Shown one piece after another: positions 1 through 64,000 of a DNA stretch of 64,000 nt (position 1 is the stretch's first letter; every line of letters begins with the position of its first letter). The stretch covers positions 26,333,279 through 26,397,278 of the forward strand of contig OZ020611.1 in the NCBI GenBank assembly GCA_963971575.1. Reading direction: 5' to 3'. Made by a program: the position numbers and the translations under genes. Below the pieces are notes generated by a model that saw only the letters and a list, made by a program, of their open reading frames with translations, was not told where the DNA came from and made no database searches. Source of the stretch: Liopterus haemorrhoidalis. Taxonomy: Eukaryota; Arthropoda; Insecta; Coleoptera; Dytiscidae.

Positions 1-231
1 TTAATCAGTTGGTATCACTTCACTTCACTTACGAATTAAACAGAATATGTTTCGTTACTTTAAATTTATATTTTTTAAAGGATAAAGTATCGATTTTATA
101 GTTTCCGATCTCTCGTATTATTGGAGAATCACTGAAGGGCACTTTGGAAAAAAAAAATCCATTGTTTTTAACACAGAGTATTTTATTAAATCTATTTTCA
201 GTTCTTCGTGTATTTTGCTGATCCGTGTATA
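1..231. other. unannotated AT-rich stretch
   Basis: No gene, repeat end or RNA was recognised here. Confidence 0.5.
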
Positions 232-396
232 TTAAGGGAAGTCTCCGGCTAATCTTAGGTATTTATTCTGAATGTCTTGTAATTTTTCGATATTGAGTTT
301 CGAAGTGTTGCTCCAAGCTAGACAAGCGTACATGAGTGTTGGTCTTACTATAATTTTATATAAGAGGATCTTGTTCTTCTGGCTTAACTTCGATTT
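232..396 (-). pseudogene. non-LTR retrotransposon RT C-terminal relic
   Basis: The minus strand reads through about 55 codons containing KNKILLYKIIVRPTLMYAC, then a segment ending in LQDIQNKYLRLAGDFP. This is the region just downstream of the reverse transcriptase core in Jockey-type non-LTR elements. Neither the catalytic YADD part nor the 5' half is present, so this is a short dead fragment. The clade assignment is from memory of the motif only. Confidence 0.55.
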
Positions 397-563
397 TTAT
401 TTAATAGAGGATATAGGATTCCCAGTTTCCCCAATTTTATTAATATAGATATTATACACATGTACGGAAATGTTAGGTATAGTAAAGGAGACTTTAGTTG
501 ACAGATGCCGGTTAATTAAAGCATATGGTTCAATGGGAGAGAATTATAACAATAAAATTTTCA

Positions 564-615
564 TTTTTAGGGTTTTGTAGGTATGACCAAAAAACCCTTA
601 TACCGTCATTTTGTC

Positions 616-701
<86 letters not shown>

Positions 702-1698
702 TCGGTAAAAATTGTAGCCAGACGGCTAAACCTAGAGAGTTGAAATTTGGCATGCTTATACAACTCTTTGACCCGCACATAGGAAAAATACTAAAACATC
801 TAAAAATCATATCCCCCTAAAAATAAAAACAAATATGTGCTCATCGAAAAAAAATATATTTTTTTTTAATTCTGAGTAGGGTATCAAATGAAAGCCCTTG
901 GTACGTGGATTAACGATCAAATTTTTATTTTTCCAAAATAAATTATTTTGAAGCGATTTTTGCCAATATTGTGCAAAAAAAATTTTGTCCCACACCCTGT
1001 AGCCCAGATGGTTTAAACTAAAAATCTGAAAAAATTCTAAGTAATGTACATTGGTGTGAACCGAAATAGTTCAACAGGAATTTTTGATCAGATTATGTTT
1101 TTGGAAAAAAAATCATTTTTTGTGTTTTTTTGCTAATAATGTTGACAACTTATAGTTATATAATACGCTAAACAGTAACGTGTTTCTTGGTGCTGTGGCT
1201 AAGATACTTGCGTTCTGTCCAAGAATTCGTAATCGGACTCATGTTCGAGTCCTACGTGAGGAGACAATATTATTTTTTATTTATTTTTTGCATTTTTATA
1301 TTGTTTAAATTATTTTTTCAAAATTTTAATTATATTTTGGCAATTGTTGCATTTAATTTTTAATAGCGTAAATTTAATAACCAGTGGAAATTGTTGAAAA
1401 TATAATTTAATTATATAGTTGAATGTACACGAAATCAAAGGGGAGGAGCTATGACTAAAAACAACCAATGGAAGCCATAGGCGCAATTTTCAAAATCTTA
1501 ATGAACCTTGATATATAAAAAAAAAAATATTGCACATCATTAAAAACTTAAATAATGGTAATAGGCATTCGAATTAAAATTCATAAAAAAATATTTTGTC
1601 ATAAAATTTGTTTTGGCACCCCAAATAATCATCATTCACTTACTAAATACCTGCAAAACCCTGAAATGTGTGAAAATTCACACTTCACATCAATTTTT
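564..1698 (+). mobile_element. family A Helentron-like repeat, copy A1
   Basis: The element starts with TTTTTAGGGTTTTGTAGG and a stem formed by GGGTTTT and AAAACCC, followed by a long (GTCT)n array at about 617-700. A conserved body follows, then a variable tRNA-like cassette (1180-1266), a T-tract and a conserved 3' half. The 3' end holds ACCTGCAAAACCCT (about 1650-1664), the inverted match of the 5' terminus. After it come a GTGTGAA/TTCACAC hairpin (about 1668-1683) and a T-rich end. This layout is that of non-autonomous Helentrons (HINE/DINE-1 type). There is no coding capacity; short ORFs over the array are artefacts. Confidence 0.75.
1180..1266 (+). other. tRNA-like cassette of A1
   Basis: An A-box-like TGGCTAAGATA lies at 1196-1206 (one mismatch to TRGYNNARNNG). 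A perfect B box, GTTCGAGTC, lies at 1243-1251. T-runs able to end Pol III transcription follow from about 1268. The sequence between the boxes is not shared with the other family A copies, although the flanks are. The isotype could not be recognised. Confidence 0.55.
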
Positions 1699-2482
1699 GA
1701 ATAGAGCCATATCATTTGTTCACAGACAAAGCTAGAAATAGAGAAAGAGATACAATTTGTTTCACTTGACACGCCTGTCTTCCATCTAGTGGTGGGAGGT
1801 TAATTTGACAAGACAATATATGTGTGATAACCTACAAAATTATTTTTTTGTAAATTTTGTCATATTAAATGCATATATTCTTTAAATAAAACTTTTAGAA
1901 AGATTAGGGGAAATATAATATGAAAGTAATTTTTGAAAATATTTTGATAATTGTGAGTAAATAATAAACCACTGTCCTATAATGTTTAATAAACAACAAA
2001 ATTCAATTTTAAAATTCTGAGTGTAACTGAAATGCATGGTCAACCTTCACTGGAATGGAGCCGATTGTAATGTAAATTTAAAAGAAATTGAATAATGAAT
2101 ACTTTAACAAAGAGCTGAATCATACACTTGGGCGAACAAATAAAATATACACAACAGAATGTTTAAATAATCTATTTTGATTTTAAAATTACCGAGTTGA
2201 AGAGTTTTTAAGAAACTATGTCCAGATATACAAGTGGAACCCCTTCCACTACACCATTAGCGACCGCCCAGAGCTGAATGAGCGCGCATGTATTCAAAGA
2301 CACATAAGTTGAAGTTACCATATTATAATATAACAACAAAATACAAAAACTATGAACGTATGTTACAGTAAGAGGCCGAAATACGTTCTTGACATCTTAC
2401 ATAAAACTGTGTGAAATAGATATATATTTCTTTATCGGTTCTCAATCGATCAATCTGTCGATCGATCGATCGATCAGTCGGA
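1699..2482. other. unannotated AT-rich stretch
   Basis: No coding region was recognised. A short (GATC)n run sits at about 2458-2475, at the edge of the mariner relic. Confidence 0.5.
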
Positions 2483-3113
2483 AGACAGAACGGAACAAAC
2501 TGAAACGTGTTTCCACTGCCGTTTCTCTCCTTGCCCATCAACAAAATGAACCTTTCTTGGATCGAGTAATAACAGGAGATGAAAAATGGATTATGTATCA
2601 CAACACAAAAAGAAAAAGAAGCTGGAAGCATGGGAGTGAACGAGCAGAATCTTTGGCAAAAGCTGAATTGCATCCAATGAAAGTATTGTTATGTGTCTGG
2701 TGGGATTGCAGAGGAATACTTTATTTCGAGCTTCTCCCACGTGGCAAAACAATGCGGAGAAATACTGTGAGCAACTTACCCAACTCAATGTGGAAATCCA
2801 AGCAAAACGTCCAAGTTTGGTTAATAATAGATTTGGAAAAGGCATCATCTTTCACTACGACAACGCTAGACCACATGTCGCTCAACAGACACTGAAAAAA
2901 CTTAGGGAGTTAAAATGGTAAATCCTCCTGCACCCGCCGTATTCCCCTGACCTTGCCTCTTCAGATTTTCATCTGTTTCGTTCTCTTCAAAATAATTTGA
3001 CTGGCAAAAAAATTGTTTCTGTGGAAGAAGTCAAAAACTACCTTACTACTTTCTTTGAAGATAAACCACCCAGTTTCTACGAAGAAGGAATTCAAAAACT
3101 TGTAAAACGTTGA
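2483..3113 (+). pseudogene. mariner transposase relic (5'-truncated, frameshifted)
   Basis: Three frames together cover the DDE core of a mariner transposase. TGDEKWIMY (first catalytic Asp) is in the frame of 2389-2895, HYDNARPHVA (second Asp) in the frame of 2691-2921, and YSPDLASSDFHLF (third Asp) after a stop near 2920, ending at the TGA at 3111-3113. The helix-turn-helix region is missing. At least two frame changes show that it is inactive. The spacing and the YSPDL block fit mariner (DD34D). Confidence 0.8.
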
Positions 3114-3805
3114 GGGACAGTTATAGAAAATGATGGGGAGTACATTATTGATTAATAAAAACCATTTTCCACGAAAATGTGTTTTATTTAATTTTATTTC
3201 AAATCGGGCACGAATTTTTGCAATCACCTGATAATATATTTATTATCAACATACTTTGGATGATGCAACTCTTACAGAACCCAAACATTATAACGTAAAA
3301 TTTTATCAAAATATATTTTCTTTGTTCTCCGTGACATTTTGTAATTTTCATCAAGCAAGTTATCAAGTGTGGCAGCGAATGAGATGGATCTAGGTGCCTC
3401 ACAACATATGTGACGCGATAAGTTGAGATTGCAAGAAGGAGATATAGGACTATGTAAGTGTGTGTGTGTGTGTGTGTGTATCTGTGTAATGAAAGCATGT
3501 GCACCCAACTGTACAAATATGCATAGTATATAGTCTGCCAGGCCTCCCTGATCAGATACCTTTGAACTTTGTCTACAAATCACAGATTATTCCAGAATAT
3601 ATTTACATAATCATTTTGAAATCTTTTAAGAAGGTTTTCTTAAATATTCCTGGAATAATTAAATTTGTCAAATGTGAGGATATTTATAACTTCTAAAAGT
3701 TTAAGAACTTAGCAGAACTATTTTTATAAATAATAATTTTTATAAAGAGGGTAGGTCAATAAGTCCTTACAAAACAACAGATAAACACATTATTTTGGGT
3801 TGATT
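3114..3805. other. unannotated stretch with (GT)n microsatellite
   Basis: A (GT)n run lies at about 3455-3480. The rest is AT-rich, and no gene was recognised. Confidence 0.5.
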
Positions 3806-4905
3806 CATTTTTAGGGTTTTGTAGATATAACCAGTGATGGCATCCTACAGGTTTGGACCGGTTCGCGCGAACCATTCTTAAAATTATTTAAACCTTAGGG
3901 AACCGGTTGTTAGAATTATTAAAAATAAATGAATTACTCTAACTTCAGTTTGAATCGTGCGCCAAGCCCTGCAGTGTAGCAAATGTAATATTTATTTTAT
4001 AGGTTATTAATAATAACGCTCTTAAAATTTTTTCCTTATTTTTAATAAATGGAAGTGATTTGTTTTCACTCTTAAAAATACAGAATAGGTTCCTAGATAT
4101 CACATGACTTTATAGAACCGCTTCCTGAAAATTTAGGATGATATCACTGGGTATAACCACCAAATAACCCTTATAACGTACTCATGTGTCTGTCTGTCTG
4201 TACGGTAGAAATTGTAGCCAAACGGCTGAACATAGAAAGTTGAAATTTGGCATACTTGTACAACTTTTTGACCAACATATAGAAAAACTATAGAGAGTTC
4301 AAAAAAATACAGCGCGGGAAAAATATGAACAAATATGTAGATATTTAATAAAAAAATAAATATTTTTTAAAATTTAGAGTAGCATACCAAATGAAACTTC
4401 TTAATGCATGAACAAACAAATTTTTATTTTTGAAAAATCAATTTTTTTATTGGAGTTTTGCCAAAAACGTGTCAAGAGACTTTTATCCCCCACCCTATCT
4501 CCCAAAGGGATTGATCTAAAAATCTCCGTAATGAATATTGATGGGAACCAGAATAGTTCAACAGGAATTTTTTATCAGACAAATTTTTCGAAAAAGTCGA
4601 TTTGTCGTTGATAAAAAAAAATATTTTTTTAAAATGGATTGTGTGGTATCAAAAGAAAGCTCTTAAGACGTAGATTACGGAACGATAGATAGTTTTTTGA
4701 AATTCGTGTCTTTTAACACAAATTTAGGCAAACATGTTCAAAAGTTCTTGTCCCGCACCCTTTTACCAAAAAAGGTTAAACTAAAAATCTGAAAAAATTA
4801 TAGGTAATATATATTGATCTGAGCCGGAAACGTACGAGAGGAATTTTTGAACAGATTGTGTTTTTGAAGAAATTAATTATTTTTTTAATTACTGGTTAAA
4901 TTATG
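3806..4905 (+). mobile_element. family B repeat, copy B1 (relative of family A)
   Basis: It begins with the family A-type TTTTTAGGGTTTTGTAG end, then a short GTCT run at about 4188-4200, the conserved TTGTAGCCAAACGGCT block and two diverged repeats of the conserved body module. It is interrupted by a hAT MITE at 3832-4149. The usual 3' subterminal repeat and hairpin are missing; instead the copy meets B2 in opposite orientation. Confidence 0.6.
3832..4149. mobile_element. hAT MITE inside B1
   Basis: The terminal inverted repeats are CAGTGATGGCATCCT on the left and the complement of AGGATGATATCACTG on the right. The element is flanked by GATATAAC (3824-3831) and GGTATAAC (4150-4157), 7 of 8 bases matching, as expected for an 8-bp hAT target duplication. 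It is 318 bp long and non-coding. Confidence 0.85.
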
Positions 4906-4929
4906 CTTTATGTTATGGATTTTTTGTAT

Positions 4930-5045
4930 TTATAGCTAGGTCTATTCCAAACGATTAGGCGGAACTAGATTTTCAAATCTAGTAATTTTTACAGATTGAT
5001 TGAAGCTTTTGATCATTTTGTTCAGGAAAAGCCTACTTCAATATA
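4930..5045. mobile_element. partial palindromic MITE (GGAACTAGATTT family)
   Basis: Contains a short palindrome, AGATTTTCAAATCT, preceded by GGCGGAACT. The same sequence forms the left end of the element at about 29425-31556. Only one end is recognisable here, between the two inverted family B copies. Confidence 0.4.
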
Positions 5046-5302
5046 TAATATGAAAAAACTGCAATATGTTTTAAAAACGCAATCGGATCAAAAATTCCTT
5101 TCGTACAGTTTCGGCTCAGATCAATGTTCATTACCTAAAGTTTTTTCAGATTTTTAGTTTAACCCCTTTGGATAAAGGGGGGCGGGACAAAAACATTTTT
5201 AGCATAATATTAGCTAAAATCGTGTTAAAAAAAACAAATTTTAAAAAACTACTTATCATTGCTTAATCGACGTCCTAAGGGCTTTAAATATATATATATA
5301 TA

Positions 5303-5622
5303 ATAAGATGAGGATGTAATGGGATTCGGACTGGTCAGAAATTAAAATTAAAACAATATTTTAACTTCGCTAACGTTTCGATTTAATATGAAATCTTCAT
5401 CAGAGCTAGGTTAAAAAGTCACAAAATAAAATAAATTAGTCAGATAAATAAAATTTAACGTCCACATAATGTGAGAAGTCATTGAACTTGCAAGTTCAAT
5501 GACTTTTTAACCTAGCTCTGATGAAGATTTCATATTAAATCGAAACGTTAGCGAAGTTAAAATATTGTTTTAATTTTAATTTCTGACCAGTCCGAATCCC
5601 TTTACTTCCTCATCTTATTATA
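5303..5622. mobile_element. foldback MITE with about 120-bp arms
   Basis: The left arm (about 5303-5422) and right arm (about 5498-5622) are near-perfect reverse complements, including CGCTAACGTTTCGATTT and its complement. The centre holds a perfect small palindrome around TTGAACTTGCAAGTTCAA. No coding capacity. Confidence 0.8.
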
Positions 5623-5649
5623 TTTTACGGACGTAACCATCTAATTCAA

Positions 5650-5651
<2 letters not shown>

Positions 5652-5729
<78 letters not shown>
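5652..5729. repeat. (TA)n microsatellite
   Basis: An uninterrupted TA dinucleotide run inside B2. Confidence 0.95.
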
Positions 5730-5732
<3 letters not shown>

Positions 5733-6228
5733 CGACACAAAAAATCGACATTTTTCGAAAAAAACTATTCTGATCAAAAACTCCTGTAGAGCTATTTTGG
5801 TTCCTATCAATGTTAATTATGGAGATTTTTTTCAGATTTTTAGATCAACATTTCTGAGAGATAGGGTGGAGGACAAAAGTTTTTTGTATATTTTTGCTAA
5901 AAAACACAAAAAAAAATTTACAAAAATAAAAATTTGCTTGTTGATCCACGCGCATTAAGTGGTTTTATTTAGTATGTCACTCAAAATTTTAAAAGAATAT
6001 TAATTTATTTATTAAATACATAATTGTTTATATTTATCTTGGGATGTGTTTTTTTTTGTACTCTCTGTATTTTTCCTATATGTGGGTCAAAGAGTTGTAT
6101 AAGCATACCAAATTTCAACTTTCTATGTTAAGTCGTTTGGCTACAATTTCTACCGGACAAACAGACTCATAAGTGATGTCATAAGAGTTTTTTGGTGGTC
6201 ATACCTACAAAGCCCTAAAAAGAAACTG

Positions 6229-7014
6229 TATAAAGTATTTACTATGGAAATGGGAATAGTCATGAAATACGGTAGAAGTATACAAGAACAAGATGAAAAA
6301 TAGTGGGAATGTAAATTAAATATACATATATATTTTTTTAACGGCTGAGAAGGCCGAAAGGTGTTATGTTAAGAAATAGAGATTAAGCGGTTACTATGGA
6401 CGGAAAGTCCGAGCAAAAATCAACCGGACTGAGTGCGATAACTGTAAGAACAAAATTCAATCTAAACACTAAATTTACAAAGTGACTGGCAAGAAAAATG
6501 CCAGAAAGAAAATATCTCACACGGAGAATAAGAGACAAAAGAAAATCACACGTTAAAAAGTACCCTTATTATCTTCTCTTATAAGATTTTTGAAACCTTA
6601 ACTAGGTTTGAACGTAATCGAAACCTTATTTCATGATGATGAATGACTACCGTCCTTTGAAAATAATGCTTATATTTTTATAACAAATATATGAGAACAT
6701 GATCCTGAAATCGATCATCATAAAAAATTCCTATATAATCCTTCTTCCTTAAAGGATATCCCGGACCGACCGTAAACTTCCTGACGAGACCCGCTCTAAA
6801 TAAGACGTTTCAGAGCAATGTAGATGTGCCGCTTAAATAAACCACCGTATAAAATAAGACAATGAATTTATGATTACATTCATATTTTATAATGATACAT
6901 TTTTAATTAATCAAAATGATTATATAGAGGTATATGCTATTATGAAAGATTACCAGAATTTGAAAATACATAAGGAAACTCTTGAAAATAAAACTGCTTT
7001 CAAACTCCACACAG
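6229..7014. other. unannotated AT-rich stretch
   Basis: No gene or recognisable transposon end was seen. Confidence 0.45.
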
Positions 7015-7425
7015 TAACCTCATTTGTTTGTCCGTCCGTCTGTCTGTCTGTGTACACGTGCAGAGCAAATTCGGCTAAGAGGATTTTTATGAAACTGCAT
7101 ATTTAAGCTTTTGACATCAATGGCACAAATTGGTAAAAATCGGTTGACTAAAAATGGGAGTTAACTCGTGTCGATTTTAAGAATTTTGCGAATATTTAGC
7201 AACAGAAAAATATTTCGAAAAAATTTATTTGACAAAAGTTGCTATAAATGCAATAACTAATAACTTTTATTTGAGACATTTTTTGATAAAACGAAAAAAA
7301 TTTGAAAAATTTTTCAAAATTTTTTAAGTATCTATTTTTTCATACTTATATGTTACGTAGAATGTATTTTATACAAGTACTTTGTGATGGCGGTTGGTCC
7401 TGTGGTGGCCACAGCTGATTTTTTA
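7015..7425 (+). mobile_element. family C Helentron-like repeat, copy C1 (5' incomplete)
   Basis: A short GTCY array (about 7028-7052) is followed by GTACACGTGCAGAGCAAATT, the conserved family C body and the 3' end GGCGGTTGGTCC plus the hairpin CTGTGG-TGG-CCACAG and CTGA. The 5' terminal ACCGACCGCC motif is not visible. Fragments of an AGTGAGGACCTTTTT minisatellite follow at 7456-7506. Confidence 0.6.
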
Positions 7426-7502
7426 TTGTGTGATCACTTTGTATTTTAAAAGTGAGGACCTTTTTGTTTGGGTTATCATTGTAGGATGAAAGTGAGGACC
7501 TT

Positions 7503-8438
7503 TTTTTAGGGTTTTGTAGGTATGACCAACAAACCCTTATACCGTCATTTTGTCGTTTGTCTGTCTGTCTGTCTGTCTGTCTGTTCGGTAAAAATTGTAG
7601 CCAAACGGCTAAACCTAGAGAGTTGAAATTTGGCATGCTTATACAACTCTTTGACCCGCACATAGGAAAAATACTAAAACATCTAAAAAACATACCCCCC
7701 TAAAAATATAAACAAATATGTGCTCATCGAAAACAAATATATATTTTTTAAATTCTGAGTAGGGTATCAAATGAAAGCCCTTAGTACGTGGATTAACGAT
7801 CAAATTTTTATTTTTGCAAAATAAATTATTTTGATTCGATTTTGCCAAAATTGTGCAAAAAAAATTTTGTTCCACACCCTGTAGCCCAGATGGTTTTAAA
7901 TAAAAATCTAAAAAAATTCTAAGTAATGTATATTGGTGTGAACCGAAATAGTACAACCGGAATTTTTGATCAGATTATGTTTTCGGAAAATAACGCATTT
8001 TTTGTGGTTTTTGGTTCACAAAGTACAAAAGTTATACCAATGTAACACACTCACATGCAAGGCGTGCGATAGCGTAATGGGCTAGAGCACTGGTGTTGTA
8101 AGCTAAAATGCGCTGGAAAACGAAGGGTTCCGAGTTCGAGTACGGAGTAAATTTTATTTTTTCTGTTTTTTTTTTTACATTTTTATTTTGTTGAAATTAT
8201 TTTGTCAAAATTCTAGTTATATTTTGACAAATGTTGTATTTAATTTTTAAGAGCGTAAATTTAATAACCAGTCTTATTATATGATTAACAGACGATAAAT
8301 TATTTTAAAAATATCGTTTATTTTGCCGTGATTACTACAAAGTAAAATTGGTCCTACACACTCAGCATACCGCCTTCACTTCTCATATACCTGCGAAACC
8401 CTGAAATGTGTGAATATTCACACTTCACATAAATTTTT
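7503..8438 (+). mobile_element. family A repeat, copy A2
   Basis: It has the same 5' terminus, GTCT array (about 7556-7584) and body as A1. The tRNA-like cassette is at 8060-8152. The 3' part is a shorter variant shared with A4, holding an ACAGACGATAAATTATTTTA block. It still ends in ACCTGCGAAACCCT, the TTCACAC hairpin and a T-run. Confidence 0.75.
8060..8152 (+). other. tRNA-like cassette of A2 (tRNA-Thr-like)
   Basis: A perfect A box, TAGCGTAATGG, is at 8070-8080. A one-mismatch B box, GTTCGAGTA, is at 8134-8142. Between them TAGAGCACTGGTGTTGTAAG resembles the D-arm/anticodon-arm of tRNA-Thr(TGT); an extra segment, TAAAATGCGC, follows the anticodon-like TGT. A T-tract starts near 8152. The isotype is inferred from memory of eukaryotic tRNA-Thr. 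Confidence 0.55.
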
Positions 8439-8910
8439 TATGTATTGACTTGGGGTGCCGCGGGAAAATTTTAATACATTAATGACACCTGGAACCGAAA
8501 AGTTTGGGAACCACTGCATTAACAGTTGAAAATTAATTTTAATAAATTGTTAACCACCCTTAGTACCTATTTATTTCCAAAATGTATACACTAAATTTTT
8601 AAATTTAATACCATGTTAACTATTTATTATAATTCTAGAAAACTTTATATTCTAAAAAATGAAATACTGCTTAAAAACTTATATCAAATGTCAGTTTAAA
8701 AAGACGATATACAAATTTTAAAATATACACATTATAAATTTTAAAATCATTTACATATATCATGCTGCAGGACAAGTAGAGTTTAAAACTAAAAAGGTTC
8801 TGGAAAATGAAATGCCACATTACATTAGCTTGAAGTATTACTCTGACTGAAATTACTATAAAATGGAAATGCATTTGAACGACACAAATATGCGCTGTTA
8901 AACAAATATG
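8439..8910. other. unannotated stretch left of the LTR element
   Basis: A hAT-like end (GGGAACCACTG) is visible near 8505-8516. Nothing coding was recognised. Confidence 0.4.
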
Positions 8911-9146
8911 TGTAGCGAACGGACTTTTTGTAGAGACTGTACGTCTATGTGTCGGTGGTGAGGGAGACGGACATACGGGCGTGGGGGAAGTATACGTGTG
9001 TGTACTGCGAACATTAGTTAGTTGTTCGTCGGCAGCGGTTATGGACTGTGTTATTGTGACTATAGACTGTTAACGTGACTCTGTTATGTAATGATAAATT
9101 GTTATATACCTGTAATTACTTAAATTGAATAATAAAATACGCTACA
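8911..9146 (+). repeat. 5' LTR
   Basis: 236 bp, starting TGTAGC and ending GCTACA, a perfect 6-bp terminal inverted repeat with the canonical TG...CA. A possible polyadenylation signal, AATAAA, lies at about 9131-9136, close to the 3' end. It matches the 3' LTR over its whole length by eye. Confidence 0.95.
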
Positions 9147-9168
9147 TTGGTGGCGGCGGTGAGATAAC
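9147..9168 (+). other. primer-binding site, probably tRNA-Leu
   Basis: One base after the LTR, TGGTGGCGGCGGTGAGAT resembles the complement of a eukaryotic tRNA-Leu 3' end, with about two differences from the form I remember. The leader from here to the gag start is only 87 bp. Confidence 0.55.
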
Positions 9169-9233
9169 TGCCGTAAGTTCAGTGTGTTTTTGTAACTGAA
9201 GTTTGTTTCGTAAGTGAAGTTTGTACCGGAAAG

Positions 9234-10025
9234 ATGGCGGATGTCATAACATGTGCGAAGTTTTCAACTGGTAACTGGGACGAATGGGCACAAAGTTTTG
9301 AGGCATTCGCCTTGTTAAAAGACTGGGATGATGTTAAAAAGGTAATAGCATTACCACTATTCGTAGATGGCCCAGCTAAACAGGCATTTCAAGGTCTGAG
9401 TCAAGAACAAAAAGCTACATGGGCCACGTTACGCGACTCATTGTCCTGTGTATTCCGTCGCGAGGAGGGGGACTTTGAGAAAGAGTTCCTGGCGCGCCGT
9501 CAGATTGCAGGAGAAACTATCGCTACGTTTGCCGCGGCTTTAAAATATTTAGGCGAACTAGCCTTTCCCGAGCACAGTACAGCTACTAGGGAAAAATTGC
9601 TACTAAAGCAATTTCTGTCGGGCATTGATGTGCAAGTAGCGGAGGAAGCGGCGCGACACAATCCTATCTCCCTTAGTGTCGCCGTTGAAAAGGCTCAAGC
9701 AGCGATAAAAGTACAGCGAACTATAGCGGAGATCCGCAAGTCTCAACAGGGGAACGTCGTCCAAACAGTAGCCCTGGCCGCAGTGACTGAAGATTCGCAA
9801 CGGATGGATCGACTGGAGAAATCTGTCAGTGATCTGGCAGCGTCTATAGAGAAACTTAGACTAGCTGGACAAGACCAGACTGCCGACAATAGTCGAGATA
9901 ACAATCGCGTCCGGTGGCGCTCTCCTTCCCCACGACGGGAAGAAGCACGGTGTTACTTGTGTAAGAGGCGCGGACATTTTAAGAATAACTGTCCAGACGC
10001 TCGGGTTAAGAGGTCGGGAAACTAA
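9234..10025 (+). CDS. gag: Gag polyprotein (263 aa)
   Basis: This is the structural protein of the retrotransposon, expected to form the cytoplasmic particle and package element RNA. The N-terminal about 160 residues are a capsid-like helical region without cysteine motifs (for example DGPAKQAFQGLSQEQ). A charged, coiled-coil-like stretch follows (about 180-215). The C-terminus has an RS-rich basic segment and one zinc knuckle, CX2CX4HX4C, at residues 240-253 (CYLCKRRGHFKNNC). The ATG at 9234 is the first in frame after the short leader. The stop at 10023-10025 overlaps the pol ATG as TAATG, directly after a GGGAAAC heptamer, so pol is probably made by frameshift or by termination-reinitiation. 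Confidence 0.9.
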   Translation: MADVITCAKFSTGNWDEWAQSFEAFALLKDWDDVKKVIALPLFVDGPAKQAFQGLSQEQKATWATLRDSLSCVFRREEGDFEKEFLARRQIAGETIATFAAALKYLGELAFPEHSTATREKLLLKQFLSGIDVQVAEEAARHNPISLSVAVEKAQAAIKVQRTIAEIRKSQQGNVVQTVALAAVTEDSQRMDRLEKSVSDLAASIEKLRLAGQDQTADNSRDNNRVRWRSPSPRREEARCYLCKRRGHFKNNCPDARVKRSGN

Positions 10026-10054
10026 TGAAGGCATCGACCTGTCCTGCATCGATG
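10016..10054 (+). promoter_or_regulatory. probable -1 ribosomal frameshift site between gag and pol
   Basis: GGGAAAC (10016-10022) is read in the gag frame as G GGA AAC TAA, the X XXY YYZ layout of a retroviral slippery site, one codon before the gag stop. Pol lies in the -1 frame, open from 10010 (after TAA 10007-10009), so a slip here gives a Gag-Pol fusion. Nine bases downstream, CATCGA (10032-10037) can pair with TCGATG (10049-10054) as a small stimulatory hairpin. The TAATG overlap would also allow reinitiation, and the sequence does not decide between the two. Confidence 0.65.
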
Positions 10055-13000
10055 TCGGATAATAAGTCGGGGCGAAAGCAAGACGCTGCGTTAGTGCGTG
10101 TTCGTTGTCATGTCAATAACTTTCCGACAGTGTGTCTCATAGATACAGGTGCGTCGCGATGTTTTGTGAGTCGAGGATTCTGGGAGCGTGTGGGGAACAC
10201 ACTATTGCGAAAAAGCGACGTGCGGGTGTCGCAAGCTGATAAAAGGCCTCTATGCACACGGGGTATAGGAACTGTGACTGTAAAACTGGCTAATGTGTCG
10301 ACTAAAGTAGAAGTGACGGTGTGTGAGGACTTGATTGATGACTGTGTGCTCGGTTGTAACTTTATCCGCGATCAAAAGTGCATAGTAAATCCCGCAGAGA
10401 ACTGTGTAATGATAAAAGGACAACGAGTCGACGAGTATCCAATTATGCCGGCCGCCGTAGTGTTGTGTGAATCGATGGTGATACCTCCGCGAACTGAGGT
10501 AATCGGTCGCGTTAAAGTGACGGGTGAAGAGGTTCGTGTTGCGCGCTTGCTGGAACCCTCCACGCGTTGTTGGGAAAGATACGGTTGTATGGTAAGCCGT
10601 AGTTTAATCACGGATACGGAGGGATCGGTGCTGTTGCGTAACCCGACCCAGGAATGTATAACAGTGCGGAAAAATGTATGTCTTGGCTCAGCGGTGGCGT
10701 GTACTTTAGTGGAGGAACATGCACGGGTGGAAACTAACCCGCCTCATTTGGAATTTGACTGGCAGGAGGCAGAACGTCATTTAACACCGAATCAGTTAAA
10801 ACGCGCCAAGGAGTGTATAGATACGCACGGTCACGTAGTGTCGCGTAACAAGAACGACACCGGGCGTACGAGTGTTTTAAAGCATAAGATAGACACTGGT
10901 ACTTCGCAACCCATACGTCTCGCCCCTAGAAGATTACCGCTGGCACGTCGATCTGAAGCTCAGCAAGAGGTACAGCGCATGTTGAAGGCCGGTGTTATTC
11001 GCCCTTCTTCGTCACCATGGTGTTTTCCAGCAGTCCTGATACGCAAAAAGGATGGCACTATGAGGTTTTGCGTAGACTTCCGCAAGTTGAATGAAGTAAC
11101 AGTGAAGGATAGCTACCCCTTGCCACGGATAGACGACGTGTTAGACTCGTTGTCTGGTGCTACTTTGTTCTCAGCGTTAGATCTACAATCAGGCTACTGG
11201 CAATGCGAGGTGGATAAGGAAGATCGTCCGAAAACGGCCTTTTCTATCGGTTCTGGTTTATACGAGTTCAACGTCCTACCATTTGGTGTCTGCAATGGAC
11301 CAGCCACGTTCCAACGGCTTATGGACCTCATCTTGGAAGGTTTAAACTGGGAGGCGGCGTTGGTATATCTCGATGATGTGATTGTATTCGGTAAAACGTT
11401 TGAGGAACACCTGGAACGACTAATAATGGTTCTGGATCGATTACAGTCTGCCGGGTTAAAGGTGAACCCTAGAAAATGTCGGCTTTTTCATCGAGAAGTC
11501 GAGTTTTTAGGACACATCGTGAGTCATGATGGTATTGCTACAGATCCAGAGAAGTTGCGAGCCGTAGATCACTGGCCGGTGCCTAGAAATTTGACAGAGT
11601 TAAGGTCATTTCTTGGTCTGGCATCGTATTACCGCCGGTTCGTGTTGGGTTTTGCATCGATTGCCGAACCACTTCATCGATTACTGAATAAAGGCGAAAG
11701 ATTCGTCTGGAGCGAGGATTGCGATTGCGCTTTTAAAAAACTAAAGCGTTGTCTAATGACATCCCCTATTTTAGCATACCCGAATCCTCAGTTGCCGTTC
11801 CTTATCGATGTGGACGCTAGTGGCACAGGCATAGGAGGAGTATTAAGCCAGGTTCAGGACGGCGAAGAACGCGTGGTCGCGTATTACAGCCGATCATTAA
11901 CCAAAGTAGAGAGAAGATACTGCGTTACACGCAGGGAAATGTTAGCCCTCGTAGCAGTGTGTCGACAGTTTAAAGGCTATTTATTGGGTGCTCGTTTCAC
12001 AGCTAGAACAGACCACAACTGTCTGCGCTGGCTGCGAGGATTTCGTGAACCAGAAGGGCAGGTTGCAAGATGGCTGGAGATTCTATCCGAATACCACATT
12101 GAGGTAGAGCACCGACCGGGGAAGAAACACGGCAACGCTGATGGATTGTCACGACGGCCATGTTCGCAGTGCGGCATGAACGAAGGAGAGGAGCAAATGG
12201 CTAGTATATGCGCCCTGGATGATCCTGTTGTAGATTCCCCTGTGTTAGTGATGGAACAACGAAAAGACGAGTGTTGTGGCCCCGTGGTGCGAGTGATAAA
12301 CGGGGAAATAACCGAATCTGTTTTGGACAAATCGGCTCACAAACTTTATATGTTGAAGCCTGAACTGAAAGATCAAGTGCTGTGTATCGTGGACAGAACG
12401 GGTCGGTTACCTGAATACCGGGCGGTGGTACCTGCGTCAATGGTGTCGGAGATCATGCGAGTGTACCACGGAAACGCTTCGGCAGGAGCGCATATGGGTG
12501 TGACCAGAACTCTATCGCGGTTGCGTGAGCGGTTCTTTTGGTTTAATATGCAGCGCGATGTTGCGGATTGGTGTCGTAAGTGTGAAGACTGTAGCCGTCG
12601 TAAAACACCCATACCTTCAGCCAAGTCGCCGTTACTCACACATTTAGTAGAGCGTCCTCTTCAGCGCGTTGCATTAGACATTTTAGGACCACTGCCTACG
12701 ACCGAACGCGGTTGCAAGTATATTATGGTTGTGAGTGATTATTTCACGAAATGGACGGAAGCATACGCGTTACCTAATCAAACAGCTGAAACGTGCGCGC
12801 GCGTTTTCGTCGACGAATTCGTTTGCCGCTATGGCGCCCCTGAGATTCTGCATTCTGATCAAGGCCGACAATTTGAGTCTCAATTATTTCAAGAGATGTG
12901 CCGCCTGTTAGACATCGAGAAAACGCGCACCACACCATTTCGGCCTCAGTCTGACGGCATGGTGGAGCGATTTAACAGGACGCTCCTGAATATGCTGAGC

Positions 13001-14512
13001 CACTGGGCAGGCGAACATCAACGGACCTGGGACACTAAGTTGCCTCAAGTGATGCTGGCTTATCGTGCTAGTCGGCATGATAGTACCCGATACACACCCT
13101 TTACCATGATGTTTGGTAGAGAGATACGGTTACCGGCCGATGCACAGTACGGACTACCCCCAGATACATCGTGCCGATCGGATCAAGAGTTTGTTCGTAA
13201 TTTGAGAGCATCCTTAGACCAAGCACACGAGGCTGCCCGTGAGCATTTAGGGGTGGCTCATCGCCGACAGAAAGAATATTACGACCGTAATGCGAAACCT
13301 CGATCATATCAAGTGGGCGATGTTGTGTGGGTCCATCAACCTACCCCACGTGTTGGGGAGACTAGTAAACTACATCGTCCCTGGACGGGTCCGTATCGGG
13401 TAATCAAGGATATCGGAATGCATACTTTCCGTGTGCAGCATTGCGCTTTAAAACACAAGCGCTTGGTAATACATCAAGATCGTCTGAAACCGTGTGCTGA
13501 GGTGCCAGCACCCGACACCGCGATGCGAGAAGAACGAGCGAGGAGACGCCCTGGACGACCCCGACGCAGCGCAGTGGGTGGCCATCAATCAGATGCCGAC
13601 ACCCATTGTTGGGAAGAGGTAGCCGGTGATGTGTTTGATTCCCCTGCAGAATATGGTTTAGCTCATTGTGTAGCTGAGGACCTGAAAATGGGCGCTGGAA
13701 TAGCTGTGGAATTCAAAAAGAAATTCCAGGGTATAGATCAGTTAAGGGATCAGAATCTTCGAACAGGGGACGTGGGGATGTTGCGATCCCCCGGACGGTA
13801 CGTCTTTTATTTAGTGACTAAGAAATGTAGTCACCAACGGCCAACCTATGATTCTCTGCATCAAGCTCTATGTTGTTTGAGAGATCGCGCCGTGACTCAT
13901 GGAGTTGATAAGATAGCCATGCCTATGATAGGATGTGGACTGGATGGATTAAATGAACACCGAGTAAAACAACTGATCAATCAGGTGTTCCAAGGACAGG
14001 GCATCCAGATTCGTATTTATAAAGACCAGAAGGCTCAGAGAGTCACTCGTCCAACAACCGTACAGACTCCTGGGGGCGCGATTGGTGATTCTAGTCGTTG
14101 TTCAACACCATTGTCATGGCCTAGCCCCGGGCGTGAATCACTTGCCCCCGATATCTGCCCAGAAACGGTTTCTGATGTTGGCGACTCTTCGATACAGAAT
14201 CGGAGCATCGAAACACCAGATGAGCTCTCCGAAACAGAGGAGGAGACTGACTACGTCATGGCTGAGGGCGATAATATCCCGAATATGGGAACCGGAGAGA
14301 CTGCCGGTAAAGAGGAGCGACCCCCGGAGGACCCATCAGAGCCTGTTGTGGAGGACGGTGTGCTTGTTGAGGACGTTAGTGCTGACCCAGTGGCCCCGAA
14401 TGAGGGCGGTGAAGTATCCGAAAACCAGGAACCCAGACGCGTATTGCCGCCTCGAGTTTCGCGTGATGTTGCCAGAAGTCGTATTCTGGACACTTTCGGG
14501 AGAAAGTGCTGA
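10025..14512 (+). CDS. pol: Pol polyprotein with C-terminal TARG1-like macrodomain (1495 aa)
   Basis: Domains in order: aspartic protease with LIDTGAS (Asp40); reverse transcriptase with YLDD at 448-451; RNase H with DVDAS (595-599); integrase zinc finger (His815, His823, Cys853, Cys856); DD35E core (Asp885, Asp945, Glu981); GPY/F module (1122-1124); a basic RPGRPRR stretch (about 1175-1181). Residues about 1199-1335 are a complete macrodomain closely resembling TARG1/OARD1, the hydrolase that removes ADP-ribose from glutamate or aspartate. The block includes AHCVAEDLKMGAGIAVEFKK, and the residues equivalent to human Lys84 and Asp125 are kept (Lys1266 in YLVTKK, Asp1307 in IGCGLD). A serine-, proline- and acid-rich tail of about 160 residues follows. 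No premature stop or frameshift. Polyprotein processing around the macrodomain is unknown. Confidence 0.95.
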   Translation: MKASTCPASMSDNKSGRKQDAALVRVRCHVNNFPTVCLIDTGASRCFVSRGFWERVGNTLLRKSDVRVSQADKRPLCTRGIGTVTVKLANVSTKVEVTVCEDLIDDCVLGCNFIRDQKCIVNPAENCVMIKGQRVDEYPIMPAAVVLCESMVIPPRTEVIGRVKVTGEEVRVARLLEPSTRCWERYGCMVSRSLITDTEGSVLLRNPTQECITVRKNVCLGSAVACTLVEEHARVETNPPHLEFDWQEAERHLTPNQLKRAKECIDTHGHVVSRNKNDTGRTSVLKHKIDTGTSQPIRLAPRRLPLARRSEAQQEVQRMLKAGVIRPSSSPWCFPAVLIRKKDGTMRFCVDFRKLNEVTVKDSYPLPRIDDVLDSLSGATLFSALDLQSGYWQCEVDKEDRPKTAFSIGSGLYEFNVLPFGVCNGPATFQRLMDLILEGLNWEAALVYLDDVIVFGKTFEEHLERLIMVLDRLQSAGLKVNPRKCRLFHREVEFLGHIVSHDGIATDPEKLRAVDHWPVPRNLTELRSFLGLASYYRRFVLGFASIAEPLHRLLNKGERFVWSEDCDCAFKKLKRCLMTSPILAYPNPQLPFLIDVDASGTGIGGVLSQVQDGEERVVAYYSRSLTKVERRYCVTRREMLALVAVCRQFKGYLLGARFTARTDHNCLRWLRGFREPEGQVARWLEILSEYHIEVEHRPGKKHGNADGLSRRPCSQCGMNEGEEQMASICALDDPVVDSPVLVMEQRKDECCGPVVRVINGEITESVLDKSAHKLYMLKPELKDQVLCIVDRTGRLPEYRAVVPASMVSEIMRVYHGNASAGAHMGVTRTLSRLRERFFWFNMQRDVADWCRKCEDCSRRKTPIPSAKSPLLTHLVERPLQRVALDILGPLPTTERGCKYIMVVSDYFTKWTEAYALPNQTAETCARVFVDEFVCRYGAPEILHSDQGRQFESQLFQEMCRLLDIEKTRTTPFRPQSDGMVERFNRTLLNMLSHWAGEHQRTWDTKLPQVMLAYRASRHDSTRYTPFTMMFGREIRLPADAQYGLPPDTSCRSDQEFVRNLRASLDQAHEAAREHLGVAHRRQKEYYDRNAKPRSYQVGDVVWVHQPTPRVGETSKLHRPWTGPYRVIKDIGMHTFRVQHCALKHKRLVIHQDRLKPCAEVPAPDTAMREERARRRPGRPRRSAVGGHQSDADTHCWEEVAGDVFDSPAEYGLAHCVAEDLKMGAGIAVEFKKKFQGIDQLRDQNLRTGDVGMLRSPGRYVFYLVTKKCSHQRPTYDSLHQALCCLRDRAVTHGVDKIAMPMIGCGLDGLNEHRVKQLINQVFQGQGIQIRIYKDQKAQRVTRPTTVQTPGGAIGDSSRCSTPLSWPSPGRESLAPDICPETVSDVGDSSIQNRSIETPDELSETEEETDYVMAEGDNIPNMGTGETAGKEERPPEDPSEPVVEDGVLVEDVSADPVAPNEGGEVSENQEPRRVLPPRVSRDVARSRILDTFGRKC
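13615..14029 (+). other. macrodomain-coding segment of pol
   Basis: This segment encodes residues about 1197-1335 of Pol. Motifs in order: GDVF (the first strand, preceding the adenine-binding part in the family), AHCVAEDLKMGAGIA (phosphate/ribose-binding loop), a Lys1266-containing strand, PTYDSLHQAL, and MPMIGCGLDGL with Asp1307. The size and order match stand-alone TARG1 proteins of about 150 residues. It is in frame with integrase without an intron, consistent with capture from a processed transcript. Catalytic activity is inferred from conserved residues only. Confidence 0.9.
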
Positions 14513-14527
14513 CTTAGTAGGGAAGAG
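14513..14527 (+). other. polypurine tract
   Basis: AGTAGGGAAGAG immediately precedes the 3' LTR, in the expected position for plus-strand priming. It is short and interrupted by one T. Confidence 0.65.
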
Positions 14528-14763
14528 TGTAGCGAACGGACTTTTTGTAGAGACTGTACGTCTATGTGTCGGTGGTGAGGGAGACGGACATACGGGCGTG
14601 GGGGAAGTATACGTGTGTGTACTGCGAACATTAGTTAGTTGTTCGTCGGCAGCGGTTATGGACTGTGTTATTGTGACTATAGACTGTTAACGTGACTCTG
14701 TTATGTAATGATAAATTGTTATATACCTGTAATTACTTAAATTGAATAATAAAATACGCTACA
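14528..14763 (+). repeat. 3' LTR
   Basis: 236 bp with the same TGTAGC...GCTACA ends as the 5' LTR. No difference from it was seen by eye. Confidence 0.95.
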
Positions 14764-14774
14764 TATGTATTAAA

Positions 14775-15160
14775 ATGAGGGGAGGTATGAAGGGAGGTAT
14801 TGTGATCATACCGATTTTGACAGTTCTAGATTTCGATGGATCTCCACGAATTGAGGTCCCTACCTAACGTTTTGTATATTTTTAGCATGATGTCTGTTTG
14901 TCTGCCTGTCTGTCTGTCTGCCCGTCCGTCCGTTCGTCCGGCTGTCTGTCTGTCTGGCGGTCTGTATACACGTGCAGAGCAAATTCCGCTAAAAGGATTA
15001 TCTATTTTTTTATACTTATATGCAACGTCTCCTGGTCATGATAAATAATATCTCTGATAGAAAATATTGGGCCAAATTATTTCTACTGTGCTGCTAGAAT
15101 GTATTTTATACAAGTACCTTGTGATGGCGGACGGTCCTGACCACAGCTGATTTATTTTTT
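14775..15160 (+). mobile_element. family C repeat, copy C2 (internally deleted)
   Basis: It contains the 5' part GGGAGGTATTGTGATCA, the TCTCCACGAATTGAGGTCCC block, a GTCY array (14892-14966) and GTACACGTGCAGAGC-like sequence. A deletion follows, then the 3' end with GACCACAGCTGAT. The macrodomain retrotransposon inserted just upstream of it. Confidence 0.6.
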
Positions 15161-15179
15161 ATTTTTATATACATAATTG

Positions 15180-15377
15180 TTTATATTTATCTCGGGATGA
15201 GTTTTTTTGGACTCTCAGTATTTTTCCTATATGTGTGTCAAAGTTTTGTACAAGCATACCAAATTTCAGTTTTCTATGTTAAGCCGTTTGGCTACAATTT
15301 CTACCATTGACAGACAGATAGACAGACACATAAGTGACGTTATAACAGTTTTTTGGTGGTCATACCTACAAAACCCT
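15180..15377 (-). mobile_element. family B fragment inserted at the 3' end of C2
   Basis: The minus strand reads the family B 5' terminus (GGGTTTTGTAGGTATGACC), a very short GTCT remnant and GGTAGAAATTGTAGCCAAAC. It ends in T-rich sequence near 15180. A second copy of the family C end (GTGGTGGCCACAGCTGATTT) follows at 15378-15398, so it interrupts C2. Confidence 0.55.
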
Positions 15378-15399
15378 GTGGTGGCCACAGCTGATTTTT

Positions 15400-15581
15400 T
15401 ATATTTAAAGTTTTAGTCACAATTTTTATTGAGCAGTTGATACGAGAGATTTTCAATGAATTAATTTATTTATCTATGTATTTATGTATGTAAATGTTAT
15501 AATCCTAGACAGGTCGAGCCCAAGAAGTTCGACTAGAAATTATTTAGAGAAAAAAAAAAAAACGTATAAAATATACATATA
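15400..15581. other. unannotated short spacer
   Basis: AT-rich, with a poly-A run at about 15549-15562. Nothing recognised. Confidence 0.4.
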
Positions 15582-15647
15582 CAGGTTGCGGCAACATAAT
15601 TTGCTGATTTTAAGGGTCAATAAAACAGAAGATTATGATAGTTATCA

Positions 15648-15699
15648 TTTTTAGGGTTTTGTAGGTATGACCAAAAAACCCTTATACCGTCATTTTGTC

Positions 15700-15737
<38 letters not shown>

Positions 15738-16706
15738 TCGGTAAAAATTGTAGCCAAACGGCTAAACCTAGAGAGTTGAAATTTGGCATGCTTATACAAC
15801 TCTTTGACCCGCACATAGGAAAAATACTAAAACATCTCAAAAACATATCCCCCTAAAAATATAAACAAATATGTGCTCATCGAAAAAAAAAATATTTTTT
15901 TATAATTATGAGTAGGGTATCAAATGAAAGCCCTTGGTACGTGGATTAACGATCAAATTTTTATTTTTGCAAAATAAATTATTTTGAAGCGATTTTTGCC
16001 AAAATTGTGCAAAAAATTTTTTGTCCCACACCCTGTAGCCCAGATGGTTTAAACTAAAAATCTGAAAAAATTCTAAGTAATGTATATTGGTGTGAACCGA
16101 AATAGTACAACAGGAATTTTTGATCAGATTATGTTTTCGGAAAATAACGCATTTTTTGTGTTTTTAACTAAAATATGTTAAATATTTAATTCGCTATGTA
16201 ACACTTCAGATAAGAAACTCTGGTAGCTCAGATGGTTTCGTAACGCACTTTGTAAATTGCAGTGCGAACGTTGCAGAGTTCGAATCGTGTTAATTTTATT
16301 GTTTTTTTTTTTTTGCATTTCTATTTTGTTTAAATTATTTTGTCAAAATTCGTTATATTTTGGTAAATGTTGCATTTATTTTTTAAAAGCGTAAATTTAA
16401 TAACCAGAGGGAAGTGTTGAAATTATAATTTAATTCTGTGACGAAATCAGAGGGAGGGACTTATGATATAAGCAACCAATGGAAGCCATAGGCGCAATTT
16501 TAAAAATCTTACTGAACCTTGCTGTATAAATAAAATACTGTACACATTTAGAAACTTAAATAATGGTATTAGGCATTCGAATTAAAATTCATAAAAAAAT
16601 ATTTTGACATAAAATTTGTTTTGGCATCCCAAATAATCATCATTCAGTTACTAAATACCTGCAAAACCCAGAAATGTGTGAAGATTCACACTTCACATAA
16701 ATTTTT
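15648..16706 (+). mobile_element. family A repeat, copy A3
   Basis: Full-length copy with the TTTTTAGGGTTTTGTAGG start, GTCT array (about 15700-15735), body, cassette 16214-16293 and long 3' half. It ends in ACCTGCAAAACCC, the TTCACAC hairpin and a T-run. It is inserted in the mariner-like element. Confidence 0.75.
16214..16293 (+). other. tRNA-like cassette of A3 (tRNA-Thr-like)
   Basis: Perfect A box TAGCTCAGATG (16224-16234) and perfect B box GTTCGAATC (16278-16286). An anticodon-loop-like TTTGTAA lies between them, giving TGT (Thr-like). A T-tract starts at about 16293. The acceptor arms do not form a clean cloverleaf. Confidence 0.6.
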
Positions 16707-16799
16707 ATTATTTTTTCTCATTATTCTACAACATTGGAAATTTAAATTTACACAGTTTTAAAAATTGTATCCGGCAAATGGCGCCCCCATTGACGATAT

Positions 16800-17360
16800 A
16801 CTGATTTACCCGAATTCTGAAGTGCGGGTCGACTCTTTCCAGCGTAGCGATGGGTATGCTGGTTTTGCTTGACGAATATTGTCCTTCAGTTGAGCAAGGA
16901 TCCTTGGACGATCAGTGTACACGATGGATTTGAGATGCCCCCATAAATAAAAGTCGCAAGGGGCTAAATCGGGTGAATACGGGCAATGAGACATTACTTC
17001 GATGTTTTTCTCCTTCAATTAATCAATTATTTGACGTGCTGTGTGGGAGGTTGCATTATCCACTGAAGATCGTCCTTCAAAGAAATCAGGCACCCGGGGA
17101 AGTTTTCCCGCAATACCCTCATTTCAGTTCGCGCCGTGTGTGCCGTGGGTCCATCCTGCTGAAGCCAAATATTCCCAACATCCATTTCGTTACGATTTGG
17201 CAGAAAAAAATTAAAATAGTCTGCCTTACTGCCACGATGTTTTGGGCTGATCTCATGGGCCGTTCTACCCCTGATCTTCCATTTTCCCTGAATGTGTTTA
17301 CCCACGTAACACTCGATTGGAACACGAGCTCGGGCGGCAATTTGTGGCGAACAGATTAAG
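16800..17360 (-). pseudogene. mariner-like transposase pseudogene
   Basis: Minus-strand pieces in different frames give TWVNTFRENGRSGVERPMRS (17119-17340), IWLQQDGPTAHTARTEMRVL with the second catalytic Asp (17027-17305), and CPYSPDLAPCDFYLWGHLKS with the third (16806-17018). These are consecutive parts of one insect Tc1/mariner transposase broken by frameshifts. The N-terminus is missing where a non-LTR element has inserted at 17361. Confidence 0.8.
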
Positions 17361-18123
17361 CAGAACGAATCTAAAACCCAACACCTATTGTTTTCCCTAA
17401 GACCAATAACAGAGAATATTAGTCAAGATCCTGTTAAGTTCATAGGAGTAACCATTGGTATAAATCTCAGTTGGGAAAACACGCGGAAACAACAGTAGAA
17501 AAATTATGCAAGGCAATCTACTGTGTAAGAAATCTAAAATCTAAGGTACACAGAAATGACCTGGTGACTGCATATCCCTGGTTGAGACACACATCACATA
17601 TGCTTTGCTAGCTTGGGGACACTCGACACATACCAAAAGAATTTTTCAACTACAACGGCGAGTTGTTAGAGTGATTTGTGGTCTGAATTACAAACAAGAC
17701 TGTAGACAACATTTTGTTGAACTAGGTCTGATGACACTACCGTCCTTATATATATTCTACTGCCTTGTTTACATGAATCAAACCAAAGATAATTTCAAAA
17801 CGCAGGAAAAAAATCATAAATATGAGACGAGAGGGAAACACTTGATAAGACCAGCATACATTAGAGTAGGTTGTGCAAGAGACTCAATTAATCATTATTG
17901 CACTAAATTTTATAATATCTTACCTGAGAGTATTAAAGGTTTGCCTCTCTACTCATTTAGAAATATTTTAAAGTAATTTTTTAAGGAAAATGCGTTTTAC
18001 AATTATGATGAGTTCTTTATAAACGATTTCAGTAATGTAAGTTTTTAGAAATAAGTATTTATGTAACCATTTTGCAAAGACGTGTGTAAAAACGTAAATT
18101 TGAAAACACTTATAAATATTATT
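17361..18123 (+). mobile_element. 5'-truncated non-LTR retrotransposon with (ATT)n tail
   Basis: The plus strand encodes the region after the RT catalytic core. A frameshifted stretch (17361-17600, reading FIGVTIGINLSWEN) is followed by a 123-codon ORF (17605-17976) with AWGHSTHTKRIFQLQRRVVR and ELGLMTLPSLYIFYCL. About 145 bp of 3' UTR follows, ending in ATTATTATTATTA at 18110-18123. The minus-strand copy at 47010-47740 belongs to a similar family with the same kind of tail. Confidence 0.75.
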
Positions 18124-18359
18124 ATTATTAATATTGAACTACGCGCAGAATGCTCGCTGTTTGGCGCCGACCGTTAGAAAAGTAAGCCTCTACGGCAAAC
18201 GCGCGCTGTTCCTTCGCCCAACGCGTTATCGGTATTAAAGTGGAAGGGAGAGAAATTTCTTGACTGACCTATACGAATGAAGCCATCCGCACCCTCTAGC
18301 GGCCAAACCTCGCTTCCTGGTGCCCAGTTCAAATCAGCAAATTATGCTGTCGCTTCCTG

Positions 18360-18643
18360 CTTTATTAGCAGGTCAATACCCTTGCCCCTTTTAGTGAGCC
18401 CATTGCCCCTCTGAATCCTCGGGGCTTTCTCATGAGCTTTTCGTGATCTTGTAGCATACACTCTGCCATTCTGATGATTGAAAGCTATATTTAATACCCA
18501 TTCAAATCTTTGAAGGTGTTATTAAGAAATCAATTTATAAATGGAATAAGCACAACTTATGAGGATAATGTATAGATAGATAGATAGATAATGCCTTTCA
18601 TGCCTTTGGGCCTTGAATTTATACATGAATTTATACAGCATTA
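18360..18643. other. unannotated spacer
   Basis: Contains a short (GATA)n run at about 18570-18590. No gene seen. Confidence 0.45.
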
Positions 18644-19131
18644 TACTTCGTTCAGAACCTCCAAATTATAAATTAGAATTAACGTAAAATTAGTTCGTAG
18701 AAATTAAGACGCGTTCACAATATAAATTAAGAAATTAAGCAACTGACAGATATTTTTATCGATTTCTACTTTATCGATAGATATTTGGCAGCTGTTTACA
18801 TTTGCTAACGAGGTTTTGAGTGTTTCATAGTTCTGAAAAGAATTAAAATAGAGAAAAAATTTATATGTATACTCATAGAAAACATAAATATGTGGATAGA
18901 AGCAAAAAAATATGGTCATAGACATTTTTAGGTTGGCAAGTGCTTACTGCGCATGCGTCAATTGTAAATTAACGTAAGGGTTTGCAGTCTACAAACATCT
19001 AATTTTAATTTATAAGTATAAGTATTAATTTTGAAGGTTGTGAACGATAACTTACAGTTACGTATAACAAACATGCACGCTAATTCTAAGTGCTAATTCT
19101 AATTCCTAATTTCGTGGTTCTGAACGCAGCA
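18644..19131. mobile_element. PIF/Harbinger-type MITE
   Basis: Terminal repeats CGTTCAGAACC (from 18649) and its complement (to 19126) extend outward to the TTA copies at 18641-18643 and 19132-19134, the 3-bp duplication typical of Harbinger elements. 488 bp, non-coding. Confidence 0.7.
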
Positions 19132-19134
19132 TTA

Positions 19135-19726
19135 GTGCAGAGAAGATTAAACCAGGCACGGAAGATATTCTGACGCCTAGAAAGTATTTTAGAAGACACG
19201 TAAACAAGAACTATGTCCAGTTCTGATGTATACAAATATCTGAGCTTGTGTACACTGTTGGACACCGTTACTAATACCTAAAACTAAAAATCTGTTCCAT
19301 TATTATATGACTACAGACTGAACATAATGTAAAGCAATAAAAAATTTATAGTATAAATTTGCATAATAATAATGCACAATGTTAACATTATCAGAATTAT
19401 GATGCATCGATGAAAATTTTAACAGATGTTAGCTATTAAAATTTTCGAACAAAATAAAAATTATGATTTTATGATTTTCAAATATTTTGATAGTACACTT
19501 GATATTCGAAATAAAAATTGTAATTTATAACTGCTTTTGTAAAGTACTCGTTAATTTAATAAATTATTAATTGCTTTTTGAATTGATGATATTGATTAGA
19601 TTAAAATTACGAGAAAAAATTAAATAAATAAAAAGCAGTTGAAAAGTGTTGAGCTACATAAAATATTTCTTCTATTCTACTGTATTAATAACACATACCT
19701 ATATCGGTTTCTACGAACACTTGACG
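19135..19726. other. unannotated AT-rich stretch
   Basis: No recognisable gene or transposon terminus. Confidence 0.45.
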
Positions 19727-19917
19727 TTAAGCTGCATTCAGAGCTCTTTAAATTAATAGTCTGTGGACTATACGTTGTAGATATGTTTAATACATTGTTT
19801 TAACGTTCCAAGTAGCGTTTACAGCTCTTGGAAATTAGTAAGTTACGAATAATCCGACATCTGTGTGTCCTTAAACCAACTACGGTCGCTTCATAACATG
19901 TTTATTATCTATTATCG

Positions 19918-31196: not shown

Positions 31197-31805
31197 TTCT
31201 TCTTTCTAAATATACTACCTGTTTTATTTTCATAAATAATATTTAACCGTATGTTAAATTTATATCGTCACTCATATTCCTCTCTGTACAGTCAGGGCCG
31301 GCTCAGAGGTCGGGACTTCGGGGATTTTTCCCGAGGCCCCGCGCTTCCATACTTTTAACAATTATTAGTAGCTAGGGCAAGTTTATAAGGGGCCCCGCAT
31401 ATAATATTTTCCCGAGGCCCCGCAAAACCCACAGCCGGCACTGATTGAAGCTTTTGAACATTTAGCTTAGGAAAAGCCCATTTTACTCATTATAAAGTTA
31501 GCTAGTGATATCTTTAAAAATTTAGATTCCATTTAGTTCCGCTTAAACGTTTAAAATATCCTGCAGTTTAAATTAGTTGTCAAAATAAGTATATTAGATA
31601 TAATAATAAATAAGAATTATTTTATTCATGTCATGAAAGGTATATTTTTATGAATATAAATATAAGATACTCGTATTTATAAATATGAATAAAATTTATA
31701 TCTGGCAAGATTGAGCGCAGTTCTATTATATTTGCATGTTTGGATCTTGTCTGACTTCGCGGCCCCACGTTGAAGTCTTCACGGCCCCCCGGTTGAGAAA
31801 CGCTG

Positions 31806-32197
31806 ATTTAAACCATGCGGATGCGGATAAAATGTCATACCCGCTTATCCGCAATATCCCCGTGAACATTAAATCTTCGGTTACTTTCGGAGAAACACGC
31901 GATTGTGTTCTGACTACGCAAGTCTTCGGTTACCTTCGATTGTCTGTATACACATATGATATTTTGCAGCATTCTATCTCAATCTATGTTATTGATATTA
32001 AAACAATTGTCCATGATCGAGATTGTGTCGAGACATTCAACATAACTTTTTTTTTATTATTGCATATAGAAAATAATATTTTGGTCAAAAGTTGTTTAGT
32101 ACACTTTCGATATAATTCTTTCTTTAATAAATATACGCTTTTTTTACATAAAACTGAGTAGTAAGTTTTATTTAATTACCAAAATTTACTATATATA
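31806..32197. other. unannotated intronic stretch
   Basis: ATGCGGATGCGGATAAAATG near 31815 belongs to the older element interrupted by the outer hAT. No gene recognised. Confidence 0.4.
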
Positions 32198-33101
32198 CGA
32201 GGTCTGTTCAAAAAGTATCGCGAATTTTGTGTTTTTTTTTTTTTTTCAAAAATAATTTATTTATTCATGAATATCTACTTTGTCCCCTTCAAAGTAATCC
32301 CCACCATATATTATACACTTGTGCCAACGTTTTTTCCAATCCTCGAAGCACTTGAAAAAATCATTTTTTTCAGCTCCTCCTTCGATGCCGTCTTTATCTC
32401 CTCACTCGTAGCGTAGCGTCGTACTTTCATGGGCCTCTTCAGTTTCGGGAACAAGAAAAAGTCACAGGGGGCCAGATCTGGGGAATACGGTGGCTGCGGC
32501 ATTATTAGTGTGTTGTTTTTGGCCAAAAATTCGCGCACAAGCAACGATGTGTGGGCAGGGGCGACCAGTCTCATGCCCAAATCATTGGTAAAAATCGAAT
32601 GGCACCAGCCAATCGATATGTTTAGGTCCTCAGCAACTTCTCTAACAGTGATTTGACGATTAGCCAATACTATTTTCTTCACTTCATTAATGTTTTCGTC
32701 TGTCGTTGTCGTGCTCGGGCGTCCGGCACGCTCTTCGTTCATATCTTCTCGGCCCTCTGAGAACATTTTGTACCACCGATAAACGTTGCTTCGGTCCAAG
32801 GTAGCTTCACCATATGCCACAGTGAACATTCGGAATGCGTCCGCGCACTTAATTTGGTTTTTCATACAAAATTTGATACAGATTCTTTTATCCATTTTTT
32901 GGTATAGGCAAAAATCGATGACGAGCCAAAACACGTGCAAGCAAAACAACTGTCAAAAATTAACTGAACGTTCAAAATGGCCGAACTTGTCGGCATAAGT
33001 GAGAGACATGAGTACCAACATAACGCCACAAAAAAATCGAAAATCGAATATACGTAACCCGCGGAAATTCAAAATTCGCGATACTTTTTGAACAGACCTC
33101 G
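32198..33101 (-). mobile_element. mariner element with clean internal deletion
   Basis: Identical terminal inverted repeats of about 32 bp start CGAGGTCTGTTCAAAAAG at both ends, with TA at 32196-32197 and 33102-33103. The 904-bp element retains the 5' and 3' parts of its transposase gene. Good terminal repeats suggest it was mobilised in trans and is fairly young. Confidence 0.9.
32311..32895 (-). CDS. internally deleted mariner transposase (about 194 aa)
   Basis: The ATG at 32895 (MDKRICIKFCMKNQIKC) is the family start; the ORF extends further upstream without another likely start. Residues 1-120 hold the paired helix-turn-helix DNA-binding region (GRPSTTTTDENINEVKKIVL, then NRQITVREVAEDLNISIG). 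After GMRLVAP the frame jumps to AHTSLLVREFL and YSPDLAPCDFFLFPKLKR, so the segment with the first two catalytic aspartates is gone while the frame is preserved. The C-terminus appears frame-changed before the stop. It cannot catalyse transposition, but a DNA-binding product that could interfere with active copies is possible. The vertumana-like assignment is from memory. Confidence 0.75.
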   Translation of the reverse strand: MDKRICIKFCMKNQIKCADAFRMFTVAYGEATLDRSNVYRWYKMFSEGREDMNEERAGRPSTTTTDENINEVKKIVLANRQITVREVAEDLNISIGWCHSIFTNDLGMRLVAPAHTSLLVREFLAKNNTLIMPQPPYSPDLAPCDFFLFPKLKRPMKVRRYATSEEIKTASKEELKKMIFSSASRIGKNVGTSV

Positions 33102-33103
33102 TA

Positions 33104-34036
33104 TTTTTCTCGAAAATTTTATTATGTATCCTGCCTTGTTTTATACTACCCCAAGTAAAAAGTCTCGCTGATTCCAAAAATTGAAATTGACAAAAATTGA
33201 AAAATGACATGTTGCTATTTGAAACAAAAATATGAAGCACCTTCTACCAAGTAACTTTTCTCTTCTTTTTTTTAATTCAATAATTTAAAAAAAAATAATA
33301 TTGCCACGTTGCATTATTTTTTTCCTCACCTTGAAAAAGGTAAAACTGATGCGAGATGTTAGTTGACATTAATATGATACTTGACAGTACTATCAAAACG
33401 TATTTCATGAGCAGCACGCCACCTGCTCCCTACGAAAAAGGACGCTTAGGTCCCCTAAAAATTTTGTGTCTCTCTAGGTTTCAAAATTACTAGCGCAAAA
33501 CTTTTGGCGTCCCTTTGGTTAGTTTTAGTTTAAATCCAAAAAATTTCCCACTTATTTTTGGTACAGCATACTGCCAATTCGCACTTAACAGGCGACCTTT
33601 CAGGCGCCACAGAACCCTTAGAAGTCTTAGAATGTTAGGTACCACCGAATACTATTGGTAGTCGGTATTGCAGAGAACCTTAAATAATAACCATTTTAAA
33701 ATATTAAATCATAAAGATTTAATATTTTAAAGTTTAACACCCAAACCGTAGGCGAGGGTTGAAATCATCCAAGTGTAATATATCTATTATATTCGAGTCA
33801 AATACAAAATTTTATGTACTTTAACTATATAGCAGTGATGCATTTTAAATTTTCCCTCACCGCTCACCACGCCGTACTATTCTGGTTCGTGTCCGAAGTG
33901 TGTATTTTCAAGAGTTTTTTTAGTCTTCTAAAGCAACCCCTGTGGGTAACAAGTGTATGGGAGCATTGGGTATTGTTTGCACATTTTTCATGTCATATTA
34001 TTTTTTTGTAAGCTATTAATTACATATTTTATCTAG
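33104..34036. other. unannotated intronic stretch
   Basis: No transposon ends or genes recognised. It ends at the splice acceptor of rdgC exon (b). Confidence 0.45.
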
Positions 34037-34188
34037 ATACGGCTGATATGAAATTTGAGGATGAATCGGATGATTTAGAAGATGAAGGAGCTCAAAATGT
34101 TGACAAGTGTTACAAAGGCATCCATCTCAATTTCCCAATGAAAAGACAAGATTTGGATCTGCTAATTGACTCATTTAGAAAGAAAAAG
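34037..34188 (+). CDS. rdgC: rdgC/PPEF protein phosphatase, internal exon (b)
   Basis: 152 bp between acceptor TTTTATCTAG and donor AAG|GTAAGAAG. After completing the split GAT codon it reads TADMKFEDESDDLEDEG, an acidic linker. The conserved YKGIHLNFPMKRQDLDLLID followed by SFRKKK comes next, the stretch preceding the catalytic domain in rdgC/PPEF proteins. It ends at a codon boundary, matching the phase 0 start of exon (c) at 40838. No stops. Confidence 0.9.
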
Positions 34189-34309
34189 GTAAGAAGAATA
34201 ATTTAACCATTTATTGCAAAAACCATCCATCAACGATAATCGGTTTGTTCTAGATTCATATTATTTGTAGATATACGCAACATTAATAGCAGAAAACCGT
34301 GCTGTACAC

Positions 34310-34607
34310 CAGTGTTTCTCAACCAAAAACGCACCGCGGACCAGTAAAATATATAATTTTCTTACGCGGACCACTAATAATAATTGTTGGTTCATTTTTT
34401 GCAAGAAAATAAATATATTTAATGTACTACTAAATACATTTATTTTATTTGTAGAAAAACACAAAAAGTTTACAGAAAATAAACAAAATATACATTATTT
34501 ATATAAAAAATGTGCGTAAGAAATAACAAAAAATTGCAAAAAAACACATACAAAAATTTCCGCGGACCACTAAAATTTTTCTGCGGACCACCTGTTGAGA
34601 AACACTG
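34310..34607. mobile_element. hAT MITE (GTGGTCCGCGG family)
   Basis: Termini CAGTGTTTCTCAAC and GTTGAGAAACACTG. CTGTACAC (34302-34309) and CTGTAGAC (34608-34615) are the target duplication with one change. Subterminal GCGGACCA repeats occur at both ends. A second copy in opposite orientation is at 47764-48276. Confidence 0.9.
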
Positions 34608-34754
34608 CTGTAGACTGTAGGCCATCATTTCATTCCTGTTTTATGGCTTTGAAAATTTTTCTTTGCGTACAGTTGGCAGGCATGTGCTCTTATCGGTTGT
34701 CTTTGTTTTCTTTTAAAATGTAGGTATTTTTTAAATTAGGCATCTTTAAAAAGG

Positions 34755-34803
34755 TCTGCAAAAAGTTTAGATCTGGCCCGCGGGCCGTTTGTTGGACACC
34801 ATT
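34755..34803. mobile_element. single hAT-type end
   Basis: GGCCCGCGGGCC and GTTGGACACCATTG resemble the right end of a common hAT family. The matching left end was not located. Confidence 0.35.
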
Positions 34804-34804
34804 G

Positions 34805-34960
34805 AGTAGCTGATCACACCATCTCTGGCGAGGTCTTCCTAATGGTCGATGGGTGTTCAATTTTCTTTTCCATATCTTTTTTATACTCTGTGCTCTTTCC
34901 TCCTCATCATGTGTGATCCACTGCAATCGTCTACTTCTTGGTTCGTGTGTGATACTCGGC
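34805..34960 (-). pseudogene. non-LTR retrotransposon C-terminal relic
   Basis: The minus strand reads LQWITHDEEERAQSIKKIWK then THRPLGRPRQRWCDQLL. The R-P-x-G-R-P-x-x-R-W block is typical of the end of RTE/endonuclease-RT proteins. Upstream domains are absent. Confidence 0.5.
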
Positions 34961-35099
34961 CTTTAGTGACAAACTTCCAAAGTTTAATTTCGTTTGAAAT
35001 AAAACAAATTTATATATATAAGATGGGGAAACTCCAACAATAACCGAGAAGTAGCGAGTCAAGAAAAAAATAATGTATTCCTGAAAAGTACTGGCCTGG

Positions 35100-35490
35100 T
35101 AAAAGCAATTAAGCTGGATGGACAGAACAAGGTACAGCTAAATAGTACACTGAAAAATATTTGCTTGAAGTTCTCAGTAGAGTTCTAGAGAAAGGGATTA
35201 TATTACATCATGATAATGCCTCTTCCCATAGGGCAGCATTAACTCTCCAGTTTTTGGCAAAAAATAAATATACAAGTAATAAAACAGCCGCATAATCACC
35301 TGATTTTGGCAATATGCGACTTTTGACTATTACTTGACTATTACTATTTGAAAAATACGGGGTTAGTTTTCGTCTGAGGATACTTGATTGACTGCTGCAT
35401 TTCATGATTATTTTTAAGGTATTCCGAAATAAGATAAGTTCGGAGCTTTTAAGAAGCAACAGGAAAGGACGGCTAAGAATATTATTGTTG
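35100..35490 (+). pseudogene. mariner transposase relic
   Basis: IILHHDNASSHRAALTLQFL carries the second catalytic Asp. A following segment in degraded frames resembles the PPxSPDLAxCDFxLFPKLK block, and C-terminal remnants extend to about 35480. Stops and frameshifts throughout. Confidence 0.6.
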
Positions 35491-36158
35491 GAGTAGTATT
35501 GATGTTCCTACTTTGAACATATTTAAAACAAAATTCTAAAAATTATGATCTCCCTTATTATTGACTTAACCAAAAAATATATACGACAAAAATTGTTTAT
35601 GGCAATAAAACAAATCTTTTTTGTTCAATGCATTTTCTTAGTTAAATAGATATTCGGAGAGTATGGGGTATATATACGAACGATCCCATCACAGCAAAAT
35701 GAATTGAAGCGCGTCCTTTGGATGCGTTTTCATCCGATCCGATCCGATCCGAACCGAACAGATTTCGGACGAAAAAATACGACCGATCCCATCACAGCAA
35801 GATGAATTGCAGGTCGTCCAATGGTTGCGAAGTTACCGATTTTGTACAAACACAGCCGACGTGCCAACGATCCCATTTTGATGGGATTTTACATGCGAAT
35901 TCATGCGAATGAAGGGAAATTCGGACATATTTATCATATATAGTGTACGCCGCTTAATATGATCACATCGGGCCTCGGGGTTTTTGATTACAATAACCGA
36001 TTGATAATAATATCCAAAATAAACATGAACACAAAACGTTATAAAATGAAAACAAAAGAAATAAGTATTAAAATCCGGCATACCTTAAATTTCCTTGGCC
36101 CGCTGCGAGTATTTTTTTATTAACAAGTGTTATATAATAATTGGAACTATTGTATAAT

Positions 36159-36470
36159 TTACTTTAAAGTCATACTAAGACATTCTTTTGGTGAAATAGT
36201 TTCCTGAAAATTAGAAATTTTCCTTATTGTTGGACTGATAGCATCCAAAACATAATGGAAAGTGTCTTGATTCAATCGGTGATAACCAAAAAAAAAAAAT
36301 TCATCTATTTTCAATTCCTCATACAGATGAAATTCTCCAAGACTATTTCTTTTCTCTAATATATGATTAGTCCAGCATTCTTTTCTCTTTCTTTGAATTC
36401 GGCGTCTAACTAAATAAGAGTTCCCCAAAAAAATAAGTTTATCCATTGCACAACTTGTTTTCAAAGCTTG
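36159..36470 (-). pseudogene. PIF/Harbinger transposase N-terminal fragment
   Basis: The minus strand gives RRRIQRKRKECWTNHILEKR, LGEFHLYEELK, FFFGYHRLNQDTFHYVLDAI and FQETISPKECLSMTLK. This matches the N-terminal region of DDE_Tnp_4 transposases just before the catalytic core. The catalytic residues are not present in the remaining sequence. Confidence 0.75.
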
Positions 36471-36560
36471 TTGAAATAAATGAATTCTCCCACTCGCGTC
36501 GCATCTGACGCATTCCGCATCCAGTGGACGATATGCGAAATCATTCGGATCGGATCAGAT

Positions 36561-37540
36561 TAGGGTTGTAGGTACATCGAAGGCTAAACATCGATGTTTA
36601 ACATCGATGTTAACATCGGCGCTTACTATCGATGTTGAAAAAACATCGAAGGTAAAACATCGATGTTTTATTAATATTAAAAAAAGCTATTTATTTATAT
36701 TATATAAGTTTTATTTAATAATGTAAAGATAAAATACGAAAAAAAGTAACATATAATATACAAAAAGCATTTATTAGATTTTTAAATAGAAATATTCTTT
36801 TTTAATAGCGATTAATTTCACATTAACGTTACCCAATATAAGAATACTAATTTGTTCCTACCATTTTTACATTTCTAAAATGAAATATTGCTGTTTATTA
36901 TAATACTAATATAGTAATCTTAATGTTAATTTTATATTATTTAACATAAAAATAACATACTGTCATACACATTTTTCTAAATTTCTTTTTCAAGTTGAAA
37001 TACATATTACATTTTTTTATAACACTAACATAGCAATCCTAATATTAATTTTACACTAACATTACAATATAATAATCCTAATAAGAGTTTTATTAATAAT
37101 TAAATTATAATTATATTTCCCAATACGGTAATTCCAGGGATTGGAGGAATAACAACTGGGAAAGTGTCAACAAGACTCAAAAAGCAACAAGTTTATTGGC
37201 GTCATTGGTCGTTGGCATTGTTTGCAAAAATTAGAAGTTTCTTCTTATTTTTTTCTTATTCTGCTAACTGCAAAGAAGAATAAGAACTAACACTATTAGT
37301 ATTGTTGTATCACAATAGATGGCGCTTATATTTTGTGTACTAATATTACTAAAAATTAAATTTTTAATTCCAGCGCTCTAGCCGTAGTTTCTGAATTTCA
37401 AAGTTTAAACATCGACATCGGTAGTAGACATCGATGTTTTATCGATACTATCGCCATCTGACCATCGATGGTAAAAACATCGATGTTTTTAAAACAAACA
37501 TCGATGTTTTCGATACATCGATGCTTTTTTCTCATCCCTA
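36561..37540. mobile_element. hAT MITE with clustered ATCGATGT palindromes
   Basis: Flanked by a perfect 8-bp duplication, GATCAGAT (36553-36560 and 37541-37548). Termini TAGGGTTGTAG and CTCATCCCTA. ATCGATGT occurs four times within about 36588-36666 and three times within about 37428-37508. Three further ATCGAT cores (ATCGATAC, ATCGATGG, ATCGATGC) also lie at the right end, and none was seen in the AT-rich middle. No ORF of note. Confidence 0.85.
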
Positions 37541-37672
37541 GATCAGATCGGATCGGATCGGATGAAAACGCATCCATAGGACGAACTGTCTTGTCGTTCG
37601 AAATCTGTTCGAATCGGATCGGATCTGATTTGATCGGATTGAATGAAAACGCATCCAAAGGACGAGCAGCTT

Positions 37673-38192
37673 AAAACTAAAATCCACGTATATCTTCCTT
37701 ATAATTAACTTAACAACGAAATCATATATGACCAAATATGTTTATAATAAGAAAATAAATCTTTTGTTTCTTTATATTTTTTTATTTAGATGAATATTTG
37801 GAGAGTCACGGAGGGAAACCATTTTATATTTGCTATTTTATTTGTTCTATTCTATAAATTGCATATTTGAGAAGAGCATATATTGTTTGAACGCAAACAT
37901 CACATAAATATTAACAGATAGAGCGCAATAAAATGTCATGTAGTATGTTATTAAAATTATCAATTTATGACATGACACTGAAAGTAATTTAAGTTTCATT
38001 ATTTAGAATGAGTAATATACCCTGGATGTATGTGCACACGCAACGTTTTATTTTGATGAAGATACAGGTATCATTAGATTCATTAGAAAACAATTTCTTA
38101 GAATGAAACTTTTATATAATTAATATAAATTTCAATTACTTTACCTTATTAATCCTACTATTTTCAGATGTTCTTTTAAAATGTAATAGTTT
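37673..38192. other. unannotated intronic stretch
   Basis: AT-rich, nothing recognised. Confidence 0.45.
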
Positions 38193-38590
38193 ATTCTGTA
38201 ACAAGGTTGAAATGAGAAAATTCGATGCGGGTGGAACATTCCGAGCGTAAGCTGCAGACGAACGAGCATCGAATTTTCTCTTCCAACCGAGTCACAGACC
38301 CTACTTTCTCCACGACTACCAGAAAAAAAGAAATTTAACAAATAATTTACATTACATTACAAATTAATTAATTAAATAAACTTATTTTTTTATTTATTTT
38401 TTGTTCCATTTTAGTTTATTTTGCCGCACATCGGCCACTATTTTAGTATTTTTTAGTAAGTTATGTTAGTTTATTTTTTTAAACAAACATTGCATTTGTT
38501 TAAAATATTCATACGGATATAGATACCGTCTGCACTACTTTTCAGCGCGTAGGAATGCATACCTTATATTGAACAATAATATCTGACAAC
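38193..38590 (+). repeat. family E repeat, copy E1
   Basis: It starts ATTCTGTAACAAGGTTG, contains GATACCGTCTGCACTACTTTT and ends ATCTGACAAC. The region 43517-43916 is a diverged reverse-complement copy. Non-coding; class unknown. Confidence 0.65.
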
Positions 38591-39219
38591 GAGCATGGAA
38601 TAATTATTCCTTCACTAGTGAATGAATGAAATACCCGCAAACTGCATAAAATGAGTGCTTTAGAATAACTTTCCAACTATTGTGTTAGAATGTTAACTTT
38701 CTGTAGTCAAAATTGATTTTATAATTGGCAAATTCTATAGCAGTCGTGGAGAGAAAAAAAAACGTTATTAACTAACCCGAACAGATTAAACCGGGAAGCA
38801 TAAGAATTAGCGCACACCTCACTGCATAGCTAGAAGTTGAGTCCTGATGCAACTGTGGTTAAGGATTAAACTGTATAAGAATTAAGAAAGGTGCTTTATT
38901 ATTATTTTGCTGCATTCACAGCTCTTAAATTAGTCCACTATGCACTGTACGTTGTGTATAAATTTAGTAGACAGTTTTAACGTTTAAAAATAGCGTTAAC
39001 AGCTATGAAAATTAATGCGTAACGAACGTGATATATATGTTTTGTCAAACCAACTTCGATGGAATAAATAAAACGACACTCTTGCTAAGAGCTTCACTCC
39101 GACAAGTTAGACTCAGTACCGGCATGCATCTAATCTATGCTAAATGGTTGGAGAAAGGAGGCCTTCTTTGCCTTACTTTTAGATGTTTCCTTACTTCTAA
39201 GACTAAACTTTTTATTACT
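38591..39219. other. intronic stretch with one MITE end
   Basis: GCTGCATTCACAGCTCTTAA near 38929 is like the left end of the Harbinger-type element at 19730. No right end found. Otherwise nothing recognised. Confidence 0.4.
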
Positions 39220-40547
39220 GACAAATATAAACAAATATGTTTTCAACGAAAAACATATTGTTTTAAACTTTTGAGTGAGGTATCAAATGAAGCCTCTTAA
39301 TCCGCTGATAAATCAACAAATTTTTATTTTTGAAAAATCATTTATTTATGGGATTTTTGCCCAAAATGTGTCATTAAAGTTTTGTCCCCCACACTGATTC
39401 CCTGAGGGTTTGATCTAAAAATCTGAAAAAAAAATATTTAAATCACGTATATTGATGAGAACCGGAATAGTTCAACAGGAATTTTTGATCAGATCAGTTT
39501 TTCGAAAAATATCAATATTTTTGTGTCGTTGAGAAACATAATATATATATTTTTAAATGTATTGCCTGATTTGAAATGAAAGCCCCCTTAGATGTAGATT
39601 AAAGACCGGAAAGCAGTTTTTTAAATTTCTTTATTTTAATAATATTTTTTCAAAAAAATGTGCTAAAAAACTCTGTCCATCACCCAATAACCCAAAAGAG
39701 TTAATCTAAAAATCTGAAAAAAATCTGAAAAATCTTAAATACACGTTAACCCTTACGTTACAGTGTCCTTTGGTTGCGGTGTGGGGTACCAATGTACCCC
39801 ATTTTTATTTTATCGTAAATAAATAATTTATTAATAATTTGTATTCAGGTTTACTATGGAATATATTAAAAATGTTTTTTAGCTGAAATTACAATATTTT
39901 CAATTGCAATTTTTTCATATGACCAAAATTCATAAAATCCTGTTTCATACTAACCAACTAAATTTCTAGCAACCTAATACGCCCAACATAATACGTCTGT
40001 TCTGTGAGACGTACAGATTCATACTGAATCGGGTGTTTAGGCGTAGCTGCTTTGCAAATATTAGGGAATTCACCCGAGTTGACTCCGCCCTTTACTTAAA
40101 AATAACCAATAAAATTCATGAAAATAAATTAATTAATATTAGTTGTTTAAAATAAAAAATGAAAAAAATATTTACCTACATTGTTTCATAAGTAGGTAAA
40201 TAAAGTATTTATGGTATTTATAAAACACAAGAACGATTATTTTATTCAAATTTTGTGGAGTACATATTAAATAGCACCGCTCCGTAAGAGTTAATGTGGA
40301 CCGGAATAGTACATCACGAATTTTTTATCTGATAATTATTTCGAAAGTTTTAATTTTTTTGCAACATTGTGCTTACAATATTTAACCGTGTTTATAATAT
40401 TTATCTGACTGACTGGAGAAGTATCTAGATGAAAGACGTGGCTATTCTTTCAAAAGTTATCTAAATTTATGATTTTTAATATGTAATTTATTGTCACGTA
40501 CCTACCAAACCCTGAAATGTCAAAATTCACACTTCACATCTTTTTTT
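39220..40547 (+). mobile_element. family B repeat, copy B3
   Basis: The 5' terminus and GTCT array are missing. Two tandem body modules are recognisable (TATAAACAAATATG..., GAACCGGAATAGTTCAACAGG...). It ends in ACCTACCAAACCCTGAAATG, AATTCACACTTCACAT and a T-run. Interrupted by a piggyBac MITE at 39750-40290. Confidence 0.6.
39750..40290. mobile_element. piggyBac-type MITE
   Basis: Exact TTAA at 39746-39749 and 40291-40294. Terminal repeat CCCTTACG against CGTAAGAG with one mismatch, plus a small palindrome GGGGTACCAATGTACCCC near 39793. 541 bp, non-coding. Confidence 0.8.
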
Positions 40548-40837
40548 AAATTTAATACTTAAAATGAGTACCTGTTTATACAGGGATTGATTTTCGCCCA
40601 TCCCTTTAATAAGTACGTTCCTTGACATGAATTTGTTATTTAAAAAATATTTTTGGTTCGATAAATGTTGACATATATTTCCAAATAATTTTACATTTTT
40701 AAATCACATTATATTCCATGTCAAAAACGATAGAAAACCTAATATATCTTCGTGTTTTTTGTCACGAAGGTAAACGAAATTTTCATTTATTCTTTAGAAA
40801 GTTTCTTTGAAAAATTGATGTATTTTTCTTGTTCCAG
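40548..40837. other. intron end upstream of rdgC exon (c)
   Basis: AT-rich, ending in a good pyrimidine tract and acceptor, TTTTTCTTGTTCCAG. Confidence 0.6.
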
Positions 40838-41005
40838 CAACATAAACTCCATGCTAAATATGTAGCTGGAATATTAAAGGAAGCAATATCGAAGCTTAGA
40901 AGACTACCAAATATTAGCCAGGCTTCCACGGCCATCTCGAAACAGGTCACTATTTGTGGAGATCTACATGGCAAACTGGATGATCTTCTAGTTATTTTCC
41001 ATAAG
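40838..41005 (+). CDS. rdgC: rdgC/PPEF protein phosphatase, catalytic-domain exon (c)
   Basis: 168 bp (56 codons, phase 0 at both ends) between acceptor GTTCCAG and donor AAG|GTAGGA. It reads LHAKYVAGILKEAISKLRRL and then QVTICGDLHGKLDDLLVIFH. GDLHG is the first metal-binding motif (GDxHG) of PPP-family phosphatases, and the surrounding residues are specific to rdgC/PPEF. The enzyme removes phosphate from serine/threonine and in flies acts on rhodopsin in photoreceptors. The next exon (GDFVDRG region) was not recognised downstream in the window. Confidence 0.92.
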
Positions 41006-43161
41006 GTAGGAATTTTAACACTTTTTAAATCATTAATGGCCGGTTGTTGAAGGACGAGTTAAGTGTTTTAATTCAAGTTATGCATAACTCGAATCAAAAC
41101 TATACACAAAAACATATGATTTTAATTTGAGTTAGGTATAGTTAAAGATAGAGTTAAACCATTTAACTCGTTATTTAGCTGCTGGACATAAGTATTCTGT
41201 AATCTAAAAAAATACATTAAAAACTGGCCAGGAACAGACGACTTCAGAGTAGCGGGAAGCTGAAAAATGAACGGTTTTTTATTTTGAAGAGAAAAATATA
41301 GAATTCCTTACCATTATCTTTAATTTCTTACAGTTTGTAATAATACAAATATTACTAATAATATGTGCAAACAACGAAATACATATGTGTTGAGCCGACT
41401 GACATTACAGCGATCGCAGCGTTTAAGTTGCGTCTACTTTCCGTGTTTTTGAATGTTTCCTAACTCATGCAGTCGTCTCAAAATGATTGCTCGATCGACG
41501 ACCAGTTTTTTAAATTTATCTTGCGTCTACAATGGATTTTTATTCAGTAATATCATCACGTGAGTGATTTGATGAAAAACAATTCCTGGTTTTAAAATAA
41601 GTTTATTTAATAATTATAAATTATAATAACAATATGTGATGGGATGTTCCAATAATCCATGGGAATTGGGAGAATATTCCGTCCATCCTGTGCTGGCCGA
41701 AATTGCCTTGAACCTGCTCCTGGCGAGGGTTGCCCGTCAGAAGGTAGATATATGAGTATAGCGTTGGACTCGCGATCGTCACCGTGATTGAGTGGAATGT
41801 CGTAGAGGAGTTGACTAGATTACCCCGCCTGGCTTCCGTACGACATCCATTTACTTATACCTCCGATTATGCTAGTTTTGCTATTCATTCATCGTGACAA
41901 ACATTATCTAATGCTGACAAATAGTTTTTTAGCAAAACAGCTGTATGTCACAAGTTATATGTCTTGTTTTTTTGTTTTTTTTTATTGTGTCCCAATTTTT
42001 AGAGTTATGTCCCGATTACAGATTGTTTACATTTCGAACCATTAATAGTTTGTTTACAGTTTGTGTTAAAATATGCAGAGTTTAGTGTGGCGTATTATCT
42101 TGTAGGAGTTCTATATTTTTTTGAGCATACTAAAAATGATGATGAAAAGGTAGACTTGCTCTATTCTTACTTACTACTAGCGTTCTTGTTAAATACATTT
42201 TAGTTGATAAGTGTGATAACGATAAGTGAAATATTTGAAGTTAATAGGTAGAATTTCCCATGTTCCCCAATTAATCATGTTATTAAAAATTACATTGAAT
42301 AGAGAAGAATCGTTTCTTTATTCCTAATATCTTTTCTTATGTACATTTTTGCTGTTAAATAAATGATAAGTGGGATATTTCAAATTTATAGGTAACACTC
42401 CTAAGTGAGATTTTAGACACATAAAACAACTCCTTAGATACGATTGTCTGTAGCTTACAGATTTTCCACAGAATTACACCAATAGCCTCCTATTTTATTA
42501 ATACAGATTTTATGAGATTACTTATCTTTTCATTATGCACAACTCTGCATTAAGCATATTTATACTGTTTTTAATAAGCATGGAACATGATGGTTCGTGC
42601 TTGTCCATTACACCCTGTTTCTTGGCTCTGCCAAAATAATAAATTGTTTTTTAACACTTTTCAAGTTTTACTGCAGAGAAACTAAACTAGAAAATGATTA
42701 TATTTTCTCCGCAGTTGTAAAATTTAGCTCATTACATAAATTTCCATTTCATGTTTGACTTGCAATAAACTTTAGCTGACGTGCTGAAAATTAGCCACAC
42801 TACCATTACTCCATTATACATCATTAGAACAAACTTTGTTAGTTTTACAAAAACATCCAGTTCCACATAAAGATAATGATTACGTCCAGAAGTTAGACGA
42901 ATGTTTGGAATGTGGTGTAAGTTTTTTAACGCAAAAAATGAATCGATAAAGGTGATTATGAACGTGCACACGTACGTCAAATTCTACTGAATTCTTCCTA
43001 TCTTCAGACTAGATCACTTTAATGTATAGTTTTTTGATGTCTGCAATGTGTACGTTCATTATTTGACAATGAAATCGATGTCAAATCATAAGGGACAGTT
43101 TTCACAAAATTTAATGTTCAATGACAATGAAGAAAATAAAACAATAGTCTGACTGCAACGA

Positions 43162-43193
<32 letters not shown>

Positions 43194-43273
43194 TATTGGG
43201 ATATGCACTCTATGGACTGATGTTAAATAAAGTTTAAGACAACATTTATTCCAAATATCCGATATTTCTTAAT
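41006..43273. other. probable rdgC intron, no genes recognised
   Basis: Mostly AT-rich. A GAGTTAAGTG/CATTTAACTC-bounded stretch at about 41041-41180 may be a MITE. A GC-richer block at about 41640-41890 is discussed under rejected items. A (TA)n run lies at about 43166-43189. Confidence 0.5.
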
Positions 43274-43310
43274 GAACCTTATGTTGAAACTCAGTTTCAA
43301 CATAAGGTTC
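43274..43310. repeat. perfect 37-bp palindrome
   Basis: Two 18-bp arms, GAACCTTATGTTGAAACT and its exact complement, are separated by a single C. No transposon ends found around it. Confidence 0.95.
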
Positions 43311-43516
43311 ATGTTGACCACGTGCGTTATTCTCACAACTATGTTAAAAAATAAAAAAAAAAAAATTAAATATTGTTCACAGATCAGCGCGATTTACAGC
43401 TGGCAACGTCGACAAGCAAGAAAAGGATAGCGTCATTGTGTAAACCCATTAGAGAGTATGAAAAGGAACTACTTCCTATGCCCTGTACTGCAAACTCACC
43501 TTTTAACGCACTATAG
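43311..43516. other. unannotated spacer
   Basis: Nothing recognised. Confidence 0.4.
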
Positions 43517-43916
43517 TTGTCAGATGTTATTATTCACTATAAGGTATGCATTCCTCCGCACTGAAAAGTAGTACAGACGGTATCTATGTCGTATGAATAC
43601 ATTTAAAAAATAAACTAACATAACTTACTAAAAAGTAATAGTGGCAGATGTGCGGCAAATTAAACTAAAATTAAACAAAAAATAAGTAAAAATTAAGTTT
43701 AAATAATGAATTAATTTGTTACGATAAAATAAAAAGTTTGCTAAAATAATTATTTGTTAAATTTCTTTTTTTTTTCTGTGGGGCATGGAAAAAGTAGGGT
43801 CTATGACTCGGTTGGAAGAGTAAATTCAATGCTCGTGGTTCCTCAAGCTCGCCTGCTGCTCGTGCTCGAATTTTCCACTCGCATCGAATTTTCGCATTCC
43901 AACCTTGTTACAGAAT
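43517..43916 (-). repeat. family E repeat, copy E2 (inverted to E1)
   Basis: Reverse-complement relative of 38193-38590, ending AACCTTGTTACAGAAT. The two copies flank rdgC exon (c). Confidence 0.65.
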
Positions 43917-44239
43917 ATACTTCTTAAGTCAAGGCCGATTCACTTGTTTTTTTTTGCCGCTGGATGCTTGAGCCATCTATGTGTCATTTCTGAAGTTACA
44001 AGATCTCCATGGTTACACAGAAACAACTAAGAGTCAAACATTTATAATTGTAATAATTGTTTAATAACCATAAATTATCCAATGTAAATAAATAAATTTA
44101 ATTGTTCTAATAAAAATTACTTTTGGTCGCCGAAAAAATATAATGTGTACTTTTTCCAAAACGATCTTTTTCGTCCTTATCTGTTTTATCTGCAAATTCA
44201 GATGAGGCCGAAAAAGACATACTTTTTGGCCGAAAATGT
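43917..44239. other. unannotated stretch
   Basis: AT-rich, no feature seen. Confidence 0.4.
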
Positions 44240-44600
44240 GTGTGGGACATAAAATGAAAGCTTTAGATTCTTTAAACATTTTGTAAAATATTGCTGGATA
44301 ACAAATAAAAATAAAAATAATGATAATGCGAACCGAATTAATACACTTGGAATTTTGAATGAGATTATTTACATAGATTTTTTTTTTGTATTGTTCGTAA
44401 AATTAATATATTTCTTAAAATTAAATGTGGAGCATCAAATGAAAGACTAGAGAATAAAAAAATTTGAATCTTTTAAATTATAAAGTTTTTAGCAAAAATG
44501 TGCAGAAAACTTTTGTTCCCCACTCTAATTTCTAGAAAATGCGATTTAAAAATCTGAGCAGTGCATATTAATTTAAACCAGCATACGGGTGTATTATGTA
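44240..44600 (+). mobile_element. degraded family B body module
   Basis: Short matches such as GCGAACCGAATTAATACA, ATCAAATGAAAG and GCAAAAATGTGCAGAAAAC follow the family B order. Ends are missing. Confidence 0.4.
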
Positions 44601-45089
44601 AGAAATGCGTTAAAATTAGCGTCAGGTTAATATTTTTATTTTAACTCCATGTCTAACGTCATTATCCAAAAATGCTATTCTGTAAGAGCATTTGTTAAGG
44701 TAAGCGTTAATACAATATTTGTTAACGTGAGGCGCTAACTCAACCTGTAGAGAGGCTAATATTAACTGCACGCGCATGCGCTGTTACGTTGAATTTTAAC
44801 AGGGGTATTTATTTAGTCAAATGCCAAGAGAATCTTAACCTAATATTTCGGTGTTGAATTAAATATTCAGTGGCGAAATTTATTTTAAAAATGGAACAGA
44901 AATGTTTGGTCCTGTGATTCTCATCATAACTGGTTTCCATAGTGTATTAAATAAAAATATAACTTTATTCAACTTTTGTTTAGTCAATTTATACACTACA
45001 TTGTATTATAACAGTTTATCTAATTTTTTAATAATATGTGAATTATATGTTCATTCTATTTTTACTTGCCCGACCTTAATATATAAGGT

Positions 45090-45535
45090 GCAAGTATTGT
45101 AATCGCGAAAATTTTCGATGTCGAGATTTTGACGGACGACCACGTTTCATGGTCCAGTGAATCCAAAAAACCTATTTTCGAAGTGCCGTCCGTATGTGTG
45201 TGTGTCTGTGTGTCTGTGTGTATACACGATAACTCTAAAACGGTTTAACTTAAAGAGTTCGTTCTGGTACTAAAAAATTCTCCTAATAATTGGGAAGAAC
45301 CCTATTGTTTTTTATTAAAATCCGAAACCGGAAACGGAAGTTATTAAACTGTAAAATTTTAAAAAATTCGTAACTAGTAAACCAAGCCTTGGAAAAAAAT
45401 TTGGATAGGACATAATTTGATGTATTTTTGAAGATTTACCTAAATATTCTTTAAATTAAAAAAAAATTTTTTTTTTTTTTATTATTTTTTTTATGGGAGG
45501 GCAAGTCTAGCGGAGGTCTCCCTTCGCCACTGGTT
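45090..45535 (+). mobile_element. repeat with GTCTGTGT array
   Basis: It contains TGTGTGTGTGTCTGTGTGTC (about 45193-45222), then GATAACTCTAAAACGG and a body ending in T-rich sequence. Organisation resembles families A-C, but the sequence differs and no terminal hairpin was identified. Confidence 0.4.
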
Positions 45536-45599
45536 AAAAAGGTGTTCAGTGATATTAAGTATTAAATTTGATTTATTACGCTATTTCTACCCTGGAATA

Positions 45600-45850
45600 A
45601 CACTGTTGTGATCGTCATTATCAATCTCATCAATTGTTTCTTCAAATAATACACCATTAAAATGTACTGCGATATTTTGAAACACGGCGGAGGCATAAGT
45701 GAAGTTTTGTAGCTTTCAGAGGATTATAATTTTAAGTTCTGTGTCTCAACAAAAACCAAAACTGCTCTCCAATACTCCATTTACTTCCTTTCTATACAAT
45801 TACTTGAACTTGCGTCTGGGTTACTTGTATAACAAAAATTATGAAGCGTC
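45600..45850 (-). pseudogene. possible Harbinger transposase C-terminal relic
   Basis: Minus-strand frames give RKEVNGVLESSFGFC and FTYASAVFQNIAVHFN, resembling the ER.NGVxKxxFxCL...ACxVLHNIC region at the end of DDE_Tnp_4 transposases. Stops and frame changes are present. Confidence 0.45.
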
Positions 45851-46200
45851 ATTCTTATCTCTACTGTAAAGAATTCAATTTAAAAAGTAATAGAAAGTTG
45901 ATTAATATTCCTACCGTCTTGTGTTTTATTCATTTTTTTTAAATAACATGACATTTACTTAAATAGGATCAGCTATTTTTGCAAACTAAAGACTAGCGTT
46001 AACTTTTAAAGCCACCGTTTCGGTAGGCGCTTATTGTAGAACGTTAACTGGCTATTTTAACGCCGCCGCGCTATAATATTAACACATATATGTTTAGCGA
46101 ATAGCATTTAGGTTAAAAATGGTGTTAAAAAAATTAAAGTCAGTTTTTGACGCTAAAATTTTAACATCATGCTTAGAGAATAGACCCGATAGTATGCTAG

Positions 46201-47009
46201 AAACTTTTGATTATTTTTTTATTACTAATAATTATTATGTTATCATTATATTGAAAAAATTAATTATTTCTAAAAATTCAATGTGTAACATCAGTTGAAA
46301 GATCTTGAAGCATTGTTTAACGAAAACAAATGAATTGCTGAAAATAATTTATTATGGCTCGATTTTTTCCAAGAAAAAACCTTGTATCCTTTGACTTATA
46401 AAATTACCTTCAAAACGCTGAAATTTTCGATATTTTACACCTCTTATCAATTATTTATTTCTAACAATTTTGTTCATCAGAACCTTCTAAAATAAAAATA
46501 TCGTGACACACCTGAACTGCCCTCGTGACACACCAGTGTAAGGGATAAATAAATTAAATGCTCGGTAAGTTCTTATTTTATTGTTCATAAGTTTTATTTA
46601 TACCTTTATAACATCATATTTCACCTTGAAACTTCTATGTTCAACATGTTTTATGAAAGTTTAATATAGTTTCTTCTTTCTTATAAATTTTATTATCATG
46701 AAATCAACAAAGTTTTTCGTGACTAATATAATTAATTCAACATTACCTTTAGAAGTGTTTTATTCATTTTCGGAAAACATTAATTACTCGCGAAAAAATT
46801 CTCGACAGTTCAAACAACTCATTCATCATAAAAATGAATAACATGTGTTATATTGTGTATGTATTCTTATTCTTGACATGAAAAGACTATGTTGCTTTTA
46901 ATTTAATCATACATTCTAATTTTAAATCTATATTACGTAAACATTGCAAGAAACATGATTTAGTAAGTATTGAACCCATTTGGCTCCCCGATATGACATT
47001 ATGGAGATT
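46201..47009. other. unannotated AT-rich stretch
   Basis: ACATCAGTTGAAAGATC near 46287 may be a family B remnant. GTGACACACCAGTGTA near 46525 looks like an old hAT end. No gene. Confidence 0.4.
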
Positions 47010-47032
47010 ATAATAATAATAATATAATAATA

Positions 47033-47127
<95 letters not shown>

Positions 47128-47740
47128 TTTATTGATCCAGTAGATTACATGTAAGTAATATTGGATAAGTAATTTTATAAATTGTCAATAATTCATAGTA
47201 TTTTTAGTCAAAATTCAAAAAAAATAAATAAATAATAAATATAAAATTATAATTATACAGGTAATAAATTACAATATTTATGTTCGTCAATATACAAATT
47301 AAGTAAATAAATAATTAATTAAATTAATAAGTCAGTAGGTATAAATATTAAATCTGTTTATTTACTGTTGCTGCCTAAGATACTCATTTAGATTATAAAA
47401 ACACTCACTAATTAAAAATTTAACTATCCTTTTCTTAAAGATCGGCAAGCTCGTACTATCTTTTATGTGAGCAGGTAGTTTATTATAAAAAATTTTCATC
47501 AGTATGTTTGGATTTTGTGCCGTTTTTGCAAATTTTACTGTTTGTATTTCTAAGTTGCTGTTGTATCTAGTATTATATGTATGTATATCTGACCGCTTTT
47601 CCAAAACTGATAAGTTTTGTTGTACATGAAGGCTGGCCTGATAGATATACATACATCTAACGGTAAAGGTAAGATATTTAAAAGCTTTTTAAAAATAGGA
47701 AAACAAGTGATTCTAGGGCAGCACCCAGCCATATTTCTGA
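47010..47740 (-). mobile_element. 5'-truncated non-LTR element with (ATT)n tail
   Basis: The minus strand reads CCPRITCFPIFKKLLNILPL, then after a frameshift near 47625 MYIYQASLHVQQNLSVLEKR and TRYNSNLEI, and ends at 47362. A 3' UTR follows and terminates in CAATAAATGTT and a long (ATT)n tail (plus-strand AAT run, about 47010-47125). Same family type as 17361-18123. Confidence 0.75.
47012..47125. repeat. (AAT)n microsatellite
   Basis: Long trinucleotide run forming the 3' tail of the minus-strand non-LTR element. The leucine-rich ORF over it is an artefact. Confidence 0.95.
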
Positions 47741-47763
47741 TGATACTTTTCTACATTTTAAAT

Positions 47764-48276
47764 CAGTGTTTCTCAACAGGTGGTCCGCGGACCACTAGTG
47801 GTCCCCAGAAAAATTTTAGTGGTCCGCGAAATTTTTTATATGTTTTTTTTGCAGTTTTTATTTTTATTTTTTATGCACATTTTTTATGTAAATAATTTAT
47901 AATTTGTTTAATTTCTGTAAACTTTCTGTGATTTTTTACAAATAAAATAAATGTATTTAGTATAGGGTGACCATTTTCTTAAGAAGGCAATGCGGGACGG
48001 AAAAAAAAGGTCCTCATCTCCCAAATCCAAGTGAAGAACAAAAAAAAAGGTTCTCATTTTCTCAAATACAAGTTACAAAATGCGGGACTTTTGCGGGACG
48101 CATCTTAATGCGGGACAGTCCCGCAAAAAGCGGGACGAATGGTCACTCTAATTTAGTAGCACATTAAATATATAGGTTTTCTTGTAAAAAATGAACCAAC
48201 AATTATTATTAGTGGTCCGCGTTAGAAAATTATATATTATACTGGTCCGCGGTGCGTTTTTGGTTGAGAAACACTG
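47764..48276. mobile_element. hAT MITE (GTGGTCCGCGG family), second copy
   Basis: Termini CAGTGTTTCTCAAC and GTTGAGAAACACTG, with TTTTAAAT exactly duplicated at 47756-47763 and 48277-48284. Reverse orientation relative to 34310-34607. Carries an inserted 188-bp MITE. Confidence 0.92.
47963..48150. mobile_element. nested hAT-type MITE (TAGGGTGACCAT family)
   Basis: Ends TAGGGTGACCATT and AATGGTCACTCTA, flanked by exact ATTTAGTA duplications (47955-47962, 48151-48158). Inside are repeated GCGGGAC motifs and AAAAAAGGTCCTCAT minisatellite units. Related sequence at 58331-58555. Confidence 0.9.
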
Positions 48277-48415
48277 TTTTAAATAATCTGTTGAACTCTG
48301 AACTTATACCCCAGCATAATAAACCATATGACAAAATGGAATAAATGTGACCAAAGTAATACGCTCTGACTACATTTTTTACTTTTTTAAGTTTTTTACT
48401 TTCCAGCATTCCTTA

Positions 48416-49119
48416 TCTAAAAAACATATCCCCCTAAAAATATAAATAAATATATGCTCATCGAAAAAAAAATATATTTTTTTACAATTCTGTGTAGGGT
48501 ATCAAACGAAAGTCCTTGGTACGTGGATTAACGATCAAAATTTTATTTTTGCAAAATAAATTATTTTGACGCGAATTTGCCAAAATTGTGCAAAAAAAAA
48601 ATTGTCTCATACCCTGTAGCCCAGATGGTTTAAATTAAAAATTTGAAAAAATTCTGTCCATTGGAGTGAACCGAAATAGTACAACAGTTATTTTTGATCA
48701 GATTATGTTTTCGGAAAATAACGCATTTTTTGTGTTTTTAAAATATCTAAAATATGTAAAATATTTAATCCGCTATTTAACACAGTAAATGAGTGAACGT
48801 CCGTAGTCCAGTGGTAACGTTCTCGGTTCGTAAGTTGCAAACTAATGTTCGATTTCCGTCAATTTTTATTTTTTCTTTTTTTTTTTGATTTTTATTTTGT
48901 TTAAATTATTTTGTCAAAATTCTAGGTATATTTTGGCAAATGTTGCATTTAATTTTTAAAAGCGTAAATTTAAAACCAGTGGGAAGTGTTGAAATTATAA
49001 TTTAATTCTATGTTTGAATGTATACGAAATCAGAGGGGCGGGGTTTATGACTTAAACAACTAATGGAAGCCGTAAGCGCAATTTTCAAAATATTAATGAA
49101 CCTTGCTATATTAAAAAAA
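48416..49119 (+). mobile_element. family A repeat, copy A5 (5'-truncated, left part)
   Basis: It begins at the AAAAACATATCCCCCTAAAA block, so the terminus and GTCT array are missing. Cassette at 48799-48862. It is split at about 49119 by the inverted copy A6 and continues at 50195-50320, where the missing 3' sequence resumes. Confidence 0.7.
48799..48862 (+). other. tRNA-like cassette of A5
   Basis: Perfect A box TAGTCCAGTGG (48804-48814) and a B box with one mismatch, GTTCGATTT (48847-48855). TTCGTAA between them looks like an anticodon loop (CGT, Thr-like). T-tract from about 48862. Confidence 0.5.
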
Positions 49120-50194
49120 TTGATGTGAAAAAGTGTGAATTTTCACACATTTCAGGGTTTTGCTGGTATTTAGTAAGTGAATGATGATTATTTTGGATGC
49201 GAAAACAAATTTTATATTAAAATATTTTTTTTGTTAATTTTAATTCGAACTTCTAATACCATTATTTAGGTTTCTAAATATGCGCAGTATTTTTTTTTAT
49301 ATATATAGAAAGGTTCATTAATAATTTTAAAAATTGCGCCTATGGCTTCCATTGGTTGTTATAAGTTCCGCCCCTCTGATTTCGTGTACATTGAAACAGA
49401 ATTAAATTCTAATTTAAACAATTTCCAGTGGCTATTAAATTTACGCTTTTAAAAATTAAATGCAACATTTGCCAAAATATAACTAGAATTTTGAAAAAAT
49501 AATTTAAACAATATAAAAATTAGAAAAAAAAAAAAAACAAAAAATAATATAGTTCTCTTCTCACAGGGTTCGATCCCTTTCGGATCGGGTTACTTGGGTG
49601 AAAAATCAGCGTCTAATACCACTAGACCAGCATACACGTTGCAGAGTGGCGTGTTACAAAGCTATAACTTGTGTACATTATTAGCCAAAAATCACAAAAA
49701 ATGCGTTTTTTTCCAAAAACCCAATCTGATCAAAAATTTCTGTTGAACTATTCCGGTTCACACCAATGTACATTACTTAGAATTTTTTCAGATTTTTAGT
49801 TTAACCATCTGGGCTACAGGGTGTGGGACAAAAAATTTTTTGCACAATTTTGGCAAAAATCGCTTCAAAATAATTTATTTTGCAAAAATAAAAATTTGAT
49901 CGTTAATCCACGTACCAAGGGCTTTCATTTGATACCCTACTCAGAATTATAAAAAAATATTTTTTTTTTCGATGAGCACATATGTGTTTATATTTTTAGG
50001 GGGATATGTTTTTTAGATGTTTTAGTATTTTTCCTATGTGCGGGTCAAAGAGTTGTATAAGCACGCCAAATTTCAACTCTCTAGGTTTAGCCGTTTGGCT
50101 ACAATTTTTACCGAACAGACAGACAGACAGACAGACAGACGACAAAATGACGGTATAAGGGTTTTTTGGTCATACCTACAAAACCCTAAAAATA
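49120..50194 (-). mobile_element. family A repeat, copy A6, inserted in A5
   Basis: Full-length on the minus strand: 5' terminus near 50193, GTCT array (50115-50140), body, cassette (49549-49641), 3' half, ACCAGCAAAACCCT and the TTCACAC hairpin near 49120-49160. Confidence 0.75.
49549..49641 (-). other. tRNA-like cassette of A6 (tRNA-Glu-like)
   Basis: On the minus strand: perfect A box TGGTCTAGTGG (complement 49619-49629), then TTTTTCACCCAAGTAACCCG, resembling the anticodon region of tRNA-Glu(TTC), and perfect B box GATCGAACC (complement 49567-49575). A T-tract follows on the minus strand (about 49526-49548). Confidence 0.65.
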
Positions 50195-50320
50195 CTTCAA
50201 ATATTTAGAAACCCAAATAATGGTATTAGGCATTCGAATTAAAATTAATAAAAAAATATTTTAACATATTTGTTTTGGCATTCCAAATAATCATCATTCA
50301 CTTACTAAATACCTGTGAAG
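50195..50320 (+). mobile_element. family A repeat, copy A5 (right part)
   Basis: Continues the A5 3' half (ATATTTAGAAACCCAAATAA to ACTAAATACCTG) after the A6 insertion. The terminal hairpin is lost. Confidence 0.7.
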
Positions 50321-50950
50321 TGCTATGTGAATCATAGGGCCATAATAAACTTCCGCCATTTGGATCTGTCTTGCACTACTGTCCGACAAATATTTCGTGG
50401 CCGGGCGTGTCTTTTAGTGCGCACAGAGAGGGCACTATGAAAGACAGTGTCAGATATAGAATACAGTCAGAGAAACAAGTTCACATTCTTACACGTGTGC
50501 ATTATATTCATCAGTTAGGTATGTCTATAAACACAAGTTCCTCCCATCACAGTAGAACAACAAAACTATAGAAACGCAGCTGCTTGATTTAAGTGATTAC
50601 TGCATTTGACGTTCACTTTGTCGACTTGTTTATTGGTCAGAGCACCCCCGTCACGCGTCTTTTTCCAAACTCCAGCAATTTCAAGTAGATTGAAGTAGAT
50701 TGCAATAAAGGCTTACATTCTATGTAATAATGTAATACAGATGTTTTCCCGCTAAATATACTTACATAACAATGTAAAATTTTTTGACTATTAAAAGCAC
50801 GTCCACCTAGTTTGCTTTTTGTCTCCATGATTTTAAATATTTAATATATTCTGAATGTTGGACTTATGCACTTGACTGTAATAGCGTGTGTAGGAAATAA
50901 TGCAATTCGCCAAAGTTATAATCCCCACTACAAATTTCACGCGCATCTTT
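50321..50950. other. stretch with one retrotransposon end fragment
   Basis: TGTCCGACAAATATTTCGTG at about 50380-50400 is the inverse of sequence at 50955-50985, so both are probably ends of the same retroelement type. No gene otherwise. Confidence 0.4.
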
Positions 50951-51105
50951 CACGCCCGGCCACGAAATATCTGTCGGACAGTAGATGTTTTAGCTCCCTC
51001 CATATTTTGCCGCTTTCGCTGGCTTCCTTCATGGTTAGTCTACGCCATGTTGGTCTGCCACATCTACGGCTCCCTTCTGGGTTCCAATCAAAACAGTTCT
51101 TTTTG
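50951..51105 (-). pseudogene. non-LTR retrotransposon C-terminal relic
   Basis: The minus strand reads DWNPEGSRRCGRPTWRRLTM then KEASESGKIWRELKHLLSDR, the typical C-terminal tail of RTE-like endonuclease-RT proteins. Nothing upstream is preserved. Confidence 0.55.
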
Positions 51106-51743
51106 GTTGAAGCATATTATTTGTAGGTTAAGTTTCTAGCTATGTTCTGGGTGGTTATTTTAAATAATGGTCATGTTTAGAACACCCCGGTTAGTCCGAT
51201 CCAACGGATACTTGAGACCCGAATAACCAACCTTTTACTATAATTACTATTATAACTAGCTCCCTTCTCTAAAATTAAGTGAACTACTACAGAGATGAAG
51301 TTGCTTTTATGATATAATTACAGAGGCAGCCATTGAACGATAATCGCTGATCGTCCATACTCTATTATAAATTTCTGTCAAGCGGTAAACGAAGCTATTC
51401 AAATCTAATCGATCGAACTACCGCAATGTCGTTTATAACGAATATATTTTTAACCGGGAAAATTTTCATTGTGGTATGCTTTTGGTTTAAATGTCAGCTT
51501 TCGGAAATAGTTTCAGAATTTTAAACTATTTCGTGGTTGAATACGCTTTGAACTCGAAATATTTCAAATTGCATTTTAAATTGTTTTACAGTTTTATCAG
51601 AGAACTTGTTTATATATTGATTTTGGTAAAGAGTCCGTGGTTTATACAGCGTGTTTAAAAATATAAGTCACAAATTGTATTGGCATGTAATACAACAAAA
51701 ATTGAAACTAAAAATCGACCAGGACAGCGTATAATCGTAAGTA
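51106..51743. other. unannotated stretch
   Basis: No gene or transposon end recognised. Confidence 0.45.
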
Positions 51744-52240
51744 CGAGAGTTACCTTTTATGTTTTAACTAACGACCACTAGATGGCAATATTGAAATGTG
51801 TCATTACTATATTCGTAAAATTTGACATTTGTTATTGTTAAATCAGTGGCAGCTTATAAATTGAATGAGTAGTCGGTTGACAGTAAGCGTTTAAAAAAAA
51901 AGTTTTGTGAAAAAATGGATATTACTCGTGAAGGTTTTCGTTGGATGATTTTTTACGATTTTGGTAAAGGCCTAACTCAACAACAATGAATAGATTCGTT
52001 TTGTTCAACTTTTGGTAATGAATCACATAAAAAAAGACTGTTTACAATTGGTTTGCAGAATTGCGTCGTGTCGTGTGTCCGTCAATGATGAATCTTGTGA
52101 AGGTCGACCAAAATCAGTTGTGATTCAAAAAACATCGATGCTGTGCGCAAAATGATTGAAGAAGATCGGCGTGTGACTGACCGTGAGATAAAGGCATCCT
52201 TTTAAATATTGCAGACTGCAATATATTCGATTTTGCATGA
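51744..52240 (+). mobile_element. truncated mariner, same family as 24271-26585
   Basis: The left end GAGAGTTACCTTTTATG is followed by the CACTAGATGGCAATATTGAA leader shared with the 24271 copy. The transposase N-terminus is MDITREGFRWMIFYDFGKGL, interrupted by stops near 51988. It is lost after about 52240. Confidence 0.8.
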
Positions 52241-53584
52241 TTACAAAATCGAATATAGTCATTCTATGATTTTTACCTTCGTTTATTATAATAAAGATTT
52301 TAATATCTTTGAAATTGTTTTGCAATGGTCTAATATTAATGCGGACGCAGTTATTTTTGACGTTTGCCATTGCTGATAGTACTAGACTAGAATAGTACAA
52401 TATAATGAGTATTAGTATCAAAAAGATATAATACTTCATGAGTGATGAATGAAGATTTTATAATAATTCTTTTATCATTGGTATCTAAAAATAATTGTGT
52501 GTCTTATAATCGATGGCGTCTTATAATTAATTGAATAAATACGGGAAACTACGTGTATCAAGAAAAATAATTTCATATTTACTGCAACTTTCAACAAGAG
52601 GTAATATTTTCTACTTATTTTTATATTTATGTCTTTCAATATTTTATCTGTTTATTAATTTTTTAATCAAAAAAGTAAACTTAAAAGCATTATCTGCTAA
52701 ATTTAAAATTACAGTAAACAACCCAATCAATAATTTTGTTGGCGTCTACATGTCGGTAAATATTTTTAATAATTAAAATTCTAAGCTTGTAGAATATTCA
52801 ATGCTTGGAACAAATTTCATGGCAACATATTTCCAGTTCCATTAGAGAAATGTACCGAAGTTTTATTACTTTCCACCAGTGTAGAAAATTCAATTGTTAT
52901 GTACTTGATGTAATGTCAAACTTATGTATAATGAAACATGTATTCTGTCAAATTAAGACTTGAGTGATGTGTACCTTACTTGAATGCTTTTGTTGGAAAT
53001 TGTTATATCAACAAACTATTCAGAATCATTCGAACTTGGAAAATCAGTCTGAAAAGTTAAATTTAAAAGAAATTTTCTAGAATGTATGTTTAACACACAA
53101 GTGAGGACAATCTACTCAATTGGAAATTAAAACAAATATTGCAATATCGAGGTAAAGGATGGTTAATAAAAAAATACGCAATAGAATAAAGACTTGATAG
53201 CTCTAGAACAGTGTTTCCAACCTTTTTGCCTACACGGCACACTTATTTTGCTTTATGAAAAAATGAGGCCGGGAGAGAAATAAAAATACAGTAGAGTAGG
53301 GGCCCCTTTTTAATATAATTGGAAGGTCTGTTGGCTAATTAAAGTTTAAATATTTCATTGTACTTCCTGGTACTTATTTTGAAAGGCCCTTCACATAGTT
53401 TTGTTTCCGAGACTCGTGAGCGGATCGAGCGGATCGAGCCTGGAAACACCTAAAATGTTCGCCAGCTAGTTGCTCTGATTTTTATGTCGTAGAAATAAGG
53501 GTGTTTCAAATTGAAGTCTGCGTTTACTTAACCTACGAGGTTCGCCCACTACGTTGACGTTCAATAACCAACTTCTCTTTAGAC
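52241..53584. other. unannotated stretch
   Basis: A hAT-like end (CAGTGTTTCCAACC) appears near 53209. No other feature recognised. Confidence 0.45.
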
Positions 53585-53821
53585 CAGGGGTCGGCAACAA
53601 GGCGCCCTCGGTGAGATTTTTATTCATCCTCACTATCGAGACACACACATACTGAGCCCAATATCCACATCGCATCTATTGGTGATTCGACTTAAGCGAT
53701 CAGCGCTTGATTAGATGACCTTGCGAACCACGAGTGTTTACTTATTTTACGTTTTTATGCGCCCTCAATAACATTTGAATTTATATTGCGCCCTTATTGA
53801 CAAAAAGGTTACCGACCCCTG
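53585..53821. mobile_element. short hAT MITE
   Basis: Termini CAGGGGTCGGCAAC and GGTTACCGACCCCTG. CTTTAGAC is exactly duplicated at 53577-53584 and 53822-53829. 237 bp. Confidence 0.92.
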
Positions 53822-53829
53822 CTTTAGAC

Positions 53830-54029
53830 AGTTATACTCGAGACTCTAAAGGTTTATCAACGATTGACTTTTGTCCTTCACAAGATTTTCCCAGCCCTCT
53901 TCTTAAAACTAACAGTTTGAACGCTGAACCCTTTATTTTGTCGTTAAAATAATCATTTCTCCAATTAACAAACAGAAACCTTTAATATTTTATTTTTAAG
54001 GCGCATGTTTGTACCCCCATAATTTATAA
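53830..54029. other. unannotated spacer
   Basis: Nothing recognised. Confidence 0.4.
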
Positions 54030-55205
54030 ACTCGTATATGTTTATCGATTTAGAGAAAGCGTTTGATAAAGTACCACGCAAGAAACTGTAGGAAATGCTA
54101 GAAAATAGGGGAATTAGTAGCAAAATAATTAGAATAATACAGAAAGTATATGGAAATAATCGTAATGCAATAATTTATAATAGTCAACAATCGAGTATTT
54201 TTAAAACGGAAGAAGGATTAAGACAGGGTGGAGGATTAAGTCCAACGCTGTTTATAACATTTATGGATGAAATTATAAAAAAGTGTAAAAATGAAACAAA
54301 AAAGTTCAAGGTTGGATATAGGAATATGCAAATAACTAAAATATCGGAAGCAGTGTTTGCTGACGACGTTGTTATAATAGCAAAAGGACGAAACGAATTA
54401 CAGGAAAATTTAAATGTATGGAATAGAATATTAAAAGAATACGGTATGACAATGAATAAAAATAAAACGAAAGTTATGGTATTAGGAACAGATGAAATCA
54501 TAAATATAAAAATAGACGACATTAATATTGAACAGGTTAAGAATTTCAAATACTTAGGAATAGATATAAGAGAGGATGGAAAACAAGAAATGGAGATAAA
54601 TACAAGAATAGAGAAGACAACAAAACTTTACTTTGACATAAAGAATACACTCATCAATAGGAAAGAAATAACAAGGCCAACAAAAATAAACGTATTCAAA
54701 GCTATATACAGACCGGTACTGACTTTTGGCTGTGAGACCTGGACGCTTTCAAGAAGAGAAAAGAGTCAAATACAAGCTTTGGAGATGAAGTATTTAAGAA
54801 GAGTAAAGGGTGTGACTAAGATGGATAAAATCAGAAATAAAGATATAAGAAAAGAACTCGATATAGAACCGATTGAACAATTCATAGAAAACCGACAACT
54901 GGCTTGGTGGGGACACATGCAAAGACTGCAAGACACAAGACAAGTGAAGCAGATCTGGGAGACCAGAATGTACAGAAAGCAAAGAATAGGAAGACCAAGA
55001 AATACATGGGACAGAACAGTAAAAGAGATAATAGAGAAAAGAGGAAAAACGATTATAGAAGCTAAAAGAATAACAAGAAACAAAAAAGACTGGGCTAAAT
55101 TCGTACATGAACCCGTACTGCCATAATATAGAAAAGAAGGAGAAAACAAAGAAATACAGCCTACACCATACTATGGTAGAAGGCTTCTAGATATATATAA
55201 TGAAT
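54030..55205 (+). mobile_element. 5'-truncated RTE-like non-LTR retrotransposon
   Basis: Begins within the RT domain (MFIDLEKAFDKVPRKKL), continues through an intact C-terminal ORF and ends in a short AT-rich 3' tail (GATATATATAATGAATAATA). Endonuclease and the 5' RT motifs are absent. Confidence 0.8.
54095..55126 (+). pseudogene. reverse transcriptase C-terminal part of an RTE-like element (343 aa)
   Basis: An in-frame TAG (54089-54091) separates this ORF from upstream RT sequence carrying FIDLEKAFDKVP, so the annotated ATG is only the first after that stop. Motifs: RQGGGLSPTLF (about 42-52), the catalytic FADDVV (about 88-93), YGMTMNKNKTKVMVLG, KYLGIDI, then the tail FGCETWTLSRREKSQ, YLRRVKGVTKMDKIRN, WWGHMQRL and RIGRPRNTW. 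This is the order seen in insect endonuclease-RT proteins. It reverse-transcribes element RNA at a target nick in intact relatives. Only one stop mars the remaining region, so the insertion is relatively young. The coding strand is strongly A-rich. Confidence 0.85.
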
Positions 55206-56837
55206 AATAGTTTTATGCTTTTATTGATGGCACCTACGTCCCTCATCCACAAATTTCACCGGCCACATCGTAGTGGACTACAACACTACATTTTTCCTGT
55301 AAGTGCTTATTAAATCCATACTGAATTGCAACTAACATTGAAATAAAAATGAGTTAAATTCGTTTTACTAAACGTAATCACCAAGCTGCATCCAGAGAAA
55401 ACCATCAGAATGCAAGGCACCGTCATAAAAAAATTTAATAGATGTATTGGAACGCCCTATCTTTTAAACAAATAAACAATAGAAATTTACTTCAGACTTA
55501 CTTGTGAATGCGCTAAAGTAACTCTTTATATATTTTAAATAAAGTTTCGATCTTGTCAGATGTTCTGGCGACTATAAAGTTGTTTTCTTCGTCCACCGGT
55601 TGTCATTCAGGCGCGTCAGATGTCCTGCCCACCTCCATTTCAACCTTCTGCAGCAGTTTGTAACATCCCTATTTTGTCTCGGAGTTTCACTCTGAGTATA
55701 GATTCGTCATTCTTTCTCTAAGAAACTGCCAGTTTTTCTTAATTTTTTTGCAATAAGGACCTAGTTTGGCATCCATAAATAAGGATGTGAATTATACCTT
55801 ACATTTAATTGTAATGGGTTATATTCTTCACTTGTACAATTAATTTTATTACTATCTATTTTGATGTTTACTGACGAACCATTCATTAGTATGACTGATT
55901 TTCAGTCAACAATCAACAGCTATTTTTACAATTAGGCACCTTTTTTCAACTAAGCGCCTTTTCTATCTGGCGAGTGCCTCTCTGCCTCACCTATCGGCAT
56001 GGCCAAAAACTTACGTATCCTTAAAAAAAGTAAAATGTAATAAACGTATTTTCTCTCTTTGTATAATAATCATTTCAATGTTTCAACATTTAATATTTAG
56101 ACATTTCATAGCATTAATAGAACGTTAAATATAATATCTGTGCATTCATTTCATTGGGTATTCAACACTTTAACTGTCATTTAATGTAACATGATAAAAT
56201 TTTGAAAACCTTCCGTCGGAAATGTAGATAGGTTTTACGTGTTTATTTTACCAAACTGAGCAATATAAAAGTAATTTCAATACTACAGAGAGCGTACGGT
56301 CACTTTATGACCAGAAAATTTTATTACACCTGCATTACATTTTCATTTAGTGGATACGTAGATAATTAAAAGTGATACAAAGAATGACTAATTCTTATCA
56401 TTTTAAATAATACTGAATCGCACACACCACCGCACCAGGACATTCTGTACATCCCTCAAAACTCGAGGGCTTCCACATAATGAGTTCATAATTCGCGAGC
56501 GTTTTTGAACAGGAACTCTCTAAGTTCGCTAGCTGTTGCAATGATTCTTAAGATGGATTTTTAATTTGGAATGCAGAGTCATTTATCAATAATAAATTAA
56601 ACATTCTGGCTAATATGGTCGAAAGACAAATGGCCAATAAAACAATAAATTTAAAAAAAATTAAACATTCTTAGAATTTTTTAAATTTTTTGTCAGCATC
56701 ACGCTACAGCCGGACCAAGTTAAACGCGCCGCTGATCTATGCAACACAGTACACCACAAGACATTTTTATTTGTTAGTGCAGAAAGATTAGTGTGTAATG
56801 TGTTTTGAATTGTGTTCTCATGCCCCCTCATGCCCCC
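55206..56837. other. mostly unannotated stretch
   Basis: Apart from the relic at 55560-55700 nothing was recognised. Confidence 0.45.
55560..55700 (-). pseudogene. non-LTR retrotransposon relic
   Basis: The minus strand reads RLKWRWAGHLTRLNDNRWTK, preceded in another frame by KLRDKIGMLQTAA. This is the LKW-WAGH-R block near the end of RTE-like proteins. Confidence 0.5.
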
Positions 56838-57990
56838 TTTTTAGGGTTTTGTAGGTATAACCAAAAAAAAACCTTTACCGTCATTTTGTCGTCTGTCTGT
56901 CTGTCTGTTTGTGTGTCTGTCTGTGTGTCTGTCTGTCTGTCTGTCTGTCCGTCCGTCCGTCCGTCTGTCTGTCTGTCTGTCTGTCTGTCTGTTCGGTAAA
57001 AATTGTAGCCAAACGGCTAAACCTAGACAGTTGAAATTTGGCATGCTTATACAACTTTTTGAACCACACATAGGAAAAATTCTAAAACCATATCCCCTAA
57101 ATCTAAAAAACATATCCCCCTAAAAATATAAACGAATATGTGCTCATCGAAAAAAAAAAATATTTTTTTATAATTCTGAGTAGGGTATCAAATGAAAGCC
57201 GTGGATTAACGATCAAATTTTTATTTTTGCAAAATAAATTATTTTGAAGCGATTTTTGCCAAAATTGTGCAAAAAAAAATTTTGTCCCACCCCTGTCGCC
57301 CAGATGGTTTAAACTAAAAATCTAAAAAAATTCTAAGTAATGTACATTGGTGTGAACCGGAATAGTACAACAGGAATTTTTGATTACTTTTTTGGAAAAA
57401 AACGCATTTTTTGTGATTTTTGGCTAATAATGTACACAAATTATGGCTTTGGAACACGCTACACTGGAACGTGTATGCTGGTATAGTGGTTTTGACGCTG
57501 GCATTTCACCCAACTAACTCGATCCGAAAAGGATCGAACCCTGCGAGAAGAGACAATATTATTTTTGTTGTTTTTTTTTTAATTTTTATAATGTTTAAAT
57601 TATTTTTTCAAAATTCTAGTTATATTTTGGCAAATGTTGCATATAATTTTTAAAAGCGTAAATTTAATAACCAGTGGAAATTGTTTAAATTATAATTTAA
57701 TTCTGTTTCAATGAACACGAAATTAGAGGGGCGGAACTTATAACAACTAATGGAAGCCATAGCCGCAATTTTTAAAATTCTTAATGAACCTTGCTATATA
57801 AAAAAAAATACTGCACATATTTAGAAACATAAATAATGGTATTAGGCGTTCGAATTAAAATTAACAAAAAAAAAATTAAATTTAAAAAAATATAAAATTT
57901 GTTTTGGCATCTCAAATAACCATTATTCACTTACTAAATACCTGCAAAACCCTGAAATGTGTGAAACTTCACACTTCACATCAATTTTTT
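56838..57990 (+). mobile_element. family A repeat, copy A7
   Basis: Complete: TTTTTAGGGTTTTGTAGG start, a long GTCT/GTCC/GTGT array (56892-56993), body, cassette 57470-57556 and long 3' half. It ends in ACCTGCAAAACCCT, the TTCACAC hairpin and a T-run. Confidence 0.75.
57470..57556 (+). other. tRNA-like cassette of A7 (tRNA-Glu-like)
   Basis: Perfect A box TGGTATAGTGG (57479-57489) and perfect B box GATCGAACC (57532-57540). GCTGGCATTTCACCCAAC between them strongly resembles the anticodon arm of tRNA-Glu (anticodon TTC). A small CGATCC-GAAAA-GGATCG hairpin replaces the normal variable/T-arm start. T-tracts follow from about 57560. Confidence 0.65.
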
Positions 57991-58185
57991 TTATGAGCGT
58001 CAGCGAGTGATGGTCGACGAGTACGTGAGTACGTTCGGGGTACCCTTAATCACATACATGTTAGGAAATTTTGTCGCTAGGTGTGTGGTGAAGGAGTAAC
58101 TGGCACAAATATTTGTGAAGACTACTACACACGTACAAATATAATAGAAGGTTCATTGAAAGCAGCTTTTCTCATGTAGATGGCT
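57991..58185. other. unannotated spacer
   Basis: Nothing recognised. Confidence 0.4.
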
Positions 58186-58330
58186 TTAGGTAATCTCTTG
58201 TTTAATAAAATAAACTCGCTATCAGCTTTGAACAGTCTTCAGTATAAAGGAATCAGATGCTGTATCGGAGCATTACATTCATCTCCTACAAATGCATTAT
58301 TAGCTGAAGCAAACGTAATGCCGCTTTAAA

Positions 58331-58555
58331 AATTCTATCCCAAATCCAAGTGAAAAGCAAAAAAAAAAAAAAAGGTCCTCACCTGCCAAATTCAAAGTGA
58401 GGAGCAAAGAAAAAGGTCCTCACCTCCCAAATTCAAAGTGAAGAGCAAAAAAAAGGTCCTCACCTCAAAAACCGGGACAATCGACCGTCCCAAGAACATT
58501 GTTCAGGACACCGGAACAATTGACCTAAAACCGAGACGGATGGTCACCCTACTTA
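58331..58555. mobile_element. MITE with AAAGGTCCTCACCT minisatellite
   Basis: About three units of a roughly 50-bp repeat with AAAAAGGTCCTCACCTCCCA, ending in ATGGTCACCCTA, the right end of the family seen at 47963-48150. The left end is not recognisable. Confidence 0.6.
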
Positions 58556-59013
58556 TTGGTCAATATTGTACAGAGGTTCTAACGTCGAATTATTGGAGAA
58601 ATAGAAACATGTCCTTAATAATACAAAGCTCTTTAAGTCTGTCGAACATCTCACCACTCCGTGCTGTTAACCATAATATTCCATGCTTTTCTTACACATT
58701 TCGTTTTTCACTACCAAATAATTATTTCATTGCTGATCATAATATGATCCAAATATATTCCTCAAATTATCGGGAAAACGACCTATCGACGGATGAAAAC
58801 CAACGTATGGCGTAGGTTGCGCCGTTTTAGATCCCCAGCGCAATTTTAGCCTAAAATTTAAACTACTAGATAATATGTTTATTTACAATGCGGAAATTAA
58901 AGTTAAGTTTAGAATACTTAAAGAATCACTTACATAATGAATTTGTAATTTTTTTTTTATTGTAAAAGCGCCGTCCAAAAATTGAGTTGCCCTGGATATG
59001 AGAAAAAGAACTA

Positions 59014-60187
59014 TGGTCGAATTGCTGATAGGTGACTGTTCGTTGCTACAAGTATCGATATATAATAATATATGCTTTCTCGGTCTATATCATTATAATT
59101 ATTTGTATATCCATAGTAACGTATAGTGACGCAAGTTGACAACTAACCTTCCAAATTATTTTAATAAAAAACAAAGCATTAGAAAGAAACGGAATGATTC
59201 GTAGATATCTTTACTAATTTGAGCACGAAAATAAATTTACAGCAGTACACAAACAAACAAAATTATTAATTTTATAAATAAGGAAAAACTTATACTCATA
59301 CGTAAACTTTGGATTATAATTTGTTGTTTAATTTAATTAAATTTTTATGTTTCCCCTAAGTACTAAGTAATAAAATATTAAGTAAAAATATATTTATTCA
59401 TATAATATATTGCTACAAGTTTTATTTAAATGTTTATTTTTATTTTAAAAAAATTAGTCACTGTAATGCATGATATCGTCGTCATCTGAACTATCCCTGT
59501 CATTTCTTGTATTTATTATTATTGGATTAATTTCATCAACAATCCTTTCCCTTTCCCACTATTCATTTATTAAATTTTCGATTTTATTAACAGATTTTGC
59601 CCTAGTTTCACAACTAATTTGATCACAGGCTACTTCCCACATTTTCAAACCTTCGTTATCACTATATCCGTTTTGACCAATATGTCTATCATGATAATTT
59701 TTTGTTATACCTCAAATTAGTTCAATGGGGTTAAACTGGCAGTGATAAGGAAGTAATCTTAGTACTTCATGACCATACGTTTGTACCAATGTATCAATAA
59801 AATAAACCGGTTCAGATTTTAATTTCCTTCGTTTTCTCGTGATTTTGTTAGTGAGAAGTTCATATTTATTACATTTTATAATTCTACGAATTGTTGATTC
59901 CGAAATCTTTAAGGCAGCTGCTACTCTTTGATGGACACAAGATAGAGAAATAAGTGGCCCATTGTTCTCTTTTTCGGAATTAAAATATTCCAGCAGATTT
60001 AAAATTAAAGTTTGTAAATTTAATAATTGGCCGCAAGCTCTATTAATTAATATTATTAACAGACACTGACAGCTAAGACAAATAACAAAAAACATTTTTA
60101 AAATCGCTGAAAAATGGTAAGTTGATTATTATATGAATGCACTACTTGATACATACATGTAACAGTCACCTATCAGCAATCCGACTA
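59014..60187 (-). mobile_element. Tc1/mariner-like element
   Basis: Terminal repeats TGGTCGAATTGCTGATAGG on the left and, inverted, TAGTCGGATTGCTGATAGG on the right, followed inward by TGACTGTT. TA lies at 59012-59013 and 60188-60189. It contains a decayed transposase on the minus strand. Confidence 0.85.
59465..60095 (-). pseudogene. Tc1/mariner-like transposase relic
   Basis: An N-terminal part with VHQRVAAALKISESTIRRII (helix-turn-helix) is joined to the C-terminal GHEVLRLLPYHCQFNPIELI motif bearing the last catalytic acid. After a stop at 59712 comes an acidic tail, NDRDSSDDDDIMHYSD. The middle catalytic segment is deleted. Confidence 0.65.
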
Positions 60188-60741
60188 TATTCATTTATTT
60201 ACGATGTTATTAAATGCCTGAACGATCTTACGATCAGCGGTAAAATTATAAAAATATGCTGGATTAAAGGCCACTCAGATTTTGAGTTCAACATCGAATC
60301 TTCTAGCCAAAGAAGCAGCTGTAAATGGCCCCTTATTCAATATTCCTCTAAACAGTAATGAGATTATGTCAATCTTCAAATCTTCCATATACAACCAATG
60401 GCAACAAGAATACATTGATTCTCTACAGTTCAAATGATCATACTAGGGTCAAATTCAACCCCTTCTTCCTAGAAAGCTTTGGTTTTCTTCTCACCAAAGC
60501 AGATCTTTTATATGCACTTTTATCCGGCGTAGATTTAATCACACTATATCATCTGCATAGAATTAATAGGGTTTCGTCTCCTCTCTGTCCGTGTAATAAT
60601 TTGTCTGTCAGCGATTCGAACCATTTATTGTTTGAATGTCCAATTCATTTTCGCAATCGTAACTTACTCATACAAAATGTAGCTGTCCAAAAATATCCTT
60701 ACCTACCCATATTCAGACGCTTCCTGCTACTAATTCTCTAG
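60188..60741 (+). pseudogene. RNase H and C-terminal region of non-LTR element
   Basis: YSFIYDVIKCLNDL and KIIKICWIKGHSD match the end of a non-LTR RNase H domain. After a frame change near 60358 the frame reads NHLLFECPIHFRNRNLL preceded by CPCN, the conserved C-terminal zinc-binding-like motif. Interrupted upstream by the Tc1-like insertion. Confidence 0.7.
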
Positions 60742-60790
60742 ATATTTATGATATTATATCTAACTATATTAAAGCAGAAAATATCAAATT

Positions 60791-61916
60791 ATAAATTAAA
60801 ATTTTAAAACAATGTAATCCCTTCATTTATTCCTGGTTAATAAAAACAAAGGTAACCATCACCGCCGTACGATATCGACAATAATTGGAGCGTTTGAATA
60901 ATAATTTGATGCGAAAACGACCATCAGTTTCATCAAATTGCCGGAGGGTGATTCTTCTGCTATAATATTTATAGCTAATAATATAAATAGTATAAGGTCA
61001 CCAGATAAAAAAAAAAAAAAACTAATATTTATATTTCTGACAGAAATTAATTGTTATCCACAAATGGTCCGAATACGTCTAATAATTATTTGATACTTCT
61101 GTAAACTAATAAAGACTTTACTGGGGTTAGTTAATTAGGGTTTCAAGTTTTACTAATAAACATGTCTGCACGTATCCTTTCTAAGTGTTCCTTTCTAAGA
61201 AATATATTATGTTTTCTTATTAAATAATTTTTATTATTTTCCTCTAATCAAGTAAATATATTCAATTTAATTATGAATTTTTTATGAAGTTTTCCATATT
61301 TGAGTATTCTAGTTTCTTTGGTAAACAACGGGCATATTATATTATTTCGAATTCTTTTCTGTTGATGTTGAATAACCTGACAAGAGCGTTAATATTATAT
61401 ATATATCTCTAATTCTACTTATTCCCCAAAATCTCAACACTGAAATTTCCATTACATTTTCTTTCCCGTCATATGGAAAGTAATGCCTATTTTTATCTTG
61501 TGCTGTGTGTGGAAATGTGTCCATAAATTCACTTTAAAATACAAAAGTTTTCATGAAAGTTTCTCTTGTGAAAAGACTCTAATTTTTCAACATTCGGCGT
61601 CCGACATTTTCATTATAAAATATAACATAATTCCGGTTGTATCCATGGATCATGACCTCAATTTAGGTTGGGTAAAGGGATTATTCTCGCGGGATCACAC
61701 ATAAAATATAGCCATTTAATTTTTTCATGAAAGGTATTTCTCCTTTTTCTGACGCGTACATTCTGTTCCACCAGGAACATTTGTTGAAAAAGGAGCGAAT
61801 ATTTCACGTGTCAGTTTTCTAGAATCTGTTAGGATAATATATTAATCGAGCACTAAATTATTAACATTAATCTTGAATTACAACTGTGAAAACAAATTAA
61901 TTTAATTCAGATCTTA
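60791..61916. other. unannotated AT-rich stretch
   Basis: A poly-A run lies at about 61008-61021. No gene or transposon end recognised. Confidence 0.45.
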
Positions 61917-63410
61917 TAGTCCAGTAACCTAGTACATCATAAGTTGCATCAAGTGGGGGTAGTTAGTTTCGTTTTTTTTTTCTTGTATGGGTTGTGCCTG
62001 AGATGCAAAATCCAAGTTTTCGACCTCGGCAGCCTTCCGGAACACTTTTGAATTTCGCAAAAACTGCTAAATTTTCGCACTCTTTTCGGTTTCTGCCCAT
62101 TTTGACCATAAAGGAGCATGTTTTCGACAAACACCATTCTATGCATTTTTAAACTAGATTAAATTTTCTACAATTTGAGACCAAAATTGGCTCGGTAGTT
62201 TTAATAGTTTCCGAGATACAGCTTTTCAAAGTTTGAAATAATCTCCAAACTTGAAAATTGTATGCTATATCATGCTCATGGGCACTGTTTATTTTTAGAA
62301 GTGAAAACTACTCCTTATTGTCAAAAATTATAAAATAACATTGCAAAAATTATATTGCTGCCGAAAATACTGGTTATGTAGATGTTTCGAAAAAAAATTT
62401 ATTGGTTTTTTAAATATAGCTCCTTCATTTTTAGTGATAGAAAGTTTTTTCAAAAACGATTTTGTAGGGCTTTTCAAGAGCTATAAGACTTTGTAAATTA
62501 AATTCCTTAAGACCCTATAGTTTTTAAATCGGGTGAGTTTGAAGGGCTCGAATAAGGTGGTGTTCGCTTGTAAATAGAGGTTTTAAACGGCTATATCTCG
62601 CCAAATATTCACTGTACAGAAAATATAGGCACAGGGAAATTTAAGTCATTAAAAAAGCTACAATTTAGAGCTTTATCATTTTTTTCGTTTCTCCAGTAAT
62701 TTCGGAGATATTTTGAAGAAAAGGGTGAAAAATACGAAATCGCAAAAAATCGTTTTTTCTTTAAACTCCAATTTTTCTAAAATTAGGCATTTTAAATTGG
62801 TCATACTTCTTGGGTGTACTGAAAATACATATATGAAGAGAACCACAGAAGGGTGAGGATCAATTTTAATGAGGGGGGTAAATAGGGGGTTGTTTTCACT
62901 GATTTTTTCGTAGAAAAAAGTAGGTACCGACCTTATTTTGATCATAAGTCGCTTAATTTTTATACTAGAGACTTTTTTTTTTTTGTTTGAAAGGTCTAAT
63001 CAAATACTTTAAAAAAGATTCAATGAGTTTTCTTGGAAAAATGCAAAGAAAAAAAATTTGTTTTTGAAGTTTGGAGATTTTTTCAAATTTTGAAAAACTG
63101 TATCTCAGAAACTATTGAAGCTACTGAACCCATTCTGGTCTTAAATTGTAGCAAATTTAATCTAGTTTAAAAATGCATTGAATAATGTTTGCCAAAAACG
63201 TGTTCCTTTATGGTCATAATGGTAAGAAACCGAAAAAAGTTCGAAAATTTAGTAGTTTTTGAGAAATTCAAAAGTGTTCCGGAGGGCTGCCGAGGTCGAA
63301 AACTTGGATTTTGCATCTCAGGCATATCCCATACAAGAAAAAATGACGAAACTAACTACCCCCACTTGATGCAACTTTTGCCCCATAATCATGACAAGGT
63401 TACTGGACTA
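61917..63410. mobile_element. foldback element with about 360-bp inverted arms, TTA duplication
   Basis: Arms of about 360 bp (61917-62275 and 63052-63410) are diverged reverse complements, starting TAGTCCAGTAACC on each side. TTA at 61914-61916 and 63411-63413 fits a 3-bp Harbinger-like duplication. The 780-bp centre contains no convincing gene. Confidence 0.8.
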
Positions 63411-63429
63411 TTAGCTACCCATTCAGACT

Positions 63430-64000
63430 AGAGATGAGTCGTTCATGAACGAATCGCCTCATTGAGCCGGATCAGTACACTGACCGAAGTAACACGGTTC
63501 ACCAAATTGAAAAGAGCCGGCTCACAGCTCACTGCATAATTTCAAGTTTCAAGGATACAATTGATCGGGCGATTGTGAGCAGTGACCGGAATGATCCGGA
63601 TCTGGATCGATGTCATGTTGAACTTCGCGAGAACTCGGCTTGCAATGTATTATCGTAAGTGTATTTTGTCATAAATTTGTAGGGCAGTCTATTTGAAACT
63701 AATATGCTTAGTCTGTACTTTCTTACAACCATACTATATAAAAATATTAAAAATATTGCCCAAATCCCAGATGTCCGATTTATAAGGGCAATGAACACCG
63801 CCATAAACTTAACACATCTGTTTTAAAATACAGTAGCTACATAAAGTGAATTGTTTGTTTACTGTTGACCCGGCAAAAATGTTAAATAATTCACTTCTAC
63901 AGATTTTTATTTATCTAACTTGTTCATATAATACAAGAGCCGTCTGAGTGATGTTCTACCTACATATTGCCAACCAACAACCGTATTGAACGAACGACCG
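63430..64000. mobile_element. possible hAT-type element cut by the window end
   Basis: TAGAGATGAGTCGTTCATGA at 63430 looks like a hAT terminus. GAACGAACGACCG at the window edge resembles the beginning of its inverted partner. The right terminus is outside the window. Confidence 0.4.

What the first reader, a model, noticed from the sequence alone, without database searches (positions are those of the whole stretch)
13615..14029. Gypsy retrotransposon encodes a TARG1/OARD1-like macrodomain fused to integrase
Pol residues about 1199-1335 match the full TARG1 fold in order. The lysine and aspartate that catalyse removal of ADP-ribose in human TARG1 (Lys84, Asp125) are present as Lys1266 and Asp1307. 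The ORF is intact and the LTRs appear identical, so the fusion has survived through recent transposition. Known: macrodomains reverse ADP-ribosylation, and several viruses use them against host PARP-based defence. Inference: the element captured a host TARG1 cDNA and uses it to counter ADP-ribosylation of its particle, integrase or chromatin target. I do not recall a described case in gypsy elements.
Basis: partly seen in the sequence, partly recalled or inferred. Interest (0 to 1): 0.92.

Follow-up and report, generated by a model that had tools for sequence, protein, structure and literature searches.

The report
TARG1-like enzyme inside insect gypsy retrotransposons
A jumping gene in an arthropod genome carries, joined to its own enzymes, a module that in animal cells strips ADP-ribose tags, and many related jumping genes in the same genome keep the module with its catalytic residues, which suggests that removing such tags helps these elements.

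Summary

The host assembly (1.02 Gb, TTAGG telomere) gave 150 scored matches of 377 candidates. Of 116 loci examined, 107 have a full-length open domain: 104 in nine element families and 3 in host-like genes. The module sits at three places in pol: after IN, between RNase H and IN, or between protease and RT. Lys84 is kept in 113 of 113 element loci, Asp125 in 109. Purifying selection shows in F2, F5 and F6, partly in F4, and not in the window's own family, which varies too little. Two families kept the module without RT and RNase H beside it.

Best reading: a captured ADP-ribosyl-hydrolase carried by the particle, most likely undoing host ADP-ribosylation. Activity and target are inferred. 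Fish endogenous retroviruses with macro domains are mentioned in a review, so this is a new variant of a known kind. The number of captures is unresolved; close relatives without the module exist.

The parts
8911..9146 (+). 5' LTR, TG...CA, 236 bp
   Evidence: Identical to 14528-14763
8907..8910 (.). Target-site duplication TATG, left copy
   Evidence: Read; right copy 14764-14767
9148..9163 (+). Candidate primer binding site, one base after the LTR
   Evidence: Sequence; the tRNA was not identified, so only a candidate
9234..10025 (+). gag ORF, 263 aa; weak Ty3 capsid and CCHC zinc knuckle matches
   Evidence: (E 0.016 and 0.0031, both under Pfam's cut-offs)
10025..14512 (+). pol ORF, 1495 aa; its ATG overlaps the gag stop (TAATG), and its frame is open from 10010
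10100..10369 (+). Aspartyl protease domain
   Evidence: Pfam gag-asp_proteas 6.2e-11
11039..11521 (+). Reverse transcriptase domain
   Evidence: Pfam RVT_1 2.2e-36; best solved relative of the RT-RNase H piece is Ty3 RT, 5.1e-79
11786..12094 (+). RNase H domain
   Evidence: Pfam RT_RNaseH 1e-31
12428..12946 (+). Integrase zinc-binding and core domains
   Evidence: Pfam Integrase_H2C2 2.9e-19 and rve 4e-14
13388..13492 (+). Integrase C-terminal domain
   Evidence: Pfam Integrase_p58_C 1.2e-08
13619..14020 (+). TARG1-type macrodomain, pol 1199-1332
13820..13822 (+). Codon of Lys1266, aligned with TARG1 Lys84
13943..13945 (+). Codon of Asp1307, aligned with TARG1 Asp125
14054..14512 (+). C-terminal tail of pol, 152 aa, acidic, no known domain
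   Evidence: Sequence; no Pfam match at E 0.01
14516..14527 (+). Candidate polypurine tract before the 3' LTR
   Evidence: Sequence; not tested
14528..14763 (+). 3' LTR, 236 bp
   Evidence: Identical to the 5' LTR
14764..14767 (.). Target-site duplication TATG, right copy

Best explanation
The element carries an ADP-ribosyl-hydrolase of the TARG1 type as an extra domain of Pol. Shown: a TARG1-type sequence and predicted fold with the catalytic lysine and aspartate; the same type of module at three different places in pol in nine families of one arthropod genome; purifying selection in several families; its presence in families where RT and RNase H are missing beside it. Inferred: it is made as part of Pol, taken into the particle, and works as a free-standing module there or in the pre-integration complex, removing ADP-ribose that host PARP-type enzymes place on particle proteins, on integrase or chromatin at the insertion site, or on the ends of the element's nucleic acid, and so relieves a host block. 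The role would be like that of dUTPase in retroviruses (recalled) or of AlkB in orchid gypsy elements: a captured eraser that protects the element.
For: TARG1 match, dyad and fold. Lys84 kept in 104 of 104 full-length element copies and in all 9 loci dropped from that count; Asp125 in 101 of 104 and 8 of 9. A mere reader would not need both. Position independence: IN-macro (F1, F4), RNase H-macro-IN (F5, F7, F9, F10), PR-macro-RT (F2). Selection, mutation-matched: F2 omega 0.39 (23 of 5000 simulations as low), F5 0.44 (59), F6 0.22 (0); between element lineages dN 0.079 against dS 0.92 for two F6-cluster copies, dN 0.13 against dS 2.0-3.0 for F5 and F8 (NG86, near saturation). F6 (one copy read through in pieces) has gag, PR-macro, an envelope-like ORF and no RT, RNase H or IN found; there the macrodomain is tighter (omega 0.24) than the protease piece (0.68) or the tail (1.18). 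F8 has PR-macro-IN with no RT match. TARG1 acts on proteins and on ADP-ribosylated nucleic-acid ends (PMC7050489, passages) and on DNA thymidine adducts, needing Lys84 (PMC8501950, passages). Loss of PARP-1 in Drosophila raises many gypsy-superfamily transcripts (PMC7712786, passages).
Against: No activity, expression, particle content or target was tested. The window's own family shows no significant constraint (omega 0.69, 773 of 5000 simulations as low; 0.61 in 12 intact copies), and F4 only in variants shared by two or more copies (0.15, 64 of 5000; all variants 0.62, 450 of 5000). F1 has Glu where 12 of 12 other groups of rows and the cell, phage and host rows have Trp129, and most other families have MSRG for the MGAG loop, so activity may be altered. 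Four F4-type loci have Asn for Asp125. Relatives without the domain live well: S1 and a moth element. The PARP-1 paper itself allows an indirect effect through Lola and Mod(mdg4).
Confidence: 0.6

Rival explanations
1. The domain is an ADP-ribose reader, not an eraser: it tethers integrase to poly-ADP-ribosylated or damaged chromatin and steers insertion, as chromodomains at the end of integrase do in chromoviruses.
For: In F1 and F4 it sits after integrase, where chromodomains sit in chromoviruses; chromodomains target heterochromatin (PMC9289625, introduction). ALC1-like macrodomains include readers (PMC7050489).
Against: Both catalytic residues are kept nearly without exception. In F2 and F6 the domain is next to protease and not integrase, and F6 has no integrase found.
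Confidence: 0.2
2. The domain acts on small molecules such as O-acetyl-ADP-ribose or on free ADP-ribose products and changes NAD metabolism or signalling in the cell, with no direct role on particle or DNA.
For: TARG1 cleaves O-acyl-ADP-ribose esters (PMC7050489).
Against: The cell already has its own TARG1-like genes (L023, L038, L039), so a weak dose from an element would add little. Not tested.
Confidence: 0.1
3. A neutral passenger: host sequence picked up by chance, carried because the insertion did no harm.
For: The own family alone gives no significant constraint, and captured host sequence does occur in retroelements.
Against: Constraint in F2, F5 and F6, low dN against high dS between element lineages, the module at three positions, and its retention where RT is missing.
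Confidence: 0.06
4. Artefact: a chimeric assembly or a chance insertion of a gene copy into one element.
For: None found.
Against: Own-family copies on many contigs with the same junctions and LTR-bounded structure; identical LTRs.
Confidence: 0.01

Closest known systems
Human TARG1/OARD1/C6orf130 (ALC1-like class of macrodomain hydrolases)
   Same: Fold, length, 45% identity without gaps, Lys84 and Asp125. The review prints residue 125 as Glu; the chain itself has Asp.
   Different: There a free-standing cell enzyme; here a domain of a retrotransposon Pol. Trp129 is Glu in F1; the MGAG loop is MSRG in most other families.
Teleost epsilon-like endogenous retroviruses with macro-domain ORFs (Basta et al. 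2009, as cited in PMC4977317)
   Same: A retroelement that carries a macro domain.
   Different: The review passage speaks of additional ORFs in fish retroviruses; here it is inside Pol of Ty3/gypsy elements of an arthropod and of TARG1 type. The original paper is not held, so its macro-domain class and place are unknown to me.
Orchid Ty3/gypsy elements with an AlkB m6A demethylase (PMC9289625)
   Same: A gypsy element with a captured host eraser; there activity was shown in vitro (abstract).
   Different: Another enzyme, in a separate ORF, in a plant; the angiosperm screen lists 15 extra domains and the section I read names no macrodomain.
Chromoviruses (chromodomain at the end of integrase)
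   Same: An extra domain after integrase in F1 and F4.
   Different: No chromodomain match in Pol and other positions in other families.
Retroviral dUTPase (recalled, no call)
   Same: A captured housekeeping enzyme found at different places in pol in different lineages.
   Different: Another enzyme and pathway.
Insect R1 LINEs with a viral helicase domain (PMC4686597, abstract)
   Same: Insect retrotransposon with an added C-terminal domain, proposed to act against host defence.
   Different: Non-LTR element, helicase from a plant-virus type.
TARG1-like macrodomains of phages and bacterial DarG
   Same: Mobile or defence-linked genes with the same class of domain; tblastn found it in 113 phage records.
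   Different: Separate genes; the tree puts the nine sampled rows of bacteria, phages and one IMG/VR contig apart from the elements.

Membership tests
TARG1-type (ALC1-like) macrodomain hydrolase | Macrodomain fold closest to TARG1 | tested here: met
TARG1-type (ALC1-like) macrodomain hydrolase | Catalytic Lys84 and Asp125 | tested here: met
   Lys1266 and Asp1307; 113 of 113 and 109 of 113 element loci
TARG1-type (ALC1-like) macrodomain hydrolase | ADP-ribosyl-hydrolase activity | not testable with these tools
   Needs the purified domain
Ty3/gypsy LTR retrotransposon | Pol order protease, RT, RNase H, integrase | tested here: met
   nearest solved RT-RNase H is Ty3
Ty3/gypsy LTR retrotransposon | LTRs TG...CA and a short target-site duplication | tested here: met
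   236 bp identical, TATG
Ty3/gypsy LTR retrotransposon | Primer binding site complementary to a tRNA | tested here: inconclusive
   TGGTGGCGGC follows the LTR; no tRNA was matched
Chromovirus | Chromodomain after integrase | tested here: not met
   No chromodomain in three pol pieces at E 0.1 nor in the tail at E 0.01
Errantivirus-like (envelope-bearing) element | Envelope ORF | tested here: not met
   For the window's element: no ORF stands between the pol stop and the 3' LTR, 15 bases on. An F6 copy does have a Baculo_F-like ORF (4.4e-16).
Fish endogenous retroviruses with macro domains | Same macro-domain class and same place in the element | not tested
   Original paper and sequences not held

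The most novel reading that the evidence does not exclude
TARG1-type hydrolases are a recurrent, position-independent armament of arthropod Ty3/gypsy elements, captured or moved within pol several times, so important that lineages which lost RT and RNase H still keep it; this would mean that ADP-ribosylation is a general host defence against retrotransposons in arthropods.
Probability: 0.45. Interest if true: 0.88.

Novelty: new variant of a known kind. Interest (0 to 1): 0.76.

Why it matters
If the domain is active, it makes testable the idea that ADP-ribosylation restrains retrotransposons in insects, and gives a natural set of eraser domains, at three places in pol and in RT-lacking families, with which to find the modified target. 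It also shows a captured host eraser spreading among retroelement families of one genome.

Tried and rejected
Rejected: a chance match or assembly artefact. Rejected as the main point: fusion to integrase, since other families carry the module elsewhere. One capture for all elements could be neither shown nor rejected: AU p 0.483 for one element clade; F1+F4 p 0.451; F2+host p 0.442; F1 with host genes 71/26 and F4 with F5-F10 55/25 are unsupported. Long branches are present.

A first count of variants by sites alone gave omega 0.45, 0.35, 0.37, 0.29 and 0.14 for F1, F2, F4, F5, F6, with p under 0.01 in each. I replaced it by a test matched to the mutation spectrum, under which F1 and F4 (all variants) are no longer significant; the stricter one is used here. 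Of the neighbours, F4 IN (0.37, 0 of 5000), F4 tail (0.53, 146), F5 RNase H (0.37, 55) and F2 protease (0.51, 91) are also constrained, so the macrodomain is tighter than its neighbours only in F6; F1 IN gives 1.36 (4100). Many tests were made, variants in related copies are not independent, and copies with stops were left out.

Searches that led nowhere: IMG/VR with P0002 (none), with A1 (one contig, L003), with the integrase piece (none), with A3 (the same contig again); phages with the integrase piece (none); PDB with the linker (none). Genome contigs with A1 gave two Paenibacillus genes. The single-sequence structure model was poor. YN00 failed on nine of the ten pairs (one of those nine was not computed at all), so NG86 is quoted; three pairs have dS beyond estimate.

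Literature: ten searches of the open-access library. In those listings I saw no gypsy or other LTR retrotransposon with a macrodomain apart from the fish retroviruses in PMC4977317; I looked at titles and abstract starts and passages of the papers named, not at all full texts. Subscription papers and Repbase were not searched.

Full report
The element. Between two identical 236-bp LTRs (8911-9146, 14528-14763) with TATG on either side lie gag (9234-10025) and pol (10025-14512, 1495 codons). The gag stop and the pol start overlap as TAATG, and the pol frame is open from 10010. Pfam finds protease, RT, RNase H, the integrase zinc domain, core and C-terminal domain in that order, and the nearest solved RT-RNase H is that of Ty3. 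With 0 of 236 LTR differences the 95% upper bound on divergence is 1.3%.

The host. The assembly has 1.02 Gb in 91 contigs and long TTAGG arrays, one at the very start of contig C4, which is the arthropod telomere repeat (recalled). The nearest named relative of the element's RNase H and RT that I met is a circular record from a moth sample filed as a Wolbachia plasmid. An insect is likely; the species is unknown.

Copies and families. A search with the macrodomain scored 150 of 377 candidates, all at E 0.001 or better; a second one with human TARG1 scored 150 of 389 and lists at least 17 places, by eye, that the first did not, among them a family with frames of 1465-1469 codons that I did not fetch. 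I examined 116 loci (30, 80 and 6). Of these 107 have a full-length open macrodomain; 9 are cut or interrupted. At 80% protein identity (single linkage) they form nine element families with 104 loci: F1, the window's own, 14; F2 13; F4 24; F5 30; F6 15; F7 2; F8 1; F9 2; F10 3; and three single host-like genes. The latter (L023, L038, L039) have no retroelement domain, are among the best matches of human TARG1 in this genome (52%, 52% and 50%) and are followed at once by splice-donor-like sequence (GGTAAGC or GGTGAGT).

Place in pol. F1 and F4 carry the module after integrase, F4 with a CCCH zinc finger behind it. F5, F7, F9 and F10 have it between RNase H and integrase. F2 has it between protease and RT. 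F8 (read on one copy, L127, 96% identical to L115 in the macrodomain) has protease, macrodomain and integrase in one frame and no RT or RNase H match; L113, in the F6 cluster, is laid out likewise. The F6 copy C1:64547946-64552957 has identical 221-bp LTRs, a gag ORF, a protease-macrodomain ORF of 474 codons and an ORF matching Baculo_F at 4.4e-16, but no RT, RNase H or integrase match. Only this one F6 copy was read from LTR to LTR. Whether F6 and F8 move with the help of complete relatives is inference.

Active site. Among the 104 full-length element domains Lys84 is kept in 104 and Asp125 in 101 (3 F4 copies have Asn). In the 9 loci left out of that count Lys84 is kept in 9 and Asp125 in 8. 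Against the reading: F1 has Glu for Trp129, which every other row has, and most other families have MSRG for MGAG.

Relatives without the module. In a search with the element's RT, 150 of 3733 candidates were scored. Of the 46 rows at 56-62% identity, 23 have a listed macrodomain within 6 kb and 23 have none (the macrodomain lists are capped, so an absence there is weak). One of the latter, S1, was read: its integrase ends and a stop follows about 20 codons on, with no macrodomain. In a tree of the integrase C-terminal piece S1, F4 and the moth element without macrodomain group apart from F1 (87/88), so presence is patchy: gains, losses or both.

Origin. In a tree of 39 rows (up to four distinct ones per family) the nine bacterial, phage and viral rows split from human TARG1, host genes and all elements at 92/89; F5-F10 form one clade (100/99); F1, F2 and F4 are unresolved among host genes and other elements. 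One clade of all elements is not rejected (p 0.483). Different places in pol and distant backbones (RNase H 36-39% between F1 and F5, F7, F9, F10; 57% between F1 and the moth element) suggest at least three insertions into pol, by capture or by moving between elements; the tree cannot tell which.

Selection. With simulations matched to the mutation spectrum, omega of the macrodomain is F1 0.69 (773 of 5000 simulations as low), F2 0.39 (23), F4 0.62 (450), F5 0.44 (59), F6 0.22 (0); for variants in two or more copies F1 0.77 (2753), F2 0.39 (186), F4 0.15 (64), F5 0.30 (239), F6 0.20 (0). So constraint is clear in F2, F5 and F6, partial in F4 and not shown in F1. In 11 F6 copies without the divergent L113 and L114 it is 0.24 (40) against 0.68 (588) for the protease piece and 1.18 (3545) for the tail. 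Between element lineages dN is 0.079 and dS 0.92 for L073 and L113, 0.13 and 2.0-3.0 for F5 and F8; the latter dS is near saturation. Copies evolve freely once inserted, which pushes omega up, so these values are cautious.

How it may work. The catalytic pair, the indifference to position and the retention in families without RT point to a self-contained enzyme and not to an integrase tether (inference). TARG1 removes ADP-ribose from acidic residues and from nucleic-acid ends (PMC7050489, passages) and from thymidine in DNA, where Lys84 is needed (PMC8501950, passages). In Drosophila without PARP-1, most misregulated mobile elements are up, many of the gypsy superfamily, though the authors allow an indirect cause (PMC7712786, passages); SIRT6 silences LINE-1 by mono-ADP-ribosylation in mammals (PMC4695847, passages). 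These fit a host mark worth erasing; none shows that this element meets it.

Comparison. Macro domains in fish epsilon-like endogenous retroviruses are mentioned in a review (PMC4977317, passage), citing Basta et al. 2009, which is not held. Gypsy elements of orchids carry an active RNA demethylase (PMC9289625, abstract and two sections), and insect R1 LINEs a viral helicase (PMC4686597, abstract). The literature searches listed under Tried and rejected showed no macrodomain in a gypsy Pol. I therefore call it a new variant of a known kind: a captured eraser in retroelements, here of TARG1 type, inside Pol, at several places and in many families of one genome.

Noticed in passing
L004 (NZ_CP087956.1, 1-5332): A circular record filed as a plasmid of the Wolbachia of the moth Corcyra cephalonica has gag, protease, RT, RNase H and integrase matches to this gypsy element and looks like a host retrotransposon, not a plasmid.
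   Followed up: partly
G000 C1:64547946-64552957 (L131, L073, L130): F6 copy with identical LTRs, gag, protease-macrodomain and a Baculo_F-like envelope ORF but no RT, RNase H or integrase match.
   Followed up: partly
L127 and L113: Frames with protease, macrodomain and integrase but no RT or RNase H match.
   Followed up: partly
L061, residues 448-472 of the translated piece: A CCCH zinc finger behind the macrodomain in family F4 (PF00642, 8.6e-06).
   Followed up: no
L023, L038, L039: Three host-like TARG1-type genes, L038 and L039 on one contig about 0.33 Mb apart, with long different N-terminal parts and a donor-like site after the macrodomain.
   Followed up: partly
window 30563-31196, minus strand: Three tRNA-Ser(AGA) genes of equal Rfam score spaced 276 bases apart.
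   Followed up: no
window 2389-2895, 32311-32949, 54095-55126: Pieces of mariner-type transposases and of another reverse transcriptase.
   Followed up: no
113 phage records: TARG1-like macrodomains by tblastn in phages of Escherichia, Shigella, Lactobacillus, Fusobacterium, Bacillus and others, most named hypothetical or phosphatase in the rows shown.
   Followed up: no
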